A stretch of 64,000 nt of DNA, from positions 896,552 through 960,551 of the forward strand of contig NZ_LT707408.1 of the NCBI RefSeq assembly GCF_900156875.1. Direction: 5' to 3'. Below are positions 1 to 64,000 of the stretch, one piece after another (within the stretch, counting starts at the first letter, position 1; every line of letters begins with the position of its first letter). The notes under the pieces were generated by a model, which had not been told where the DNA came from, did not search any database, and saw nothing but the letters and a program-made list of their open reading frames with translations. This DNA is from Robertmurraya dakarensis (GTDB taxonomy: Bacteria > Bacillota > Bacilli > Bacillales > Cytobacillaceae). A program made the translations under genes and the position numbers.

Positions 1-1707
1 TTTGTCATTGGATTAAATGAAGGGGTGTTACCTGCAAAGTTTTCTGATGATGGAATATTGGCGGATGAAGATAGGGAAAACTTGTTAATGAAAGGGCTAA
101 AGATATCAGCGAGCAGTACTATAAAGCTTTTGGATGAAGAGTTTATTGCCTACACGGCCTTTACGACACCGTCAGACAGGCTGTATATCAGTTATCCTTT
201 AGCTAATGAAGAAGGAAAGGCGCTGCTGCCCTCACCTTATATTAAAAGAATTACATCTTTATTTCCTAATGTTCTTCATCATGTCTATATGACAGAACCG
301 TCAGAGATGAGTGAAGTCGAACAGCTCGATTTTATTTCTAATGAATTAACGGCAATTTCCTTTTTAACGGCACAGCTGCAGCTAAAGAAGCGCAATTACC
401 CAATACATGATATTTGGTGGGATGTATATAATCATTACTTGCATTCACCCAATTGGCGTGAAAAGACTAAGAAAATATTATCTAGTTTAAATTATAAAAA
501 TCAATCCACGCCGCTTTCACCTGAAACAACCGAGGATTTATATGGAGACAGTATTCAAGCAAGTGTTTCAAGAATGGAATTATTTAATAGCTGTCCGTTC
601 TCCCATTTTGCGCAGCATGGATTAAAGCTTCGCGAAAGACAGGTATTTCGATTAGAAGCTCCCGATATAGGCGAACTGTTTCATGGCGCATTGAAGTATA
701 TCGTGGAAACGGTGATGGTCAGCAAAACTTCATGGAATGAGATGACAAAGGAAGAAATTGAAAAGCTGGCAAAAGAAGCCGTTGAATTATTGGCTCCGAA
801 ATTGCAGCATGAAATTCTACTTAGCTCGAACCGTCATCATTATATTAAAAGAAAGCTTCAGCAAATCATTAGCAGAGCTTCAAATGTGTTAAAAGAGCAT
901 GCGGTCGCTAGTGATTTTGTACCTGTTGGACTTGAAATTCCGTTTGGGCCGAAACAAAAACTTCCTGCGATGAAGTTCTCATTGAAAAATGGAACAAAGA
1001 TGGAGTTGATCGGAAGAATTGACCGAGTTGATAAGGCAGAGGACAATAATTCGGTGTTTTTAAGAATTATAGATTATAAATCAAGTGAGAGAGATTTAAA
1101 CATTAATGAAGTTTATTATGGCCTTGCCCTGCAAATGTTAACCTATCTAGATATTATTCTCGAAAACTCTTTCGCGTTAGTAGGAAAACAAGCTGACCCC
1201 GCTGGAGTTCTTTATTTTCACGTGCATAATCCGATTGTTAATAGCACAAAGATACTTTCATTAGATGAAATTGAGAAGGAGCTCCTGAAGAAATTTAAAA
1301 TGAATGGCCTTATGCTGGGTGATGAAAGAGTCATTAAACTGATGGATAATACGCTGGAATCCGGAGATTCGCAGATCATATCTGCAGGAATAAAGAAGGA
1401 TGGTACACTTTCGCAGCGTTCTAAGGTGGCAAAAAAAGAAGAGTTTAACGAACTAAGAAGTTTTGTGCGAAGTAAGTATGTTCAAACGGGAAATGCAATC
1501 GTGGACGGGAAGGTGGAAATTTCACCTTATAAAATGAAGGACCGATCTCCTTGTACTTTTTGTTCGTATAAAACAGTTTGTCAATTCGATGAATCAATGG
1601 AAGGAAATCAGTATCGTAAGCTATTGATACAACCGAAGGAACGTATTATGGAGCTAATTAGAAAGGAGGAGGAACATGACGAGAATGATCCTGCCACCGA
1701 AGCCTGA
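1..1707 (+). CDS. addB: AddB, ATP-dependent helicase/nuclease subunit B (5' partial)
   Basis: This is the C-terminal half of AddB. The reading frame is open from base 1, so the start lies outside the window; family members are about 1,160 residues and 568 are present. AddB pairs with AddA to resect double-strand breaks and respond to Chi. The RecB-family nuclease domain is visible: GELFHG, then IGRIDRVD and LRIIDYKSS, which carry the metal-binding acidic and lysine residues. The four cysteines of the 4Fe-4S staple are present at codons 592, 1552, 1561 and 1579 (one Cys, then C-x2-C-x5-C near the C-terminus). The end overlaps addA by 32 bases, indicating translational coupling. Identity is secure. 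Confidence 0.96.
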   Translation, partial: FVIGLNEGVLPAKFSDDGILADEDRENLLMKGLKISASSTIKLLDEEFIAYTAFTTPSDRLYISYPLANEEGKALLPSPYIKRITSLFPNVLHHVYMTEPSEMSEVEQLDFISNELTAISFLTAQLQLKKRNYPIHDIWWDVYNHYLHSPNWREKTKKILSSLNYKNQSTPLSPETTEDLYGDSIQASVSRMELFNSCPFSHFAQHGLKLRERQVFRLEAPDIGELFHGALKYIVETVMVSKTSWNEMTKEEIEKLAKEAVELLAPKLQHEILLSSNRHHYIKRKLQQIISRASNVLKEHAVASDFVPVGLEIPFGPKQKLPAMKFSLKNGTKMELIGRIDRVDKAEDNNSVFLRIIDYKSSERDLNINEVYYGLALQMLTYLDIILENSFALVGKQADPAGVLYFHVHNPIVNSTKILSLDEIEKELLKKFKMNGLMLGDERVIKLMDNTLESGDSQIISAGIKKDGTLSQRSKVAKKEEFNELRSFVRSKYVQTGNAIVDGKVEISPYKMKDRSPCTFCSYKTVCQFDESMEGNQYRKLLIQPKERIMELIRKEEEHDENDPATEA

Positions 1708-4700
1708 AGGGGCAACATGGACGGATGATCAATGGAAAGCAATCACTGCAAGCGGACAGGATATCCTCGTTGCTGCTGCAGCGGGGTCAGGAAAAACGGC
1801 TGTACTTGTAGAGAGAATTATTAAGAAAATTATTTCTTCACACGACCCCATTAACGTAGATCAATTATTGGTCGTGACGTTTACTAATGCATCAGCCGCA
1901 GAAATGAAACACCGTATTGGAGAAGCATTGGAAAAAGCGATTAACGAAAATCCATCATCCAAGCATCTAAGGAAGCAATTGACTCTTTTAAATAGAGCGT
2001 CCATTTCGACCCTGCACTCCTTTTGTCTTGAGGTAATACGTAAATATTATTACAGAATTGATGTGGACCCGGGATTTCGGATTGGAGATGAGACGGAAGT
2101 TCAGCTTTTACGGGATGAAGTTATGGAAGAATTGTTTGAGGAAGAGTATGGGAAGAAGGACAATGAATCGTTTTATGCTCTCGTTGACACTTTTTCGAAT
2201 GATCGCAGTGATTTAGCACTTCAAAATATTGTTCGAGAAATTTATGATTTTGCCAGATCGAATCCAGAACCTGAACAATATTTACAATCCATGATACAGA
2301 TGTATAAGGTGGACGAGTCTGTTCCTTTAGAGAAACTCCCCTTTATGCATTCATTAATGTATCATATAGAGCTCCAGCTAGAGGGGGCGAAGCAGCTGCT
2401 TCAGCGTGCCCTCCAATTAAGTGAGATGCCCGGAGGTCCTGCGCCGCGGGCAGAGAACTTCCTCGACGATATCCGAATCATCGACAGCTTATTGGAGGCA
2501 AAGAATGAGTCATGGGAAAGATTATATTTTGCTTTGCAGGCAATTTCCTTTTCAAGAGCTAAACCGTGTAAAGGTGATGAATTCGATAAAGAGTTAATAG
2601 AACGGGCTCAAAAACTGCGTGATAAAGCCAAAAAGGCCGTTCAAAGTATTCAAGGGGAGTTCTTTTCGCGAAAACCGGAAAGTTTCCTGCGCGATATGAA
2701 GGAAATGTCAACACATATAGAAACTTTAGCAGAGCTGATTAACCGATTTTCTGACGCTTTTAATGCTGTTAAGAAAGAAAAAGGACTTGTTGATTTTGCT
2801 GATTTAGAGCATTTTTGTCTGCAGATATTAGGAGAAAAGGATACGGACGGAAACCTCATTCCTTCTGATGCAGGCAGATCTTACAAAAATCAGTTTAAAG
2901 AAGTCTTTGTAGACGAATATCAAGATACGAATATGGTGCAAGAAGCCATTCTCCAACTTGTAACAGCGGAAAGTGAAGAGAACGGGAACTTGTTCATGGT
3001 AGGGGATGTTAAGCAGTCCATTTATCGTTTTCGTCTAGCAGAGCCGAATTTATTTTTAGGGAAATATAATCGCTTTACTGTGGATGGAGAGGAAACAGGC
3101 TTAAAGATTGATCTGTCGAAAAACTTTAGAAGCAGAAAAGAAATTTTAGATGGCACTAATTTTCTTTTTAAACAACTAATGGGGGTTAAGGTTGGCGAAA
3201 TAGAGTATGATCAGGCCGCAGAGCTTGTAAAAGGTGCCAATTATCCGGAAGACGAGAATCACCCCATTCAATTACTGTTGATTGATCAAGAAGGAAAAGA
3301 AAGTGTGGAAGAGGAAAATGAGGATGCTGCGTCAATCCAATTCGACGCCGCCGATCTTGAACAATCACAGCTTGAAGCAAAAGTGATAGCTTCTAGGATA
3401 AAAAAGATGATTGAAGAGAGAAAGCAGGTCTTCAATTCAAAAAGCAATACAAATCGCCCAATCATGTACAGAGATATTGTCATTTTACTCCGCTCGATGA
3501 CATGGGCGCCGCAAATTATGGAAGAATTTAAAGAACAAGGCATTCCGATTTATGCTAATTTATCTGCCGGTTATTTTGAAGCAACAGAAGTCTCGATTAT
3601 CATGTCATTATTAAAAATTATTGATAACCCATATCAAGATATTCCTCTTGCTTCTGTTCTGAGGTCTCCGATTGTTGGCTTATCAGAAGAGGAACTAGCT
3701 TTAATCCGCGTTCAAAATCGGCGTGGTGCCTATTATGATGCGGTGGTATCTTTCCATCAGTCGAAGCCTTCTCCTCAAAGAGAAGAACTGCATGAGAAAA
3801 TCAGTAAATTCCAAGAAATGCTGGAGAAATGGAGATCTCAAGCGAGACAAGGTGCGCTCTCCGAACTCATTTGGCAATTGTATCGTGACACAGGGTTTTT
3901 TGATTTTGTCGGCGGACTGCCTGGCGGGAAGCAAAGACAGGCCAACTTGAGAGCACTGTACGATCGGGCGCGGCAATATGAGGAAACTTCTTTTAGAGGA
4001 TTGTTCCGTTTCCTCCGCTTTGTTGAACGGATGAGAGATCGTGGAGATGATTTGGGAGCCGCACGTGCTCTTGGTGAGCAAGAGGATGTTGTTCGAATTA
4101 TGACGATCCACTCCAGTAAGGGACTTGAGTTTCCTGTAGTCTTTATTGCGGGTCTTGGGCGCCAATTTAATATGATGGATTTGAAAAAGAATTATATGCT
4201 TGATAAAGAATATGGATTTGCAGCGAAGTATGTAAACGCAGAAAAGAGAATTTCGTATCCATCTCTTCCCCAATTAGCGTTCAGAGGAAAGAAGAGGCTT
4301 GAAATGCTTGCGGAAGAAATGCGCGTCTTATATGTTGCTTTAACAAGAGCAAAAGAGGAATTATATTTAATCGCCTCTGTTAAAGAGCTTGAAAAAAAGC
4401 TGGAGGAATGGACACAGCAGCTAAATTCTTACGACTGGCTTCTTAAAGACTATGACCGCTATTCTGCCAAAAGCTATCTCGATTGGATTGGCCCTGCGTT
4501 GGTTAGACATAGAGAATGCCAACAGTTAAGACTAAATGAAAGTATCCCGTCTATTCTTACATCAGATATAGTAAATCACCCATCTGAATGGAAAGTGGAA
4601 ATCATGAATGTCAATGAGATTTCAAAGGATGATGAAGCTGCGGAAGAAGGCGGGGAAGCTGTATTGGATCAAGTGTTCCGCGGTGAACCTGTAAACATTT

Positions 4701-5434
4701 ATTCAGAGTGGAAAGATCAAGTTGAGAAGCAGCTAAGCTGGGAATATTCATTTAAAGACGCGGCTACTCATCGGTCGAAGCAATCCGTTTCGGAAATGAA
4801 AAGGGCTAGAGAGATGAGTATTGAGGACAGTGGTCAAGAGATGGTTAAATTCAAGAAACCATTATTAAATCGTCCGCGCTTTATGCAGGAAAAAACATTA
4901 ACTCCTGCCGAAAGAGGAACCGCCATGCATATGGTGATGCAGCATATTGACTTTTCTCAGCATATCGACGAAAAGGCCATTCAACTATTGATTGAAGAAA
5001 TGGTTGAAAAGGAATTACTGACGAATGATCAAAAAGATGTAATTGATTGTGAACAAATTGTTCAGTTTTTTAGAAGCGATGTAGGAGAAAGATTGCTTGC
5101 AGCGGAAAATGTTAAGCGGGAAGTTCCGTTTAGTGCCGCTTTTTCAGCTCGTGCCGCATATCCAAACTGGGAAGGAAATGACGAACATATCCTTATTCAA
5201 GGGGTAATGGACTGTATTTTTGAGGATGAGCATGGACTCGTTTTGGTTGATTATAAAACAGATGGAATCACTGACCGCTACAAAGGTGGATTTAAAGAGG
5301 CTAGACCTATTCTCGAAGATCGTTACCGTGTTCAAATTGAATTATATACACAGGCATTGGAACAAATCTTAAAGAAGAAAGTGTCAGAACGTTATCTATT
5401 TTTCTTTGACGGTGGACACTTGGTGAAATTATAA
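1676..5434 (+). CDS. addA: AddA, ATP-dependent helicase/nuclease subunit A
   Basis: AddA supplies the UvrD-like 3'-5' helicase motor and one nuclease domain of the AddAB recombinational repair complex. The 1,252-residue product matches the family length. Motif I is AAAAGSGKTAVL near residue 35, motif II is VDEYQDTN, and a late helicase motif is VLYVALTRAKEELYL. The C-terminal RecB-like nuclease has GVMDCIFED, VLVDYKTD and QIELYTQALE. The start is the ATG 6 bases after GGAGG, inside the addB end; an ATG three codons later is possible. In B. subtilis sbcD and sbcC follow; here a terminator and the convergent gerP operon follow directly. Confidence 0.97.
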   Translation: MTRMILPPKPEGATWTDDQWKAITASGQDILVAAAAGSGKTAVLVERIIKKIISSHDPINVDQLLVVTFTNASAAEMKHRIGEALEKAINENPSSKHLRKQLTLLNRASISTLHSFCLEVIRKYYYRIDVDPGFRIGDETEVQLLRDEVMEELFEEEYGKKDNESFYALVDTFSNDRSDLALQNIVREIYDFARSNPEPEQYLQSMIQMYKVDESVPLEKLPFMHSLMYHIELQLEGAKQLLQRALQLSEMPGGPAPRAENFLDDIRIIDSLLEAKNESWERLYFALQAISFSRAKPCKGDEFDKELIERAQKLRDKAKKAVQSIQGEFFSRKPESFLRDMKEMSTHIETLAELINRFSDAFNAVKKEKGLVDFADLEHFCLQILGEKDTDGNLIPSDAGRSYKNQFKEVFVDEYQDTNMVQEAILQLVTAESEENGNLFMVGDVKQSIYRFRLAEPNLFLGKYNRFTVDGEETGLKIDLSKNFRSRKEILDGTNFLFKQLMGVKVGEIEYDQAAELVKGANYPEDENHPIQLLLIDQEGKESVEEENEDAASIQFDAADLEQSQLEAKVIASRIKKMIEERKQVFNSKSNTNRPIMYRDIVILLRSMTWAPQIMEEFKEQGIPIYANLSAGYFEATEVSIIMSLLKIIDNPYQDIPLASVLRSPIVGLSEEELALIRVQNRRGAYYDAVVSFHQSKPSPQREELHEKISKFQEMLEKWRSQARQGALSELIWQLYRDTGFFDFVGGLPGGKQRQANLRALYDRARQYEETSFRGLFRFLRFVERMRDRGDDLGAARALGEQEDVVRIMTIHSSKGLEFPVVFIAGLGRQFNMMDLKKNYMLDKEYGFAAKYVNAEKRISYPSLPQLAFRGKKRLEMLAEEMRVLYVALTRAKEELYLIASVKELEKKLEEWTQQLNSYDWLLKDYDRYSAKSYLDWIGPALVRHRECQQLRLNESIPSILTSDIVNHPSEWKVEIMNVNEISKDDEAAEEGGEAVLDQVFRGEPVNIYSEWKDQVEKQLSWEYSFKDAATHRSKQSVSEMKRAREMSIEDSGQEMVKFKKPLLNRPRFMQEKTLTPAERGTAMHMVMQHIDFSQHIDEKAIQLLIEEMVEKELLTNDQKDVIDCEQIVQFFRSDVGERLLAAENVKREVPFSAAFSARAAYPNWEGNDEHILIQGVMDCIFEDEHGLVLVDYKTDGITDRYKGGFKEARPILEDRYRVQIELYTQALEQILKKKVSERYLFFFDGGHLVKL

Positions 5435-5435
5435 C

Positions 5436-5478
5436 AAAAAAACCGATAAGGGCTATTTAAGCTCTATCGGTTTTTATA
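5436..5478. terminator. Bidirectional terminator between addA and gerPF
   Basis: An inverted repeat AAAAACCGATA (5438-5448) and TATCGGTTTTT (5465-5475) has T-runs in both directions. It lies between the convergent ends of addA and the gerP operon and should terminate both. Confidence 0.85.
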
Positions 5479-5504
5479 TTACTATTCAACTGGAATCTGT
5501 ATAT

Positions 5505-5723
5505 TTAATTATTTCCAGTAATAGGCTGATCTACCACATTTGTATCTACTCTGTTACTTGCACTGAAGGCATTATTGGTGATAATGAATCCTCCGGTATT
5601 TCCAGCCCCAGAGCCTGAAGTACTTTTCGAAGCACTTTTAGGAGAGATAAACAGCGTATCCCCGAATTGGACAACTCCCCCTCCGACATTTACGATCTGC
5701 ACAGGACCTACAATAGCTGGCAT
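5505..5723 (-). CDS. gerPF: GerPF, spore germination/coat permeability protein
   Basis: GerPF is a 72-residue member of the GerPA/GerPF family. It starts MPAIVGPVQIVNVGGG, followed by QFGDTLFISPKS and a Gly/Ser-rich SGSGAGNTGG segment. GerP proteins are made in the mother cell and allow germinants through the spore coat. It is the last of six minus-strand gerP genes and is a paralogue of GerPA at the other end of the operon. The ribosome site is AAAAGGATGG. The 62-base gap to gerPE is the widest in the operon. Confidence 0.95.
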   Translation of the reverse strand: MPAIVGPVQIVNVGGGVVQFGDTLFISPKSASKSTSGSGAGNTGGFIITNNAFSASNRVDTNVVDQPITGNN

Positions 5724-5785
5724 TTATACCATCCTTTTCTTTTTACTGATAACAGTGTATGCATTGGGCAAATCAGCGTGCGTTC

Positions 5786-6160
5786 TTATTTCCTTCCATT
5801 TAACTGTCTAATATGCTTAACTCGAGCTTCAAGAAAAACATTGTTGCTGCTCCCAATATGAAGGATAGATGAAGTTGATACCCCTATAATATCAATTCGA
5901 TTAACTTTAATAAATGAATTAATGGGAGAGGATTCATAAGTGAGCTCCTCTGTAATGGGATCTAAAGGGATTTCCCTTTTGAATATTTCAAAGTCATCAA
6001 AGTTTGCTTCGTTACTAAAAAATAGTTCTTGTTCTCTCTGAATAGCAATAGCTCTTGAAAATGCATGAATAGCCGTCGAATCTCCAATTTCAAAAGTCGA
6101 AGTGGTGGCAAGTGAATCAATCGTGATGTGATTTACATAGGAAGTTCTCTTATTTAACAT
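5786..6160 (-). CDS. gerPE: GerPE, spore germination protein
   Basis: This 124-residue protein has the GerPE pattern: N-terminal RTSYVNHITIDSLATTS, then STFEIGDS, and a C-terminal repeat of the same fold, NRIDIIGVSTSSILHIG. The recurrent SSxFxIGD element is shared across GerPA, PB, PD, PE and PF. It is thought to act in coat assembly or permeability rather than as an enzyme. It begins 4 bases after the gerPD stop, consistent with one transcript. Confidence 0.93.
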   Translation of the reverse strand: MLNKRTSYVNHITIDSLATTSTFEIGDSTAIHAFSRAIAIQREQELFFSNEANFDDFEIFKREIPLDPITEELTYESSPINSFIKVNRIDIIGVSTSSILHIGSSNNVFLEARVKHIRQLNGRK

Positions 6161-6164
6161 ATCC

Positions 6165-6344
6165 TTAACCTTGCGGGTTTAATGGGACAAATGGTCCTAT
6201 AATTAATGATTCAGCAGGGGTATCAAAAATCGACGCCAATTGAATCACTTCTGTATCGCCGACTAAAACGAGAGAAGAGCTCGCTACACCGCTAATTCGA
6301 ATATTCCCGACATCGAGTTCTCGATTATATACTTGAAAATTCAT
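6165..6344 (-). CDS. gerPD: GerPD, spore germination protein
   Basis: A 59-residue gene was read directly from the minus strand: ATG at 6344 to TAA at 6165. The product starts MNFQVYNRELDVGNIRISG, continues VASSSLVLVGDTEVIQL and ends FVPLNPQG, the GerPD pattern. It carries the same SS-hydrophobic-V/I-GD signature as its operon neighbours. Only 6 bases separate it from the gerPC stop and 4 from gerPE. Its short length makes it easy to miss in automatic calls. Confidence 0.93.
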   Translation of the reverse strand: MNFQVYNRELDVGNIRISGVASSSLVLVGDTEVIQLASIFDTPAESLIIGPFVPLNPQG

Positions 6345-6350
6345 ATATGA

Positions 6351-6965
6351 TCAGTCCTTTTCTTTATTTGGAAGGTTTTGCAGAAAAGTAAGAACAGCCT
6401 TTTCGATATCTTGTTTTATTTGCTTTTCAATATGGTCATTCACTTTGCCTTTTGCCTCGGCAGAACGTTCATTGATTGGGATTTGTTTTAAGTAATGATC
6501 AATTCGATTTGGAAGCTGTTTTTTGATATCCTCCCTAATAAAATCAATATAGGCATCATCTACTTTCCTATCAAGCTGTTCCTCATACTTATTTATTAGG
6601 GGTTTTAAGTCCGTTTCTAGATATTGATAGATTCGATCCTCGATTTCCATTGTCCGTTCCATCTGATCTTTAGGGGAGCTGGGAGTTGCAATATTCTTAT
6701 TTTCAACTTCAAAATCTTCAATTCCTTCGAGGTCAGATGGGTTTAAACCGATGTTTAACGTTCCTTCTAAAGTTTCAACCTTGAGTTGATCAAATTTATA
6801 TTGTATGGTATCAACATGAACAGGTGGACGGGATTTAAGATTGTTTACTTCCTGTTGCAGATTCTTCAACGTCTTCTCGAGCTCGCGTATTCTTTTTTCC
6901 TGTGAATGGACTAGTGTATGCATTTGTTGAATGTAGGTATACAAATCTTGTGTCAAACAAACCAC
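6351..6965 (-). CDS. gerPC: GerPC, spore germination protein
   Basis: GerPC is the large member of the operon (204 residues). Residues about 5-50 form a coiled coil (YIQQMHTLVHSQEKRIRELE and onward), followed by PPVHVDTIQYKFDQLKVETL, TLNIGLNP and a charged helical C-terminus. The central TLNIGLNPSDLEGIEDF segment is typical of the family. It is required with the other GerP proteins for rapid germinant access in Bacillus. It starts 28 bases after the gerPB stop. Whether it scaffolds the small GerP proteins is inference. Confidence 0.93.
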   Translation of the reverse strand: MVCLTQDLYTYIQQMHTLVHSQEKRIRELEKTLKNLQQEVNNLKSRPPVHVDTIQYKFDQLKVETLEGTLNIGLNPSDLEGIEDFEVENKNIATPSSPKDQMERTMEIEDRIYQYLETDLKPLINKYEEQLDRKVDDAYIDFIREDIKKQLPNRIDHYLKQIPINERSAEAKGKVNDHIEKQIKQDIEKAVLTFLQNLPNKEKD

Positions 6966-6993
6966 CTCATCAAATGTTGTAAATTTAAAAGAA

Positions 6994-7233
6994 TTATACA
7001 GTTGGTGCTGCAGGCGGGCCTAAAGGCACAGCGGGCTGTGAAATTAAACCTTGCGGACTTGTTGTACCCGGTTTTTCTGCTTCCGGTGCAGGCTGGGTAA
7101 ATCCGCCGGTATTATAAAGGTGGGAGACAGGTTTTATGAGTCCGGCGCTCCCTATTTGGAAAACGGATGAATTCGATATCCCTTCTATTTTAATCATATT
7201 AATTTGAATAGATTGCTGAATATAAAAATTCAT
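6994..7233 (-). CDS. gerPB: GerPB, spore germination protein
   Basis: This 79-residue protein begins MNFYIQQSIQINMIKIEGI, followed by NSSVFQIGSAGLIKP. It ends in a Pro/Ala/Gly-rich low-complexity tail (PAPEAEKPGTTSPQ, PLGPPAAP). The N-terminal half matches GerPB; the tail is variable in the family. It lies between gerPA and gerPC with short spacing in the gerP operon. Confidence 0.93.
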   Translation of the reverse strand: MNFYIQQSIQINMIKIEGISNSSVFQIGSAGLIKPVSHLYNTGGFTQPAPEAEKPGTTSPQGLISQPAVPLGPPAAPTV

Positions 7234-7247
7234 AGTACCACCTACTA

Positions 7248-7469
7248 TTAAGTGTTTAGAAAAATACTTTGATCAGCCATATCCTGATCGAAAGTGTTGG
7301 TTGTGCTAATATGGTTATGCACTTCTAAGACCTCTCCTGTGTTGAACGATCCAGCACCAGAAAAGGTCTTTACTGAAGCTACCGGCATGATTTTATATAC
7401 ATCTCCAATATTAAAGACGGAACTTGTTCCGATTGAAATGACTTGAGCAATTCCAACAATTGCTGGCAT
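7248..7469 (-). CDS. gerPA: GerPA, spore germination protein
   Basis: This first gene of the gerP operon encodes a 73-residue GerPA: MPAIVGIAQVISIGTSSVFN, NIGDVYKI, then FSGAGSFNTG. The frame could start at a GTG at 7478, but the AAAAGGGTG ribosome site overlaps that codon, and the ATG at 7469 lies 6 bases behind it. The ATG also gives the family-standard MPAxVG start. It is a paralogue of gerPF. A sigma-K-like promoter lies about 50 bases upstream. Confidence 0.93.
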   Translation of the reverse strand: MPAIVGIAQVISIGTSSVFNIGDVYKIMPVASVKTFSGAGSFNTGEVLEVHNHISTTNTFDQDMADQSIFLNT

Positions 7470-7520
7470 GAATGACACCCTTTTCTTAATTAGTTATCAG
7501 ATAAACGAAGAGAATTACTT

Positions 7521-7548
7521 TATCATATGTCCTTTTAGGCTAGATGTG
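7521..7548 (-). promoter_or_regulatory. Candidate sigma-K promoter of the gerP operon
   Basis: On the minus strand an AC doublet (7547-7546) is followed by 16 bases and then CATATGATA (7529-7521). This matches the sigma-K consensus AC-N16-CATAnnnTA exactly at the defining bases. The B. subtilis gerP operon is known to be expressed late in the mother cell. Not experimentally shown here. Confidence 0.6.
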
Positions 7549-7616
7549 ATTAAAACGCCTAAGAAGACAGGTTATACTAGATAGGAATTGAAAAATATAA
7601 AGAGGAGAAATGGCAT

Positions 7617-8783
7617 TTGAACCCGTTTGAAGAAAATAGAATCATGTCCTTAGACGTGATGAGAGGCATTGCTATTTTTGGGATTTTTTTAGTGAATATG
7701 CTTTCCTTTCATTCCCCCTTCCTTTATTTAGACCCATTTTCTTGGTGGCAGTCGCCAAGTGATCAATTTACATATATACTCATTGATATTTTTGCGCAAG
7801 GCAGCTTTTATCCGTTATTTGCTCTTTTATTTGGCTACGGCCTAATCATATTAAGAAATAGAACAATTGAAAAAGGATTGTCCTTTATTCCGCTGGCATT
7901 AAGAAGATTTTCGATTCTTCTCATAATAGGAATTGTTCATGCCATATTCATTTGGCATGGAGATATATTGGTCAATTATGCCGTTTTTGGTTTTATCTTT
8001 CTTCTCTTCATTAAAATGTCGGCAAAAAGCATGATGGTTACAGGTTTTATTTTATGGTTAGTGCCGAATCTGTTTTTATCTTTTTTATTGCTGGCCTCTG
8101 GAGGGGATATACCGATTTATAATCAAATGGAAGCCAGAGAGTCTGTTGAAATTTATCAGCAAGGAAGCTTTATGGAAATTACAGAACAGAGAATGGCAGA
8201 CTGGTATGCTGTAAATAACCCCGCCAATGGAATCTTTATGTTATTTTCTATTTTTAGTTTTTTTCTAATTGGCGGAGGGGCAGCGAAGCTAAGAATCGTC
8301 GAAAGAATAGTGGAACTGAGAAAGCCCTTAAAATTAGCTTTAATTTTCTTCCTCACGTTAGGGTTTAGTTTGAAATTACTTCCTTATATTCTAGACCGCA
8401 ATATAGCACTTGAATATATACAAGATGCATTCGGTGGTCCATTGCTTGCGATCGCATTATGGATTTTGATCTCATTAATCCTATGCAGACAAGAGATGGC
8501 GAAGCGGCTTGCTATTTTTGCACCAGTCGGTAGAATGTCGATTAGCAATTACTTAATTCAATCATTGTTATCAACTTTTCTTTTTTATTCCTATGGAGCT
8601 GGCTTATATGATAAAATTTCAGTGATTATTGGGACAATTTTAGTCATACTGATCTATGCAGGTCAGATTTTGATGAGCCGATATTGGCTGAAAGGACACA
8701 GATATGGTCCAGTAGAATGGCTTTGGCGCAGCTTGACCTATAAAAAGCTTCAGCCATGGAAAGTAAAGGGCAGAAAATTTTAG
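7617..8783 (+). CDS. DUF418 family membrane protein (YeiB/YxaH/YrkO-like)
   Basis: A 388-residue polytopic membrane protein. The N-terminal motif is SLDVMRGIAIFGIFLVNML, then LFALLFGYG and RRFSILLIIGIVHAIFIWHGDIL. The C-terminal half contains PVGRMSISNYLIQSLL and ends WRSLTYKKLQPWK, the DUF418 signature. About eight or more hydrophobic segments are visible. Substrate and function are unknown for the family; transport or acyl transfer has been speculated. The start is TTG at 7617 after AGGAG (9 bases); the upstream ATG at 7610 is in a frame that closes at once. It is divergent from gerPA and appears monocistronic. Confidence 0.88.
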   Translation: MNPFEENRIMSLDVMRGIAIFGIFLVNMLSFHSPFLYLDPFSWWQSPSDQFTYILIDIFAQGSFYPLFALLFGYGLIILRNRTIEKGLSFIPLALRRFSILLIIGIVHAIFIWHGDILVNYAVFGFIFLLFIKMSAKSMMVTGFILWLVPNLFLSFLLLASGGDIPIYNQMEARESVEIYQQGSFMEITEQRMADWYAVNNPANGIFMLFSIFSFFLIGGGAAKLRIVERIVELRKPLKLALIFFLTLGFSLKLLPYILDRNIALEYIQDAFGGPLLAIALWILISLILCRQEMAKRLAIFAPVGRMSISNYLIQSLLSTFLFYSYGAGLYDKISVIIGTILVILIYAGQILMSRYWLKGHRYGPVEWLWRSLTYKKLQPWKVKGRKF

Positions 8784-8833
8784 AAAAATAAATGATATGA
8801 GATAATAAATCATGTAGATAAGGAGTGGGGAAG

Positions 8834-9736
8834 ATGAAATTTGTAAGTGCGAAAGACAATCAAGGTACTTTTATAGGAGTTCTCTATCAAGAAGAATACG
8901 TACTACCTATAAAAAGAATGGAACAAGTTTGGAAAGGGGAAAGCAATCTCCCAGAAACAATGATTGATTGTATAGGCTTGGGAGCCGAATTTGCTGAAAG
9001 GGTTTCAAAACTATTGGAATGGGTTGATCAACATCCTGATAAAAAAGAATTGTTGATATCTCTAAGTGGAGTGAAATTACTTGCTCCTATTCCAAGACCC
9101 TCTAAGAATATCTTCTGTGTAGGAAAAAACTATGCGGAGCATGCGATTGAAATGGGAAGCAAAGAGGATATTCCTGAGCATGTGATGGTGTTTACGAAAG
9201 CGCCCACTTCTGTTATCGGGCCAAATGAAAAGGTACATAGTCATCATCAAGTAACAGAACAGCTTGACTATGAAGGGGAACTAGCGGTAGTGATTGGCAA
9301 AAAGGGGAAGGAGATAAAAAAAGAAGAGGCACTTGATTATGTATTCGGATATACGATTATCAATGATGTTACAGCAAGAGACCTGCAGGCGAGACATAAA
9401 CAATTCTTTATTGGAAAAAGTCTAGATACAACCTGTCCGATGGGACCATGGATTGTGCATAGCTCTAGAATAGATAATCCAAATAATTTGGATATTGAAA
9501 CGCGTATTAATGAAGAGGTAAGACAGCACTCTAACACAGAGAACTTTATTTTTCCGATAGAAGAAATCATTTCTGTTCTTTCAAAAGGCATGACACTTGA
9601 ACCTGGTGACATCATAGCGACGGGGACACCAGCTGGTGTAGGCAAAGGTTTTAAACCGCCTCGTTTCTTGAAAGCCGGAGATAAAATGGAGATTACGATT
9701 GAAGGCATTGGTACCCTTCGAAATGATGTGGAGTAA
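8834..9736 (+). CDS. yisK: Fumarylacetoacetate hydrolase family protein (YisK-like)
   Basis: This 300-residue protein is of the FAH fold. The catalytic core has FCVGKNYAEHAIEMG, the metal ligands in QLDYEGELAVVIG, and NDVTARDLQARHKQFF, GKSLDTTCPMGPW and ATGTPAGVG. B. subtilis YisK occupies the same position after gerP and has been reported to be an oxaloacetate decarboxylase that also interacts with Mbl. The annotated frame opens at a GTG at 8825 that overlaps the ribosome site AAGGAGTGGGG; the ATG at 8834 is the better start. It is followed by yisL after 88 bases. Confidence 0.92.
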   Translation: MKFVSAKDNQGTFIGVLYQEEYVLPIKRMEQVWKGESNLPETMIDCIGLGAEFAERVSKLLEWVDQHPDKKELLISLSGVKLLAPIPRPSKNIFCVGKNYAEHAIEMGSKEDIPEHVMVFTKAPTSVIGPNEKVHSHHQVTEQLDYEGELAVVIGKKGKEIKKEEALDYVFGYTIINDVTARDLQARHKQFFIGKSLDTTCPMGPWIVHSSRIDNPNNLDIETRINEEVRQHSNTENFIFPIEEIISVLSKGMTLEPGDIIATGTPAGVGKGFKPPRFLKAGDKMEITIEGIGTLRNDVE

Positions 9737-9824
9737 ACGTCATGAAAGTTACAATGTTTTCTTTGGTCTTTTAAAAATAAGTATGATAAGATGTTTTTGA
9801 CTGAATTTTGAGGGAGGCAAAGCA

Positions 9825-10169
9825 ATGACACATGCCCATATAACCACTTGGGTGTTAACTATCATCCTGTTTTTTGCCGCTTTAGCACTTCATAAAAGCG
9901 GGAAGTTAAGAGCACAAAAAGTTGTACATATGATTTTAAGATTGTTCTACTTACTAACAATCGCTACAGGTGGTATGTTAATTACATCTTTCTCTGCATA
10001 TGCGTTAAAGTTAGTTTTTGGAATTTTGGTTATTGTTTTCATGGAAATGGTGTTAGTTCGGACGAACAAGGAGAAAAAGACGACGGCTTTCTGGTTATTG
10101 TTCGTTGTGTCTTTGATCGTAACATTATACCTAGGATTTTCCCTGCCACAGGGATTTGATTTCTTCTAA
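9825..10169 (+). CDS. yisL: UPF0344 membrane protein YisL
   Basis: A 114-residue integral membrane protein of the UPF0344 family with four predicted membrane segments: WVLTIILFFAALAL, ILRLFYLLTIATGGMLI, LVFGILVIVFMEMVLV and FWLLFVVSLIVTLYLG. The charged EKKTTAF loop and N-terminal THAHITTW are typical. The family has no established function. AGGGAGGCAAAGCA precedes the ATG. The order yisK-yisL matches B. subtilis. Confidence 0.92.
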   Translation: MTHAHITTWVLTIILFFAALALHKSGKLRAQKVVHMILRLFYLLTIATGGMLITSFSAYALKLVFGILVIVFMEMVLVRTNKEKKTTAFWLLFVVSLIVTLYLGFSLPQGFDFF

Positions 10170-10183
10170 AACATTATAAAACC

Positions 10184-10214
10184 TTAAAAAGCTGCCATTT
10201 TGGCGGCTTTTTTC
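10184..10214 (+). terminator. Terminator after yisL
   Basis: AAAGCTGCC and GGCGGCTTT flank a short loop, with one G-T wobble, followed by a run of T residues ending at 10213. It separates yisL from the ccpN operon. Confidence 0.85.
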
Positions 10215-10361
10215 ATTACATTTCAAATCCAATAATAATTTATTGCACATTTTGTCACAAAAAATGATAAATTATCTTTCTCAATTTCTGCTAAATGTTA
10301 TATACTATAAATCAAAAGGTATAACACATTTGGCGTTTTACATAAAAAATATAACCTAATT

Positions 10362-11051
10362 ATGGTTCGAAGGGTGGTGGAAGTTATTAAACTCACAAAA
10401 AGACAGGAAGAGATTCTTCAAATTGTGAAAGAATTTGGCCCAATAACCGGGAAACAAATTGCAGATAAATTATCATTAACAAGAGCCACTCTTCGTCCAG
10501 ATTTAGCGATTTTAACCATGGTAGGAAATTTAGAAGCTAGGCCGCGTGTAGGATATTCCTATAAGGGGATTGAGATAGACCAATTAACAGATTGGTTTGC
10601 TACTCATCTTGTTAGCGCATATAAGGCACATCCAATTGTGTTAAATAAGTCAACATCCGTTTATGATGCGATCGTTCAGATATTTCTCCATGATGTCGGG
10701 ACTATCTATGCTGTTGACGGTGATGGTCATCTTGAAGGTGTCATTTCAAGAAAAGATCTTTTGCGCGCTTCAATTGGAAATCAAAGTCTCCATGGCCTGC
10801 CTGTTAGTGTGATCATGACTAGAATGCCCAATATTATTATGGTTCAGCCTGAAGAAACTCTTCTTGATGCAGCTAAGAAAATGATTGATCACCATATAGA
10901 CTCCCTGCCTGTTGTACAAGCAAGCCAGCTAAAAGAAGAAACATATAAGGTGGTCGGGAGGATCACAAAGACGACCATTTCAAAAGCATTTATCGAAATT
11001 GGTCAACATCATTCAACAATAAAGGGAAGTGAGAGTCATATTGGAAGGTAA
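10362..11051 (+). CDS. ccpN: CcpN family transcriptional repressor (HTH + twin CBS)
   Basis: The N-terminal helix-turn-helix (KRQEEILQIVKEFGPITGKQ, LSLTRATLRPDLAILTMVG) is followed by two CBS domains at about residues 85-140 and 150-215. This is the CcpN/YqzB architecture. CcpN represses gluconeogenic genes such as gapB and pckA when glycolytic carbon is available. The gene leads an operon with yqfL and ppdK. The start is uncertain: the ATG at 10362 has no ribosome site, while GGTGG at 10373-10377 sits 8 bases before an ATT codon at 10386 that gives the family-like start KLTKRQEEIL. GTG codons at 10374 and 10377 overlap the ribosome site. In B. subtilis the ccpN-yqfL pair lies elsewhere in the genome. 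Confidence 0.9.
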   Translation: MVRRVVEVIKLTKRQEEILQIVKEFGPITGKQIADKLSLTRATLRPDLAILTMVGNLEARPRVGYSYKGIEIDQLTDWFATHLVSAYKAHPIVLNKSTSVYDAIVQIFLHDVGTIYAVDGDGHLEGVISRKDLLRASIGNQSLHGLPVSVIMTRMPNIIMVQPEETLLDAAKKMIDHHIDSLPVVQASQLKEETYKVVGRITKTTISKAFIEIGQHHSTIKGSESHIGR

Positions 11052-11856
11052 AAAAACGGTTTATATCATTTCTGATTCTGTCGGGGAAACGGCGGAACTT
11101 GTTGTAAAAGCTGTAGCAACACAATTTAATGGAGGCAACGTCGATATTGTACGAAGTTCATATGTGGAGGATATAGAAGATATTGAAGATGTTCTTCTTA
11201 TGGCCAAACAAAGTCCTTCTATTATCGCCTACACAATCGTGATCCCTTCCTTAAAGGATTATTTGGATAAAAGGGCAATGGAAGAGAAAATTGCGGCTGT
11301 AGATTTATTGCATCCACTTATCGATGCCTTCGCTAAAACCTTTCATCGCAACCCAAAGAATCAGCCGAAGCTCATGAGAAAGCTGGATGATTCTTATTTT
11401 CGTAAAATCGAAGCCATTGAGTTTGCGGTTAAATATGATGATGGACGCGATCCAAGAGGCATTCTTAAAGCTGATATCGTATTAATCGGAGTTTCAAGAA
11501 CTTCGAAAACACCATTGTCTATGTATCTAGCAAATAAAAGATATAAAGTAGCGAATGTTCCACTAGTGCCAGAGGTGTCACCGCCAGATGAATTATATGA
11601 GATTCCTAGAAGCAAATGTGTCGGGCTGATTATTACACCAGATAAGCTGAATATGATCCGAAAAGAACGTCTGCGCAGCCTAGGGTTAACATCAGGAGCA
11701 AACTATGCAAGCTTTGAACGAATTCTTGAGGAATTAGAGTACGCCGAGAAAATTATGAAACGAATTGGCTGTCCAATTATCAATGTTTCAAATAAGGCAG
11801 TAGAAGAAACGGCTGACTATATACTGGATGTTTTGAAAAAAGAGAGGAGCTCCTAA
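11041..11856 (+). CDS. yqfL: Pyruvate, phosphate dikinase regulatory protein (PDRP, YqfL)
   Basis: This is a DUF299 family bifunctional kinase/phosphorylase that controls PPDK by ADP-dependent threonine phosphorylation and Pi-dependent dephosphorylation. The N-terminal motif is VYIISDSVGETAELV and the P-loop is GVSRTSKTP at about residue 155. VPEVSPP and ERLRSLG are also typical. A GTG at 11029 would put the start on top of AAAGGGAAG; TTG at 11041 gives 271 residues, matching the family length, and overlaps the ccpN end by 11 bases. Its target gene ppdK follows after 2 bases, direct context support for the function. Confidence 0.94.
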   Translation: MEGKKTVYIISDSVGETAELVVKAVATQFNGGNVDIVRSSYVEDIEDIEDVLLMAKQSPSIIAYTIVIPSLKDYLDKRAMEEKIAAVDLLHPLIDAFAKTFHRNPKNQPKLMRKLDDSYFRKIEAIEFAVKYDDGRDPRGILKADIVLIGVSRTSKTPLSMYLANKRYKVANVPLVPEVSPPDELYEIPRSKCVGLIITPDKLNMIRKERLRSLGLTSGANYASFERILEELEYAEKIMKRIGCPIINVSNKAVEETADYILDVLKKERSS

Positions 11857-11858
11857 AA

Positions 11859-14495
11859 ATGAAAAGGTTTGTATATCTGTTTAACGAAGGTAATAGCAGT
11901 ATGAAAGAATTATTAGGAGGAAAAGGGGCTAACCTTGCAGAAATGACAAGCATCGGTCTGCCTGTTCCTTATGGCTTTACGATTTCTACGGAAGCGTGCA
12001 ATGACTATTATGAGGCTGGCAAAACGATATCTGCTGAATTTCAGGAACAAGTGTTAGCTTCACTAAAGAAACTTGAAGAACAAACGGGGAAGCGTCTTGG
12101 CGATCCAAGTAATCCACTGTTAGTTTCTGTACGTTCAGGAGCCGTCTTCAGCATGCCTGGGATGATGGACACCATTCTTAACCTTGGTATGAATGATGAA
12201 ACAGCAGAAGGTGTTGCCAAATTAACAGAAAATCCTCGATTTGCTTATGATTCATATCGCAGATTTATCCAAATGTTTTCTGATGTAGTTCTTGATGTAG
12301 ACACCTTCTTCTTTGAGCAGTTATTAGAGGAGTTTAGGGAAAGCAAAGGGTATCAGTCAGACCCTGAATTGACTGCAGAAGACTGGAAAGAAGTAATTGC
12401 GGGTTATAAAGGGATTGTAAGGAAGCATACGAAAAAAGACTTTCCTCAAGAACCGAAAGACCAGTTATTTCTTTCAATCAATTCCGTATTTGATTCTTGG
12501 AACAATCAGCGTGCGATTGTGTATCGCCGCCTAAATAAAATTCCAGATCATCTTGGTACAGCGGTTAATATCCAAAGTATGGTCTTTGGAAATATGGGGA
12601 ACGATTCTGGAACCGGTGTTGCGTTTACTCGTAATCCGTCCACTGGTGAAAACATCCTCTACGGTGAATACTTAATCAATGCACAAGGTGAGGATGTAGT
12701 TGCGGGAATCCGTACACCGCAGCCGATCCACACTCTCCAAGCTGAAATGCCAGAAGTGTATCAGCAATTTGTTGATACATGTGAACGACTGGAGCAGCAT
12801 TATCAAGATATGCAAGATATTGAATTCACGGTTGAACGAGGCAAGCTATTCATTCTTCAAACAAGAACGGGAAAAAGAACGGCACAAGCAGCAATTAGAA
12901 TTGCAGTTGAAATGGTGGAAGAGGGAATTATTGATAAGAATACAGCAATTCTTCGCGTAGACCCTGATCAGCTAAATCAATTGCTGCACCGCCGTATTGA
13001 TGATTCACATCAGCGGAACCAGCTAGCAAAAGGCTTGCCTGCTTCACCTGGTGCTGCAACAGGACAGGTGGTCTTTGATGCGGATGAAGCAGAAGCATTA
13101 GGGAATGATGGGAAAAAGGTAATCCTTGTTCGTGCTGAAACGACACCAGACGATATTCATGGGATTGTTGCAGCTCAAGCTGTTGTCACAAGCCGCGGCG
13201 GAATGACAAGCCACGCAGCTGTTGTTGCAAGAGGAATGGGAAAACCTTGTATTTGTGGATGTGAACCTTTAAAAATTGATTTGAAAAATAAACAATTTAC
13301 TGTTGGCGGCACGGTTGTCCACCATGGGGATATTATTACAATTGATGGCGGAACAGGAGAAATCATGTTAGGAGAAATTCCAATGATTGACCCTCAGCTT
13401 TCTGATGAATTCCAGCTGCTGTTAGAATGGGCCGACAGCGCAAGAAAGCTCGGTGTACGTGCAAATGCCGATAATCCAGTTGATGCAAAAAAAGCTTTTG
13501 AATTTGGAGCGGATGGAATCGGTCTGTGCAGAACTGAACATATGTTTATGGATACAAGCAGGCTTCCGATCGTTCAAAAAATGATTCTGGCAGAGAGCTA
13601 TGAGGAACGTAAAGAAGCTTTAGAGGAGCTTCTTCCAATGCAGCAGGGAGATTTTGAAGGGATCTTTGAAGCGATGCAAGGCTTGCCAGCAACGATCCGA
13701 TTGCTAGATCCTCCACTTCATGAATTTTTACCAGATAAAGAGGAGCTGCTTGTTGAAGTAACAAAGCTGCAACTAACAGAATCAAATGCTGCTGAATTAA
13801 TGGAAAAAGAAAAACTGCTTAAGAAAGTTCGACAATTAGAAGAGTTTAATCCAATGCTTGGACTTCGCGGCTGCCGATTAGGATTAATGTTCCCGGAAAT
13901 TTATGAAATGCAGGCAAAAGCAATTTTCTATGCAATTGCAAAAACGACTGAAACAGGTCTCGATGTCAAAGCTGAGATCATGATCCCGCTTGTTGGACAT
14001 GTAAATGAGTTGAAGAAAATGCGTCAGCTTGTGATGGATGCTGCTGTTCAAATTCAAGAAGAAACAGGAAAAGAATTCGATTATACGATCGGAACAATGA
14101 TTGAAATCCCGCGTGCTGCTCTAACTGCAGACCAAATTGCTGAGGAAGCTGACTTCTTCTCATTCGGTACAAATGATTTAACACAGACAACCTTTGGGTA
14201 CAGCCGTGATGATGCAGAAGGAAAGTTTTTACAAGCCTATATTGAAAATAAAGTACTCCCAGATAATCCTTTCGCAGTCTTGGACCAAGACGGTGTTGGA
14301 AAGCTCGTCAGTACAGGAGTTTCACTTGGACGAAAGACGAAGCCTCAGCTCAAGACAGGAATTTGTGGAGAACACGGCGGAGAGAAAAGTTCGATTGAAT
14401 TTTGCTATCAAGCAGGTTTAGATTATGTAAGTTGTTCGCCATATCGAGTACCATTGGCAAGACTTGCTGCTGCACAAGCGTCTATTCGTAATTAA
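11859..14495 (+). CDS. ppdK: Pyruvate, phosphate dikinase
   Basis: PPDK interconverts pyruvate, ATP and Pi with PEP, AMP and PPi. The 878-residue product has the N-terminal ATP-grasp domain (MKELLGGKGANLAEMTSIGL, VRSGAVFSMPGMMDT), the phosphohistidine domain (SRGGMTSHAAVVARGMGKPC, catalytic His in TSH) and the C-terminal PEP/pyruvate barrel. The barrel contains GADGIGLCRTEHM, FGTNDLTQTTFG and the catalytic Cys in TGICGEHGG. B. subtilis lacks this gene. Placement behind ccpN and yqfL suggests coordinated transcriptional and post-translational control of PEP synthesis. Confidence 0.98.
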   Translation: MKRFVYLFNEGNSSMKELLGGKGANLAEMTSIGLPVPYGFTISTEACNDYYEAGKTISAEFQEQVLASLKKLEEQTGKRLGDPSNPLLVSVRSGAVFSMPGMMDTILNLGMNDETAEGVAKLTENPRFAYDSYRRFIQMFSDVVLDVDTFFFEQLLEEFRESKGYQSDPELTAEDWKEVIAGYKGIVRKHTKKDFPQEPKDQLFLSINSVFDSWNNQRAIVYRRLNKIPDHLGTAVNIQSMVFGNMGNDSGTGVAFTRNPSTGENILYGEYLINAQGEDVVAGIRTPQPIHTLQAEMPEVYQQFVDTCERLEQHYQDMQDIEFTVERGKLFILQTRTGKRTAQAAIRIAVEMVEEGIIDKNTAILRVDPDQLNQLLHRRIDDSHQRNQLAKGLPASPGAATGQVVFDADEAEALGNDGKKVILVRAETTPDDIHGIVAAQAVVTSRGGMTSHAAVVARGMGKPCICGCEPLKIDLKNKQFTVGGTVVHHGDIITIDGGTGEIMLGEIPMIDPQLSDEFQLLLEWADSARKLGVRANADNPVDAKKAFEFGADGIGLCRTEHMFMDTSRLPIVQKMILAESYEERKEALEELLPMQQGDFEGIFEAMQGLPATIRLLDPPLHEFLPDKEELLVEVTKLQLTESNAAELMEKEKLLKKVRQLEEFNPMLGLRGCRLGLMFPEIYEMQAKAIFYAIAKTTETGLDVKAEIMIPLVGHVNELKKMRQLVMDAAVQIQEETGKEFDYTIGTMIEIPRAALTADQIAEEADFFSFGTNDLTQTTFGYSRDDAEGKFLQAYIENKVLPDNPFAVLDQDGVGKLVSTGVSLGRKTKPQLKTGICGEHGGEKSSIEFCYQAGLDYVSCSPYRVPLARLAAAQASIRN

Positions 14496-14496
14496 T

Positions 14497-14538
14497 AAAA
14501 AAGGGCTGTTCCATAATTGTATGGAACGGTCCTTTTTT
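14497..14538. terminator. Bidirectional terminator between ppdK and yisN
   Basis: A near-perfect 19-bp stem, AAAAAAGGGCTGTTCCATA (14497-14515) against TATGGAACGGTCCTTTTTT (14520-14538), has poly-T on both exits and serves the two convergent genes. The minus-strand yisN stop lies within it. Confidence 0.9.
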
Positions 14539-15100
14539 AAGATGACAGCTTTTCAATGATCGTTCGCTTCCCATTATTTAATGTATATTCAAATCGATCA
14601 CTCTTTTTTTCATAATAACAGAAATGATGCTGGACACTGCAGATATCCTCTTGGTTATCAAAAATGATAAAATTTACTCCTTCTTTTCTCTTTCCGTCGT
14701 TAAGAAAGGTTAAATGATTATAGCAATAGATGCAATCATAGATAGAAAATTTAAGTGAATTTAGATGGATGACAAACTGGTAAAAGGCATCATCTGGAAT
14801 TTCCTCAAGTAATCTCTCTAAAGAATAAATAAGATGTTTGCGGATGCGGATCGTATCTTGATCCTTTAATAAAAGGATCTCGTCACCTAAACTGACTTTT
14901 CCATCCTCAAATAAGATTCCTTTTCTCCAATGCGTATAGCGTAATACTTCAATTTCTTGATGGAGGAACTCATCTAACAATGATGCTTCTTCAGTTTCGT
15001 CATCAAAAAAAACCCATTGATCATTGATGTATTCGATCGTTCCTTCAGTGTATGCACGGGTTTGAAATTCAATTAATTTTAAACGCTGCTGTCTATTCAT
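14537..15100 (-). CDS. yisN: DUF2777 family protein YisN
   Basis: A 187-residue cytosolic protein starting MNRQQRLKLIEFQTRAYTEG, with SLERLLEEIPDDAFYQF centrally and cysteines in DCIYCYNHLTF and DICSVQHHFCYYEKK. These may bind a metal, but this is not known. By sequence feel and position next to asnO it corresponds to B. subtilis YisN (DUF2777), of unknown function. The ATG at 15100 follows TTGGAGG by 8 bases; an upstream in-frame ATG at 15133 has no ribosome site. Confidence 0.8.
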   Translation of the reverse strand: MNRQQRLKLIEFQTRAYTEGTIEYINDQWVFFDDETEEASLLDEFLHQEIEVLRYTHWRKGILFEDGKVSLGDEILLLKDQDTIRIRKHLIYSLERLLEEIPDDAFYQFVIHLNSLKFSIYDCIYCYNHLTFLNDGKRKEGVNFIIFDNQEDICSVQHHFCYYEKKSDRFEYTLNNGKRTIIEKLSS

Positions 15101-15200
15101 TGTGTACCTCCAAATATGAATCCTCAACATCATTAGTAGACAATTTCCATTTATTTTAAACTTGCCTCATGTAAATTAGGACGATTAACCATTTCGTTCG

Positions 15201-15226
15201 CCCAGCATAGGATGGATATATGCTCA
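15201..15226 (+). promoter_or_regulatory. Candidate mother-cell sigma factor promoter element before asnO
   Basis: AGCATAGGATGGAT (15204-15217) contains a CATA -10-like core. An AC doublet lies 16 bases upstream, which resembles sigma-K spacing. The same 14-mer occurs before the yjaV-like gene at 49251-49264. B. subtilis asnO is known to be expressed during sporulation. The sigma factor assignment is tentative. Confidence 0.35.
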
Positions 15227-15268
15227 AAAATGAATACACAAATGTTCCACTTAGAAAGGATGATGACA

Positions 15269-17119
15269 ATGTGTGGGATAACGGGCTGGGTTGACTTTCA
15301 AAGAAATTTAACTCGTGAAGTGGTTACAATTGGTAAAATGACTGAAACATTAACGAAACGTGGTCCTGATGATACGAATATTTGGACCAACACACATGTC
15401 GGCTTTGGCCATAAGAGGCTTGTTGTCGTTGACCCTGAAGGTGGAAAGCAGCCAATGACAAAAACGAAAGATGGTTTTTCCTTTACGATTTGTTATAATG
15501 GCGAGTTATACAATACGGAAGACATACGGAAAGAGCTGTTATTAAAAGGATATTCCTTTAAGGGTCATTCTGATACAGAAGTTCTATTAACTGCCTATAT
15601 AGAATGGGCAGAAAATTGCATTAACCACTTAAATGGGATATTTGCTTTTGCTGTTTGGGATGAGAAAAAGAATCAACTCTTTATTGGGAGAGATCGATTG
15701 GGAGTAAAGCCACTCTTCTTTGCTGAACTGGAAAAAGGCTTGATTTTTGGCTCAGAATTAAAAGCGCTGCTTGCCCATCCTAATATGAAGACAGAAATCG
15801 ATCGCATTGGTCTAGCTGAGGTTTTTTCCTTAGGTCCATCCCGTACTCCTGGTTCTGGTGTCTTTAAAGGGATTAAAGAGTTAAGACCTGCTCATGCCCT
15901 AACCCTATCGCCAAGCAATGGTTTGAAAATTTGGAGATATTGGAATGTAGAGAGTAAAAAACATGAGGATTCTTTCGAACAGACAGTAGAGAAAGTACAG
16001 TTCTTATTTACAGATGCTGTTAAAAGGCAGCTTGTCTCGGATGTTCCTCTATGTACATTCCTATCAGGCGGCGTGGATTCCAGTGCGATTACAGCGATTG
16101 CGGCAATGGAGTATGAAAAAGCAGGGAAAGGTAAGCTTCATACGTATTCGATTGATTACGAGGGCAATGATCAATTCTTTAAAGCAAACGAATTCCAGCC
16201 AAATTCAGATGCTGCTTTTATTGAGAAAGTTACGAAAGAGTTTGGTACTACTCATCATTATTCTGTTATTACTCAGGAACAGCTTGCTGAGCATTTGATT
16301 GAGGCTGTTCATGTAAGGGATTTGCCGGGAATGGCAGACGTTGATTCCTCCTTGCTTTGGTTCTGCCGTGAAATTAAGAAAGATTATGTCGTCAGCCTTT
16401 CGGGAGAGTGTGCAGACGAGATTTTCGGCGGATATCCTTGGTTTCATCGAGAAGATGATCTAAACAGGAAAGGATTTCCCTGGATGAGATCGATTCATGA
16501 ACGTCAGAATCTCTTAAAGGAAAATTGGCGTCAAAAATTACGTCTTGAAGATTATATGATGGAAAAGTATCAAGAAACAATTCGTGAAACACCGAAACTA
16601 GATGGTGAGAGTCAGCTTGAAGCAAAGAGAAGAGAGTTGTTCTATCTGAACATGCTATGGTTCATGACGACTTTATTAGATCGAAAAGACCGGATGAGTA
16701 TGGGAGCAAGCTTAGAGGTTCGTGTTCCGTTTGCAGATCATCGCTTGGTAGAGTATGTCTGGAACATCCCATGGCAAATGAAAATGCATGGCAATCGTGA
16801 AAAGGGTCTGCTCCGAAAAGCATTAGAAGGAATATTGCCAGAAGAAGTTCTTTACCGCAAGAAAAGCCCATATCCAAAGACTCATAATCCAGCTTATACA
16901 AAAGCGGTGAAGTCAATGTTGAACGAGATTATGGAAAATCGCAGTTCAGTTCTCTATGAATTTTTTGATGAAACAAAGCTGAAAGAAATTATTGAGTCGG
17001 AGGGCAATGCATTTAAAGAACCGTGGTTTGGGCAGTTAATGACAGGGCCGCAGCTGCTCGCATATCTTGTTCAGGTACATGTCTGGTTTAATGATTATGG
17101 GGTCCAGATTGTAGACTAA
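15269..17119 (+). CDS. asnO: Asparagine synthetase (glutamine-hydrolysing), AsnO type
   Basis: This class-II glutamine amidotransferase/asparagine synthetase has 616 residues. The start must be the ATG at 15269, because the next codon is the essential N-terminal Cys (MCGITGWVDF) and AAAGGATG lies just upstream; earlier ATGs in the frame are spurious. The glutaminase domain has RGPDD and YNGELYN. The synthetase domain has the PP-loop FLSGGVDSSAI, then SYSGECADE-like SLSGECADEIFGGYPWF and DRKDRMSMGASLEVRVPFAD. It converts aspartate, glutamine and ATP to asparagine. The position after yisN matches B. subtilis asnO (yisO). Confidence 0.95.
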   Translation: MCGITGWVDFQRNLTREVVTIGKMTETLTKRGPDDTNIWTNTHVGFGHKRLVVVDPEGGKQPMTKTKDGFSFTICYNGELYNTEDIRKELLLKGYSFKGHSDTEVLLTAYIEWAENCINHLNGIFAFAVWDEKKNQLFIGRDRLGVKPLFFAELEKGLIFGSELKALLAHPNMKTEIDRIGLAEVFSLGPSRTPGSGVFKGIKELRPAHALTLSPSNGLKIWRYWNVESKKHEDSFEQTVEKVQFLFTDAVKRQLVSDVPLCTFLSGGVDSSAITAIAAMEYEKAGKGKLHTYSIDYEGNDQFFKANEFQPNSDAAFIEKVTKEFGTTHHYSVITQEQLAEHLIEAVHVRDLPGMADVDSSLLWFCREIKKDYVVSLSGECADEIFGGYPWFHREDDLNRKGFPWMRSIHERQNLLKENWRQKLRLEDYMMEKYQETIRETPKLDGESQLEAKRRELFYLNMLWFMTTLLDRKDRMSMGASLEVRVPFADHRLVEYVWNIPWQMKMHGNREKGLLRKALEGILPEEVLYRKKSPYPKTHNPAYTKAVKSMLNEIMENRSSVLYEFFDETKLKEIIESEGNAFKEPWFGQLMTGPQLLAYLVQVHVWFNDYGVQIVD

Positions 17120-17127
17120 TGATCAAA

Positions 17128-17149
17128 GCCGCCCTTTGAAGGCGGCCTA
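17128..17149. terminator. GC-rich hairpin between asnO and the GH13 gene
   Basis: GCCGCC (17128-17133) and GGCGGC (17141-17146) form a short strong stem between two convergent genes, touching the minus-strand stop codon. The T-run is weak (TTT on the minus strand), so efficiency is uncertain. Confidence 0.55.
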
Positions 17150-18907
17150 CCATTTAAGAATACAGATTTCAAACGGATCCACTTCAACACTTAATTGATC
17201 AGCTTCAGTCGCAAATTCACGATCATCTAAGAGATTCGTAATCTTTCTCCCCTTTAAAGAAAATGGCAGATGATACTTTATTTTTTGGTCAGATGAGTTT
17301 AACAAAACAAAAATTGTTTTTGTTTTGTTACTTCTTACATAAGCAATCCAATTCTGATTGTCAGAAGCATCGATAAACGATATAGCTCCTTCACCGCAAA
17401 GGAGTTTTTCCTGTTTTCGCACCTTGATCAATCGTTTTACATGGTTGAAAATCTCTAAATTCCATTTGTTTTGTTCCCAAGGCATACAAGCTCTGCAGCC
17501 AGGATCCATCCCTCCTTGCAGACCAATTTCATCACCATAAAAGATACAAGGTGTTCCCGAGAACGTCAGAAGAAAAGAGAAGATTAATTTAACTCTCTCG
17601 ACTCTGCCTCCACATTCTGAAAGAATTCTAGGAGTATCATGACTGCCGATTAAGTTGAACAGTGTTTCATTGATGGTCGCTGGATACTGATGAATACAAG
17701 ACGTGATATTTTCAACAAATTCTTTCGCAGTGATACTCTTCTTTGCAAAATAACGGACAACATTTAGTAGGAACGGATAGTTCATGACAGAATCAAATTG
17801 ATCGCCCCGGAGCCAAGCAATAGAGTCATGCCAAATTTCTCCAAGTATGAAGATGTCAGGCTTTAGTTTCTTTACCTCTGTTCGAAACTCCCGCCAAAAT
17901 GCATGATCGATTTCGTTTGCGACATCGAGCCGCCAGCCATCAATATCAAATTCTTTTACCCAATAGCGTCCAACGTTTAGAAGGTACTCTTTCACTTCTT
18001 TATTTTGCGTATTCAACTTTGGCATAGTATCGACAAAACCAAAGGTTGCATAGTTAGGGGTACTGCCCCCTTGCAGTGGAAAGTTTTTGATGTGAAACCA
18101 GTCTGCGTAGGCAGAAGCTGTTCCATTTTTGAGTACGTCCTGAAAGGGTTCAAAATAATAGCCTGAATGATTGAAAACAGCGTCGAGCATCACTCTTATT
18201 CCATTCCCATGACATTTTTCTATGAGTTTCTGAAATAGGTGTTTACCACCAAACTGAGGATCAATTTCAAAATAATCGATACTGTCGTACTTGTGATTAG
18301 AATAGGCTTTGAAAATTGGTGTAAGATAAATGCCTGTAATTCCAAGGTCAACTAAATAATCTAGGCGGTCAAGAATCCCTTGAAAATCTCCTCCAAAAAA
18401 ATTAGTCGTTGAGGGAGGTTCACTACCCCAAGGCTTTGCTTCTTTTGGGTTTAATTTTTTATCACCATTTGCAAATCTTTCAGGAAAGATTTGATACCAA
18501 ACAGTTTCTTTGACCCAATTCGGTGCACGGAACACTTCCTCGCTGTGCAGGTAGGGGAAACAAAACCATTGATTAGGGTCTTCAGGCGGGTGGGGAAAGA
18601 ATCCTTTCTCTGTGTAAAAAAGTGTCTCTCCATCATTGGAAAGCAAAAAACCATATCGGATTCTACGGTGCTCGGGTGTAACTTCTATTTGCCAATAATC
18701 AAAAATTGAATCAGTCCCTGTTTTTTCGAGCTTTTCCTGATGTGTCACCCATTTTCCATTAATCCATTCATACTGATCTCCATATATAAGCTCAACTGTA
18801 CTAATATTTTTCTTTTTTGTTTTGATTTTGATATGCAGTGAGTTTTCTGTAAAGGGGTATACAAACTGATCGACAGCACGGTGAACCACGGATGATCGTT
18901 CAATCAT
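17147..18907 (-). CDS. GH13 cyclomaltodextrinase / neopullulanase / maltogenic amylase
   Basis: A 586-residue cytosolic enzyme of the GH13_20 type, with no signal peptide. An N-terminal starch-binding-like domain (about 1-125) precedes the (beta/alpha)8 barrel. All conserved regions are intact: MLDAVFNHSG (region I), DGWRLDVANE with nucleophile D328, GEIWHD with acid/base E357, and LIGSHDT with D424. Such enzymes degrade cyclodextrins, pullulan and maltodextrins. It is transcribed divergently from a membrane-anchored GH13 homologue 159 bases away. AAAGGAGG precedes the ATG by 11 bases. The exact substrate cannot be told from sequence. Confidence 0.93.
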   Translation of the reverse strand: MIERSSVVHRAVDQFVYPFTENSLHIKIKTKKKNISTVELIYGDQYEWINGKWVTHQEKLEKTGTDSIFDYWQIEVTPEHRRIRYGFLLSNDGETLFYTEKGFFPHPPEDPNQWFCFPYLHSEEVFRAPNWVKETVWYQIFPERFANGDKKLNPKEAKPWGSEPPSTTNFFGGDFQGILDRLDYLVDLGITGIYLTPIFKAYSNHKYDSIDYFEIDPQFGGKHLFQKLIEKCHGNGIRVMLDAVFNHSGYYFEPFQDVLKNGTASAYADWFHIKNFPLQGGSTPNYATFGFVDTMPKLNTQNKEVKEYLLNVGRYWVKEFDIDGWRLDVANEIDHAFWREFRTEVKKLKPDIFILGEIWHDSIAWLRGDQFDSVMNYPFLLNVVRYFAKKSITAKEFVENITSCIHQYPATINETLFNLIGSHDTPRILSECGGRVERVKLIFSFLLTFSGTPCIFYGDEIGLQGGMDPGCRACMPWEQNKWNLEIFNHVKRLIKVRKQEKLLCGEGAISFIDASDNQNWIAYVRSNKTKTIFVLLNSSDQKIKYHLPFSLKGRKITNLLDDREFATEADQLSVEVDPFEICILKW

Positions 18908-19002
18908 AAACGAATAAGCCTCCTTTATTCATTGTCCCGCTTTTAATAAAACTAACAGATTCAAAAGGATCAATCAATTGACCTTCTGTTTGATACTAAC
19001 GG

Positions 19003-19030
19003 TTGACGTTAAGGGAGAGAAAAGGATAAT
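19003..19030 (+). promoter_or_regulatory. Candidate sigma-A promoter of the GH13-like gene
   Basis: TTGACG (19003-19008) and GATAAT (19025-19030) are separated by 16 bases, 37 bases before the start codon at 19067. Both hexamers match the vegetative consensus at five of six positions. Confidence 0.55.
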
Positions 19031-19066
19031 CTTATAGGGGTATATTAATGGTGAGGAGATAGTAAA

Positions 19067-20554
19067 ATGAAAAAATTGCTTTTTTTCATCACTGTTCTGA
19101 TTCTGTTTTTTTCTAGTTTGCCGGCATCAGCTGCTGGTATAGAGGAACGGACTTGGCAGGATGAAACTATTTATTACTTAATGGTGGATCGTTTTAATAA
19201 TAATGACGTTAACAATGACTATACTGTCGATATCTTAGACCCCGACCGTTACCATGGAGGAGATTTCCAAGGGATTATTGATCAGCTGGATTATCTAAAA
19301 GATATGGGATTTACTGCTATTGCACTCAACCCTATTTTTGATAATGAAGACAACGGCTATCATGGTTATTGGATAAAGGACTTTTATGAGATTGAAGAGC
19401 ACTATGGGACGATTGATACGTTCAAAGCACTTATCTCGGAGGCACATGAAAGAGATATGAAAGTGATGGTAGATTTTGTTGTCCATACTGTCGGACCTAA
19501 TCACCCTTGGGCAGCCGATCCTGAAAAAGATGATTGGTTGGCAGACTCTGTAAATGAAGATGACACACTTACATTAAATCTGCAAAACAATGAAGTGAAA
19601 GATTACATAATAGAAGCAGCAAAGTGGTGGATAGAGGAGACCAATCTTGACGGTTATCGCTTAAAAGCTGTCGATGAGGCTCCGGCAGATTTCTGGACTA
19701 GCTTCGCTGCTGAGGTAAAAAAGGTTAAGGAGAATTTTTATTTACTAGGAGATTTAACATCAGATGATCCTCAAATGGTTGAAAAATATAAAGGAACTGG
19801 GATAGATGGATTTTATGACTATGAGCTTAACAAACATGCAAGGTCAGTATTTGCTACAGCAGATCAAGCATTAGAACCTCTGTTTAAGTCATGGGAACAA
19901 AGACAAGCTGCCTTTGAAAATCCATATCTTGCAGGGACCTTTATGGATAATCATAATATGACTAGATTTACTAGAGAAAGTATTACCAAAAACGAGCATC
20001 CAGGTCCTCGCTGGAAGCTGGCGCTAACTTATCTTTATACTGTTCCGGGAATTCCTATTGTCTATTATGGAAGTGAGATTGCATTAGATGGCGGGGGAGG
20101 AACAGATAACTTTGGCCAGATGGATTTTCGAACAGACAAGGAATTAATCGATCATATCACATCCATTGGTGAGCTCCGTAACAGCCATCCTGCATTAACG
20201 CGCGGGACCTTTGAACTGCTTCATGAAGACCAGGGGATGGCAGTGTATAAAAGGGAATTTGAAGATGAAACAGTTGTCGTCGCTCTCAATAATTCAACTT
20301 TCTCTCAATCAGTGACAATTACTTCTGAATTAGAAGATAATATGGAGTTAAGAGGTCTGCTGAATGGTGATTTGGTTCGCAGCGCAGAAGGGCAATATCA
20401 AATCATTCTTGATCGTGATGAGGCAGAGATTTATCTTCTTGCTGAAAAAACTGGGGTAAATATCCCTTTAATTGCTGCGACATCATCGGTCGCTGTTGGA
20501 TTTGTTATTTTCTTAATCCTGTTGAAAATAAGGTCTAGAAGAACGGCACCATGA
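19067..20554 (+). CDS. Secreted, membrane-anchored GH13 alpha-amylase homologue, predicted catalytically inactive
   Basis: The 495-residue product has a signal peptide (MKKLLFFITVLILFFSSLPA, cleavage likely after ASA). A GH13 barrel follows, with a C-terminal beta domain and a C-terminal membrane helix (ATSSVAVGFVIFLILL) ending in RSRR. It should sit outside the cell, tethered to the membrane. The fold is clearly alpha-amylase: YHGGDFQGIIDQLDYLKDMG, VPGIPIVYYGSEIAL. The active site is lost. Region II reads GYRLKAVDEA, so the nucleophile Asp is K200. Region III reads LLGDLTSDD, so the acid/base Glu is D229. Region IV reads MDNHNMTRF, so the third Asp is N297. Region I Asn-His is H140-T141. The frame is intact and well preserved, so it is probably a functional non-enzyme (glucan binding or scaffolding, inferred), not a decaying pseudogene. 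Confidence 0.88.
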   Translation: MKKLLFFITVLILFFSSLPASAAGIEERTWQDETIYYLMVDRFNNNDVNNDYTVDILDPDRYHGGDFQGIIDQLDYLKDMGFTAIALNPIFDNEDNGYHGYWIKDFYEIEEHYGTIDTFKALISEAHERDMKVMVDFVVHTVGPNHPWAADPEKDDWLADSVNEDDTLTLNLQNNEVKDYIIEAAKWWIEETNLDGYRLKAVDEAPADFWTSFAAEVKKVKENFYLLGDLTSDDPQMVEKYKGTGIDGFYDYELNKHARSVFATADQALEPLFKSWEQRQAAFENPYLAGTFMDNHNMTRFTRESITKNEHPGPRWKLALTYLYTVPGIPIVYYGSEIALDGGGGTDNFGQMDFRTDKELIDHITSIGELRNSHPALTRGTFELLHEDQGMAVYKREFEDETVVVALNNSTFSQSVTITSELEDNMELRGLLNGDLVRSAEGQYQIILDRDEAEIYLLAEKTGVNIPLIAATSSVAVGFVIFLILLKIRSRRTAP

Positions 20555-20568
20555 TAATGGGAAATAAT

Positions 20569-20605
20569 GAAAACCCGTCCAGAACGATAACATGGACGGG
20601 TTTTC
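20569..20605. terminator. Bidirectional terminator between the GH13-like gene and yajQ
   Basis: GAAAACCCGTCCA (20569-20581) pairs perfectly with TGGACGGGTTTTC (20593-20605). It lies between convergent genes and has A/T tracts on both sides. Confidence 0.88.
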
Positions 20606-20644
20606 ATTTGCATTAGCAGGTTTTTACCACCGGGTTTCACTCTA

Positions 20645-21136
20645 TTAACGGTAATTCACAAACTGAACATCAACAGTTAAATCAGCATCCTTAACCGCTG
20701 CAATAACGCTTTGCAGGTCATCCCGGCTTTTCGCAGTAACACGGATTTGATCATCCTGAATCTGGCTTTTTACTTTTAAGCCGCTGTTTTTAATAATTGT
20801 GTTAATTTTTTTGGCGTTCTCTTTGTCAATACCTTGAACTAATTTAGCTCTTTGTCTAACAGTCCCTCCAGAAGCACCTTCAACTTTACTATAGTCGAGA
20901 TTTTTAATTGGAACACCGCGCTTGATCAGTTTCCCGATTAATACATCTTTCAGCTGTTCGAGTTTATACTCATCATCTGAGACCAGTACAAGTTCTTCTT
21001 TATCAAGTTTAACATCGCTTTTACTTCCCTTAAAGTCGTAACGAGTTGAGATTTCTTTCATGGTGATGTTAATAGCATTCGTTACTTCCGCAAAGTCTAC
21101 TTTCGACACAATATCAAATGAGCTCTCTTTTGCCAT
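20645..21136 (-). CDS. yitK: YajQ family nucleotide-binding protein (YitK)
   Basis: A 163-residue UPF0234/YajQ protein with two alternate ferredoxin-like domains: [42 protein letters not shown], then [17 protein letters not shown]. YajQ homologues bind cyclic di-GMP in some bacteria, and tRNA or GTP binding has been suggested; the role in Bacillus is unknown. TGGGAGG precedes the ATG. It is monocistronic with its own sigma-A-like promoter. Confidence 0.95.
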
Positions 21137-21180
21137 AATAACCTCCCAAATTGTACCCTTAAATTTCCCATCATGGCTTC

Positions 21181-21209
21181 ATTATAGTAAAATATAGCAG
21201 TTCAAACAA
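21181..21209 (-). promoter_or_regulatory. Candidate sigma-A promoter of yitK
   Basis: On the minus strand TTGTTT (21209-21204) and a perfect TATAAT (21186-21181) are 17 bases apart, about 45 bases before the yitK start. Confidence 0.55.
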
Positions 21210-21279
21210 CTTTTGGACTGATTCTGTCTATTTTTAGGAACAATAAGAAATAGACATTTTTAAATAGAGGAGGATATTT

Positions 21280-22149
21280 ATGGCATTGAGTGATTACATT
21301 GGACAGGTTACACAGTTAACGGTGGCGCGTATTGCAGAGTTTGGCTACTTTTTAACAGACGGAGAAGAAGATGTGCTGCTTCATGAAAATGAAACAAATC
21401 AACAATTTGAAGAAGGGGATGAAGCAGAAGTATTTCTCTATACGGATTCTAGAGGAAGGCCTGCCGCAACAACGACGATTCCATCTGTCAGAGTAGGTGA
21501 ATATGATTGGGCAAAGGTTTCTGATACAAAAGCAGGTATTGGGATATTTCTTGATATCGGTATTAATAAGGAGATGCTGCTGGGAGAAGAGGATCTTCCA
21601 ATGAAAAAATCAGTATGGCCGCAAGCAGGGGATTTGCTTTATATCACATTAAGAGTAAATAGAAATAATCGAATTTATGTAAAACTTGCGACAGATCCTA
21701 TTATTGATGAAAAACGGATCCATGCAACACAAAAGGATTTTAATAAAAATATCCAAGGGTATATTTATCGAACCGCTAAAGTAGGGAGCTGGATTTATAC
21801 CGCAGAGGGTTTTAAAGGCTTTATTCATGAATCTCAGCGGTCAGTAGAGCCAAGATTAGGGGAGAAGGTAGAAGGACGAATTATTGATGTTAAGGAAGAT
21901 GGGACGATCAATGTTTCTTTAATTCCTAGAAGTCACGAGGCTTTAGGGGAAGATGCAGATCGAATATATTCATATTTACAATCCAGAAACGGTGCAATGC
22001 CTTATTGGGATAAAAGCATGCCGGAGGATATCGAAGATCGCTTTCAAATGAGTAAAGGTGCTTTTAAGCGGGCTGTTGGCAGACTGATGAAGGAAGGTCT
22101 TATTTATCAAGAGGAAGGCTGGACATATACTAGACAAAAGAAAGACTGA
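21280..22149 (+). CDS. yitL: S1-domain RNA-binding protein CvfB (YitL)
   Basis: This 289-residue protein of the CvfB family has repeated S1-type domains followed by a C-terminal winged helix. An N-terminal S1 is at about 1-65 (IGQVTQLTVARIAEFGYFLT), further S1 folds lie near 70-140 and 145-215 (GFIHESQRSVEPRLGEKVEG), and the winged helix is near 220-285 (SKGAFKRAVGRLMKEGLIYQ). CvfB in Staphylococcus and Streptococcus binds RNA and affects virulence and mRNA stability. TAGAGGAGGATATTT precedes the ATG. It is divergent from yitK. Confidence 0.92.
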   Translation: MALSDYIGQVTQLTVARIAEFGYFLTDGEEDVLLHENETNQQFEEGDEAEVFLYTDSRGRPAATTTIPSVRVGEYDWAKVSDTKAGIGIFLDIGINKEMLLGEEDLPMKKSVWPQAGDLLYITLRVNRNNRIYVKLATDPIIDEKRIHATQKDFNKNIQGYIYRTAKVGSWIYTAEGFKGFIHESQRSVEPRLGEKVEGRIIDVKEDGTINVSLIPRSHEALGEDADRIYSYLQSRNGAMPYWDKSMPEDIEDRFQMSKGAFKRAVGRLMKEGLIYQEEGWTYTRQKKD

Positions 22150-22176
22150 CTTGCAAAAAGCTGCAAGTCAGTTTTA
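22146..22176 (+). terminator. Terminator of yitL
   Basis: CTGACTTGCA (22146-22155) pairs with TGCAAGTCAG (22162-22171) and is followed by TTTT. The stem begins within the yitL stop region. Confidence 0.85.
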
Positions 22177-22209
22177 TCGTAAGTGGTCAAGGCTGTGTAT
22201 CTAATGTTT

Positions 22210-22341
22210 TTATAGGTGATCCGTCTTCTTCGAATATTGTCTTTTGCCTGCTTTACGGTTTTTCTCTCTCATCATGTTTTTTTCATGACGAAGAGCATTA
22301 TTGTCTTGAGCTTTTTTATCATTATCAGAAGTATGCGGCAT
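22210..22341 (-). CDS. Small basic 43-residue protein (DUF3941-like)
   Basis: A short gene was read from the minus strand, ATG at 22341 to TAA at 22210. The product starts MPHTSDNDKKAQDNNALRHE and continues KNMMREKNRKAGKRQYSKK. It is highly hydrophilic and lysine-rich with no membrane segment. From memory it resembles the small DUF3941 family restricted to Bacillaceae; this should be confirmed. GGAAAGGAG lies 9 bases upstream of the ATG. The degV terminator sits directly upstream, so it probably needs its own promoter. Function unknown. Confidence 0.75.
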   Translation of the reverse strand: MPHTSDNDKKAQDNNALRHEKNMMREKNRKAGKRQYSKKTDHL

Positions 22342-22363
22342 GAAAAATACTCCTTTCCATTAT

Positions 22364-22396
22364 AAAAGTGAAGCTCCATGACAGCTTCACTTTTAT
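22364..22396 (-). terminator. Terminator of degV
   Basis: AAAAGTGAAGCT (22364-22375) and AGCTTCACTTTT (22383-22394) form a perfect 12-bp stem between degV and the 43-residue gene. On the minus strand it exits into TTTTATAATGG; that TATAAT could serve as a -10 for the downstream small gene. Confidence 0.75.
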
Positions 22397-22434
22397 TGTT
22401 TGTTGTATTCATAAGGAGTATGTATTGAAGATAT

Positions 22435-23301
22435 TTAAGATGATGGCGGAATCTCATTTAAGAAAAATATCGCAATAGCCCCAGGTCCTGTGTGTGAACC
22501 TATGGTCGAGCCAATATCCGTTATAACGACTTCCATTGGGCTAAAAGTTTCAGTAATCATTCTTTTCATTTCTAGCGCTGTATCCATATTATCGGCGTGG
22601 CTGATGCCGATTCTTTGCTTGTCTAATGATGTGCCTCGTTCTTTCATTAATTCGATAATGCGACGCAGCAATTTCTTCTGTCCTCGAATTTTTTCAATCG
22701 GAACCAGTTTTCCATCCTCGACATTCAACAGGGGTTTGATATTTAAAAGTCCACCAACAAAGGCAGAAGCTTTCGATACACGGCCGCCCTTCGCCAAATG
22801 ATCCAAATCATCCACTGTAAATAGGCTTTCTAGGTGGTTGCAGCGAAATTCAATATCCTTTATGATTTCTTCCTTTGAAGCTCCGCTTTTTGCCATCTCG
22901 GCAGCAGCCATGACGATCAATCCGTGTCCAAGAGATGCTCCTTTGCTATCTATGATTGTAAGTTGGAAATCAGGGTACTCCTCTTTCACTTGATCCCGAA
23001 TTAAGACAGCGGTCTGGTATGTCCCTGAAAGACCAGATGAAAAAGCAATATAAATTCCATCTTCTTTGTTTGATGCCATTTCTTTAAAAATTTCCTCAAA
23101 CTTCTGTGGCGATACCTGTGAAGTTTTAGGCATCTGGCCTGAACGTATTGCTTGATAGACTTTTGCGGGAGTGATGTCAATTAAATCTTCATATTCATTA
23201 TCTTCCAAATGTACTTTTAGTGGAAAGAACGCTACATTATTTTCAGCAAAAAAGTTTAATGGTAAATCTGTTCCACTGTCAGCTAGTATTCTGACTGACA
23301 T
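22435..23301 (-). CDS. yitS: DegV family fatty-acid-binding protein (YitS)
   Basis: A 288-residue DegV protein. The N-terminal motif is VRILADSGTDLPLNFF; KTSQVSPQKFEEIF, IAFSSGLSGTYQTA, DSKGASLGHG and LDHLAKGGRVSKASAFVG are all typical. DegV/FakB proteins bind a fatty acid and present it to FakA kinase. The HTGPGAIAIFF motif near the C-terminus is also conserved. It corresponds to B. subtilis YitS by position before yitT. Confidence 0.93.
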   Translation of the reverse strand: MSVRILADSGTDLPLNFFAENNVAFFPLKVHLEDNEYEDLIDITPAKVYQAIRSGQMPKTSQVSPQKFEEIFKEMASNKEDGIYIAFSSGLSGTYQTAVLIRDQVKEEYPDFQLTIIDSKGASLGHGLIVMAAAEMAKSGASKEEIIKDIEFRCNHLESLFTVDDLDHLAKGGRVSKASAFVGGLLNIKPLLNVEDGKLVPIEKIRGQKKLLRRIIELMKERGTSLDKQRIGISHADNMDTALEMKRMITETFSPMEVVITDIGSTIGSHTGPGAIAIFFLNEIPPSS

Positions 23302-23423
23302 AGATCATGCACCTGCTTTCAACGATCATTTTCCCTTAGTTTATAGAATTTGTGATAAAAACTCAATTATTAGTATTGAGAATCGGGAAAATAGGGAAAA
23401 GAAATAGTAACGGATTTTAGGGG

Positions 23424-24260
23424 GTGCTTAAAATTTCTCTCCATATTAAAAAAGTGTTCGTCGTATTAATCAGCGCGATCTTAAATGGAATTGCCATGAA
23501 CTTATTTTTAATACCTGCCAATGTGTATGCCAGTGGTTTTACTGGTGTAGCACAATTGCTGTCCAGCATTACCGGGGGGGCGATTTCAACAGGGATTTTA
23601 TTGTTTGTTTTGAACATACCTGTAACAATTTTAGCTTGGTTTAAGGTCGGTAAATCTTTTACTATTTACAGCTTTGTCAGTGTAGCCTTAATGACCTTCT
23701 TTCTTGAAGTGATCCCGATTGTTCAGGTTTCCCAAGATATATTATTGAATGCTGTATTTGGAGGCGTCATTGCAGCTGTAGGTGTGGGCTTGACGTTAAA
23801 ATGGGGGGCGTCCACCGGGGGGATGGATATTATTGCTATGGTGTTGTCCCGGATGCAGGACCGTCCTGTAGGTACATACTTTTTTACTTTAAATGCGATT
23901 ATTATTTTAACGGCCGGCTTTCTATATGGCTGGGAAAAAGCATTGTATACACTCGTCGCTCTTTACGCTCAAACAAGAGTTATTGATGCCATTCATACAA
24001 GGCATGAAAAGCTGACAGCAATGATTATTACGAAAAAGGCAGAAGAAATGAAGAAAGCCATTTATTCAAGGTTAATGCGGGGAATTACCACCATACCCGC
24101 AAAAGGAGCATTTACTAACGAATCGAAGGAAATGATGATGATCGTTGTTTCCCGGTACGAATTATTCGATCTTGAACATATCATCAAAGAGGTAGATCCG
24201 CATGCGTTTACGAACATTGTGGAAACAGCTGGCATTTTTGGTTTTTTCCGAAAGGATTAA
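23424..24260 (+). CDS. yitT: YitT family membrane protein
   Basis: A 278-residue YitT protein has an N-terminal membrane domain with about five helices (residues 1-165: NGIAMNLFLIPANVYASGFT, GGVIAAVGVGLTLKWGASTGGMD) and a cytosolic DUF2179 domain (about 170-275: HEKLTAMIITKKAEEMKKAI). Function is unknown. The frame opens at GTG 23424, but that codon is part of a strong ribosome site, TTAGGGGGTG. With the usual 8-base gap initiation would fall on ATT at 23433, so the true N-terminus may be SLHIKKVF. Confidence 0.92.
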   Translation: MLKISLHIKKVFVVLISAILNGIAMNLFLIPANVYASGFTGVAQLLSSITGGAISTGILLFVLNIPVTILAWFKVGKSFTIYSFVSVALMTFFLEVIPIVQVSQDILLNAVFGGVIAAVGVGLTLKWGASTGGMDIIAMVLSRMQDRPVGTYFFTLNAIIILTAGFLYGWEKALYTLVALYAQTRVIDAIHTRHEKLTAMIITKKAEEMKKAIYSRLMRGITTIPAKGAFTNESKEMMMIVVSRYELFDLEHIIKEVDPHAFTNIVETAGIFGFFRKD

Positions 24261-24290
24261 AAAAACTGGCCCGTAATCGGGCCAGTTTAC
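24259..24290. terminator. Bidirectional terminator between yitT and the DUF3813 gene
   Basis: AAACTGGCCCG (24263-24273) and CGGGCCAGTTT (24278-24288) form a perfect 11-bp stem. The minus-strand exit has seven T residues, the plus-strand exit TTTACTTTT. Confidence 0.9.
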
Positions 24291-24292
24291 TT

Positions 24293-24478
24293 TTAGGTTA
24301 ATTCATCAAGCTCATTTTGCATTTGACTTAGCTGTCTTCTTTCAGCATCAGTCGAATTTGCGAATGCCGAGGATAAAGCATTTTTTGCTTTTTCAACTGC
24401 AGAGTGCTGTCCGCTGCCAGATGCATTTTTAGCCAACTCTACTGACTGCCTTGCTTCCTGGAAAAGACGGTTGCCCAT
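24293..24478 (-). CDS. DUF3813 family small protein
   Basis: A 61-residue soluble helical protein beginning MGNRLFQEARQSVELAKNAS, with alanine-rich helices and a charged end (QMQNELDELT). This is the DUF3813 pattern of Bacillaceae, of unknown function. Its ATG directly follows the TAA of the upstream 50-residue gene, and the ribosome site AGGAGG lies inside that gene's end. The two small genes are therefore almost certainly co-translated. Confidence 0.88.
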   Translation of the reverse strand: MGNRLFQEARQSVELAKNASGSGQHSAVEKAKNALSSAFANSTDAERRQLSQMQNELDELT

Positions 24479-24631
24479 TTAGATTCCTCCTAGAGAGGAT
24501 TCTTTGACATTAGACATCTTCTGTGCCTCAGCTTCTGCATAGGTTGTGTGATAAGGAATGCGTTCATCATGCTTTGTTACAGCGTCTACCCCTCTTTGAA
24601 CAAAGCGTCTTGACTTATTGCGTTTTCCCAT
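24479..24631 (-). CDS. Unrecognised 50-residue protein upstream of DUF3813
   Basis: A short gene was read from the minus strand, ATG at 24631 to TAA at 24479. The product starts MGKRNKSRRFVQRGVDAVTK and continues HDERIPYHTTYAEAEAQKMS. The N-terminus is strongly basic and the rest mixed-charge; no membrane segment or known motif is seen. GGAGGG lies 6 bases before the ATG. It abuts the DUF3813 gene with no intergenic base, so they form a two-gene unit. No function can be assigned. Confidence 0.78.
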   Translation of the reverse strand: MGKRNKSRRFVQRGVDAVTKHDERIPYHTTYAEAEAQKMSNVKESSLGGI

Positions 24632-24747
24632 TGCAATCCCTCCAGACATGAGCTTGTGGAAACAGCGCTTTGCTGCTTCGGTAATTAGTATAGCCGAGTC
24701 ACTGCCACTTTAAAAAGGGAACTTATTGGGCAAGTTGGAAAAGAAGT

Positions 24748-25566
24748 TTAAAGTGCTTTCAAATTAAGAAGATCATTCAAATAGACTGCAATTCCATCTT
24801 TTTCATTGGATAAGGTTGTTTCTTTAGCGATATTTTTAAGCGGGTCAATGGCATTTCCCATCGCAATACCGTATCCTGCATACTCAATCATCTCTAAATC
24901 ATTGTCTTCATCGCCAAATGCAATAATTCTTTCTTTAGGAATGTTGAGATAATCCGAAACTAACTTTAGACCAACGGCTTTATTTAATCCTGACTTGACG
25001 ATTTCAATAACATGCCACGGAGCAGCCCAATTCCGATGGTCAATTACATCTGCGTGAACTTCGGATAAATGCTTTCTTATTGTCTTAACATATTCCTCTT
25101 CTGTATGGATCAACATACTAGTAGGCGAATCTGATAAGAAACGGCGAAGATCACCGGTTTTCATGTTTGGATTTCCCATACTGAAAATGTCCATAAGCTT
25201 TTCGTCATGATAATGAAAATAAACATCATCGATCACTTCTGCAATAATATTATGGAAATCATAGGTCTGACAGATATCGACGATTTCTTTGGCCACTTTT
25301 ATATCCATTGGATTATGGTGGATTCCCCAGCTGTCTTGCAGCGGATGATGTACAAAAGCGCCATTAAAGTTAACGATTGGTGTATCCAAACCTAACTCAT
25401 GATAATAAATATCACTCGACCTAAATGGTCTTCCAGTAGCAATCATAACCATATGCCCTTGTTCACGAGCTTTAGCTAGTACTTTTTTGGAGTTTGAAGA
25501 GATCGTTTTATCGTCCTTTAAGAGCGTGCCGTCTAAGTCTAAAACAATTAAGTGTTTTTCTCCCAT
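24748..25566 (-). CDS. yitU: HAD superfamily Cof-type phosphatase YitU
   Basis: A 272-residue HAD hydrolase of the Cof/IIB subfamily. Motif I is VLDLDGTLLKDD with the nucleophile Asp, motif II is MIATGRPF, motif III Lys lies in KAVGLKLVSDYLNI, and motif IV is IAFGDEDNDLEMIEYAG. The C2 cap lies between residues about 85 and 190. In B. subtilis YitU has been linked to flavin phosphate dephosphorylation; the substrate here is inferred only. It is divergent from yitV. Confidence 0.92.
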   Translation of the reverse strand: MGEKHLIVLDLDGTLLKDDKTISSNSKKVLAKAREQGHMVMIATGRPFRSSDIYYHELGLDTPIVNFNGAFVHHPLQDSWGIHHNPMDIKVAKEIVDICQTYDFHNIIAEVIDDVYFHYHDEKLMDIFSMGNPNMKTGDLRRFLSDSPTSMLIHTEEEYVKTIRKHLSEVHADVIDHRNWAAPWHVIEIVKSGLNKAVGLKLVSDYLNIPKERIIAFGDEDNDLEMIEYAGYGIAMGNAIDPLKNIAKETTLSNEKDGIAVYLNDLLNLKAL

Positions 25567-25781
25567 AACTTCTCCTTTTCACTCATTTTTTATATTTTAG
25601 TGTAAAGCTTTAGGAAAATAATTGTCTGCATGATAAACTTATTTTGATTGAAGACTTTACACAGAGACAGTATTTATCAAACATATTATGATTCATATGT
25701 TATCTATTTACATTAATACTTGTTATAGAATATGTCCAATTTTTCAATCTGTTTCTGTAATGTAGTTTGGAGGACAAAATA

Positions 25782-26597
25782 ATGATATTGGTAGAGAACA
25801 AAATAGTCAGTGGTATTCCATTACTGCATGTTGCCCAAAAAGAAAAGATAAATAAACGGCTGCCTCTAGTTCTATTTGTTCATGGTTTTGAGAGTGCGAA
25901 AGAAAATAATCTTCATTATGCTTATTTATTGGCTGATAAGGGCTTTAGAGTGGTACTTCCCGAAGCAATTCATCATGGGGAACGACAATCGGGATTAAGT
26001 GGGAAAAAACTACATTTACGCTTTTGGGAGATCGTCCTGAGAACCATCCATGAATTAGAAGTCTTAAAGGATTATTTTGAAAATAAAGACCTGGTTGACA
26101 GTAATAATATTGGTGTAGCTGGTACATCAATGGGTGGTATAGTAACGTTCGGTGCATTAACGAAGTATCCGTGGATTAAGGCTTCCGTTAGTTTAATGGG
26201 AATGCCGTCATACGTAAAATATGCAAAAATGCAGCTAGAGCACTTGAGCCAAAATGGGGTATCGGTACCTTTTAATGATGATGAACTGCAAGGTTTGTTT
26301 GAACAGCTATCGGTCTTCGATATAAGCAAAAACCCAGAAGTTCTTAATGAACGGCCGCTGCTGTTCTGGCATGGTCAGAAAGATCCTATTGTGCCGTACT
26401 CGTTAACCTACCAATTTTATGAAACCATTAGACCGAAGTACAGTAATAGTCCAGAAAAACTTCAGTTTATTTCAGATGAAAAAGCTGATCATAAGGTAAG
26501 CCGGTTAGGTGTGTTAAAGTTAGTAGAATGGTTTGAAAAGTATTTAAATCCTTCTAATGATATGATGTATGTCACTTCAGTAAATAATCGGACATAA
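25782..26597 (+). CDS. yitV: Alpha/beta hydrolase (esterase) YitV
   Basis: A 271-residue alpha/beta hydrolase of the YitV type. VLFVHGFESAKENN is the oxyanion region, GVAGTSMGGIVTFGAL holds the nucleophile Ser, FWHGQKDPIVPYSLT the Asp, and EKADHKVS the His, so the triad is complete. There is no signal peptide. The frame extends 5 codons upstream, but GGAGG at 25769-25773 places the start at ATG 25782. B. subtilis YitV is a putative esterase. It is followed by yitW 78 bases downstream. Confidence 0.92.
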   Translation: MILVENKIVSGIPLLHVAQKEKINKRLPLVLFVHGFESAKENNLHYAYLLADKGFRVVLPEAIHHGERQSGLSGKKLHLRFWEIVLRTIHELEVLKDYFENKDLVDSNNIGVAGTSMGGIVTFGALTKYPWIKASVSLMGMPSYVKYAKMQLEHLSQNGVSVPFNDDELQGLFEQLSVFDISKNPEVLNERPLLFWHGQKDPIVPYSLTYQFYETIRPKYSNSPEKLQFISDEKADHKVSRLGVLKLVEWFEKYLNPSNDMMYVTSVNNRT

Positions 26598-26675
26598 TAA
26601 AATAAGTGTATTCTTTTTATATTATTTCTTTTTTTGTTAAGATATGAATGGAATAACAATAAAGGGGTGTTTAAT

Positions 26676-26984
26676 GTGGATCAAGATTTAAAAGATAGTA
26701 TTATGGGAGCGCTGGAACTTGTTGTCGACCCAGAGCTTGGAATAGATATCGTGAATCTCGGTTTGGTGTATGACGTGGAATTGAGTGATGAGGGTGAATT
26801 GAAAGTTACGATGACATTAACGTCAATGGGATGCCCTTTAGCAGGAGTTCTTGTTGATCAGGTTAAATCAGCAGTTGCTGACATTCCTGAAGTGAAGGAT
26901 GTAGATGTTAACATTGTATGGAATCCGCCATGGACAAAAGACAAAATGTCAAGATATGCAAAAATTGCATTAGGGATTCGCTAA
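26676..26984 (+). CDS. yitW: MIP18/DUF59 family Fe-S maturation protein YitW
   Basis: A 102-residue DUF59 protein: VVDPELGIDIVNLGLVYDV, TMTLTSMGCPLAG with the conserved Cys, and NIVWNPPWTKDKMSRYAK. SufT and PaaD relatives assist iron-sulfur cluster assembly. The frame is open upstream, but AAAGGGGTG at 26661-26669 supports initiation at GTG 26676, which gives the usual length. It is the last yit gene before the Fnr-linked block. Confidence 0.92.
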   Translation: MDQDLKDSIMGALELVVDPELGIDIVNLGLVYDVELSDEGELKVTMTLTSMGCPLAGVLVDQVKSAVADIPEVKDVDVNIVWNPPWTKDKMSRYAKIALGIR

Positions 26985-27010
26985 AACAGGGAGCACTTCC
27001 CTGTTTTTTT
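26983..27010 (+). terminator. Terminator of yitW
   Basis: AAACAGGGA and TCCCTGTTT form a 9-bp stem with a 5-base loop, followed by seven T residues ending at 27010. Confidence 0.9.
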
Positions 27011-27046
27011 GTGACAAAAAATATAAATTCTTGAAAAACGCCTTTT

Positions 27047-27089
27047 TGTGAGATTCTTCACTTATTTTCATTTTGACAGCCATTATAAT
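27047..27089 (+). promoter_or_regulatory. Fnr-type operator and -10 box, radical SAM gene promoter
   Basis: TGTGA-GATTCT-TCACT (27047-27062) matches the Bacillus Fnr box TGTGA-N6-TCACA with one change. TATAAT (27084-27089) follows, and the two centres are 32 bp apart, placing the box at -41.5 if transcription starts near 27096. No suitable -35 is present: a TTGACA at 27073 is only 5 bases from the -10. Anaerobic activation by Fnr is predicted. Confidence 0.75.
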
Positions 27090-27172
27090 ACAGGTATTGA
27101 AACTTTTTAAAGTTCGGGCTTTTATAAATCATATCGAAGTTTCTTTTAGGCAAACCCTAGGAGGCGTTTTTC

Positions 27173-28297
27173 ATGAATTTTAATAGAGATTACAATAAAG
27201 ATCCATTCATTGTTATTTGGGAATTAACAAGGGCATGTCAGCTGAAATGCTTACATTGCCGTGCAGAAGCTCAATATAAAAGAGATCCGCGTGAACTGAC
27301 ATTTGAACAAGGTAAGAACTTAATAGATCAAATATATGACATGAATAATCCTATGCTTGTCTTTACAGGCGGAGATCCTCTGATGAGACCAGATGTATTT
27401 GATATTGCTGAATATGCGGTCAAAAAAGGAGTGCGTGTCTCAATGACACCAAGTGCTACTCCAAATGTAACGAAAGAGGCGATTGAAAAGGCGAAGGATG
27501 TTGGACTATCTCGCTGGGCTTTTAGCTTGGATGGACATAACGCAGAGATCCATGACCATTTTCGTGGAACAGCAGGTTCTTTTGATTTAACAATGGAAAG
27601 AATTAAATACTTACATGAACTTGAAATCCCTATCCAAATTAATACCGTTATTTCTCGTTATAACTACGAGTATTTAGATGAAATGGCAAAACTTATTGAG
27701 GAATTAGATTGTGTTCTATGGAGTGTATTTTTCTTAGTTCCAACAGGCAGAGGGCAAGAAAAAGATATGATTTCTCCTGTGGAACATGAAAAGGTATTTA
27801 TATGGCTTCAGGACTTAAGTAAAAGAGTTAAATTTGATATAAAAACTACTGCAGCACAGCACTACCGCCGTGTCTTTATCCAACAGCGGATGAAGGAAGC
27901 AAAAGGACAGGCAGACGAAATTCGTTATATGGACGCCCTCACAGAACAGGGATTAACGGGTTCTATTGATGGTTTGGGAAGAGCACCAAAAGGTGTTAAT
28001 GATGGGAATGGATTTGTATTTATTTCCCATACTGGTGATGTTTATCCAAGTGGTCTGCTTCCGATTAAAGCGGGGAATGTCAAAGAGCAGCCGTTAGCTG
28101 AAATTTACCGAGAGTCACCGATCTTTAAGGACTTGCGGGATCCTGATAAATACAAAGGAAAATGTGGCGTATGTGAGTTTAGGCATGTTTGTGGAGGTTC
28201 TCGCTCACGTGCATATGCAATGACTGGGGATTATCTCGAAAGTGAACCATTCTGTATCTACGTACCAAAAGCACTAAGAAAGAAGCAAGCGCAATAA
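27173..28297 (+). CDS. Radical SAM/SPASM domain protein (TIGR04053 / BA_1875-like)
   Basis: A 374-residue radical SAM enzyme. The cluster motif CQLKCLHC lies at residues about 21-28, the SAM-binding GGDPLMR follows, and a C-terminal SPASM-type domain has CGVCEFRHVCGG and a later Cys in SEPFC for auxiliary Fe-S clusters. It resembles the TIGR04053 group and haem-biosynthesis relatives such as AhbD/NirJ; the reaction is not known. An Fnr-class promoter precedes it and fnr lies convergent downstream, so expression under oxygen limitation is likely. AGGAGG precedes the ATG by 9 bases. Confidence 0.9.
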   Translation: MNFNRDYNKDPFIVIWELTRACQLKCLHCRAEAQYKRDPRELTFEQGKNLIDQIYDMNNPMLVFTGGDPLMRPDVFDIAEYAVKKGVRVSMTPSATPNVTKEAIEKAKDVGLSRWAFSLDGHNAEIHDHFRGTAGSFDLTMERIKYLHELEIPIQINTVISRYNYEYLDEMAKLIEELDCVLWSVFFLVPTGRGQEKDMISPVEHEKVFIWLQDLSKRVKFDIKTTAAQHYRRVFIQQRMKEAKGQADEIRYMDALTEQGLTGSIDGLGRAPKGVNDGNGFVFISHTGDVYPSGLLPIKAGNVKEQPLAEIYRESPIFKDLRDPDKYKGKCGVCEFRHVCGGSRSRAYAMTGDYLESEPFCIYVPKALRKKQAQ

Positions 28298-28301
28298 TAA
28301 A

Positions 28302-28334
28302 AAGAAGGAGCGCTGATAGCCAGCGCTCCTTCTT
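28302..28334. terminator. Bidirectional terminator between radical SAM gene and fnr
   Basis: AAGAAGGAGCGCTG (28302-28315) and CAGCGCTCCTTCTT (28321-28334) form a perfect 14-bp stem with a 5-base loop between convergent genes. Confidence 0.88.
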
Positions 28335-28347
28335 ACTTTAAATACCA

Positions 28348-29046
28348 TTATTCTATATTACAATAAACGGCAGGGCAGTTTTCACAGCCGATTTCGTCTT
28401 TAAGAAACTGTAAGTCATGAATGACAATCTTTCCTTTATTAATAGAAATAACAGATTCTTTCTTAAGTTCATTTAAGATGCGGTTCGTACTTTCGCGGGA
28501 CGTTCCGCAAAAATTAGCCAATTCTTGGTTGGTAAGTGGTAAATCAATAAGGATTCCATCATTCTTTTGAACACCGTAGCTATTAGTCATTCGAATTAGT
28601 GTTGAATATAGGGCTCCTTTTTTTCCGTTCAATACAAGGTCGCGAAACTTAGTTTGTGTTTTTCGAAAATGGTCACTCATCCATTTCATAAACTCAAAAG
28701 CAAGAGCACTATTATTAAATATTTCTCTTTCAATAACATCTTTTTTAACTGCAACGATTTCTGCATTTTCAATTGCTTTAGCGCTTAGCAGGAATTTTGG
28801 AGAACTCGTGAATAACGTTAACTCTCCAAAAATATCATTCTCGCCACAAATACGCAAAGAGAGCTCTCTGCCATCAGCTGTTATCTTACTAATTTGAATT
28901 TTTCCTGATAGGATAATATATAGTTCTTCCGCATCCATTCCCTCTTGAAAAATAAACTTATTCTTCTTAACGGAAATATGACGGTCTGCAAATTGAAGTA
29001 ATTCCTTAATTTCGATTGAGTGTGTAGGTTTTATTTGGCTAGGCAT
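28348..29046 (-). CDS. fnr: Fnr, anaerobic Crp/Fnr-family regulator
   Basis: A 232-residue Crp/Fnr regulator. A cyclic-nucleotide-like domain is at about 25-140 (FIFQEGMDAEELYIILSGKI, DIFGELTLF) and a winged helix at about 150-215 (LTNQELANFCGTSRESTNRI). The C-terminus GCENCPAVYCNIE provides Cys221, Cys224 and Cys229. This is the B. subtilis-type arrangement, in which three C-terminal cysteines and an Asp bind the 4Fe-4S cluster, unlike the N-terminal cluster of E. coli FNR. The recognition helix context ESTNR fits TGTGA boxes. It is the obvious regulator of four neighbouring promoters. Confidence 0.94.
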   Translation of the reverse strand: MPSQIKPTHSIEIKELLQFADRHISVKKNKFIFQEGMDAEELYIILSGKIQISKITADGRELSLRICGENDIFGELTLFTSSPKFLLSAKAIENAEIVAVKKDVIEREIFNNSALAFEFMKWMSDHFRKTQTKFRDLVLNGKKGALYSTLIRMTNSYGVQKNDGILIDLPLTNQELANFCGTSRESTNRILNELKKESVISINKGKIVIHDLQFLKDEIGCENCPAVYCNIE

Positions 29047-29584
29047 TAAAATCGCCCCTTAATAGTAAATTTTCATTAAAAGTGTTAGGCAAAGGAAATA
29101 CAAATCAAATCTTTGTTTACTTCTTGTAATCTATTGATTTTAGAATGCCCGATTACCAAAAAAGTGTCAATGAGATCCGTTTATATTTAACAATATGTTC
29201 ACCTTTTAAACCATATTAAATCATAAAGCATTGTTGCATATTGACATGTTCAAATGGAAGGTTTATACAGAGAAAAGCAGTTCGTCTTGTGATAAAATGA
29301 CAAGATCAATTCTTTTATAAGGTTTTTTATTTTTTGTATTTGCCGTAATAGTGTACAATGTAAATAATTAGAAATAAACCGGGTGCTATATTTGAAAAAT
29401 ATATGACAAAATGAGTGTTTTGTAGTATTTACCCTGAATTTGTGTTGTAATAGAAATTCACTAATGAACATATAAATTATAACATTTACTTATTTAAGAA
29501 TTAGTGAGTTAGTTAACAGCAGTCAAGAAGTAAAATTGATAGGATTATTTAGTAAGTGCACTCTAAATATGGAGTTGACGTATA
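29047..29584. other. 538-bp intergenic region between divergent fnr and moaA
   Basis: No credible gene was found. It holds a sigma-A-like fnr promoter on the minus strand and a palindrome TCTTGT-N9-ACAAGA (29285-29305). Long AT-rich stretches with several -10-like hexamers lie upstream of moaA. No Fnr box at the 32-bp spacing used by the neighbouring promoters was found for moaA or fnr. Confidence 0.6.
29142..29170 (-). promoter_or_regulatory. Candidate sigma-A promoter of fnr
   Basis: On the minus strand TTGACA (29170-29165) is 17 bases from CATTCT (29147-29142). The -35 is perfect and the -10 weak, about 95 bases before the fnr start. A weak -10 would suit an activated promoter. Confidence 0.4.
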
Positions 29585-30601
29585 TTGGATAAAAAGTATG
29601 TAAAGGATCAGTTAAATCGACCACTTAAGGATTTGCGAATATCTGTTATTGATCGATGTAACTTTCGTTGTCAATACTGTATGCCAGCTGAAGTTTTTGG
29701 ACCAGATTTTGCTTTCTTACCTAAAAGTGAGTTATTAACATATGAAGAAATAGAGAGATTAGCTAAGATATTTGTGGAGTTAGGCGTTGAAAAAATTCGC
29801 CTAACTGGCGGCGAGCCTTTATTACGAAAGGATTTGCCAGTGCTAGTAAAGCTGCTATCTCAAATAAACGGATTGAGAGATATTGGATTAACGACGAATG
29901 GAGTTCTGCTCCCTAAGTACGCCAAAGAATTAAAGGAAGCTGGATTAAAGCGTGTGAATATCAGCTTAGATAGCTTGAATGATGAGCTATTTGGGGAAAT
30001 CAATGGCCGTAATGTTGGGGTTAAGCCTGTTATCAAAGGGATTAAGGCTGCACAAGAAGCGGGGCTGGGCGTTAAGATTAATATGGTTGTAAAGAAAGGC
30101 CTAAATGATTCTGAAATCGTGCCGATGGCTAAGTTTTGCAAGGAAAATAACCTTCAACTTCGTTTCATAGAATTTATGGATGTCGGCAGTACAAATGGCT
30201 GGAAAATGGATGATGTGGTTACGAAGAAGGAAATCTATGATCTCTTAAGTAAGCATTATCTTCTGGAACCTGTTGACCCAGATTATTTTGGTGAGGTTGC
30301 TAAGCGTTACCGTTATGAGGGTTCAGATTTAGATGTAGGGTTTATTACATCTGTTTCGGAGTCTTTCTGTTCTAGCTGTACCCGTTCCCGATTATCTGCA
30401 AATGGTCAGTTGTTTACATGTTTGTTCAATGGAAATGGTCATGACATCAGAGATTTTATGAGGACTGGTGTGAGCGATGGTGAAATTGCAGACCGTATTT
30501 CTTCGATTTGGAATGGCAGAACTGATCGCTATTCTGATGAAAGAACAGAAGAAACAGTTGCAAATCGAAAGAAAATTGAAATGTCATACATCGGTGGATA
30601 A
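29585..30601 (+). CDS. moaA: GTP 3',8-cyclase MoaA
   Basis: MoaA converts GTP to 3',8-cyclo-dihydro-GTP, the first step of molybdenum cofactor synthesis. The 338-residue product has the N-terminal radical SAM motif CNFRCQYC, the SAM-binding [13 protein letters not shown], and the second cluster [18 protein letters not shown]. It ends in the essential Gly-Gly (SYIGG). The start is TTG at 29585 with a weak GGAG 11 bases upstream; no better start is available. moaB, moaC, moaD and moaE are absent from the window. Confidence 0.96.
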
Positions 30602-30626
30602 ACTCTCCTTTAGGGGGAGTTTTTTT
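30599..30626 (+). terminator. Terminator of moaA
   Basis: AAACTCTCC and GGGGGAGTTT pair around a TTTA loop and are followed by a run of seven T residues. Confidence 0.82.
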
Positions 30627-30650
30627 GTTTTATTTGAGTTCTATTAAATT

Positions 30651-30676
30651 AAAAAAGCTGTAATTAAATTACAGCT
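30651..30676 (-). terminator. Terminator of ric
   Basis: AAGCTGTAATT and AATTACAGCTT form a perfect stem. On the minus strand it exits into six T residues, fitting termination of ric, whose stop lies about 60 bases upstream. Confidence 0.7.
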
Positions 30677-30734
30677 TCGAGAGTGAATGAGAATAAAGTT
30701 TTTAATTATTAATAACTGTTTAATAGCTAGTAAC

Positions 30735-31436
30735 TTATGCTCCAATATACCTTGGGAATAGGATGTTATTCTCGAGATGTACATGCATAAAGGTATCTGC
30801 TTCAAGCATTTCCAGCCTTTTATAAACTAAGCGGTAGGTTCCGCATGCATCAAGCGGCGGTGTGAAATCGGAAGTAATATCTCTTAGTTCTTTTAAAATA
30901 GCACCAGCATGATCATGCTCTTTTTCTAACTCAATAATGTGATTAATCATTTCATCTTTATTTTCGACATTTGGGTCGTCTAAGAGATTTAGCATAGGGA
31001 AAACAACGGCATCTTCCTTAGATGTATGCTCCAAAAGTTCCTTTTTTAATTCATAAAATAAGTCATATACTCTTAATAACTCTGGGTGACTTCCGCCATG
31101 TACTTTAGCAACCTTTGTTACATATGGACTTAGTTGAGCAAGCTCTTCTTCTAAAGGAAGATGATACTGCTTTTGAATATGATTAATGATATCTTGAGAC
31201 GCGGAATCAGTCCAAACGGCCGGGTTATCCTTTGAGTTTTCCTCAGTGTTGTAAAGCTGAACTAAATCATTTGTTAATTCATCTATGTCTACTGACCTTT
31301 CTGCTGCTGCTTGTTCTAGAGGGATATTGCCTCCACAGCAGAAATCAATGCGTCTTTGTTTGAAAAGATCAGCAGCTTTTGGCATTTCGTTAACAATATC
31401 TTTCACTAATGTTGTATTTGAAAATGGATATGTCAT
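30735..31436 (-). CDS. ric: Iron-sulfur cluster repair di-iron protein (ScdA/YtfE/RIC)
   Basis: A 233-residue RIC protein. An N-terminal DUF542 domain carries the Cys pair in FKQRRIDFCCGGNIPL, and a hemerythrin-like domain has His/Glu ligands in VAKVHGGSHPELL, LEHTSKEDAVVFPM, ELEKEHDHAGAIL and VHLENNILFPR. These proteins repair Fe-S clusters damaged by nitric oxide or oxidants. TAGGAGG precedes the ATG. A palindromic Fnr box sits at the class II position upstream, linking NO or oxidative repair to anaerobic growth. Confidence 0.94.
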   Translation of the reverse strand: MTYPFSNTTLVKDIVNEMPKAADLFKQRRIDFCCGGNIPLEQAAAERSVDIDELTNDLVQLYNTEENSKDNPAVWTDSASQDIINHIQKQYHLPLEEELAQLSPYVTKVAKVHGGSHPELLRVYDLFYELKKELLEHTSKEDAVVFPMLNLLDDPNVENKDEMINHIIELEKEHDHAGAILKELRDITSDFTPPLDACGTYRLVYKRLEMLEADTFMHVHLENNILFPRYIGA

Positions 31437-31472
31437 TTAAAAAACCTCCTAAAATTCTTGTTCTACTTTTTA

Positions 31473-31515
31473 AGAATAAAGGAATTTATTAAATAACTAG
31501 GTGATAAGCATCACA
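31473..31515 (-). promoter_or_regulatory. Fnr-type operator and -10 box, ric promoter
   Basis: GGTGA-TAAGCA-TCACA (31500-31515) contains the perfect palindrome GTGAT-AAGC-ATCAC. On the minus strand TATTCT (31478-31473) is centred 32 bp away, the same spacing as at three other promoters in this block. Transcription would start near 31466, 30 bases before the ATG. Confidence 0.72.
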
Positions 31516-31592
31516 CTTGAGCGAAAAATTTCATTTTAAGTTATCGATAATTTGGGCAGAAATGTGAATATGGTTCTTCTCACTAAGGTTTT

Positions 31593-31635
31593 TGTGATAT
31601 TTGTCATGTGGTACAAATTGATGTAGGTTTATAAT
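31593..31635 (+). promoter_or_regulatory. Fnr-type operator and -10 box, moeA promoter
   Basis: TGTGA-TATTTG-TCATG (31593-31608) has a perfect left half and three of five bases in the right half. A perfect TATAAT (31630-31635) is centred 32 bp downstream. Transcription would start near 31642, 37 bases before moeA. Confidence 0.68.
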
Positions 31636-31678
31636 AGATTAGTACGTTTTGCGATTTGTACATAGGAGCTGATAGTTA

Positions 31679-32944
31679 ATGCTAGAATTTAGAAAGCCAA
31701 TTCCGATTGGTGAAGCCGTCACAAAAGTGATGGACCATAAGTTAATGGGAAAAACAGAATATGTTTCGATATATGAGAGTTTTGGACGCTATTTATCAGA
31801 GGATTTGGTTGCAACAAACGACGTACCTCATTTTGACCGGGCACCATATGACGGGTTCGCGGTACGTTCAGTAGATACTGAAGGGGCATCCCTTAATAAC
31901 CCTGTTGAATTTGAAGTGGTTGATCATATCGGTGCGGGGGCTTTAGCTGAGAAAAGCGTAGGACCTTTTCAAGCTGTTAGGATCATGACTGGAGCACAAA
32001 TGCCCGAGGGGTGCGACGCTGTCATTATGCTTGAACTGACTCAAACGACGGAACGTGACGGGAAAACATTTATGACAACAAAGCGCAAGCATAACCCGGG
32101 TGATAATGTATCTTTTAGAGGAGAAGACGCTAAAAAGGGCGAGATATTGGTAGGTAAAGGAACGAAAATTAATCCTGGAATTCAAGCAATGTTAGCTACA
32201 TTTGGATACGCTGATGTACCTGTTGCTGCAAAACCAAAAGTCGGCTTATTTGCAACCGGTACAGAGTTGTTGGATGTAAAAGACCCGCTTGAACCAGGAA
32301 AAATTAGAAACAGTAATTCTTATATGATCAGTGCTCAAATTGAAAGAGTTGGTGCTGAGGTCATCTACTTTGGTCTGCTGCCAGATGAATTTGATACCTG
32401 CTTTGAAGCTGTAAAGGAAGCTGTCCAAAAAGTAGATCTGCTTGTGACTACCGGAGGGGTTTCGGTTGGAGACTTCGACTTTATGCCAGCCATCTACGAA
32501 AAACTTGGTGCTGAAGTGTTATTTAATAAAGTTGGGATGCGTCCAGGAAGTGTAACGACAGTTGCCACATTTGAAGGGAAATTCCTTTTTGGGCTTTCCG
32601 GAAACCCTTCAGCATGCTATGTCGGCTTTGAGTTGTTTGCAAGACCGATTATCAGAACGATGTTATTTTCAGCAAAGCCTCATTTGCGAAAAGAAAAGGC
32701 AATTCTACAAGTCGATTTTCCAAAAGCAAATCCATTTACACGATTTGTAAGAAGTTCCTTAACCGTCTCAAATGGCAGGCTTATTGTTTCACCAAGCGGG
32801 CTGGATAAATCCAACATTGTCATGAGTCTTGCAGGCGCTAACTCCTTCGTCATTTTGCCTGGGGGGACAAGGGGGTTCCATTCAGGTGATGAAGTAGATG
32901 TCTTGCTGCTGGAGGATTATGATGGCAGTGAATGGCCGTGGTAA
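31679..32944 (+). CDS. moeA: Molybdopterin molybdenumtransferase MoeA
   Basis: MoeA inserts molybdate into adenylylated molybdopterin. The 421-residue protein has DVPHFDRAPYDGFAVRS, VRIMTGAQMPEGCDAVIMLE, the MoCF core GLFATGTELLD with KIRNSNSYMI, TTGGVSVGDFDFM, and GLSGNPSACYVGFELF, followed by the C-terminal beta domain. ATAGGAGCTG precedes the ATG. The stop overlaps the frame of mobB, so the two are co-translated. A predicted Fnr promoter precedes it. Confidence 0.96.
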   Translation: MLEFRKPIPIGEAVTKVMDHKLMGKTEYVSIYESFGRYLSEDLVATNDVPHFDRAPYDGFAVRSVDTEGASLNNPVEFEVVDHIGAGALAEKSVGPFQAVRIMTGAQMPEGCDAVIMLELTQTTERDGKTFMTTKRKHNPGDNVSFRGEDAKKGEILVGKGTKINPGIQAMLATFGYADVPVAAKPKVGLFATGTELLDVKDPLEPGKIRNSNSYMISAQIERVGAEVIYFGLLPDEFDTCFEAVKEAVQKVDLLVTTGGVSVGDFDFMPAIYEKLGAEVLFNKVGMRPGSVTTVATFEGKFLFGLSGNPSACYVGFELFARPIIRTMLFSAKPHLRKEKAILQVDFPKANPFTRFVRSSLTVSNGRLIVSPSGLDKSNIVMSLAGANSFVILPGGTRGFHSGDEVDVLLLEDYDGSEWPW

Positions 32945-33447
32945 TGCCTTTTGTCTTTCAAATAGTCGGATATCAGAACAGCGGAAAAACAACTTTTATG
33001 AAGAAACTCATTTCTGAATTAGGAAAAGAGCAAATCTCTGTTGTCACGATGAAGCATCATGGTCACGGAGGGAAACCGGATATAGCACAAGAAAAAGATT
33101 CAACTGAGCATATAGGGGCTGGTGCTCTTGCTTCGTTAGTCGAAGGTGATGGCCGGCTAATCCTGCATGCTGAAAAACGAGAGTGGAAGATAGAGGAACA
33201 AATTCAGCTTCTTTCACTACTACAACCGGAGATCATTTTAGTTGAAGGCCATAAGTTTGCACAATTTCCTAAAGGAGTCATCGTGCGAAAACAGGAAGAT
33301 GCTGAACTATTGAGCATGCTGGAAAACATTGAAGTCATTTATTACTGGGAGCCATCACTTATTAAGGGTATCGATATTCCTTCCTTTCATATTGATGACC
33401 AAGCCGGATATATTTATGCTGTAAATATACTCAAACAAAAACTCTAG
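32932..33447 (+). CDS. mobB: Molybdopterin-guanine dinucleotide biosynthesis adaptor MobB
   Basis: A 171-residue MobB P-loop protein. Walker A is GYQNSGKTTFM, and VVTMKHHGHGGKPDIAQEKD with the later ILVEGHKF are typical. It acts with MobA in forming the guanine dinucleotide form of Moco. The start at ATG 32932 overlaps moeA by 13 bases and gives the family-like beginning MAVVMPF; an ATG at 32944 in a TAATG overlap is an alternative. No terminator separates it from moeA. Confidence 0.93.
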   Translation: MAVVMPFVFQIVGYQNSGKTTFMKKLISELGKEQISVVTMKHHGHGGKPDIAQEKDSTEHIGAGALASLVEGDGRLILHAEKREWKIEEQIQLLSLLQPEIILVEGHKFAQFPKGVIVRKQEDAELLSMLENIEVIYYWEPSLIKGIDIPSFHIDDQAGYIYAVNILKQKL

Positions 33448-33491
33448 GCTAATTTGAATTTTTTGTGACCATCGCGAATTATCAAGTATGA

Positions 33492-33534
33492 TGTGATGAC
33501 ATTCACTTCTTTTAATCTGCTAATCCATTATATT
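33492..33534 (+). promoter_or_regulatory. Fnr-type operator and -10 box, ywiC-like promoter
   Basis: TGTGA-TGACAT-TCACT (33492-33507) has the same half-sites as the radical SAM promoter. TATATT (33529-33534) is centred exactly 32 bp downstream. Transcription would start near 33541, about 32 bases before the start codon. Confidence 0.74.
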
Positions 33535-33572
33535 TTGATTAGGGGGCAGGGGAAAATAAGGAGTGAATACTA

Positions 33573-34289
33573 ATGAAATTATTTTTACCAAAACAGCATG
33601 GTGCATGGGCGATGCTCATTATTCCTTTTTGGGCTGGTGTTGCCGCATCTGGATTCCAATGGCAGCATATCCCATTTTTTATGGGCTGGCTCTTATTGTA
33701 TTTAGCTACATACCCGATGCTCTTGCTGTTTAAGGGAAAGAAGATTTCTTTCTATAGAAAATGGACACTTATTTATTCAATCCCAGCGCTTCTATTTTTA
33801 CTTATTCCATTATGGGCGAGACCAGCGATTATTGTGTTTGGGTTTGCGATGATTCCATTTTTCTTGTTAAATGCCTATTTTTCTTGGAAAAAAAATGATC
33901 GAGCATTGCTAAATGATATTAGTGCAATCATGGCATTTGGGCTCGCTGGTTTAGCTAGCAGTTTTTTATCAGAGGGGAATCTTTCCTTAGATGCCATTCT
34001 GGTTATAACTTCATCCGTTTTATTCTTTATTGGCAGTACTTTTTATGTAAAAACAATGATTAGGGAAAAGAATAACCCTGTCTATAAGCGAATTTCTTGG
34101 AGTTATCATATTATTGTGCCAATCCTGTTTGCGATCTCTGGGTTCTGGATTGTTGCGATTGCGTTTTTACCCAGTCTTGTAAGAGCCATTTACTACTACG
34201 GAAAACCAATGACAATGAAAAAAGTAGGTATTTTAGAAATTATCAATGCAGCTGTCTTTTTTATCCTAATCGTCATTGCTATTAATTAA
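33573..34289 (+). CDS. ywiC: YwiC-like membrane protein
   Basis: A 238-residue membrane protein of the YwiC-like family. It begins MKLFLPKQHGAWAMLIIPFW and has about seven to eight hydrophobic segments, with LFKGKKISFYRKW, STFYVKTMIREKNN and PSLVRAIYYYG as connecting motifs. In B. subtilis ywiC lies next to the fnr and nar genes, but its function is unknown. A strong Fnr-type promoter immediately upstream supports anaerobic expression. GGGGAAAATAAGGAG lies upstream of the ATG. The symbol reflects family resemblance, not proven orthology. Confidence 0.85.
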   Translation: MKLFLPKQHGAWAMLIIPFWAGVAASGFQWQHIPFFMGWLLLYLATYPMLLLFKGKKISFYRKWTLIYSIPALLFLLIPLWARPAIIVFGFAMIPFFLLNAYFSWKKNDRALLNDISAIMAFGLAGLASSFLSEGNLSLDAILVITSSVLFFIGSTFYVKTMIREKNNPVYKRISWSYHIIVPILFAISGFWIVAIAFLPSLVRAIYYYGKPMTMKKVGILEIINAAVFFILIVIAIN

Positions 34290-34307
34290 ACATGGTAACC
34301 TTTTTGT

Positions 34308-34342
34308 AAAGCGTAAGCACCTCTGGGTGTCTGCGCTTTTTT
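34308..34342 (+). terminator. Terminator after the ywiC-like gene
   Basis: AAAGCG pairs with CGCTTT, and GCACC with GGTGT-type bases inside, around a short loop, followed by TTTTTT. It marks the end of the Fnr-linked block before argC. Confidence 0.75.
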
Positions 34343-34430
34343 GCATTCAGCATATCTCAAATCCTACTGTTGTGAATAAAAGAGGCTAACGAAAAGTTTA
34401 TTAAGTCTTCATTATATTTTAAAAAATTGG

Positions 34431-34459
34431 TTGCTTTTATAGAAATGTATTCTTATAAT
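34431..34459 (+). promoter_or_regulatory. Candidate sigma-A promoter of the arginine operon
   Basis: TTGCTT (34431-34436) and a perfect TATAAT (34454-34459) are 17 bases apart, about 73 bases before argC. A partial ARG-box-like half, TGAATAAAA (34374-34382), lies upstream. Confidence 0.5.
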
Positions 34460-34531
34460 AAGAGAAACATAATTTATAAAAATTAGTTTCGTTGGTTAAT
34501 TATACAATCCTATAAAGGAAAGGGATTTGAT

Positions 34532-35566
34532 ATGAAGGTTTCGATAATTGGAACAACCGGATATGGCGGATTAGAATTACTTAGAATCTTACATACTCAC
34601 CCTGTATTTGAAATTCAATCTATACACTCAACAAAGAACGAAGTTTCCATCTCAAGTGAGTATCCGCATTTATACAATATCCTAGATAAAAACATTGAAG
34701 GAATTGATTATGACAAAATCGCTAGTGAAAGTGATCTCGTCTTTTTAGCAACTCCGTCTGGGGTATCCAGCAGTTTGGCTTTAGAATTTTCAAAGAGAGA
34801 TATTAAAATAATTGATTTATCAGGTGATCTTCGCCTTCTTAATAAAGAAGATTATAAGCAATGGTATAAAAAGGAGCCCGCAGATTCCAGTCTTGTAGAG
34901 AATGCAGTGTATGGTTTAAGTGAATGGAATGAGGAAAATATTAAGTCCGCAAATATAATTGCTAATCCTGGCTGTTATTCAACTTGTGCTTTGTTAGGAC
35001 TCGCGCCTGTAACTAAGGAAAAGATCATTGATCCACGATCAGTTGTGATTGATGGGAAATCAGGGACATCTGGAGCAGGAAAATCACCTTCGAAATCATC
35101 AATATATGCTGAAGTGAATGAAAACTTTAAAATGTATAAGGTAAATGAACATCAGCATACACCAGAAATTGAACAGCAGCTGACAGACTGGAATAACGAT
35201 ATGAAGCCGATTACCTTTAGCACTCATCTGCTGCCAATGACAAGAGGGATTATGACAACAATCTATGTTGGGCTGCAATCTGACTATAAAACAACTCAAA
35301 TCGTAGATTTATATAAACAAGTTTATGAGAATCACCCATTTGTAAGAGTTCGTCCGGAAGGGACCTATCCTTCCGTTAAGGAAGTGGCTGGGTCAAATTA
35401 CTGTGACATCGGATTAAATGTTGATGAAAGAACAGGCAGGCTTACGATCATTTCTGTTATTGATAATTTAATGAAGGGAGCTGCGGGTCAGGCAGTTCAA
35501 AATGCAAACATCATGTACGGTTTAGATCAAAAAACAGGCCTTGATTTTATGCCGTTGTATCCTTAA
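34532..35566 (+). CDS. argC: N-acetyl-gamma-glutamyl-phosphate reductase
   Basis: ArgC reduces N-acetylglutamyl phosphate with NADPH in arginine synthesis. The 344-residue product has a Rossmann start (VSIIGTTGYGGLELLRIL), the catalytic Cys in ANPGCYSTCALLGL, GKSGTSGAGKSP and NEHQHTPEIEQ. AAAGGAAAGGGATTTGAT precedes the ATG. It is the first gene of argCJBD-carAB-argF, the same order as in B. subtilis. Confidence 0.97.
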   Translation: MKVSIIGTTGYGGLELLRILHTHPVFEIQSIHSTKNEVSISSEYPHLYNILDKNIEGIDYDKIASESDLVFLATPSGVSSSLALEFSKRDIKIIDLSGDLRLLNKEDYKQWYKKEPADSSLVENAVYGLSEWNEENIKSANIIANPGCYSTCALLGLAPVTKEKIIDPRSVVIDGKSGTSGAGKSPSKSSIYAEVNENFKMYKVNEHQHTPEIEQQLTDWNNDMKPITFSTHLLPMTRGIMTTIYVGLQSDYKTTQIVDLYKQVYENHPFVRVRPEGTYPSVKEVAGSNYCDIGLNVDERTGRLTIISVIDNLMKGAAGQAVQNANIMYGLDQKTGLDFMPLYP

Positions 35567-35580
35567 GAGGAGGAAACAGA

Positions 35581-36816
35581 ATGGAAACGTTAACTGGTGT
35601 AACAGAACTTATTGAAATAAAGAACGGCAGTATTGTTTCGCCGCTTGGTTTTTCTACTGGCGCTGCAGAAGCTGCTATCAAATATCCGAAAAAAGATATC
35701 GGTATGATTGTAAGTGACGTTCCGGCAAGCAGTGCGGCAGTTTATACGCAAAGTCATTTTCAAGCTCCTCCTTTAATTGTCACTCAGGAGAGTATTGGTC
35801 AGGAAGGACTTTTACAGGCAGTTGTTGTCAATAGCGGCTGTGCAAATGCTTGTACAGGAAATAAAGGACTTCAGGATGCATACGAAATGAGAAAGCTAAC
35901 TTCTGAAAAGCTGGCTGTTTCAGAACATTTGGTTGCAGTTGCTTCAACCGGAGTGATTGGTGTGTATCTGCCAATGGAGAAGATCTCCAACGGGATTCAG
36001 AAAGTGGAGCTGGGATACCAAGAAGAAAACGCTGCTGATTTTCAGACAGCAATCTTAACAACAGATACTTGTATGAAATCATGCGGGTACAGTATGAAGA
36101 TTGATGGCAAAACCGTGAAAATGGGTGGAGCAGCGAAGGGATCAGGGATGATTCATCCAAATATGGCAACGATGCTCGGATTCGTTACAACGGATGCACA
36201 TATTTCTTCAGAGCATCTGCATCAGGCATTGAGACAAGTGACGGACAATACTTTCAATCAAATCACCGTAGATGGAGACACTTCAACAAATGATATGGTG
36301 CTGGTGATGGCAAACGGAAAGGCTGGCAATGAATTATTGACACCGAGCCATCCAGAGTGGGAAGGATTCGTTGAACTTCTTAAGAAAACATGCGAAAGCT
36401 TAGCCAAGCAGATAGCAAAAGATGGAGAAGGGGCTACGAAACTAGTAGAAGTAGAAGTTGCTGGTGCCTTTAATAACAGTGATGCACGAAAAATTGCAAA
36501 GCAGATTGTTGGTTCTAACCTTGTGAAAACGGCGTTATACGGAGCAGATGCCAACTGGGGCAGAATTATTGGAGCAATTGGTCAAGTAGATGATGCAAAG
36601 GTTGATCCCAATAATGTAAGTGTTTCAATTGGGCCAATCAAAATGCTTGAAAATAGTAATCCTCTTTCATTTATAGAAGAAGAAGCGGTTGAATATTTAC
36701 AGAAAGACTTTGTGAAGATTTTCGTAGACCTTCATATTGGTGATGGGAAGGGCGTAGCTTGGGGCTGTGATCTTTCTTATGATTATATAAAAATTAATGC
36801 AAGCTACCGGACGTAA
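35581..36816 (+). CDS. argJ: Bifunctional ornithine acetyltransferase / N-acetylglutamate synthase
   Basis: ArgJ recycles the acetyl group from acetylornithine to glutamate. The 411-residue precursor self-cleaves before the Thr in NMATMLGFVTTDA; KGSGMIHPN precedes the site. VNSGCANACTG, NADYA-like ANWGRIIGAIGQ and VDLHIGDG are also typical. Full length suggests the cyclic acetyl pathway. It is 14 bases from argC, with AGAGGAGG at the junction. Confidence 0.97.
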   Translation: METLTGVTELIEIKNGSIVSPLGFSTGAAEAAIKYPKKDIGMIVSDVPASSAAVYTQSHFQAPPLIVTQESIGQEGLLQAVVVNSGCANACTGNKGLQDAYEMRKLTSEKLAVSEHLVAVASTGVIGVYLPMEKISNGIQKVELGYQEENAADFQTAILTTDTCMKSCGYSMKIDGKTVKMGGAAKGSGMIHPNMATMLGFVTTDAHISSEHLHQALRQVTDNTFNQITVDGDTSTNDMVLVMANGKAGNELLTPSHPEWEGFVELLKKTCESLAKQIAKDGEGATKLVEVEVAGAFNNSDARKIAKQIVGSNLVKTALYGADANWGRIIGAIGQVDDAKVDPNNVSVSIGPIKMLENSNPLSFIEEEAVEYLQKDFVKIFVDLHIGDGKGVAWGCDLSYDYIKINASYRT

Positions 36817-36828
36817 GGAGAGAGAATC

Positions 36829-37602
36829 ATGAAAAAGGTGTTAATGAAATGTGGAGGAAGTACTTTAGAAGAATTGTCCACAGACTTTTTCACGAGCTTA
36901 CATGAATTAAAAAATCATGGCTATGCCATCATTATTGTCCATGGCGGAGGGCCAGATATAAATAACATGCTAGAACAATTAAATGTTGAACCCGAGTATG
37001 TTAATGGACTACGCAAGACAAATGAAGAAACATTTAATGTTGTCGAAATGGTGCTATCGGGGAAAACGAACCGAAAGCTGGTTCAAAAGTTGACGACGAA
37101 CGGTCTTAAGGCAATTGGCTTGAATGGCAGTGATTTAGAAATGTTAAAGGGAGACTATGTTGACCAGGATCGTCTCGGACTAGTAGGGGATATTCAAGAA
37201 GTCAAGACAGATATCCTGCAAATGCTTATTGAAAAAGATATTATACCTGTCATCACACCTATTGCGATTACAGATATAGGTCAAAAGTTAAATGTAAATG
37301 CAGATTACGCAGCAGCAGCTGTTGCAAACGCCTTAGCAGTCGACCATTGTTTATTCGTTACAGATGTTGAGGGGATTATGATCGATGGGAAAGTTCAGGA
37401 ATCATTAACACTTGACGAAGTGAAACAGTATATTGAATCTGGTGAGATTTATGGGGGAATGATTCCGAAAGTGAACTCATCTCTTTCAGCTATAGAAAAA
37501 GGGATTGAAAGTGTTCGGATCGTCTCAGGTAAGAAAATCTTTTTCCAAGAAGAAAAATGGTATGGTACACAAATTTTTGAGAAAGAAAGGGTCGTCAAAT
37601 GA
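36829..37602 (+). CDS. argB: Acetylglutamate kinase
   Basis: ArgB phosphorylates N-acetylglutamate. The 257-residue amino-acid kinase fold has KCGGSTLEEL, IIIVHGGGPDINNML, NRKLVQKL, GLNGSDLEML, NVNADYAAAAVANAL and GGMIPKVNSSLSAI. The protein lacks the N-terminal helix associated with arginine-inhibited hexameric forms, so it is probably not strongly feedback-inhibited (inference). argD begins 4 bases before its stop. Confidence 0.96.
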   Translation: MKKVLMKCGGSTLEELSTDFFTSLHELKNHGYAIIIVHGGGPDINNMLEQLNVEPEYVNGLRKTNEETFNVVEMVLSGKTNRKLVQKLTTNGLKAIGLNGSDLEMLKGDYVDQDRLGLVGDIQEVKTDILQMLIEKDIIPVITPIAITDIGQKLNVNADYAAAAVANALAVDHCLFVTDVEGIMIDGKVQESLTLDEVKQYIESGEIYGGMIPKVNSSLSAIEKGIESVRIVSGKKIFFQEEKWYGTQIFEKERVVK

Positions 37603-38756
37603 GCTACTTATTTCCGACATATGCACGCTGGGAGGTTGAACCCGATACAGCAATTGGGACGCTGTTAACCGATAAAAATGGGAAAACTTATTTGGATTTC
37701 ACATCAGGTATTGGCGTTTGCAACCTTGGACATCAGCCTGAAGCAGTTAAAGAAGCAGTAAAAACACAATTGGATCGCTTTTGGCATGTATCGAACCTAT
37801 TTACAATGAACGAACAGGAAAAAGCGGCAGAACGTTTAGCAAAGGCTGCAGGAATGGATGCTGTATTTTTTTCAAACAGTGGAGCAGAAGCAAATGAGGG
37901 TGCGATTAAATTAGCGCGCAAAGCTACAGGTAGAAATAAAATTATTACCTTTACGCAATCATTTCATGGACGTACATTTGCTACAATGGCAGCAACAGGC
38001 CAGGATAAAGTAAAACAAGGTTTTGGGTCAATGCTTGAAACTTTTGAATATGTTCCTTTTAATGATCTTGACAGTTTGAAACAAGCAATGGGTAGTGACG
38101 TTGCTGCGGTTATGCTGGAAGTGATTCAGGGTGAGGGTGGAATTCATATAGGAACAACTGAATTTTTGCAAGGTGCAGAGCAGCTTTGCCGTGAGTATGG
38201 TTCATTGTTAATCATCGATGAAATCCAAACGGGAATAGGAAGAACGGGCAAACCGTTTGCTTTTCAGCATTTCGATTTAGATCCGGATATTGTTACTTCT
38301 GCAAAAGGGCTCGGAAGCGGATTTCCAATTGGTGCGGTTATTGGAAAAGAATCATTAAATGAATTCTTTGGACCGGGAAGCCATGGTTCAACATTTGGCG
38401 GAAATCCACTTTCTGTAACAGCAGCTTCTGCAACCATGGATGAAATCTTTCAAGAAGCTTTTCTTCAAGAGGTACTGAATAAAAGTGAATATGTACTAAA
38501 TCAGTTAAAAACCGCTTTAAGTGACTTGGAGCTTCTCGTTGAAATTAGAGGGCTGGGACTGATGATTGGAATTGAGCTGACTGTACCTGTTGGAGATATA
38601 TTAACTGAGTTAAGAGCCCAGGGAGTCATTGCTCTTTCGGCAGGAGAAAAGGTTCTGCGATTGCTTCCACCGCTGACGGTTACGGAAGATGAATTGAAGC
38701 AAGGAGCAGAAAAAATTAATGAAGTAGTTAGAAATTTTTGTGGAACAGCCTTATAG
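37599..38756 (+). CDS. argD: Acetylornithine aminotransferase
   Basis: ArgD is a class III PLP aminotransferase converting N-acetylglutamate semialdehyde to N-acetylornithine. The 385-residue product has FTSGIGVCNLGH, FFSNSGAEANEGAIKLARK, SFHGRTFATMAATGQ, LIIDEIQTGIGRTG, the PLP Lys in SAKGLGSGFPIGA, and GSTFGGNPLS. The ATGA overlap with argB indicates translational coupling. A 76-base AT-rich gap with an ARG-box-like site follows before carA. Confidence 0.97.
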   Translation: MSYLFPTYARWEVEPDTAIGTLLTDKNGKTYLDFTSGIGVCNLGHQPEAVKEAVKTQLDRFWHVSNLFTMNEQEKAAERLAKAAGMDAVFFSNSGAEANEGAIKLARKATGRNKIITFTQSFHGRTFATMAATGQDKVKQGFGSMLETFEYVPFNDLDSLKQAMGSDVAAVMLEVIQGEGGIHIGTTEFLQGAEQLCREYGSLLIIDEIQTGIGRTGKPFAFQHFDLDPDIVTSAKGLGSGFPIGAVIGKESLNEFFGPGSHGSTFGGNPLSVTAASATMDEIFQEAFLQEVLNKSEYVLNQLKTALSDLELLVEIRGLGLMIGIELTVPVGDILTELRAQGVIALSAGEKVLRLLPPLTVTEDELKQGAEKINEVVRNFCGTAL

Positions 38757-38776
38757 GCTGAACTTTTATACGCTAA

Positions 38777-38794
38777 AATGAATAAATATTAAAT
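38777..38794 (+). promoter_or_regulatory. ARG box-like site upstream of carA
   Basis: AATGAATAAATATTAAAT matches the B. subtilis ARG box (CATGAATAAAAATTCAAG) at 14 of 18 positions. It is centred about 47 bases before the carA start. Repression by an ArgR/AhrC protein at an internal site of the operon is inferred. Confidence 0.55.
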
Positions 38795-38832
38795 TGTTAA
38801 TATAAATATACAACTATTTTGAGGTGTAAAAA

Positions 38833-39912
38833 ATGAAGGGTTATCTACACTTGCAAACAGGGGATATCTATGAAGGAAACTGGGTCACGTCCTCCCCAAC
38901 TCACGATATTAATGGAGAGATCGTTTTTTATACAGGAATGACTGGTTATCAAGAAGTTCTTACAGATCCAAGTTATAAAGATCAAATCATTGTTTTTACT
39001 TATCCGTTAATAGGAAACTATGGAATCAATGAGGAAGACTTTGAAAGTAAAAAGCCTCATGTTGCTGGTGTGGTTGTCTATGAAGCAAACATGGAGGGTT
39101 CTCATTATCAAGCAAACTACTCTCTTAAAGGATACCTGGAGAAGTGGAACATTCCGTTAATTGAGCATATTGATACGAGAGCAGTCGTTAAGAAAATCCG
39201 CAATCAAGGCTCAATGCCGGCTATGCTTTCTTCCATAGAAGTGAATCATGCTGACTGTACTTTCGTTAGCGATGAAAAGATTCCAAAGGTCTCAACAGAG
39301 GAATATGAGACATTTGGCGATGGTAATAAACATATCGTTCTAATTGATTACGGGAAAAAGAAGTCAATTTTAACATCTTTGCTAGAAAGAGGATGTAAAG
39401 TGACAGTTGTCCCTTATAACACAACTTCTCAAGCTATTAAGAACTTAGCGCCAGACGGTATTTTGCTTTCTAATGGTCCTGGGGATCCAAAGCAATTAGG
39501 AAAGCATATCGAGACGGTGAAAGAAGTTATTCAGCAATACCCTACTTTAGGGATTTGCCTGGGCCATCAGCTTGTTGCCTTAGCATTAGGCGGAAACACA
39601 AAGAAGCTGTTATTTGGACATAGGGGAGCCAATCATCCAGTAAAAGATAAAGAGACAAAGGCTGTCTTCATGTCTTCACAAAATCATAGTTATGTTGTTG
39701 ATGAAGCGAGCATTCCGGGAACGGGCCTTAGTGTAAGATTTTATAATCTGCATGATAACTCGGTCGAAGGATTAGCTCATCAAACTTTGCCAATTCAGAC
39801 AGTGCAATTCCATCCTGAAGCAAATCCAGGTCCTGCGGAAGGTGCATATGTCTTTGATGAATTTTTACAAATGATAAATGATAAAAATAGGAGTGCCATT
39901 GCTTATGCCTAA
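38833..39912 (+). CDS. carA: Carbamoyl phosphate synthase small subunit (arginine-linked)
   Basis: CarA is the glutaminase subunit supplying ammonia to CarB. The N-terminal half has EIVFYTGMTGYQEVLTDPSY and IEHIDTRAVVKKIR. The class I amidotransferase domain has SNGPGDPKQ, the nucleophile Cys in GICLGHQLVALALGG, and QFHPEANPGP. The length of 359 and placement inside the arg operon point to the arginine-repressed isozyme; a separate pyrimidine-linked pair would be expected elsewhere. GAGGTG precedes the ATG. Confidence 0.96.
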   Translation: MKGYLHLQTGDIYEGNWVTSSPTHDINGEIVFYTGMTGYQEVLTDPSYKDQIIVFTYPLIGNYGINEEDFESKKPHVAGVVVYEANMEGSHYQANYSLKGYLEKWNIPLIEHIDTRAVVKKIRNQGSMPAMLSSIEVNHADCTFVSDEKIPKVSTEEYETFGDGNKHIVLIDYGKKKSILTSLLERGCKVTVVPYNTTSQAIKNLAPDGILLSNGPGDPKQLGKHIETVKEVIQQYPTLGICLGHQLVALALGGNTKKLLFGHRGANHPVKDKETKAVFMSSQNHSYVVDEASIPGTGLSVRFYNLHDNSVEGLAHQTLPIQTVQFHPEANPGPAEGAYVFDEFLQMINDKNRSAIAYA

Positions 39913-42900
39913 AGATACTAACATTCAATCCATACTAGTTATAGGGTCAGGACCGATCGTCATCGGGCAGGCAGCAGAATTTGATTATGCAGGCACGCAA
40001 GCGTGTATTGCTTTAAAAGAAGAGGGCTACAAAGTAATTCTCGTGAATAACAACCCTGCAACCATCATGACAGACTCAAATTTTGCGGATCGAATTTATT
40101 TTGAGCCATTAACGGTAGACACAGTAGAAAAAATCATTGAAAAGGAGAAACCGGATGGACTTCTTGCAACACTTGGAGGGCAAACCGGCTTGAACCTTGC
40201 TTTTCAATTGCACGAACAGGGAATATTAAGCAAGCATGGTGTAAAGATGCTCGGAAGCTCGATTGATTCAATCAAGAGAGGGGAAGATCGTGAAGCTTTC
40301 AGGCAGTTAATGAAAGAATTAAATGAGCCTGTTCCTGAAAGTGAAATCGTTCATACGGTTGAAGAAGCATTAGCTTTTGCAGAAAAAATCGATTTTCCGA
40401 TTATCGTTAGACCTGCTTACACACTAGGAGGCACTGGTGGGGGGATCGCGGAAAACGAAGATGAACTAGCTAATCTAGTCTCTGGGGGTCTTCAGGAAAG
40501 TGCTATTCACCAATGCTTAGTCGAGAAAAGTATTGCAGGATACAAAGAAATAGAATATGAAGTAATGAGGGATGCTGACAATACATGCATCACGATTTGT
40601 AATATGGAGAATTTTGACCCGGTTGGAGTCCATACGGGAGATTCCATTGTTGTTGCTCCTTCACAAACTTTAACTGATCAAGATTACCAAATGCTCCGTG
40701 CAGCATCTATTAAAATCATTTCAGCCCTTGGAATTATTGGTGGATGTAATATTCAGTTTGCGCTTGATCCAAAAAGCAAGAATTACTATTTAATTGAGGT
40801 AAATCCAAGGGTAAGCCGTTCTTCTGCGCTTGCCTCCAAGGCTACTGGCTATCCAATTGCAAGAATGGCTGCTAAATTAGCTGTGGGTTATACATTAGCA
40901 GAAATCGTTAACCCGGTAACTGGTGATACTTTTGCTAGCTTTGAACCTGCTTTAGATTATGTGGTAGTCAAAATTCCAAAATGGCCTTTTGATAAGTTTC
41001 CAACTATTGACCGCAAACTAGGCACACAAATGAAGGCAACTGGTGAAGTTATGGGGATTGACCGCAATTTTGAACGGGCGTTGTTAAAGGCAGTTCACTC
41101 TTTGGAAATTGATTCGAATGATCTGCAGTTACCTCATCTTGCAGGGAAAACGGTACCTGTATTAATGGAAATGCTCAAACAACAGGACGATCAACGCTTC
41201 TTTATCTTACTGGAGCTTATACGTAAAAATGTAAGTACGGATGAACTCCATCAACTGACAAAGATTGATCATTTCTTCCTTTCCTATTTAAAGAAGCTTG
41301 TTCATTTAGAGAAGCAATTGGCTGAGAAAAACTTAGAGAGCATCTCAAAAGAAGAACTTCAACACTATAAGGAAAAAGGATTCAGCGACGGCTTTTTGGC
41401 AAGTGTGTGGAACACGTCTGAAAAAGAAGTGCGAAGCAAAAGAAAGAGCTTTAATATAAAACCTGCGTATAAAATGGTGGATACATGTGCAGCAGAGTTT
41501 GAGGCAAAATCAAATTATTATTATTCAACTTATTTTGGTGAAAATGAACAAGTGCCTTCTAATAAAAGAAAAGTGCTGATCATCGGCAGCGGTCCGATTC
41601 GGATTGGTCAGGGTATTGAATTTGATTACTGTTCGGTACACGGAGTGTTCGCTGTTAAAGATGAAGGTATTGAAACGATCATGATTAACAATAATCCTGA
41701 AACAGTCAGTACAGACTTTGCAACAGCGGACCGCTTATATTTTGAGCCATTAATAATTGAAGATATCTTAAATGTGATGGAAGCAGAAGAAATAACAGAT
41801 GTTATTATTCAGCTTGGCGGACAAACGGCAATCAATTTAGCAAAACAATTAGAAGAGTACGATGTTAATATTTTAGGGACAAAATCACAAACTATTGATA
41901 TTTTAGAAGATCGTAAGTTATTTTATGAACTCCTTGACGAACTTAACATTCCTCGTCTAAAGGGTGACATTGTTAATAATGAACAAGAATTATTAAATGC
42001 GGTTCAGAGTATTGGATTCCCAGTACTGCTCAGACCTTCCTTCGTAATTGGCGGAAGAGGAATGGAAATTATTAACAATAAAAATGAATTAAAATCTTAT
42101 ATCGACAAAGATATTGCTAAGTATCCATTCTTAGTAGATCAGTTCCTGCATGCAAAGGAAGCTGAAATTGACTTAGTAACAGATGGAAAATATATTTTAG
42201 CTCCTGCAATCATGGAGCATATCGAGAAAACAGGTGTGCATTCTGGCGACAGTATGTCCGTGCTTCCTGCATTGACAATGTCAGGTTCTGTACAGGAAAA
42301 AATGGTACAATACGGAAAACAAATTTCTCAGCATTTAAACTACAAAGGTCTGATGAATATTCAGTTTATTGTAGATAATGAAGATGTTTATGTTCTAGAA
42401 GTTAACCCGAGAGCCAGCAGAACAGCTCCAATCGTCAGCAAGGTAACAGGAGTTCCGCTCGTTCAAATTGCGACAAAAATATTGCTCGGGAAATATACAT
42501 TGTCGAGCAATGATGAAGAGAAGAATTTGATGGAAATTCCGTTTGTAACTGTGAAATACCCGGTATTCTCTAACTACGCTTTAAAAGGCTTAGACTCTAA
42601 AGTAAGTCCAGAGATGAGATCGACAGGTGAAGGGATTTGTTTAGGAAATAATCTAGATGAAGCGCTAAGGAAGGCGTTCCATACTTATATTAAGAATAAA
42701 GCTTCCGGAACAGTTGTGTTAAAAGAAGCAATGGATGACATCGATTTTACTCATGAAAGCTTTAAATTAGATGTTTCTGCTGATGAATCACTTCTGACAG
42801 AAGATGCAATTGCCTATTACAATCCCTATCAGTCCACTAATGATGAGGCATTAAGGGAATATGCAACAAAACGGCGGATTATTACATTTACAGAAAAGGA

Positions 42901-43003
42901 GAGCTTACAAGCATTTTTGCAGGCTTTAAAGGTTCATGATTATACAGTAAGCGCCATTGAAGAATGGCATTCTACATTAATAAAGGACGTGACAATCGCA
43001 TGA
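39905..43003 (+). CDS. carB: Carbamoyl phosphate synthase large subunit (arginine-linked)
   Basis: CarB makes carbamoyl phosphate from bicarbonate, ammonia and ATP. The 1,032-residue product has two homologous ATP-grasp halves: the first from [20 protein letters not shown], the second from [38 protein letters not shown] and [19 protein letters not shown] lie in the first, [20 protein letters not shown] in the second. A C-terminal allosteric domain follows. The open frame begins earlier, but ATG 39905 follows AGGAGTG and overlaps the carA end by 8 bases. Confidence 0.97.
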
Positions 43004-43959
43004 CTGCTGTTCAGATGAATGAACTTGATTTAAATATAAAAGGAAAAGATTTATTATCGCTGGCTGATTATACTCCTGAGACAATCAAAGGTTTAGTGCA
43101 AATAGCAACAGACCTAAAAAAGGCGCATTTATCAGGAGAAGAAAAGCCGCTGCTCAAAGGTAAAATCCTAGGGATGATTTTTGATAAGAATTCAACAAGA
43201 ACAAGGGTCTCTTTTGAAGCAGGAATGCTCCAGCTTGGCGGTCAAGCAATTTACCTTTCTGGGAAAGAAACTCAAATGGGGAGAGGCGAACCGATCTCAG
43301 ATACGGCCAAGGTATTGTCGGAGTATGTTGATGCCATCATGATAAGAACATTTTCACATGAAAATGTGGAAGAATTGGCAAAGCACGCTACAATCCCAGT
43401 GATAAATGGTCTAACAGATCTTTATCATCCATGCCAGGCTTTAGCTGATTTATTAACAATTCAAGAGGTTAAAGGTACATTAGAAGGCCTAAAGATCGCT
43501 TATATTGGTGATGGGAACAATGTTGCACATGACTTGATGATCGCTGCTGCAAAAACAGGAATTCATATGGCAGTTGCAACACCTGAAGGGTATGAGCCGA
43601 ACAAAGAAATCACAGAGCTTGCAAAATCCTTTGCGAAAGAAAGTGGTTCAGAAGTAATTCTTACAAATGATCCGCGTGAAGCAGTGTATGAAGCAGATGT
43701 CATTTATACAGATGTCTGGACGAGTATGGGGCAGGAAGAAGAAAATGAACAAAGATTAAAGGATTTTAATGGATTTCAAATAAATGAAGAGCTTGTTAAA
43801 GGAGCAAAGGAAGACTATATGTTTTTACACTGCCTCCCAGCTCATCGTGGAGAAGAGGTAACAGCAGAAGTAATTGACGGCAAGAATTCCTACGTTTTCC
43901 AGCAAGCAGGCAACCGTATGCATGCACAAAAAGCTTTATTAGTGGAAGTATTAAAATAA
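43000..43959 (+). CDS. argF: Ornithine carbamoyltransferase
   Basis: ArgF forms citrulline from ornithine and carbamoyl phosphate. The 319-residue product has the carbamoyl phosphate loop [26 protein letters not shown], the ornithine-binding [10 protein letters not shown] and the catalytic [11 protein letters not shown]. The ATG at 43000 overlaps the carB TGA (ATGA), with AAAGGACGTGA upstream; an earlier in-frame ATG within carB is unlikely. It is the last gene of the arginine operon; argG and argH are not in the window. Confidence 0.97.
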
Positions 43960-43979
43960 AAATAATAGGAATACGAAAA

Positions 43980-44005
43980 AGACCTGCATTTTTTGATGCA
44001 GGTCT
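43980..44005. terminator. Bidirectional terminator between argF and uppP
   Basis: AGACCTGCAT (43980-43989) pairs perfectly with ATGCAGGTCT (43996-44005). The minus-strand exit has TTTTT, the plus-strand exit ATTTGCTT. Confidence 0.87.
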
Positions 44006-44011
44006 ATTTGC

Positions 44012-44824
44012 TTAAGATAAGAAATAAACTAATGGTCCGACAATAAAACAATAGACAGCAAAATATTTTAAATTTCCTTTTGCCATAATATTCATGAACC
44101 ACTTAAGTGAAATATAAGAAGCGATTAACGAAGCAATAAAGGCTAATATATAAGGAATAGCTAAATCACCGATGTATGGATCATTTAATATATCACTAAA
44201 TCCTAGTATCATCCCTCCGACGCTTACAGGAATGTATAATAAAAAGGAATATCTAAGTGCTGTTTCCTGCTTCATTCCTAATCCCATTGCTGCAACAATG
44301 GTTGCACCTGAGCGGCTAATCCCGGGTATTAAGGCAACGGCTTGGGCAAGACCGACAATAATCGCATCTCTATAAGAAAGGTCTGCATCATTTTTACGGC
44401 CGCGCAGGTTGCGTATTAGCCATAATGCAATCCCTGTCACTAAAAGAGTGATTCCGACAGTTTTAATCGAGGCTAGATGTTCTTCAATGAAATCCTCGAA
44501 AAGAATTCCTATCACGCCTGCGGGAATGGTTCCTACAATTAAATAAAGGATGAAGCGAAAGTCAGCTTCAGATTCTTTATCTTTAGTTTTTAGAAAGTTC
44601 AGTCCATTTTCGATTAATCGAATAATATCTTTTCGATAAATGATTAAAACTGCTAATAACGAAGCAGTGTTAACTAGGAGGGCAAAGCTCATCCCTTCGA
44701 TTTGTAAGCCCAAAAAATGTTCTGCGATTTCCAAGTGACCGCTTGAGGAAATCGGTATGGGTTCTGTAATTCCTTGAAAAAGTCCCAGTAATAAATATTT
44801 TAATGATTCTAGCAGTTCTTCCAC
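44012..44824 (-). CDS. uppP: Undecaprenyl-diphosphatase (BacA/UppP)
   Basis: UppP dephosphorylates undecaprenyl pyrophosphate to recycle the lipid carrier for peptidoglycan synthesis; overexpression gives bacitracin resistance. The 270-residue membrane protein has both catalytic motifs: [19 protein letters not shown] and [14 protein letters not shown]. About eight membrane helices are seen. The open frame runs further upstream, but CAGGAGGTTGTC places the start at GTG 44824, giving the family length. It is convergent with argF. Confidence 0.94.
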
Positions 44825-44984
44825 GACAACCTCCTGATAGATAATGAATACACGTACTATTTTATTAAATGATAAACAAGCACGCTTTGTAAAGTATTGA
44901 CGAATATGAAAAGAAAAAGTTTCATTCATGAATGCTTTATATCAGGAAATACTACAAGGGAAGACTCGGAAAGGAGGGGTATTA

Positions 44985-45164
44985 ATGGGGCAAAGCCATC
45001 AATTTCGTGCCGGACAAAAAGCGCCTAACAATGGAATATATATGGAAATAGGTGAAGAAGGCGACGGAGTAATGAACCCGAAAAAAATAAAGCTAAAAGC
45101 TGGAGACCGTTTCCCTGAAAACTCAAATCATAATCGTAAATGGACTTACAAAAGAAAGCCATAA
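44985..45164 (+). CDS. yjzC: YjzC family small protein
   Basis: A 59-residue protein beginning MGQSHQFRAGQKAPNNGIYM and ending SNHNRKWTYKRKP, the YjzC pattern. It is small, basic and soluble; function unknown. AAAGGAGGGG lies 8 bases before ATG 44985, which decides the start against an upstream in-frame ATG at 44928. Its position before clpB parallels yjzC in B. subtilis. Confidence 0.92.
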   Translation: MGQSHQFRAGQKAPNNGIYMEIGEEGDGVMNPKKIKLKAGDRFPENSNHNRKWTYKRKP

Positions 45165-45205
45165 AAGGTTTGAAATGATAAAAAAACTTAAGTAAATAAA
45201 TTATT

Positions 45206-45230
45206 GGCCATCCTTGAATAGGATGGCTTT
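45206..45230 (+). terminator. Hairpin after yjzC abutting the clpB promoter
   Basis: GCCATCC (45206-45212) and GGATGGC (45220-45226) form a stem followed by TTTA. Those bases are also the start of the clpB -35 box. Confidence 0.6.
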
Positions 45231-45255
45231 ACATATGAAAAGAATGGATTATAAT
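45227..45255 (+). promoter_or_regulatory. Sigma-A promoter of clpB
   Basis: TTTACA (45227-45232) and TATAAT (45250-45255) are separated by 17 bases, 42 bases before the start codon. Confidence 0.75.
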
Positions 45256-45266
45256 GAAATTATAAA

Positions 45267-45283
45267 GGTCAAAAATGGTCAAA
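45267..45283 (+). promoter_or_regulatory. CtsR operator of clpB
   Basis: A perfect direct repeat, GGTCAAA-AAT-GGTCAAA, matches the CtsR heptad operator exactly, including the 3-base spacer. It lies just downstream of the predicted transcription start and before the ribosome site, so it should block clpB transcription until heat or protein stress. Confidence 0.9.
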
Positions 45284-45296
45284 GAGGAGGGTTAAT

Positions 45297-47918
45297 ATGG
45301 ATTTGAACCAAATGACAGAACGGCTGCAAACCGGAATACTCCGGGCCCAATCGATTGCAACTGCCCATGAGCATCAGGAAGTAGACGAGATACATTTATT
45401 CAGCGCTTTGTTAGAACAGGAAGATAGTTTAGTTGCTGCGATCTTAGAAAAAGTTAAAATGTCAGTTGAGGACTTCAAGTATGAATTAGATTCCTTATTA
45501 AAAAAGAAACCACAAGTATCTGGAAGCGGCATAGAACAAGGGAAATTATATATCACAAACAAACTGCAAAAACTATTAGCAGAAGCGGAAGAAGAAATGA
45601 AAAGCTTTAATGATGAATATCTCTCTGTAGAGCTTATATTGCTCGGAGCCGTAAAAGCAGCGCGATCTGAAATCGGAGAAATATTAAATAAACACCACAT
45701 AACTTATGAAAAACTGCTGGATGCAATTAAGAAAATGAGGGGGAACGAAAGAGTGACATCTCAAAATCCTGAAGCCACTTATGATGCATTAAAAAAATAT
45801 GGGCGTGACTTAGTAGCAGAAGTGAAATCTGGGAAAGTAGATCCTGTTATTGGAAGGGATGCGGAGATCCGGAATGTCATCAGAATTCTTTCTAGAAAAA
45901 CGAAAAACAACCCTGTTTTAATTGGCGAGCCAGGTGTTGGGAAAACGGCTATTGTAGAAGGATTGGCTCAAAGGATTGTCCGTAAAGATGTTCCTGAAGG
46001 ATTAAAAGATAAAACGATATTTTCTCTTGATATGAGCTCCCTTATTGCTGGAGCTAAATTCCGGGGAGAATTTGAAGAGAGATTAAAAGCCGTTTTAAAT
46101 GAAATAAAGAAAAGCGAAGGAAAAATTCTTTTATTTATTGATGAACTACATACCATTGTCGGTGCTGGTAAAACAGAAGGTGCAATGGATGCAGGTAATA
46201 TGTTAAAACCGATGCTGGCGAGAGGAGAACTTCATTGCATCGGGGCGACTACACTAGACGAACATCGGAAATATATTGAAAAAGATCCTGCTCTTGAACG
46301 ACGCTTTCAACAGGTATTGGTTCACGAACCGAATGTAGAGGATACTATTTCTATTTTACGCGGTTTAAAAGAACGGTTTGAAATACACCACGGAGTAAAT
46401 ATACATGATCGTGCTATTGTTTCAGCAGCTACTTTATCTGATCGGTATATTACAGATCGTTTCCTGCCGGATAAAGCAATTGATTTAGTTGATGAAGCAT
46501 GTGCTATGATCCGCACAGAAATTGATTCCATGCCTTCAGAGTTAGATGAAGTAACAAGGCGGGTGATGCAATTAGAAATTGAAGAAGCAGCCTTAAGGAA
46601 AGAAGAGGATACACAGAGCAAGAACCGGCTGCAAAATCTTCAAAAAGAACTAGCGGATTTACGAGAAAATGCCAATTTGATGAAAGCGAAATGGCAGGCC
46701 GAAAAAGAAGGAATTCAAGCTGTACGTGAAAAGCGGGAGCTCCTTGAAAAGCTGCGTCGCGAACTTGAGGATGCTGAAAATAATTATGATTTAAATAAAG
46801 CCGCTGAACTGCGTCATGGCAGGATTCCTGCAGTTGAAAAAGAATTGCAGGCGCTTGAAGAAGAAGTGAGCAATAAATCTAATGAACGCTTAGTTCGGGA
46901 AGAGGTTACAGAGGAAGAAATAGCGAATATTGTGAGCCGTTGGACTGGAATCCCGTTGGCCAAGCTCGTAGAAGGTGAACGTGAAAAACTTCTTCGCCTA
47001 GAAAGCATTCTTCATGAACGTGTAGTAGGACAAAATGAGGCAGTAGAGTTAGTGTCAGATGCAGTGTTAAGAGCAAGAGCTGGTATTAAAGATCCTAATA
47101 GGCCGATTGGTTCGTTTATTTTTCTAGGTCCAACAGGAGTGGGGAAGACGGAACTTGCAAAAGCGCTAGCCAACTCTCTATTTGACAGCGATGAGCAAAT
47201 CATACGAATTGACATGTCCGAATATATGGAAAAACACTCAGTTTCAAGGCTGGTGGGTGCGCCTCCAGGGTATGTCGGCTATGAGGAAGGAGGTCAGTTA
47301 ACAGAAGCGGTAAGAAGAAAACCCTACTCTGTTATATTGCTAGATGAAATTGAAAAAGCTCATCCTGATGTATTTAATATCCTGCTGCAGATGCTCGATG
47401 ATGGACGCATTACAGACTCACAGGGACGAACTGTTGATTTTAAAAACACGGTAATCATTATGACTTCAAATATTGGATCGCATTTCTTATTGGAAGGGCA
47501 GTCTGAGACGGAATCCATAAGGGAAGAAGTAAAGGATAAGGTAATGTCACAGCTTCGAAGTCATTTCCGTCCTGAGTTTCTCAATCGTGTTGATGAGATC
47601 ATCATGTTTAAGCCGTTATCGATTCACGATATAATGGAAATAGTGTTGAAGCTGATAAAAGATTTGCAAATTCGTTTAGAAGATCAACAAATACATTTAC
47701 GTATAACGGATGAAGCAAAGGAATATATTGCAGTAAATGGGTTTGATCCTGTTTATGGGGCTAGACCATTAAAACGCTTTATACAGAGGAATGTTGAAAC
47801 ACTTTTAGCAAGAGATATTATAGCTGGAAAGATAGTAGAAAACAGTACAGTCGAAATCGCTTTAAAAGAAAACACCATACAATTGCTGAAGCAGTCTCAA
47901 CCTACTTCACCTATATAA
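45297..47918 (+). CDS. clpB: ATP-dependent disaggregase ClpB
   Basis: ClpB is a hexameric Hsp100 chaperone that rescues aggregated proteins with DnaK. The 873-residue product has a Clp N-domain (1-145), the first AAA module with Walker [10 protein letters not shown] near residue 209 and [14 protein letters not shown], a coiled-coil middle domain (about 405-525), and the second AAA module with [14 protein letters not shown] near 611 and [20 protein letters not shown]. The long middle domain separates it from ClpC and ClpA. AGAGGAGGG precedes the ATG. A CtsR operator controls it. B. subtilis itself has no clpB. Confidence 0.97.
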
Positions 47919-47926
47919 GCGCAGCA

Positions 47927-47962
47927 AAAAAAGTCATCCATTTTTCATGGATGACTTTTTTG
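47927..47962. terminator. Bidirectional terminator between clpB and yjzD
   Basis: AAAAAAGTCATCCAT and ATGGATGACTTTTTT form a 15-bp perfect stem with T-runs on both exits. Confidence 0.92.
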
Positions 47963-47991
47963 ACCAAACGCATTCATAAATAAACTACTCT

Positions 47992-48183
47992 TTAATGCAG
48001 TCCTTCTTTTCCGCTTGGTTCGTTAGGAATAATGGAAGGTACAATTAAAATTAAGACAGTAGCAATTACACCAAGAATGGCACCGGTTGCAAAATCAAAT
48101 GCAGTACCAATCATTGAGCTCGCAACATAAGTTAACATTTGAACTAGAAGGAACGTCCAAAATAAAGTCCAAAAGTATCTCAC
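47992..48183 (-). CDS. yjzD: DUF2929 family membrane protein YjzD
   Basis: A 63-residue protein with two membrane helices (WTLFWTFLLVQMLTYVASSM and GAILGVIATVLILIVPSIIP), the DUF2929/YjzD family. Function is unknown. The frame has GTG codons at 48192 and 48183. AAGAGGTG overlaps the first and lies 6 bases before the second, and the second gives the family-like start RYFWTLFWTF. It is convergent with clpB. Confidence 0.88.
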   Translation of the reverse strand: MRYFWTLFWTFLLVQMLTYVASSMIGTAFDFATGAILGVIATVLILIVPSIIPNEPSGKEGLH

Positions 48184-48240
48184 CGTATTCACCTCTTACT
48201 ATTTAACATCTTTTTCTATATTATCATAACGACAAACAAT

Positions 48241-48373
48241 GATAAAGTGAAACTTTCATCATTGGAGGGGTTTCCCAATGATGATTAGTTGAGCCTATCG
48301 GGCTTTTACGGACAGTTGATCCCCAAGAGAAGGGGGATCTTACTGTCCGTTAATCTGCGATAAAGTGAAACTT
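48241..48373. repeat. Structured intergenic repeat with three hairpins between 15-bp direct repeats
   Basis: GATAAAGTGAAACTT occurs at 48241-48255 and again at 48359-48373. Between them lie three hairpins: CATCATTGG/CCAATGATG (48257-48283), AGCC/GGCT (48292-48304), and a long compound stem ACGGACAGT/ACTGTCCGT with inner GATCCCC/GGGGATC (48308-48350). An inverted TTTCACTTT lies at 48409-48417. From memory, similar elements occur in many copies between genes in several Bacillaceae. It does not encode a protein. It could be a small mobile repeat or a structured RNA. Confidence 0.75.
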
Positions 48374-48468
48374 CCACTATATTTAGACAAACTATAGGCA
48401 AACTCCCTTTCACTTTAATTCTTCTTTCATACATTAAATAAGAGTAAATTGCTAAAGGAGTTTTTAGG

Positions 48469-49209
48469 ATGGAGAGCCGGAACTTTAAATTGGATACCGA
48501 ATGGAATATGATACATTATCCCGAAAGACCAACAGGTTTCGGTATCCTAATCATTGGGGACGAAAGACATTATGTTGATAGTAACGGCAGCTTCTGGACA
48601 CATAACGAGGGAAAATTAGCATTTATTGATGCTTTAAAACAGTCAGGATACACGATTTTTTATTCAAATCTCTATGGGAAAAATTGGGGTAGCGAAAAAG
48701 CAGTTGAGCTAGCTAAAAGACTCTATGAATTTATCATCAGAACCGAAATTATTAATGATAAAATTCATTTAATTGCTGAAGGAATGGGTTCTCTTGTAGC
48801 GTTAAGGCTGATTGAAGAAATGCAAGAGAAAATTCGTTCTACCGTATTAATAAACCCTGTGCTTTCTCTAAAGGATCAATTAGAACAAGAGAAAGAGCAT
48901 AAATTTTTTTATAAAAAATTGCTAAAAGAACTTTCTTATTCTTATGAGTTAGAAGGAGATCAGTTGTTGGAAGTCATCAACAATCAAAAACAACAGTGGT
49001 TAGACGTAATACCGATTATTCCAATGAAGGTCATTCATGTGTTATCTGGGCAAAAAGCATTTAATGAGTCAAAGCAGTTAAATGACTTGTCTATGAAATG
49101 GGAAAATGAGAATGCACCGGTTACCTTGACCTATCTTGTACCTGAGAAGAAGCATCAATTAGAAATAGACACGATAAAGTTTTTAAAGAAAAATGAATCA
49201 GTTTTATAA
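48469..49209 (+). CDS. Alpha/beta hydrolase-like protein without nucleophile (YjaU-like)
   Basis: A 246-residue protein of alpha/beta hydrolase fold by pattern. ILIIGDERHYVD resembles the first strand and oxyanion loop, and KIHLIAEGMGSLVALRLIEE is the nucleophile elbow. The elbow reads AEGMG instead of GxSxG, so the Ser position is Gly and hydrolase activity is doubtful. KHQLEIDTIKFL near the end could hold the His. Position between yjzD and yjaV suggests B. subtilis YjaU, of unknown function. AAAGGAGTTTTTAGG precedes the ATG. Confidence 0.75.
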   Translation: MESRNFKLDTEWNMIHYPERPTGFGILIIGDERHYVDSNGSFWTHNEGKLAFIDALKQSGYTIFYSNLYGKNWGSEKAVELAKRLYEFIIRTEIINDKIHLIAEGMGSLVALRLIEEMQEKIRSTVLINPVLSLKDQLEQEKEHKFFYKKLLKELSYSYELEGDQLLEVINNQKQQWLDVIPIIPMKVIHVLSGQKAFNESKQLNDLSMKWENENAPVTLTYLVPEKKHQLEIDTIKFLKKNESVL

Positions 49210-49249
49210 ATGCCTGAGCCTTAGTGGTAAGAAATATTACTGTCTCCCT

Positions 49250-49270
49250 AAGCATAGGATGGATTATAGC
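49250..49270 (+). promoter_or_regulatory. Candidate sporulation promoter before the yjaV-like gene
   Basis: ATATT, 14 bases, then CATAGGAT (starting 49253) resembles a sigma-E promoter. The surrounding 14-mer AGCATAGGATGGAT is identical to one upstream of asnO. Confidence 0.35.
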
Positions 49271-49287
49271 TTTTTAGGGAGGCGTTC

Positions 49288-50112
49288 ATGATGGACAAGG
49301 CAATTGTGGTCGGTGTTTATGAATTTTTAGCGTTTCACTTTTGCAAGAAGTTTTTGGACGATGGCATGGAAGTTATAGGGGTTCATTCCTTATCTCAAGA
49401 AAATGATCTATTTACAGAAGAAAAACGCATGGAAATCGGGAGAAACGCAAACTTTGTTGAAGAGAAATATGAGAAATGGACGGTCACTGATGAACAAGAA
49501 GAGGTTCTTCTTGTTCTAGATTATTATGATTTATTTATTAGAAATGTTGAAAAGGAACTAGACTGGGAATCAATGAAATTAAAGCTGTCAGGTTTAAAGA
49601 ATGGAAAAGGAAAAGTTTTATTTCTGATGCCCATACAATTACTGATGCAAGGGCGATATGAGCAACACCAGTCACAAATGAAAGAAATATTATCTTCCTT
49701 TAAGAGGGACGGAATTGCATTTAATGTTTATTATTTACCAACTGTTTATGGACCGTGGCAATATATTGAGTCTGCTTTTCAACAGTATTTCTTGATGGAA
49801 AACGACCATTTTATGATTCACGAAAGAGAATGGACAGGAGATGCGCTTCATGTTGAGGATGTTATTGATTCTATTTTATCCTTTCTGTCTGACAAATATA
49901 AAGCTTATCTTCTAGAAAGCAGTGAGGCAGATAAGTGGACGAAATGTGCAAGGGTCTTGGATATTTTACCGGACGCGAAACAAGAGAGAGAGACTTTGTT
50001 ATCGTTTGATGGCGAGAAAATAGCAGTACATGATTCCAAACCATACCAAATGAGATTAGCTCATCAGAAACGGCATGCACAAGTAATCAAAGTGATTCTA
50101 AAGTCGGAATGA
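49288..50112 (+). CDS. NAD-dependent epimerase-like protein (YjaV-like)
   Basis: A 274-residue protein with an extended-SDR/epimerase outline: AIVVGVYEFLAFHFCKKFLD is a Rossmann start, VYYLPTVYGPWQYIESAFQQ resembles the substrate-binding stretch of epimerases, and EWTGDALHVEDVIDSILSFL is the usual late motif. The GxxGxxG loop is degenerate and the YxxxK pair is not evident, so catalysis is uncertain. The start is ATG 49288 or 49291 after AGGGAGG. Position before med matches B. subtilis yjaV. Confidence 0.75.
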   Translation: MMDKAIVVGVYEFLAFHFCKKFLDDGMEVIGVHSLSQENDLFTEEKRMEIGRNANFVEEKYEKWTVTDEQEEVLLVLDYYDLFIRNVEKELDWESMKLKLSGLKNGKGKVLFLMPIQLLMQGRYEQHQSQMKEILSSFKRDGIAFNVYYLPTVYGPWQYIESAFQQYFLMENDHFMIHEREWTGDALHVEDVIDSILSFLSDKYKAYLLESSEADKWTKCARVLDILPDAKQERETLLSFDGEKIAVHDSKPYQMRLAHQKRHAQVIKVILKSE

Positions 50113-50222
50113 CAAAAAATTCTTTTAAAATTTTTTTGTTAAAGGTAGAATGAAAGAGACTATATCACTATTTTAAAGTGGCTGGGAATTATTACTATTT
50201 TCTTGAAGGGGCTGAAAAAGAA

Positions 50223-51182
50223 ATGCTAAAAAAATCAGCACGTTTTGGAGTTTTTCTTTTATGCCTTTTTTTATTATCATCATGTGGACAAGCTATCTCT
50301 ACAGGACAACTGGATAAAGTAGGACTTTTGGTACCAGAATCTGTTAATGACCAAGTTTGGGGTACAAAAGGCTATAAGGGTATGCTCAAAATCCAATCGC
50401 GATTTAATGTGGATGTTTATTATAAAGAAGGGATGAACTCACAAGCTATTGTTGAACGTGCGGTGAAGGAATTTGATCAAAAGGGAGTTAATTTAATTTT
50501 TGGTCATGGCAATGAATATGCGGGATACTTTAACAAAATAGCAAAAGATTATCCACATATTCATTTTATCAGTTTCAATGGTGATGCCAACGAGAAAAAT
50601 ACTACAAGCTTAAATTTTGAGGCATATGCTATGGGATTCTTTGGTGGCATGGTTGCAGGACATATGACGGAAACCAATAAAGTGGGAATAATCGCTGCTT
50701 ATGAATGGCAGCCAGAGGTAGAAGGCTTTTACGAAGGTGCCATTTATGAAAATAAAGATGCTGAGGTCACCATCCAATATGTATCACAATGGGATGATGA
50801 TCATATCGCAATGGAAATTTTAGATGATATGTTGTTAAAAGGTATTGATGTTGTATACCCTGCAGGTGATGGCTATAATGTTCCTGTTATTGAAAAAATG
50901 AAGGGGAATGGTTTGTATGCGATTGGTTATGTTTCTGACCAGTCTGACCTTGGCCAGTCAACTGTATTAACTAGTACTGTACAGCATGTTGACACTCTTT
51001 ATGAATTGGTGGCTGAACAATTTAATGACGGCACCCTTAAAGCAGGAAACCAATCTTTTGATTTTCAAGATGATGTAATATCTTTAGGTGAATTCAGTCC
51101 GCTTGTGGATGAAAGTTTTCAAAAGGATATAAAAGAATTAATTAAAAAGTATAAAGAAACCGGGAAACTTCCGGTAAAATAA
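50223..51182 (+). CDS. med: Med, BMP-family lipoprotein and competence regulator
   Basis: A 319-residue lipoprotein. The signal peptide FGVFLLCLFLLSSCGQ has a lipobox LSSC. A BMP/PnrA-type binding domain follows: KVGLLVPESVNDQVWGTKGY, LIFGHGNEYAGYF, FEAYAMGFFGGMVAGHM, GIDVVYPAGDGYN. In B. subtilis Med positively affects comK expression. The frame has an ATG at 50178, but that would put 15 residues before the signal peptide; ATG 50223 is preferred. comZ follows after 15 bases. Confidence 0.93.
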   Translation: MLKKSARFGVFLLCLFLLSSCGQAISTGQLDKVGLLVPESVNDQVWGTKGYKGMLKIQSRFNVDVYYKEGMNSQAIVERAVKEFDQKGVNLIFGHGNEYAGYFNKIAKDYPHIHFISFNGDANEKNTTSLNFEAYAMGFFGGMVAGHMTETNKVGIIAAYEWQPEVEGFYEGAIYENKDAEVTIQYVSQWDDDHIAMEILDDMLLKGIDVVYPAGDGYNVPVIEKMKGNGLYAIGYVSDQSDLGQSTVLTSTVQHVDTLYELVAEQFNDGTLKAGNQSFDFQDDVISLGEFSPLVDESFQKDIKELIKKYKETGKLPVK

Positions 51183-51197
51183 ATAGGAGGTCTTTAG

Positions 51198-51386
51198 ATG
51201 ACAAATCAAGATAAAACAATGGAATTTATGCAAATTGCTATGAAGTACATACCTGAAGCAAAAGAGCAGCTTGAGGAAGCTGGCATTGAACTTACCATGG
51301 ACTTAATTCAGCCGTTTATGGAGATCTTTACGAAAGTAATGAATGAAGCTTATGAATTAGGTAAAGCAGACAGTCAAAAAGAATAA
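51198..51386 (+). CDS. comZ: ComZ, competence regulator
   Basis: A 62-residue, acidic, helical protein: MTNQDKTMEFMQIAMKYIPE, then ELTMDLIQPFMEIFTKVMNE. It matches ComZ, a negative regulator of comG in B. subtilis, and follows med as there. AGGAGG lies 7 bases before the ATG. A terminator follows. Confidence 0.93.
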   Translation: MTNQDKTMEFMQIAMKYIPEAKEQLEEAGIELTMDLIQPFMEIFTKVMNEAYELGKADSQKE

Positions 51387-51416
51387 TTAAAACACATCTA
51401 GTATATCGCAATGTAG

Positions 51417-51442
51417 GGTGAGAATTTCTCACCTTATTTTTG
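51417..51442 (+). terminator. Terminator of med-comZ
   Basis: GGTGAGA and TCTCACC pair around a 3-base loop and are followed by TTATTTTT. Confidence 0.85.
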
Positions 51443-51518
51443 TGGGCAGATTAGGATATAAAATCGTACAACCAGTCACTTAGTAATTAACTAAATGTTG
51501 TTTCACTGTGTTTGAAAA

Positions 51519-51652
51519 ATAAAGGGAGAAATTCCCTTTAAATTAGGAAATGCCCTTATTTCCTAAAAAATAAAGGGAGATTTTCCGGTTATATGATCCA
51601 AAACTTTGGATTTTGCCATAATTAGAGAGGATACGGTAAATTCTCCCTTTAT
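51519..51652. repeat. 134-bp intergenic element with terminal inverted repeats
   Basis: Perfect 12-bp terminal inverted repeats, ATAAAGGGAGAA (51519-51530) and TTCTCCCTTTAT (51641-51652), enclose a second direct copy of ATAAAGGGAGA (51570-51580). A 9-bp hairpin TTAGGAAAT/ATTTCCTAA (51543-51566) and a hairpin ATCCAA/TTGGAT (51596-51611) lie inside. A related GGGAAATTATCCC follows at about 51687-51699, and an imperfect stem GCATGG/CCATGC at 51708-51738. This fills most of the 363-base gap between comZ and the next gene. It has no coding capacity and resembles a MITE or REP-like unit. Confidence 0.7.
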
Positions 51653-51749
51653 ATCTGCTTCTTAAGCCTCCCCTCTTTACATTAGCGGGAAATTATCCCC
51701 TAAAAGGCATGGCAAATTTTCTATACAAATTACCATGCTTCATCGTAAG

Positions 51750-52106
51750 TTATTTTTTATGAAGAAACGCCTCAAGGTAGGGCTTTAACTTATTTACTAG
51801 AGGTTTTAATTCTTTTGTGGAATTCATGAAAGTATTGACATGATGCATGAGTTCAATATAGTCCACGTTGCTGAGGTAGTCCGTAAAAGTTTGTTTTTCA
51901 TTTTTCTCTTTGTTAGCTGAAGAAACACCACGACCGCCAAATAACCAATCTCTTTCGTTTACATGAAGGTTATCTTTGTCATCGTCATAATTCTGTGATT
52001 CAAAAGAATCTTGTTCCTTTCTAATGGATCTCCTATTCCCAAACATAAATCTGGTAAAAGGATCAATTTTTTCTGTTTCCTGCACATCTTTTGATTTTTC
52101 CTCCAT
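51750..52106 (-). CDS. Unrecognised hydrophilic protein
   Basis: A 118-residue highly charged protein with motifs KIDPFTRFMFGNRRS, NERDWLFGGRG, and a helical C-terminus FMNSTKELKPLVNKLKPYLE. No known domain is recognised. It is the only minus-strand gene between comZ and fabH, where B. subtilis has the small yjzB. The in-frame TTG at 52136 precedes the ribosome site GGGAGGGG, so ATG 52106 (12 bases after GGAGG) is preferred. CATAC-type -10 sequences upstream leave a sporulation promoter possible. Function cannot be given. Confidence 0.78.
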   Translation of the reverse strand: MEEKSKDVQETEKIDPFTRFMFGNRRSIRKEQDSFESQNYDDDKDNLHVNERDWLFGGRGVSSANKEKNEKQTFTDYLSNVDYIELMHHVNTFMNSTKELKPLVNKLKPYLEAFLHKK

Positions 52107-52241
52107 AGCCGTATTTCCCCTCCCTTCACTATCCAAGGTATGATAGATAAGAAAATCATGTATGGACTCTTCTTTTAGTGAAAGTAAATTGACGTAAAAA
52201 CAGAAAAAAGTTGCAGAGAGAGAGGAGGGTTTGATAATATT

Positions 52242-52260
52242 ATTAGTACCAAGTCTTAAT
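52242..52260 (+). promoter_or_regulatory. FapR-like operator upstream of fabH
   Basis: ATTAGTACCAAGTCTTAAT matches the FapR operator ATTAGTACCTGATACTAAT in the whole left half and the last TAAT. The position, 68 bases before fabH, is consistent with malonyl-CoA-responsive repression of fatty acid synthesis genes. Confidence 0.65.
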
Positions 52261-52327
52261 AATTGATAATAAATAGTTGTATCTGAACTTCTAGATAAAA
52301 GGGATAAAAATCAAAGGAGATGGCTTC

Positions 52328-53260
52328 ATGAACGCAGGAGTTATAGGAATTGGACGATATCTGCCAGAGAAAATACTGACAAATGCTGATTTAGAGAAAA
52401 TAGTTGATACTTCAGATGAATGGATCACATCACGAACAGGTATTGAAGAACGCAGAATCGCAAGTGATGATATGGATACTGCGGATTTAGCATTTGAGGC
52501 AGCTAAGGTAGCGATAGAAAATGCAAATATAACAGCAGAGGACCTGGACTTAATCTTAGTGGCGACAGTTACCCCAAATACTCCTTTTCCATCAGTCGCT
52601 TGTATGCTTCAAGAAAAATTAGGTGCAAAAAAAGCTGCGGCAATGGATGTTAGTGCAGCTTGTGCGGGATTTATGTATGGAATTGTAACAGCAAAACAAT
52701 TCATTGAAAGTGGTGCCTATAAGAACGTACTAATCGTTGGTGCTGAGAAGCTTTCAAAAATTACAGACTGGGAAGATAGAAATACTGCTGTTCTTTTTGG
52801 AGATGGAGCAGGTGCTGTTGTACTTGGACCAGTATCAGAAGGCAGAGGTGTATTAGCTTTTGAACTTGGTGCTGATGGAACGGGTGGACAATATTTATAT
52901 CAGGAAAAGTATATTATGATGAACGGCAGAGAAGTGTTTAAATTTGCTGTAAGGCAGATGGGGGAAAGCTCCCTGCAAGTGTTAGAGAAAGCAGGTTTAA
53001 CAAAAGAAGACGTCGATCTGCTTGTCCCACACCAAGCGAACATACGCATTATGGAAGCTTCAAGACAAAGATTAGAGCTTCCTGTTGAGAAAATGTCAAA
53101 AACAGTTCATAAATATGGAAATACATCATCCGCTTCAATTCCTATCTCTATTGTTGAAGAACTAGAAGCTGGTAAAATAAAGGACGATGACCTAATTGTA
53201 ATGGTTGGTTTTGGCGGAGGATTAACGTGGGGTGCCATCGCTTTACGTTGGGGAAGATAA
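52328..53260 (+). CDS. fabH: Beta-ketoacyl-ACP synthase III
   Basis: FabH condenses an acyl-CoA starter with malonyl-ACP to begin fatty acid synthesis. The 310-residue product has [11 protein letters not shown], the nucleophile Cys in [13 protein letters not shown], the His in [11 protein letters not shown] and the Asn in [21 protein letters not shown] ends the fold. AAAGGAGATGGCTTC precedes the ATG. It forms an operon with fabF, like B. subtilis fabHA-fabF. The starter preference (branched chain likely in Bacillus) is inferred. Confidence 0.97.
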
Positions 53261-53323
53261 TTAAAACATTAAAAAATGATTTGAAAGCTTCTTGAAAAAT
53301 TTCTCGCAAAGGAGATTACAATA

Positions 53324-54565
53324 ATGACGAAAAGAAGAGTAGTTGTTACAGGAGTAGGGGCTGTTACTCCAGTTGGAAACGACATTGAAACAACGTGGAA
53401 AAATATCGTTTCTGGTGTATCGGGTGTCGGGCAATTAACAAGACTTGACCCAGAGGATTACCCAGTTAAAGTAGTTGCAGAATTAAAGGATTTTGATGTT
53501 GAACAATATATCGACAAAAAAGATGCAAGGAAAATGGACCGCTTCACCCACTATGCAGTTGCTGCTTCTTTAATGGCAGTGAAGGATTCTGGTCTTGCAA
53601 TTAACGATGATAACTCCCATCGTGTAGGTGTTTGGATTGGGTCCGGTATCGGAGGAATGGAAACATTTGAAAATCAATTTGAGACCTTCCTTAATAAAGG
53701 ATATCGCAGGGTAAGTCCTTTCTTCGTTCCAATGATGATACCTGATATGGCGACAGGCCAAGTGTCAATTACACTTGGTGCTAGAGGATTTAACTCCTGT
53801 ACGGTCACAGCTTGTGCAACAGGAACAAACTCAATCGGAGACGCGTTTAAGGTCATTCAACGGGGCGATGCTGATGCGATGGTTACAGGTGGTGCGGAAG
53901 CGCCTATCTCTAGAATGGCGATGGCGGGGTTCTGTGCGAACAAGGCATTATCAACTAATCCTGATCCGCAAAAAGCGAGCCGTCCATTTGATTTAAATCG
54001 TGATGGTTTTGTTATGGGTGAAGGTGCAGGGATTATTGTCTTAGAAGAGCTGGAACATGCATTGGCACGCGGTGCAAAGATATATGCAGAGATTGTTGGA
54101 TATGGCGCTACAGGAGATGCTTATCATATTACAGCGCCTGCTCCAGAAGGTGAAGGTGGAGCAAGAGCTATGAAAATGGCTCTTGACGATGCTGACCTTA
54201 GCCCTGAGGATATCGACTATATCAATGCACATGGAACTAGTACCGATTACAATGATAAATTTGAAACAATGGCGATTAAATCGGTTTTTGGAGACCATGC
54301 CTACAAGCTTGCGGTTAGCTCGACAAAGTCAATGACCGGCCATCTTCTTGGAGCTGCAGGAGGAGTAGAGGCGATTTTTACAGTATTAGCTATGCAAGAT
54401 TCAATTTTACCGCCTACTATTAACTATGAAACTCCAGATCCAGCATGTGATCTTGATTATGTACCGAACGAAGCAAGAAAGCAGGACATTAAAGCTGCTA
54501 TGAGCAATTCACTTGGGTTTGGCGGGCATAATGCAACAATAGCATTTAGAAAATATCAATCATAA
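53324..54565 (+). CDS. fabF: Beta-ketoacyl-ACP synthase II
   Basis: FabF elongates acyl-ACP chains. The 413-residue thiolase-fold product has [16 protein letters not shown], the nucleophile Cys in [16 protein letters not shown], and the two catalytic His residues in [11 protein letters not shown] and [23 protein letters not shown] is near the end. It lies 63 bases after fabH with GCAAAGGAG upstream. A terminator follows. Confidence 0.97.
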
Positions 54566-54594
54566 CCGAAGTAAAAAAATTATAAACAGATGTT

Positions 54595-54622
54595 AAAGGA
54601 CAAGGCATATCTTGTCCTTTTT
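54595..54622 (+). terminator. Terminator of fabH-fabF
   Basis: AAAGGACAAG (54595-54604) and CTTGTCCTTT (54611-54620) form a perfect 10-bp stem followed by a T-run. Confidence 0.88.
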
Positions 54623-54705
54623 TTCATACCTATATATAAATAGGACAAGACCTGGGGTGTCTGCTATGGGCAGGAAAGTTTGTTCAAAGAAAGTCGAAGT
54701 CTTCC

Positions 54706-54909
54706 ATGTTTAGATTATTTATGATTTTAACTGGATTTGGAATTGCTGTCATAGGCGGGATTAGTGTGATTGCCTACTTGAATTTACTAACTGCAGGCTA
54801 TGACCTTTATGCTTTCCTTCATTTTGTCAGCAGTCGTGTCGAATGTTTATTGCTACCAATTGGAATCATGATGATATGGATTAGTATCTATTTACCGAGT
54901 GATTGGTAA
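54706..54909 (+). CDS. Small two-helix membrane protein
   Basis: A 67-residue protein with two hydrophobic segments (FMILTGFGIAVIGGISVIAY and CLLLPIGIMMIWISIYL), joined by DLYAFLHFVSSRVE. No family is recognised with confidence. No strong ribosome site precedes the ATG, which lowers certainty about start and expression, but the hydrophobic pattern and position between fabF and yjbA suggest a real gene. Confidence 0.6.
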   Translation: MFRLFMILTGFGIAVIGGISVIAYLNLLTAGYDLYAFLHFVSSRVECLLLPIGIMMIWISIYLPSDW

Positions 54910-55062
54910 CATATAATTGTCAACATTAATCGAGTATTTACTAGGAGTCGTGTGTAGGGAAATCGTTAAAACAAATTGGTTTAAGGTGGTATTTTAGGAA
55001 TAAATTAAAGGTTTACTGCCCATACTGAGTGACAAAGAGTTAATGAAGTGAGGGGTAGATTC

Positions 55063-55812
55063 ATGTTATATCTTCATGATGTTTGGGTTAATTGGTTTGA
55101 AGGTGAAGAGAATGGATACAATGTTTGCCATTTTCATGAATGGCGTAAAGACGATGGTGTCGAATTGCTTGATCAAGTACCACTCTTAAAATTGGACTCT
55201 TGTCTTTTTAATTACATAGAAAATGATTTGGCAGAGTTACCTCAATCATTACTAGATGAGATTTACCAAAAGGCCTATTTAAGAAAAAACCATGAACGCA
55301 TTCAGCTTGATTATTGTTTTGTAGCAACAGATGGTACAGGGATTATTGTCGTTGATACAATCGGTTATAATATTCCGATTCGAAAAAGCCGGCTTATTCC
55401 GAGGCAGGAACAATTAGTCTATGAAATGGTGGAAAACCATGACACGATGAATTTTGAATTTGAAAAAAAACCAACAACTTCAAAGGAGTTTCACATTCTC
55501 GCTCCTTCTCCTGGTTTGATGTCTGGACTAACGCGAAAAGAAAGGCAGTTAAAACAGCTCCTCTTTATGGCGCTTGATCAATTGCGTTCTAGTGAAAATG
55601 TTGCTGAAATTAGATATTGGTATACAGAGTGGAGACCAGAACGTTATCTAGAAATTCAAAACTTAGATTTTGAAGAAGCTTGGGAGCAGTTATACGAAGA
55701 AACACAATATGGTTGGACAAGCAAGCATGAGCATTTCTGTGAAAACTTAATTAAAGGACAGCCATTTTTTGAGAAGCTTTGGGAAATGGAAAATGGATCA
55801 AAAGTAAATTAA
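55063..55812 (+). CDS. yjbA: UPF0736 family protein YjbA
   Basis: A 249-residue cytosolic protein beginning [20 protein letters not shown], with [37 protein letters not shown] and [12 protein letters not shown]. This matches the conserved Bacillus family UPF0736/YjbA, of unknown function. An in-frame ATG-type start 5 codons upstream is less likely than ATG 55063, which follows TGAGGGG. It sits upstream of trpS as in B. subtilis. Confidence 0.92.
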
Positions 55813-55819
55813 AAAATGT

Positions 55820-55850
55820 AAAAACGCTTACCAAAAGGTAAGCGTTTTTT
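55820..55850. terminator. Bidirectional terminator between yjbA and trpS
   Basis: AAAACGCTTACC (55821-55832) and GGTAAGCGTTTT (55837-55848) form a perfect 12-bp stem with T-runs on both exits. Confidence 0.9.
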
Positions 55851-55865
55851 GAATGCTTTACTTCT

Positions 55866-56876
<1,011 letters not shown>

Positions 56877-56911
56877 TCAATTATTATATTATACCATCTT
56901 TATAAAGTGAT

Positions 56912-57271
56912 TTAAAAGTAATATAAATACAACGCCACAAGCATTAATAATGTTACCAATAGTCCATTTATAAATAATGGAGAATAATTAAAGGAAATCA
57001 CTTTTGAAAGAGGCAGCATCTCTTCGACTTGTTTCTTTGTTACATCTTTTCCTGCAAAGATCAATCGGAAGGACTTCGTTACAAAATCAAAAAAGCCGCT
57101 TTTCACCGTAAAAAAAATCAAGGAAAGAAAGATGTATAAACTACCTAGATAAAACGAAATATTAATATAGAAAAGCAAGGTAATCTTCTGGTAAAGGATA
57201 AATGAAAATAGGACAATGGCTATTTGACTGCATGCAAACAAATAAATGGCAGGCATCCAATGTTTCTTCAT
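56912..57271 (-). CDS. DUF3899 family membrane protein
   Basis: A 119-residue protein with three to four membrane helices (PAIYLFACSQIAIVLFSFIL, FYLGSLYIFLSLIFFTV, INGLLVTLLMLVALYLYYF) around a charged loop, FAGKDVTKKQVEEMLPLSKV. The pattern fits DUF3899, of unknown function. TTGGGGTG covers an upstream in-frame GTG (57280) and lies 6 bases before ATG 57271, which is preferred. It may be co-transcribed with trpS. Confidence 0.82.
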   Translation of the reverse strand: MKKHWMPAIYLFACSQIAIVLFSFILYQKITLLFYINISFYLGSLYIFLSLIFFTVKSGFFDFVTKSFRLIFAGKDVTKKQVEEMLPLSKVISFNYSPLFINGLLVTLLMLVALYLYYF

Positions 57272-57443
57272 GAAACTCACCCCAAAATAATAAAAAATGA
57301 ATTTATATTGAAATAATTACTAAAGATAAACGAAACGAAGGTAGAAAACACTAGCACTAAAGTAGAATTGTTGATAAATCGGGTGGTGATACCTACATAT
57401 TATTCCCTAACATTTCAGTAAAGTAAAATTTTTTATAAAAAAA

Positions 57444-57471
57444 TTTACAATTAAAATTATACATGTATAAT
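57444..57471 (+). promoter_or_regulatory. Sigma-A promoter of the opp operon
   Basis: TTTACA (57444-57449) and TATAAT (57466-57471) are 16 bases apart in an AT-rich leader, 46 bases before oppA. Confidence 0.65.
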
Positions 57472-57516
57472 AATCGTTGTGGCCTTTTGCCAGAATTATC
57501 ATAAGGAGGTATATCA

Positions 57517-59196
57517 TTGAAAAAATCTAAACACACATTACTTTTCATCTTATTCCTAGCACTCAGTGTATTTTTAGCTGCGTGTGGCGGTGGAAATGAA
57601 GATGCTGAAAAAGACAATAATAAAACTGGAGAAGAGTCTGGTGGTTTAGCCGACACTCAAGAAATAACCGTTTTAGAATCTGCTGAAATTCCATCAATGG
57701 ATTCTGTTATGGCACAAGATACTGTTGGTTTTTCAATGCTTAACAATGTAAACGAAGGCTTGTATCGTTTAGACCCTGAACAAAATCCGGTACCCGGACT
57801 AGTGGACGGAGATCCAACAGTAAGTGAAGATGGAACAGTCTACACTTTTAAATTAAGAGAATCGCAGTGGTCAAATGGGGAACCTGTTACAGCGCATGAT
57901 TTTGTTTATGCATGGCAGCGTGCCATTCACCCTGATACTGCATCACCATATGGTCCTTATATGATGGTTGGCAAAATTAAAGGAGCAAAAGAAGCATTTG
58001 AAAGTGGAGATGCAACTAAGTTAGCTGTTAAAGCTTTAAGTGATCTAGAACTAGAAGTAACTTTGGAGCAGCCAATTCCGTATATGGAATCTTTAATGGC
58101 TTTCCCAACTTTCTATCCGCAAAACCAAAAATTTGTTGAAGAAAAAGGCAAGGACTATGCGAAAAATGCAGAAAACTTACTTTTTAACGGACCGTTCAAA
58201 ATGACAGATTGGAACGGAGTGACTGCATCATCTTGGACTATTGAGAAAAACGAAAACTATTGGGATAAAGATAATGTAACACTTGAAAAGATCAACTATA
58301 ACGTATCGAAGGACCCTCAGGCAGCTGCAAATGCATTCGAAGCGGGGGAAGCAGATGTTACACCTAAGCTTTCAACACCTGCTGTTATTATGCAGTATGA
58401 AGGAGACCCGCGACTTGTTAGATGGTTAGAGCCGACGATCTTCTGGTTGAAGTTCAATCAAGAAAATGAGGCACTGGCAAATAAAAATATTCGAATGGCT
58501 TTATCACTTGCATTTGACAAGGATGCAATGGTAAATGATATTCTGCAAAATGGATCTTTAGCAGCGAACTATGCAGTACCTGCAGAATTTGTTAGACATC
58601 CTGAAACTGATGCCGATTTCCGAGAAGGAAACGGAGATATGAACACATATAATCCTGAAGAGGCAAAGAAGCATTGGGAACAAGGGTTAAAAGAGCTTGG
58701 TACAGATAGCTTAGAATTTAGTTTATTAAGTGGTGATACGGAAACATCTAAAACGCTTGACACCTATATTGTTGACCAGCTTCAAAATAATCTGCCAGGA
58801 CTAAAGATCAATCTTGAAAGTGTTCCGTTCTCTGTACGTCTTGATCGTGAAAATAACATGGATTATGATATTCTTCACTCAGGCTGGGGTCCAGATTACT
58901 TAGATCCAATGACGTTCTCTGATCTATGGATCACAGGTGGCGGCAATAACAAAATGGCTTATTCAAATGCTGAGTATGATAAGTTAATTAATGAAGCGAA
59001 CACAACTCTAGCCAACGAACCAGCTGCACGCTTCCAGGCACTGCAAGATGCAGAGAAGATTTTCTTTGAAGATGCTGCAATCGCACCAACATATCAGCGT
59101 TCTGCAAATATTCTCGTTAACGATAAATTAGAAGGATTTACCTATCACTTGGTTGGTCCTGAGTATAGCTGGAAATTTGCGAAATTAAACAAATAA
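57517..59196 (+). CDS. oppA: Oligopeptide-binding lipoprotein OppA
   Basis: OppA is the extracellular receptor of the oligopeptide ABC importer, used in nutrition and, in Bacillus, in uptake of signalling peptides for sporulation and competence. The 559-residue protein has a lipoprotein signal (FLALSVFLAACGG, lipobox LAAC), an acidic linker, and a family-5 solute-binding domain: LRESQWSNGEPVTAHDFVYA, NGPFKMTDWNG, WGPDYLDPMTFSDLW. The start is TTG 57517, 6 bases after a perfect AAGGAGGT. A hairpin separates it from oppB, typical where the binding protein is made in excess. Confidence 0.96.
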   Translation: MKKSKHTLLFILFLALSVFLAACGGGNEDAEKDNNKTGEESGGLADTQEITVLESAEIPSMDSVMAQDTVGFSMLNNVNEGLYRLDPEQNPVPGLVDGDPTVSEDGTVYTFKLRESQWSNGEPVTAHDFVYAWQRAIHPDTASPYGPYMMVGKIKGAKEAFESGDATKLAVKALSDLELEVTLEQPIPYMESLMAFPTFYPQNQKFVEEKGKDYAKNAENLLFNGPFKMTDWNGVTASSWTIEKNENYWDKDNVTLEKINYNVSKDPQAAANAFEAGEADVTPKLSTPAVIMQYEGDPRLVRWLEPTIFWLKFNQENEALANKNIRMALSLAFDKDAMVNDILQNGSLAANYAVPAEFVRHPETDADFREGNGDMNTYNPEEAKKHWEQGLKELGTDSLEFSLLSGDTETSKTLDTYIVDQLQNNLPGLKINLESVPFSVRLDRENNMDYDILHSGWGPDYLDPMTFSDLWITGGGNNKMAYSNAEYDKLINEANTTLANEPAARFQALQDAEKIFFEDAAIAPTYQRSANILVNDKLEGFTYHLVGPEYSWKFAKLNK

Positions 59197-59240
59197 TTAC
59201 CAATGAAAATATGCTAAAAAACATTTAAAATGTTAAGGGC

Positions 59241-59286
59241 AAAGAGAGTATGGTTGCGGACATGCATACATGTACTCTCTTTTTCC
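59241..59286 (+). terminator. Intercistronic hairpin between oppA and oppB
   Basis: AAAGAGAGTA (59241-59250) and TACTCTCTTT (59273-59282) form a stem with a 22-base loop, followed by further T residues. It could act as a partial terminator or stabilise the oppA end of the message. Confidence 0.7.
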
Positions 59287-59349
59287 CTTTCTTGAAATTG
59301 TCGAAAAAGGTCGAATCTTAAGTGTCAATAAAATATAGGAGGTGTTTGG

Positions 59350-60279
59350 ATGGTAAAGTATATAGCGCAGCGGGTATTTTATATGATTTTAACGCTGTTT
59401 ATCATCGCATCACTTACGTTCTTCTTAATGAAATTAATACCAGGAACACCATTTAAGATGGGTGAAAAAATGTCTGATGCTCAAATGGAAGTGATGCTTG
59501 AAAAATATGATTTAGATAAGCCGGTACCTGTTCAGTATGTATCGTATATGACAAATATACTTAAAGGAGATTTAGGGACTTCTTTCCAATTCGGGGATGC
59601 TGAAGTGTCCGAACTCATTGGAAACCGTATTGGTCCTTCAGCGCTGCTTGGTTTTCAAGCTTTGCTAGTCGGATCCCTTATCGGAACCTTGCTTGGCATC
59701 ATCGGTGCTCTTAAGCAAAATACTTGGGCTGATTATAGCTCCACCTTTGTAGCTGTTCTCGGGAAGTCGATTCCATCATTTGTATTCGCTGGACTTCTTC
59801 AATACTATGTAGGGGTAAAGTTAGGATGGTTCCCAGTTGCGTTCTGGAAAGGACCAGAATATACAGTACTTCCTACGATCGCTCTGGCAATGTTCCCTAT
59901 AGCCATTACCGCACGTTTTATGAGAACCGAAATGATTGAGGTATTAAGTTCGGATTACATCACTCTAGCGAAAGCAAAAGGGTCAAGCTATTTCGATATT
60001 ATCTTCAAGCATGCATTAAGGAATGCCTTAATTCCAGTTATTACGGTTTTAGGGCCATTAGCGGTAAGTTTAATGACAGGATCTTTAGTAATTGAGAAAA
60101 TCTTCTCCGTTCCTGGTATTGGTGAGCAGTTTGTAACTTCTGTTCAGGTGAACGATTATTCTGTCATCATGGGAACTACACTGTTATTTGCATTTTTATT
60201 TATCATGATCATTTTAGTCGTGGATATTTTATATGGACTGATTGATCCTCGCATTCGATTAGCGGGAGGTAAGCAGTAA
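59350..60279 (+). CDS. oppB: Oligopeptide ABC transporter permease OppB
   Basis: A 309-residue permease with six membrane helices. The N-terminal helix YIAQRVFYMILTLFIIASLT and the cytoplasmic EAA-like loop YITLAKAKGSSYFDIIFKHA followed by NALIPVIT are characteristic of the BPD family. KLIPGTPF follows the first helix. TAGGAGGTG precedes the ATG. The stop overlaps the oppC start (TAATG). Confidence 0.96.
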   Translation: MVKYIAQRVFYMILTLFIIASLTFFLMKLIPGTPFKMGEKMSDAQMEVMLEKYDLDKPVPVQYVSYMTNILKGDLGTSFQFGDAEVSELIGNRIGPSALLGFQALLVGSLIGTLLGIIGALKQNTWADYSSTFVAVLGKSIPSFVFAGLLQYYVGVKLGWFPVAFWKGPEYTVLPTIALAMFPIAITARFMRTEMIEVLSSDYITLAKAKGSSYFDIIFKHALRNALIPVITVLGPLAVSLMTGSLVIEKIFSVPGIGEQFVTSVQVNDYSVIMGTTLLFAFLFIMIILVVDILYGLIDPRIRLAGGKQ

Positions 60280-61304
60280 TGGAACATACAGAAAAAATAA
60301 GTAAAGACCAATTTGAACCCGCCATTATCGACAGTAAAAAAAGCGAAGAAATTTCGAAACCCAGTTTAAACTTTTGGCAGGATGGCTGGCTTCGTTTAAG
60401 AAAAAATAAAGGTGCTGTTATTAGTTTAGTTGTTATTATCCTTCTAACCATACTAGCGTTAATTGGCCCTATGATAAGCAATTATGAATTTGATCGGCAA
60501 AAGACTGCCCATGCCAATCTTCCTCCTAGAATTCCTGTTCTCGAAAATATATCATGGCTTCCATTTGATGGGATGAGGACGTTAAACAATGGAACACAGG
60601 TTAATGTTTATGAACAAAAAGATATTGAGGATTATTATTGGTTTGGTACCGACAATTTGGGACGTGACCAATTTTCACGTGTTTGGAAAGGTACTCAAAT
60701 TTCCTTGTACATTGCTTTTCTAGCTGCTGCTATCGATATGATCATCGGGGTTGCCTTCGGTGTGATATCAGGTTACTTTGGGGGCCGTATTGATACATTC
60801 ATGCAGCGTATTATTGAGATTCTCTCTGGTATACCGAACTTGGTTGTGGTAATCTTAATGATTTTGATTCTAGAACCGGGTATTATTTCGATTACGATTG
60901 CATTAACGATCACAGGCTGGGTAAGTATGGCGCGTGTTGTTCGTGCTCAGGTCTTAAAGCTTAAAGGACAAGAATTTGTTATGGCTTCGAGAACCCTTGG
61001 AGCAAGTCATTCAAAGATTATGTTTAAACATTTAATCCCGAACTTAGCCGGGGTTATTATCATTAATACAATGTTCACAATTCCGAATGCGATCTTTTTC
61101 GAAGCCTTTTTAAGCTTCATCGGCCTTGGTCTTCAAGAACCATTAGCATCATTAGGAACGTTAATTGATGCTGGGTTTAAAACAATGAGAGCATTTCCGT
61201 ATCAAATGTTAATTCCAGCAGTGGTTATCAGTGTCATTATGATTGCATTTAATATGATTGCAGACGGTGTTCGTGATGCACTAGATCCTAAAATGAGAGA
61301 TTAA
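60279..61304 (+). CDS. oppC: Oligopeptide ABC transporter permease OppC
   Basis: A 341-residue permease partner of OppB. A cytosolic N-terminus (about 45 residues) is followed by KGAVISLVVIILLTILALIG, the periplasm-type loop GTDNLGRDQFSRVWKGTQIS, five further helices and the EAA loop FVMASRTLGASHSKIMFKHL. DGVRDALDPKMRD is a typical end. Translational coupling to oppB is shown by the one-base overlap. Confidence 0.96.
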   Translation: MEHTEKISKDQFEPAIIDSKKSEEISKPSLNFWQDGWLRLRKNKGAVISLVVIILLTILALIGPMISNYEFDRQKTAHANLPPRIPVLENISWLPFDGMRTLNNGTQVNVYEQKDIEDYYWFGTDNLGRDQFSRVWKGTQISLYIAFLAAAIDMIIGVAFGVISGYFGGRIDTFMQRIIEILSGIPNLVVVILMILILEPGIISITIALTITGWVSMARVVRAQVLKLKGQEFVMASRTLGASHSKIMFKHLIPNLAGVIIINTMFTIPNAIFFEAFLSFIGLGLQEPLASLGTLIDAGFKTMRAFPYQMLIPAVVISVIMIAFNMIADGVRDALDPKMRD

Positions 61305-61321
61305 AAGGCAGGTGAAGCAAT

Positions 61322-62362
61322 ATGGAGAAAATTTTAGAAGTAAATGACCTTAAGATTTCCTTTCATACTTTCTCAGGAGAGGTTCAAGCGATCCGGGGAG
61401 TCAGCTTTGACTTAAATAAAGGGGAAACACTTGCAATTGTTGGAGAGTCGGGATCAGGTAAATCCGTAACAACTAAATCGATTATGAGGCTTCTTCCTGA
61501 ACAAAGCTCAGAGTTTAAATCTGGAGAAATTCTATTTAAAGGAAAAGATCTAACTAAGCTTAATGACAAGCAAATGCAAAAAATACGTGGTAAAGACATT
61601 TCAATGATTTTTCAGGATCCAATGACCTCTTTGAATCCTACGATGACAGTAGGCAAACAGATTATGGAGCCGATTATCAAGCATCAGAAACTTAGTAAAT
61701 CAGAAGCTAGGGAAAAGGCTGTTAAATTACTTGATCTTGTTGGGATTCCAAATCCCGAAATCCGATTCAAGCAGTACCCTCATCAATTTTCGGGCGGAAT
61801 GAGACAGCGTGTTGTAATCGCTATTGCTTTAGCCTGCAATCCGCAAATTTTAATTGCTGATGAGCCGACTACAGCTCTTGATGTAACTATACAAGCGCAA
61901 ATACTTGAGTTAATGAAATCTTTGCAAAAGAAAGTGGAGACTTCCATTATTTTCATTACTCACGATTTGGGTGTAGTAGCTAACGTTGCGGATCGTGTAG
62001 CTGTTATGTATGGTGGAAAAATCATTGAAGTAGGAACTGTAGATGAAATCTTCTATAATCCAAAGCATCCATATACATGGGGGTTAATTAGTTCAATGCC
62101 TGACTTGGAAACAGAAGAAGAGGATGAATTATTCGCAATTCCAGGCACACCACCTAATCTTTTGAATCCTCCAAAAGGGGATGCCTTTGCACCTCGTAAC
62201 CAGTACGCAATGAAAATTGACTTAGAGAAAGAACCTCCGATGTTCAAGGTCTCTGACACGCATTATGCTGCTACATGGCTGCTTCACCCTGATGCTCCAA
62301 AAGTTGAGCCGCCTGCTGCTGTTCAAAAGCGAATGAAGATGTACCAAGAACAACATAAGTAA
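61322..62362 (+). CDS. oppD: Oligopeptide ABC transporter ATPase OppD
   Basis: A 346-residue ABC ATPase. Walker A is GESGSGKSVTTK, the signature FSGGMRQRVVIAIALA, Walker B ILIADEPTTALDV, and the switch His lies in FITHDLGVV. The C-terminal oligopeptide/dipeptide domain has PYTWGLISSMPDLE and PGTPPNLLNPP, with the Cys-poor form here. AGGTGAAGCAAT precedes the ATG. It works with OppF as a heterodimer. Confidence 0.96.
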   Translation: MEKILEVNDLKISFHTFSGEVQAIRGVSFDLNKGETLAIVGESGSGKSVTTKSIMRLLPEQSSEFKSGEILFKGKDLTKLNDKQMQKIRGKDISMIFQDPMTSLNPTMTVGKQIMEPIIKHQKLSKSEAREKAVKLLDLVGIPNPEIRFKQYPHQFSGGMRQRVVIAIALACNPQILIADEPTTALDVTIQAQILELMKSLQKKVETSIIFITHDLGVVANVADRVAVMYGGKIIEVGTVDEIFYNPKHPYTWGLISSMPDLETEEEDELFAIPGTPPNLLNPPKGDAFAPRNQYAMKIDLEKEPPMFKVSDTHYAATWLLHPDAPKVEPPAAVQKRMKMYQEQHK

Positions 62363-62377
62363 AAGGGGGGAATGCTG

Positions 62378-63310
62378 ATGGAAATGAAGAAAAAACTATT
62401 AGAAATCAAGAATCTAAAGCAATACTTCAATGTGGGAAAACCAAATGAAGTGAAAGCTGTTGATGGACTGACTTTCGATATTTATGAAGGTGAAACATTG
62501 GGACTTGTAGGGGAATCAGGCTGCGGGAAATCAACTACTGGCAGAACAATTATTCGCCTTTATGATGCAACAGATGGACAGGTTTTGTTTGATGGTGAGG
62601 ACGTTCATGGTAAAAAGTCTAAAGCAGAAATGAAGAAATTCAATCGGGAAATGCAGATGATTTTCCAAGACCCGTATGCATCATTAAACCCAAGAATGAA
62701 AGTGGCGGATGTGATTGCTGAGGGAATTGATATTCATGGCTTAGCAAAAACAAAAGAAGAACGGACGAAAATGGTCCATGATCTATTGGAGACTGTTGGA
62801 TTAAATAAAGAACATGCAAACCGCTATCCACATGAATTCTCAGGCGGGCAAAGACAGCGGATTGGAATTGCTCGTGCTTTAGCAGTAAAGCCTAGTTTCG
62901 TAATTGCTGATGAACCAATTTCAGCATTGGATGTTTCGATTCAAGCACAAGTTGTTAACCTAATGAAAAAGCTACAGCGAGAGAAGGGCTTAACTTATTT
63001 ATTTATCGCACATGACTTGTCTATGGTGAAATATATTAGTGATCGAATTGGCGTCATGTACTTTGGTAAGATGGTGGAGCTTGCTCCAGCAGAGGAACTA
63101 TATAAGAATCCGATGCATCCTTATACTAAATCTCTACTATCTGCAATTCCTCTGCCAGATCCAGTATATGAAAGAAATCGTAAGCGCCAAACATATGATC
63201 CCTCATCACATAACTATCGTGAAGGTGATCAAGTCGAGTTGAGGGAAATAACAGCAGGACATTTTGTTCTTTGTTCTGAGAAGGAATACGAAGAATTGAA
63301 AAAGCAATAA
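62378..63310 (+). CDS. oppF: Oligopeptide ABC transporter ATPase OppF
   Basis: A 310-residue ABC ATPase partner of OppD. Walker A is GESGCGKSTTGR, MIFQDPYASLNPRM is the Q-loop region, the signature is FSGGQRQRIGIARALA, Walker B FVIADEPISALDVS, and the switch His lies in FIAHDLSMVKY. The C-terminal PYTKSLLSAIPLPDP is typical. GGGGG at 62365-62369 is 8 bases before ATG 62378; ATG 62372 is an alternative. It is the last opp gene; an insertion sequence follows. Confidence 0.95.
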   Translation: MEMKKKLLEIKNLKQYFNVGKPNEVKAVDGLTFDIYEGETLGLVGESGCGKSTTGRTIIRLYDATDGQVLFDGEDVHGKKSKAEMKKFNREMQMIFQDPYASLNPRMKVADVIAEGIDIHGLAKTKEERTKMVHDLLETVGLNKEHANRYPHEFSGGQRQRIGIARALAVKPSFVIADEPISALDVSIQAQVVNLMKKLQREKGLTYLFIAHDLSMVKYISDRIGVMYFGKMVELAPAEELYKNPMHPYTKSLLSAIPLPDPVYERNRKRQTYDPSSHNYREGDQVELREITAGHFVLCSEKEYEELKKQ

Positions 63311-63360
63311 TAAAAAACGATCTCTAACTTGGAGGGCACTGAAAAAGCCCCTTAAAGGAA

Positions 63361-63406
63361 AAAAGGGAAGGATTTCTCAATTATTTTGAGGAATCCTTCC
63401 CTTTTT
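63361..63406 (+). terminator. Strong hairpin between oppF and the transposase
   Basis: GGGAAGGATT (63365-63374) and AATCCTTCCC (63392-63401), extended inward by CTCA/TGAG, are followed by TTTTTG. It can end opp transcription and shield the transposase from read-through. It appears to lie inside the insertion sequence. A second small hairpin (GGGC/GCCC) lies at 63334-63350. Confidence 0.75.
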
Positions 63407-63446
63407 GTTTTATAATTAGGTTAACAATTTTAAGCGGGTGGTTTCA

Positions 63447-64000
63447 ATGATTCAAAAACAACAATCAATGGCATTAAGTCCATATATGGAACTCTATAAC
63501 TTAATCGTTCCTGCAGACAATATGTTACGAAAAATTAATGAACTAATTGACTTCTCTTTTGTTTATGAAGAATTGAAAGATAACTATTGCTTGGATAACG
63601 GGCGAAATGCCATTGACCCTATTCGTATGTTCAAATATTTATTTTTGAAGACCGTCCATGACCTATCTGATGTTGATATAGTAGAACGTTCTAAGTATGA
63701 CATGTCTTTTAAATACTTTCTCAACATGGCACCAGAGGAGCAAGTAATTGATCCTAGCTCTTTAACAAAGTTTAGAAAATTACGGTTAAAAGATATTAAT
63801 CTTTTAGATCTGCTTATCAATAAGACTGTAGAAATAGCTATTGAAAAGGAAGTCATCAAAAGTAATTCTATTATTGTTGATGCCACCCATACAAAAGCTC
63901 GGTATAACCAAAAAACTCCTAAAGAGGTCCTTATGGACCGTTCCAAAAAACTGAGAAAAACGATATATCAAATAGATGAAAATATGAAGAGTAAGTTTCC
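63447..64000 (+). CDS. IS1182 family transposase (3' partial)
   Basis: The frame opens at ATG 63447 after GGGTGG and remains open to the window end (184 codons). The N-terminal DUF772-type domain has MALSPYMELYNLIVPADNML, IDPIRMFKYLFLKTVHDLSD and VIDPSSLTKFRKLR. The first catalytic Asp of the DDE domain lies in IIVDATHTKARYNQ. This is the IS1182/IS5-like pattern. There is no frameshift in the visible part, so the element may be intact. Confidence 0.88.
   Translation, partial: MIQKQQSMALSPYMELYNLIVPADNMLRKINELIDFSFVYEELKDNYCLDNGRNAIDPIRMFKYLFLKTVHDLSDVDIVERSKYDMSFKYFLNMAPEEQVIDPSSLTKFRKLRLKDINLLDLLINKTVEIAIEKEVIKSNSIIVDATHTKARYNQKTPKEVLMDRSKKLRKTIYQIDENMKSKF

Follow-up and report, generated by a model that had tools for sequence, protein, structure and literature searches.

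Results

The amylase-like gene and its surroundings

The window, i.e. the whole stretch of 64,000 nucleotides that was analysed, contains a gene for a protein derived from the GH13_45 alpha-amylases. The features of this locus are as follows:

15212..17119, forward strand: asnB-like gene, the left flank in many relatives
17147..18907, reverse strand: divergent GH13 enzyme of the neopullulanase / maltodextrin-glucosidase type, no signal peptide by eye, below the curated ncbifam cut-offs
19003..19030, forward strand: promoter-like TTGACG-N16-GATAAT, from a pattern search and read directly in the window
19053..19058, forward strand: probable ribosome binding site GAGGAG, from the sequence
19067..20554, forward strand: GH13_45-derived protein of 495 amino acids with the altered triad K200/D229/N297, from translation and alignment
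19067..19141, forward strand: signal peptide region, approximately residues 1-25, with a hydrophobic helix 2-16 in the model
19142..20206, forward strand: barrel (domain A; PF00128), with a domain B shortened at about residues 138-172; limits set by us
20207..20449, forward strand: C-terminal beta domain, residues 381-461 (PF22026, residues 380-456, E 3.4e-29)
20462..20545, forward strand: C-terminal transmembrane helix 466-493 with basic tail, from the model helix and hydropathy
20645..21136, reverse strand: YajQ-like gene, the right flank in many relatives

The open reading frame starts with ATG and comprises 495 codons without an internal stop. The first-pass annotation of this DNA had described an open frame, a signal peptide, a membrane anchor and a divergent GH13 gene 159 bases away, and all of these were recovered: the N-terminal hydrophobic helix and the C-terminal helix with its basic tail are present (hydropathy of 2.61 over 19 residues, followed by a net charge of +4), and the spacing to the divergent gene is as described. 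Scores of both GH13 proteins of the window against named ncbifam models were far below the cut-offs.

Loss of catalytic residues

The protein aligns with the Anoxybacillus alpha-amylase of PDB entry 5a2b with an E-value of 1.3e-169. GYRLDTVKHVP of 5a2b corresponds to GYRLKAVDEAP in the window protein, placing K200 at the position of the nucleophile, LLGEV corresponds to LLGDL (acid/base position, D229) and FLDNHDTVRF to FMDNHNMTRF (third catalytic position, N297), while the Asn-His of DFVVNHTG is replaced by H140-T141 in DFVVHTVG, exactly as first annotated. Domain B shows a 14-residue gap relative to 5a2b, with LTLNL instead of LPDL. W86, H159, H204, D345 and R349 of the conserved set are also replaced, and in total the protein deviates at 20 of 111 conserved columns. 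In GH13 structures several of the positions lost beyond the triad line the sugar cleft. The window protein probably does not function as a hydrolase of this family. The proposal that K200 and D203 arose by an exchange of the usual Asp and Lys was rejected: the five other copies from the Robertmurraya genus group have Glu at both 200 and 203, which looks like drift at both sites.

The predicted structure (mean pLDDT 83.3, pTM 0.82) has 5a2c as its top Foldseek match (TM 0.93 by target length, 56% identity over 450 columns) and also matches the 4e2o fold. By sequence and fold the protein thus belongs with GH13_45 proteins such as BaqA, GTA and ASKA, with which it shares domain order, and it contains the Trp pair of the subfamily (AKWWI, residues 187-188). 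Unlike the window protein, BaqA, GTA and ASKA keep Asp-Glu-Asp, and intact homologues mostly keep the adjoining importer genes described below. Other marks of the subfamily are absent: the LPDlx motif in CSR-V reads LTLNL, the Asp/Glu/Asp triad of GH13 alpha-amylases is K200, D229 and N297, and the C-terminal stretch of some 30 residues, which should hold five aromatics, is present as a membrane helix but has F479 and F482 as the only aromatics after residue 461 (counted by eye). Nor does it show the BmaN1 pattern of Lys followed by Asp, then Glu and His, as it has K200-A201, D229 and N297. Of the 194 proteins collected here, 193 score for a membrane helix in this conserved C-terminal region of GH13_45 proteins, to which an aromatic motif for starch binding had been ascribed.

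Altered triads among homologues

The triad is altered in 81 of the 194 distinct homologues of our collection, which was in part picked by hand and is not a random sample, and intact in 113, where intact denotes Asp-Glu-Asp at the triad alone; the length filter favours open frames, and fragments such as that of G077 are excluded from these counts. Three proteins with an intact triad (L128, L224, L066) deviate at 10-16 conserved columns. Alterations affect one position in 20 homologues, two in 29 and three in 32, in 63 different letter combinations. The window gene is thus no isolated oddity. In its genus group, the five further copies of full length all read E-D-H.

The window protein, which has no close relative (best identity 61%), is placed among intact-triad homologues in the tree. 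The copy from a record named Robertmurraya korlensis (L114) has an intact triad together with importer genes and is found elsewhere in the tree. A BmaN1-like protein (L266; K-D, E and H, i.e. K-E-H), whose mature start QDHKDIRDE matches the primer in PMC11448133, is found inside a clade of 27 members that are all altered. When the trait columns were left out of the tree, 13 state changes were counted (14 with a mixture model), compared with a mean of 62 and a minimum of 53 in 50 label shuffles, the trees being quick ones with SH-aLRT support only and several weak inner branches. These counts give no direction, gain or loss; we take losses to be likelier.

G077, an incomplete genome that also belongs to this genus group, has a copy (locus L040) split over two frames, which is either an assembly error or a pseudogene. 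Two genomes (G040 with L075 and G020 with L093) contain a tandem, in which the copy beside the cytosolic GH13 gene is altered and a second one, some 4 kb away, is intact.

Missing maltodextrin importer genes

Intact relatives sit at the same gene place as the window gene, and their usual order is a divergent GH13 enzyme, mdxE, mdxF, mdxG, the amylase and a LacI regulator (e.g. L114). Many loci have the same flanks, with an asnB-like gene to the left and genes of the YajQ-like, CvfB-like, DegV-like and YitT-like types to the right; the names of these flanking genes and of the mdx genes are presumptive. The window lacks the LacI-type gene that comes after intact amylase genes. In counts that are not independent of kinship, mdxF or mdxG adjoins 107 of the 113 intact but 8 of the 81 altered genes (missing beside 6 and 73, respectively), and a LacI gene follows 106 of 113 intact versus 11 of 81 altered genes. 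When independent pairs were compared, mdx genes and triad differed in the same direction in 3.9 of 9 pairs (5.2 of 10 with the mixture model) and in opposite directions in 0.0 on average, with no difference in the rest; sign tests gave a median p of 0.125 (0.0625 with the mixture model). Altered triads with importer genes present (L112, L115, L123) as well as intact triads without mdxF/mdxG (L216, L152, L249, L128, L224, L066) were seen, which shows that both orders of loss occur.

On the level of genomes, the MdxE query matched 26 of 62 hand-picked genomes at 1e-25. Of the 46 with altered copies only, 33 had no match, while the match was strong in 8 and weak in 5; among the 15 with an intact copy 12 had a strong match, one a weak match and two none, and G077, with its split copy only, had none. 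In the genome of the window, MdxE found nothing at E <= 0.001 and MdxF gave one weak match of 28%.

The window and 14 further altered loci have a cytosolic GH13 gene no more than 1.5 kb upstream, and no such gene is seen upstream in 60 of the 81 altered loci within the stretch examined. A search limited to the neighbours of the window gene revealed no new neighbour common to altered loci, only the old flanks. The other PF00128 proteins of the window genome look cytosolic by eye, in a search for further amylases that covered PF00128. The genome also contains glgB-like and glgC-like genes (named by eye), so that the cytosolic GH13 enzyme of the window could serve internal glycogen. In two Peribacillus loci (L141, L152) the amylase gene is directly followed by an extra GH13-like gene with 25-27% identity to the cytosolic GH13 enzyme of the window.

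A promoter-like site at the end of mdxG

In intact loci the pattern TTGAC-N16-18-[GA][AC]TAATC spans the last codons of mdxG. Of the intact genes with mdx, 67 of 107 are preceded by it; of the altered genes lacking mdx, 35 of 73 have it and the other 38 do not show its strict form, whereas single-base shuffles of the latter group gave 0.02 expected sites and at most one (200 rounds). The site is also absent from the altered copies of L075, L078, L093 and L094. In the window the first 27 bases of the site (19003-19029) also read LTLRERKG-stop, where intact loci have LTAGGTKG-stop at the end of mdxG, and this reading is taken as a remnant of the mdxG 3' end; the promoter core was kept while the surrounding mdxG frame drifted. 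The site together with this remnant suggests that the importer was most likely excised with this stretch being spared. Going by its sequence, the site would work as a promoter. Catabolite (cre) and sporulation sigma sites were rejected: no cre site was found upstream in any of the three groups examined and excesses of sigma-type sites were small (SigF-like 2 of 60 versus 0.4, SigB-like 3 of 60 versus 1.4, SigH-like 3 of 107 versus 0.7 and SigA-like 2 of 107 versus 0.8).

Selection on altered proteins

Altered genes have a median dN/dS of 0.119 (range 0.07-0.19, 51 close pairs, all of them relatives of the window gene, whose own best identity is 61%), compared with 0.050 for intact genes (248 pairs). 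In non-overlapping close pairs (28 intact, 9 altered) the value rises from 0.040 in intact to 0.118 in altered genes for the barrel and from 0.088 to 0.125 for the C domain; for the transmembrane part (25 and 8 pairs) it rises from 0.072 to 0.156. The barrel is thus relaxed about threefold in altered proteins, the C-terminal domain little.

Among the 111 scored columns, for which the median retention in altered proteins is 0.88, D297 ranks 4th, D200 6th and E229 11th of the least retained, and W86, D345, H204, H296 and H141 are found near them. Two columns of the C domain are better kept in altered than in intact proteins (R429, 0.95 versus 0.62; L432, 0.93 versus 0.71), although this may in part reflect the different species represented in altered and intact sets. 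The C-terminal membrane helix is present in all 81 altered proteins, and 73 of 81 pass the test for an N-terminal hydrophobic segment compared with 109 of 113 intact ones. Full-length frames of altered copies persist between lineages at 50-60% protein identity.

These values indicate purifying selection in altered relatives and, with the promoter-like site and the helix, support the view of the first-pass annotation that a probable pseudoenzyme has been preserved. The existence of intact orthologues and the relaxed barrel agree in part with what it had named as signs of a recent pseudogene, but taken together the data do not look like one.

Discussion

GH13_45 proteins with aberrant triads were already in print before this analysis. 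Sarian et al. 2017 (PMC5347038) describe the BmaN1 type and a second group (Nos 28-34) in which the entire triad is altered, and report 8.4 U/mg for BmaN1 partly purified from B. megaterium, using reducing-sugar assays, a zymogram and an empty-vector control. According to Frima et al. 2024 (PMC11448133), refolded BmaN1 from E. coli showed 1.54 U/mg and a truncated form 1.69 U/mg, the recombinant enzyme was inhibited by acarbose, and a predicted transmembrane helix in the C-terminal region was already noted. Marecek et al. 2024 (PMC11239784) place the BaqA and BmaN1 types in GH13_45 and state that some GH13_48 proteins without catalytic residues "may lack the enzymatic activity". New in our analysis are the 81 altered triads among 194 homologues, the 13-14 state changes and the association with missing mdxF/mdxG. 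Neither a non-catalytic reading of GH13_45 proteins nor a link to importer loss was found in listings of the papers retrieved or in passages of PMC5347038, PMC11239784, PMC11448133 and PMC12695923. A search for pseudoenzyme glycoside hydrolases in Bacillaceae, with few subscription papers in its scope, found no paper, and searches for GH13 pseudoenzymes in Bacillus and for Robertmurraya amylases gave nothing relevant in titles and beginnings of abstracts.

The window protein shares with the two groups of Sarian et al. its subfamily, the Trp pair and the replaced catalytic positions; it differs from them in its K/D/N triad, the missing LPDlx and the loss of most C-terminal aromatics. Those groups were read as alpha-amylases with odd triads, whereas the wider set of sequences used here points to a loss of hydrolysis. 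The reported activity of BmaN1 is the main fact opposing such a loss, and the BmaN1-like L266 belongs to an all-altered clade; BmaN1 keeps the acid/base Glu, unlike the window protein. Likewise, some MdxE-like protein is kept in 13 of the 46 altered-only genomes, in 8 of them with a strong match.

The window protein might itself still act as an amylase through unusual catalytic residues in the manner claimed for BmaN1 (Asp beside the Lys at the nucleophile, Glu, His), which would be in line with the BmaN1 assays, the zymogram with its empty-vector control (PMC5347038) and the acarbose inhibition (PMC11448133). We consider this quite unlikely. Among the 81 altered proteins, Asp stands at the proposed BmaN1 nucleophile column 201 in 11 and at column 203 in 17. 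The window protein itself has Ala at 201, Asp instead of Glu at 229, Asn at 297 and further conserved residues lost, and 63 triads among 81 proteins do not look like a novel catalytic set maintained by selection. A shifted nucleophile of the BmaN1 type was for the same lack of conservation at 201 rejected. It is also unlikely that the gene is in slow decay with its function gone. The threefold higher barrel dN/dS, the split copy of G077, the loss of the importer genes and a few matches elsewhere with an internal stop (G030, G253, G171) would agree with decay; the dN/dS of 0.07-0.19 in all 51 altered pairs, the full-length frames at 50-60% identity, the promoter core kept amid a drifting mdxG frame and the membrane helix of all 81 altered proteins speak against it.

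We give little credence to two further readings. The first-pass annotation suggested a surface binder of alpha-glucans that feeds the neighbouring cytosolic GH13 enzyme, as the closeness of that gene in the window and 14 other altered loci might indicate. While the preserved, exported, anchored and probably non-working hydrolase of that suggestion stands, the feeding role does not fit, because the cleft residues and the importer are lost: mdxF/mdxG are absent beside 73 of the 81 altered genes, the window genome lacks an MdxE match (queries of the Mdx type only), most altered loci have no upstream cytosolic GH13 gene in the stretch examined, and with glgB-like and glgC-like genes present the cytosolic enzyme could be occupied with glycogen; such a role is very unlikely. 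That the cleft was remade into a new enzyme, acting on a different substrate by means of different catalytic residues, is perhaps the least probable of all. Cleft residues do change while the fold stays, and two of the 15 columns gaining most conservation are acidic, D304 (57% of altered proteins, Glu in the window) and E401 (94% of altered, already 77% of intact proteins), but the cleft positions vary with no common new residue, E401 is in the C-terminal domain and most of the 15 columns are non-acidic.

The likeliest explanation, and on the whole a probable one, is that the protein is a selected, non-catalytic, membrane-tethered GH13 ectodomain contacting another component of the envelope, since this fits best with a loss of hydrolysis combined with purifying selection, export and anchoring. 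The ancestor would have been a secreted, membrane-anchored GH13_45 alpha-amylase of the Bacillaceae maltodextrin locus (GH13 enzyme, mdxEFG, amylase, LacI). In the lineage of the window the adjoining importer genes and the regulator would have been lost with the promoter-like site at the mdxG end being spared, the catalytic carboxylates and neighbouring cleft residues would have gone, and the protein would still be made, exported and anchored through its C-terminal helix. Its present role may resemble that of rBAT and 4F2hc in animals, which combine one membrane helix with an ectodomain of the alpha-amylase family and partner a transporter (PMC8537225). The comparison with these SLC3 proteins is an analogy and does not imply descent: rBAT and 4F2hc have an N-terminal anchor and a known partner, whereas the anchor of the window protein is C-terminal and no candidate partner was seen among its neighbours in the window. 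A more far-reaching version, in which Bacillaceae repeatedly turned the amylase into an SLC3-like non-catalytic envelope partner, often behind a promoter left over from mdxG, and in which all aberrant GH13_45 proteins including BmaN1 are pseudoenzymes, appears doubtful to us.

The published view holds that GH13_45 amylases can function without the canonical triad, and our comparative data offer a testable alternative to it, namely that several lineages gave up catalysis at about the time when they lost the maltodextrin importer, yet retained the anchored protein. Altered copies in related bacteria seem to be kept for some job other than cutting starch. If this is true, part of the proteins labelled "alpha-amylase" in Bacillaceae carry a wrong name, and a natural experiment, several times repeated, would show that the amylase fold has a value at the membrane beyond starch cutting.

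Methods

Homologous loci were collected from a search of 151 genomes of the family, which yielded 30 loci (best matches), 60 stretches hand-picked across identity and genus, the best 80 of at least 565 matches, and a search of 199 genomes of the order, which yielded 30 loci plus 60 further stretches. Matches at E <= 1e-20, more distant GH13 proteins included, were found in 145 of the 151 family genomes and matches at 1e-100 in 110 of the 199 order genomes. ORFs were included with more than 250 bits and more than 400 matched query residues, giving 261 ORFs of which 194 were distinct. Columns were scored when at least 97% conserved in intact proteins. dN/dS was calculated by NG86 for 299 of the 3006 pairs with more than 62% identity, namely those with a dS of 0.05-2.5.

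Records named Pseudomonas, Chryseobacterium, Paenibacillus and Sporosarcina (L098, L125, L105 and L101) contain Bacillaceae-type loci, and some of these names are probably wrong.
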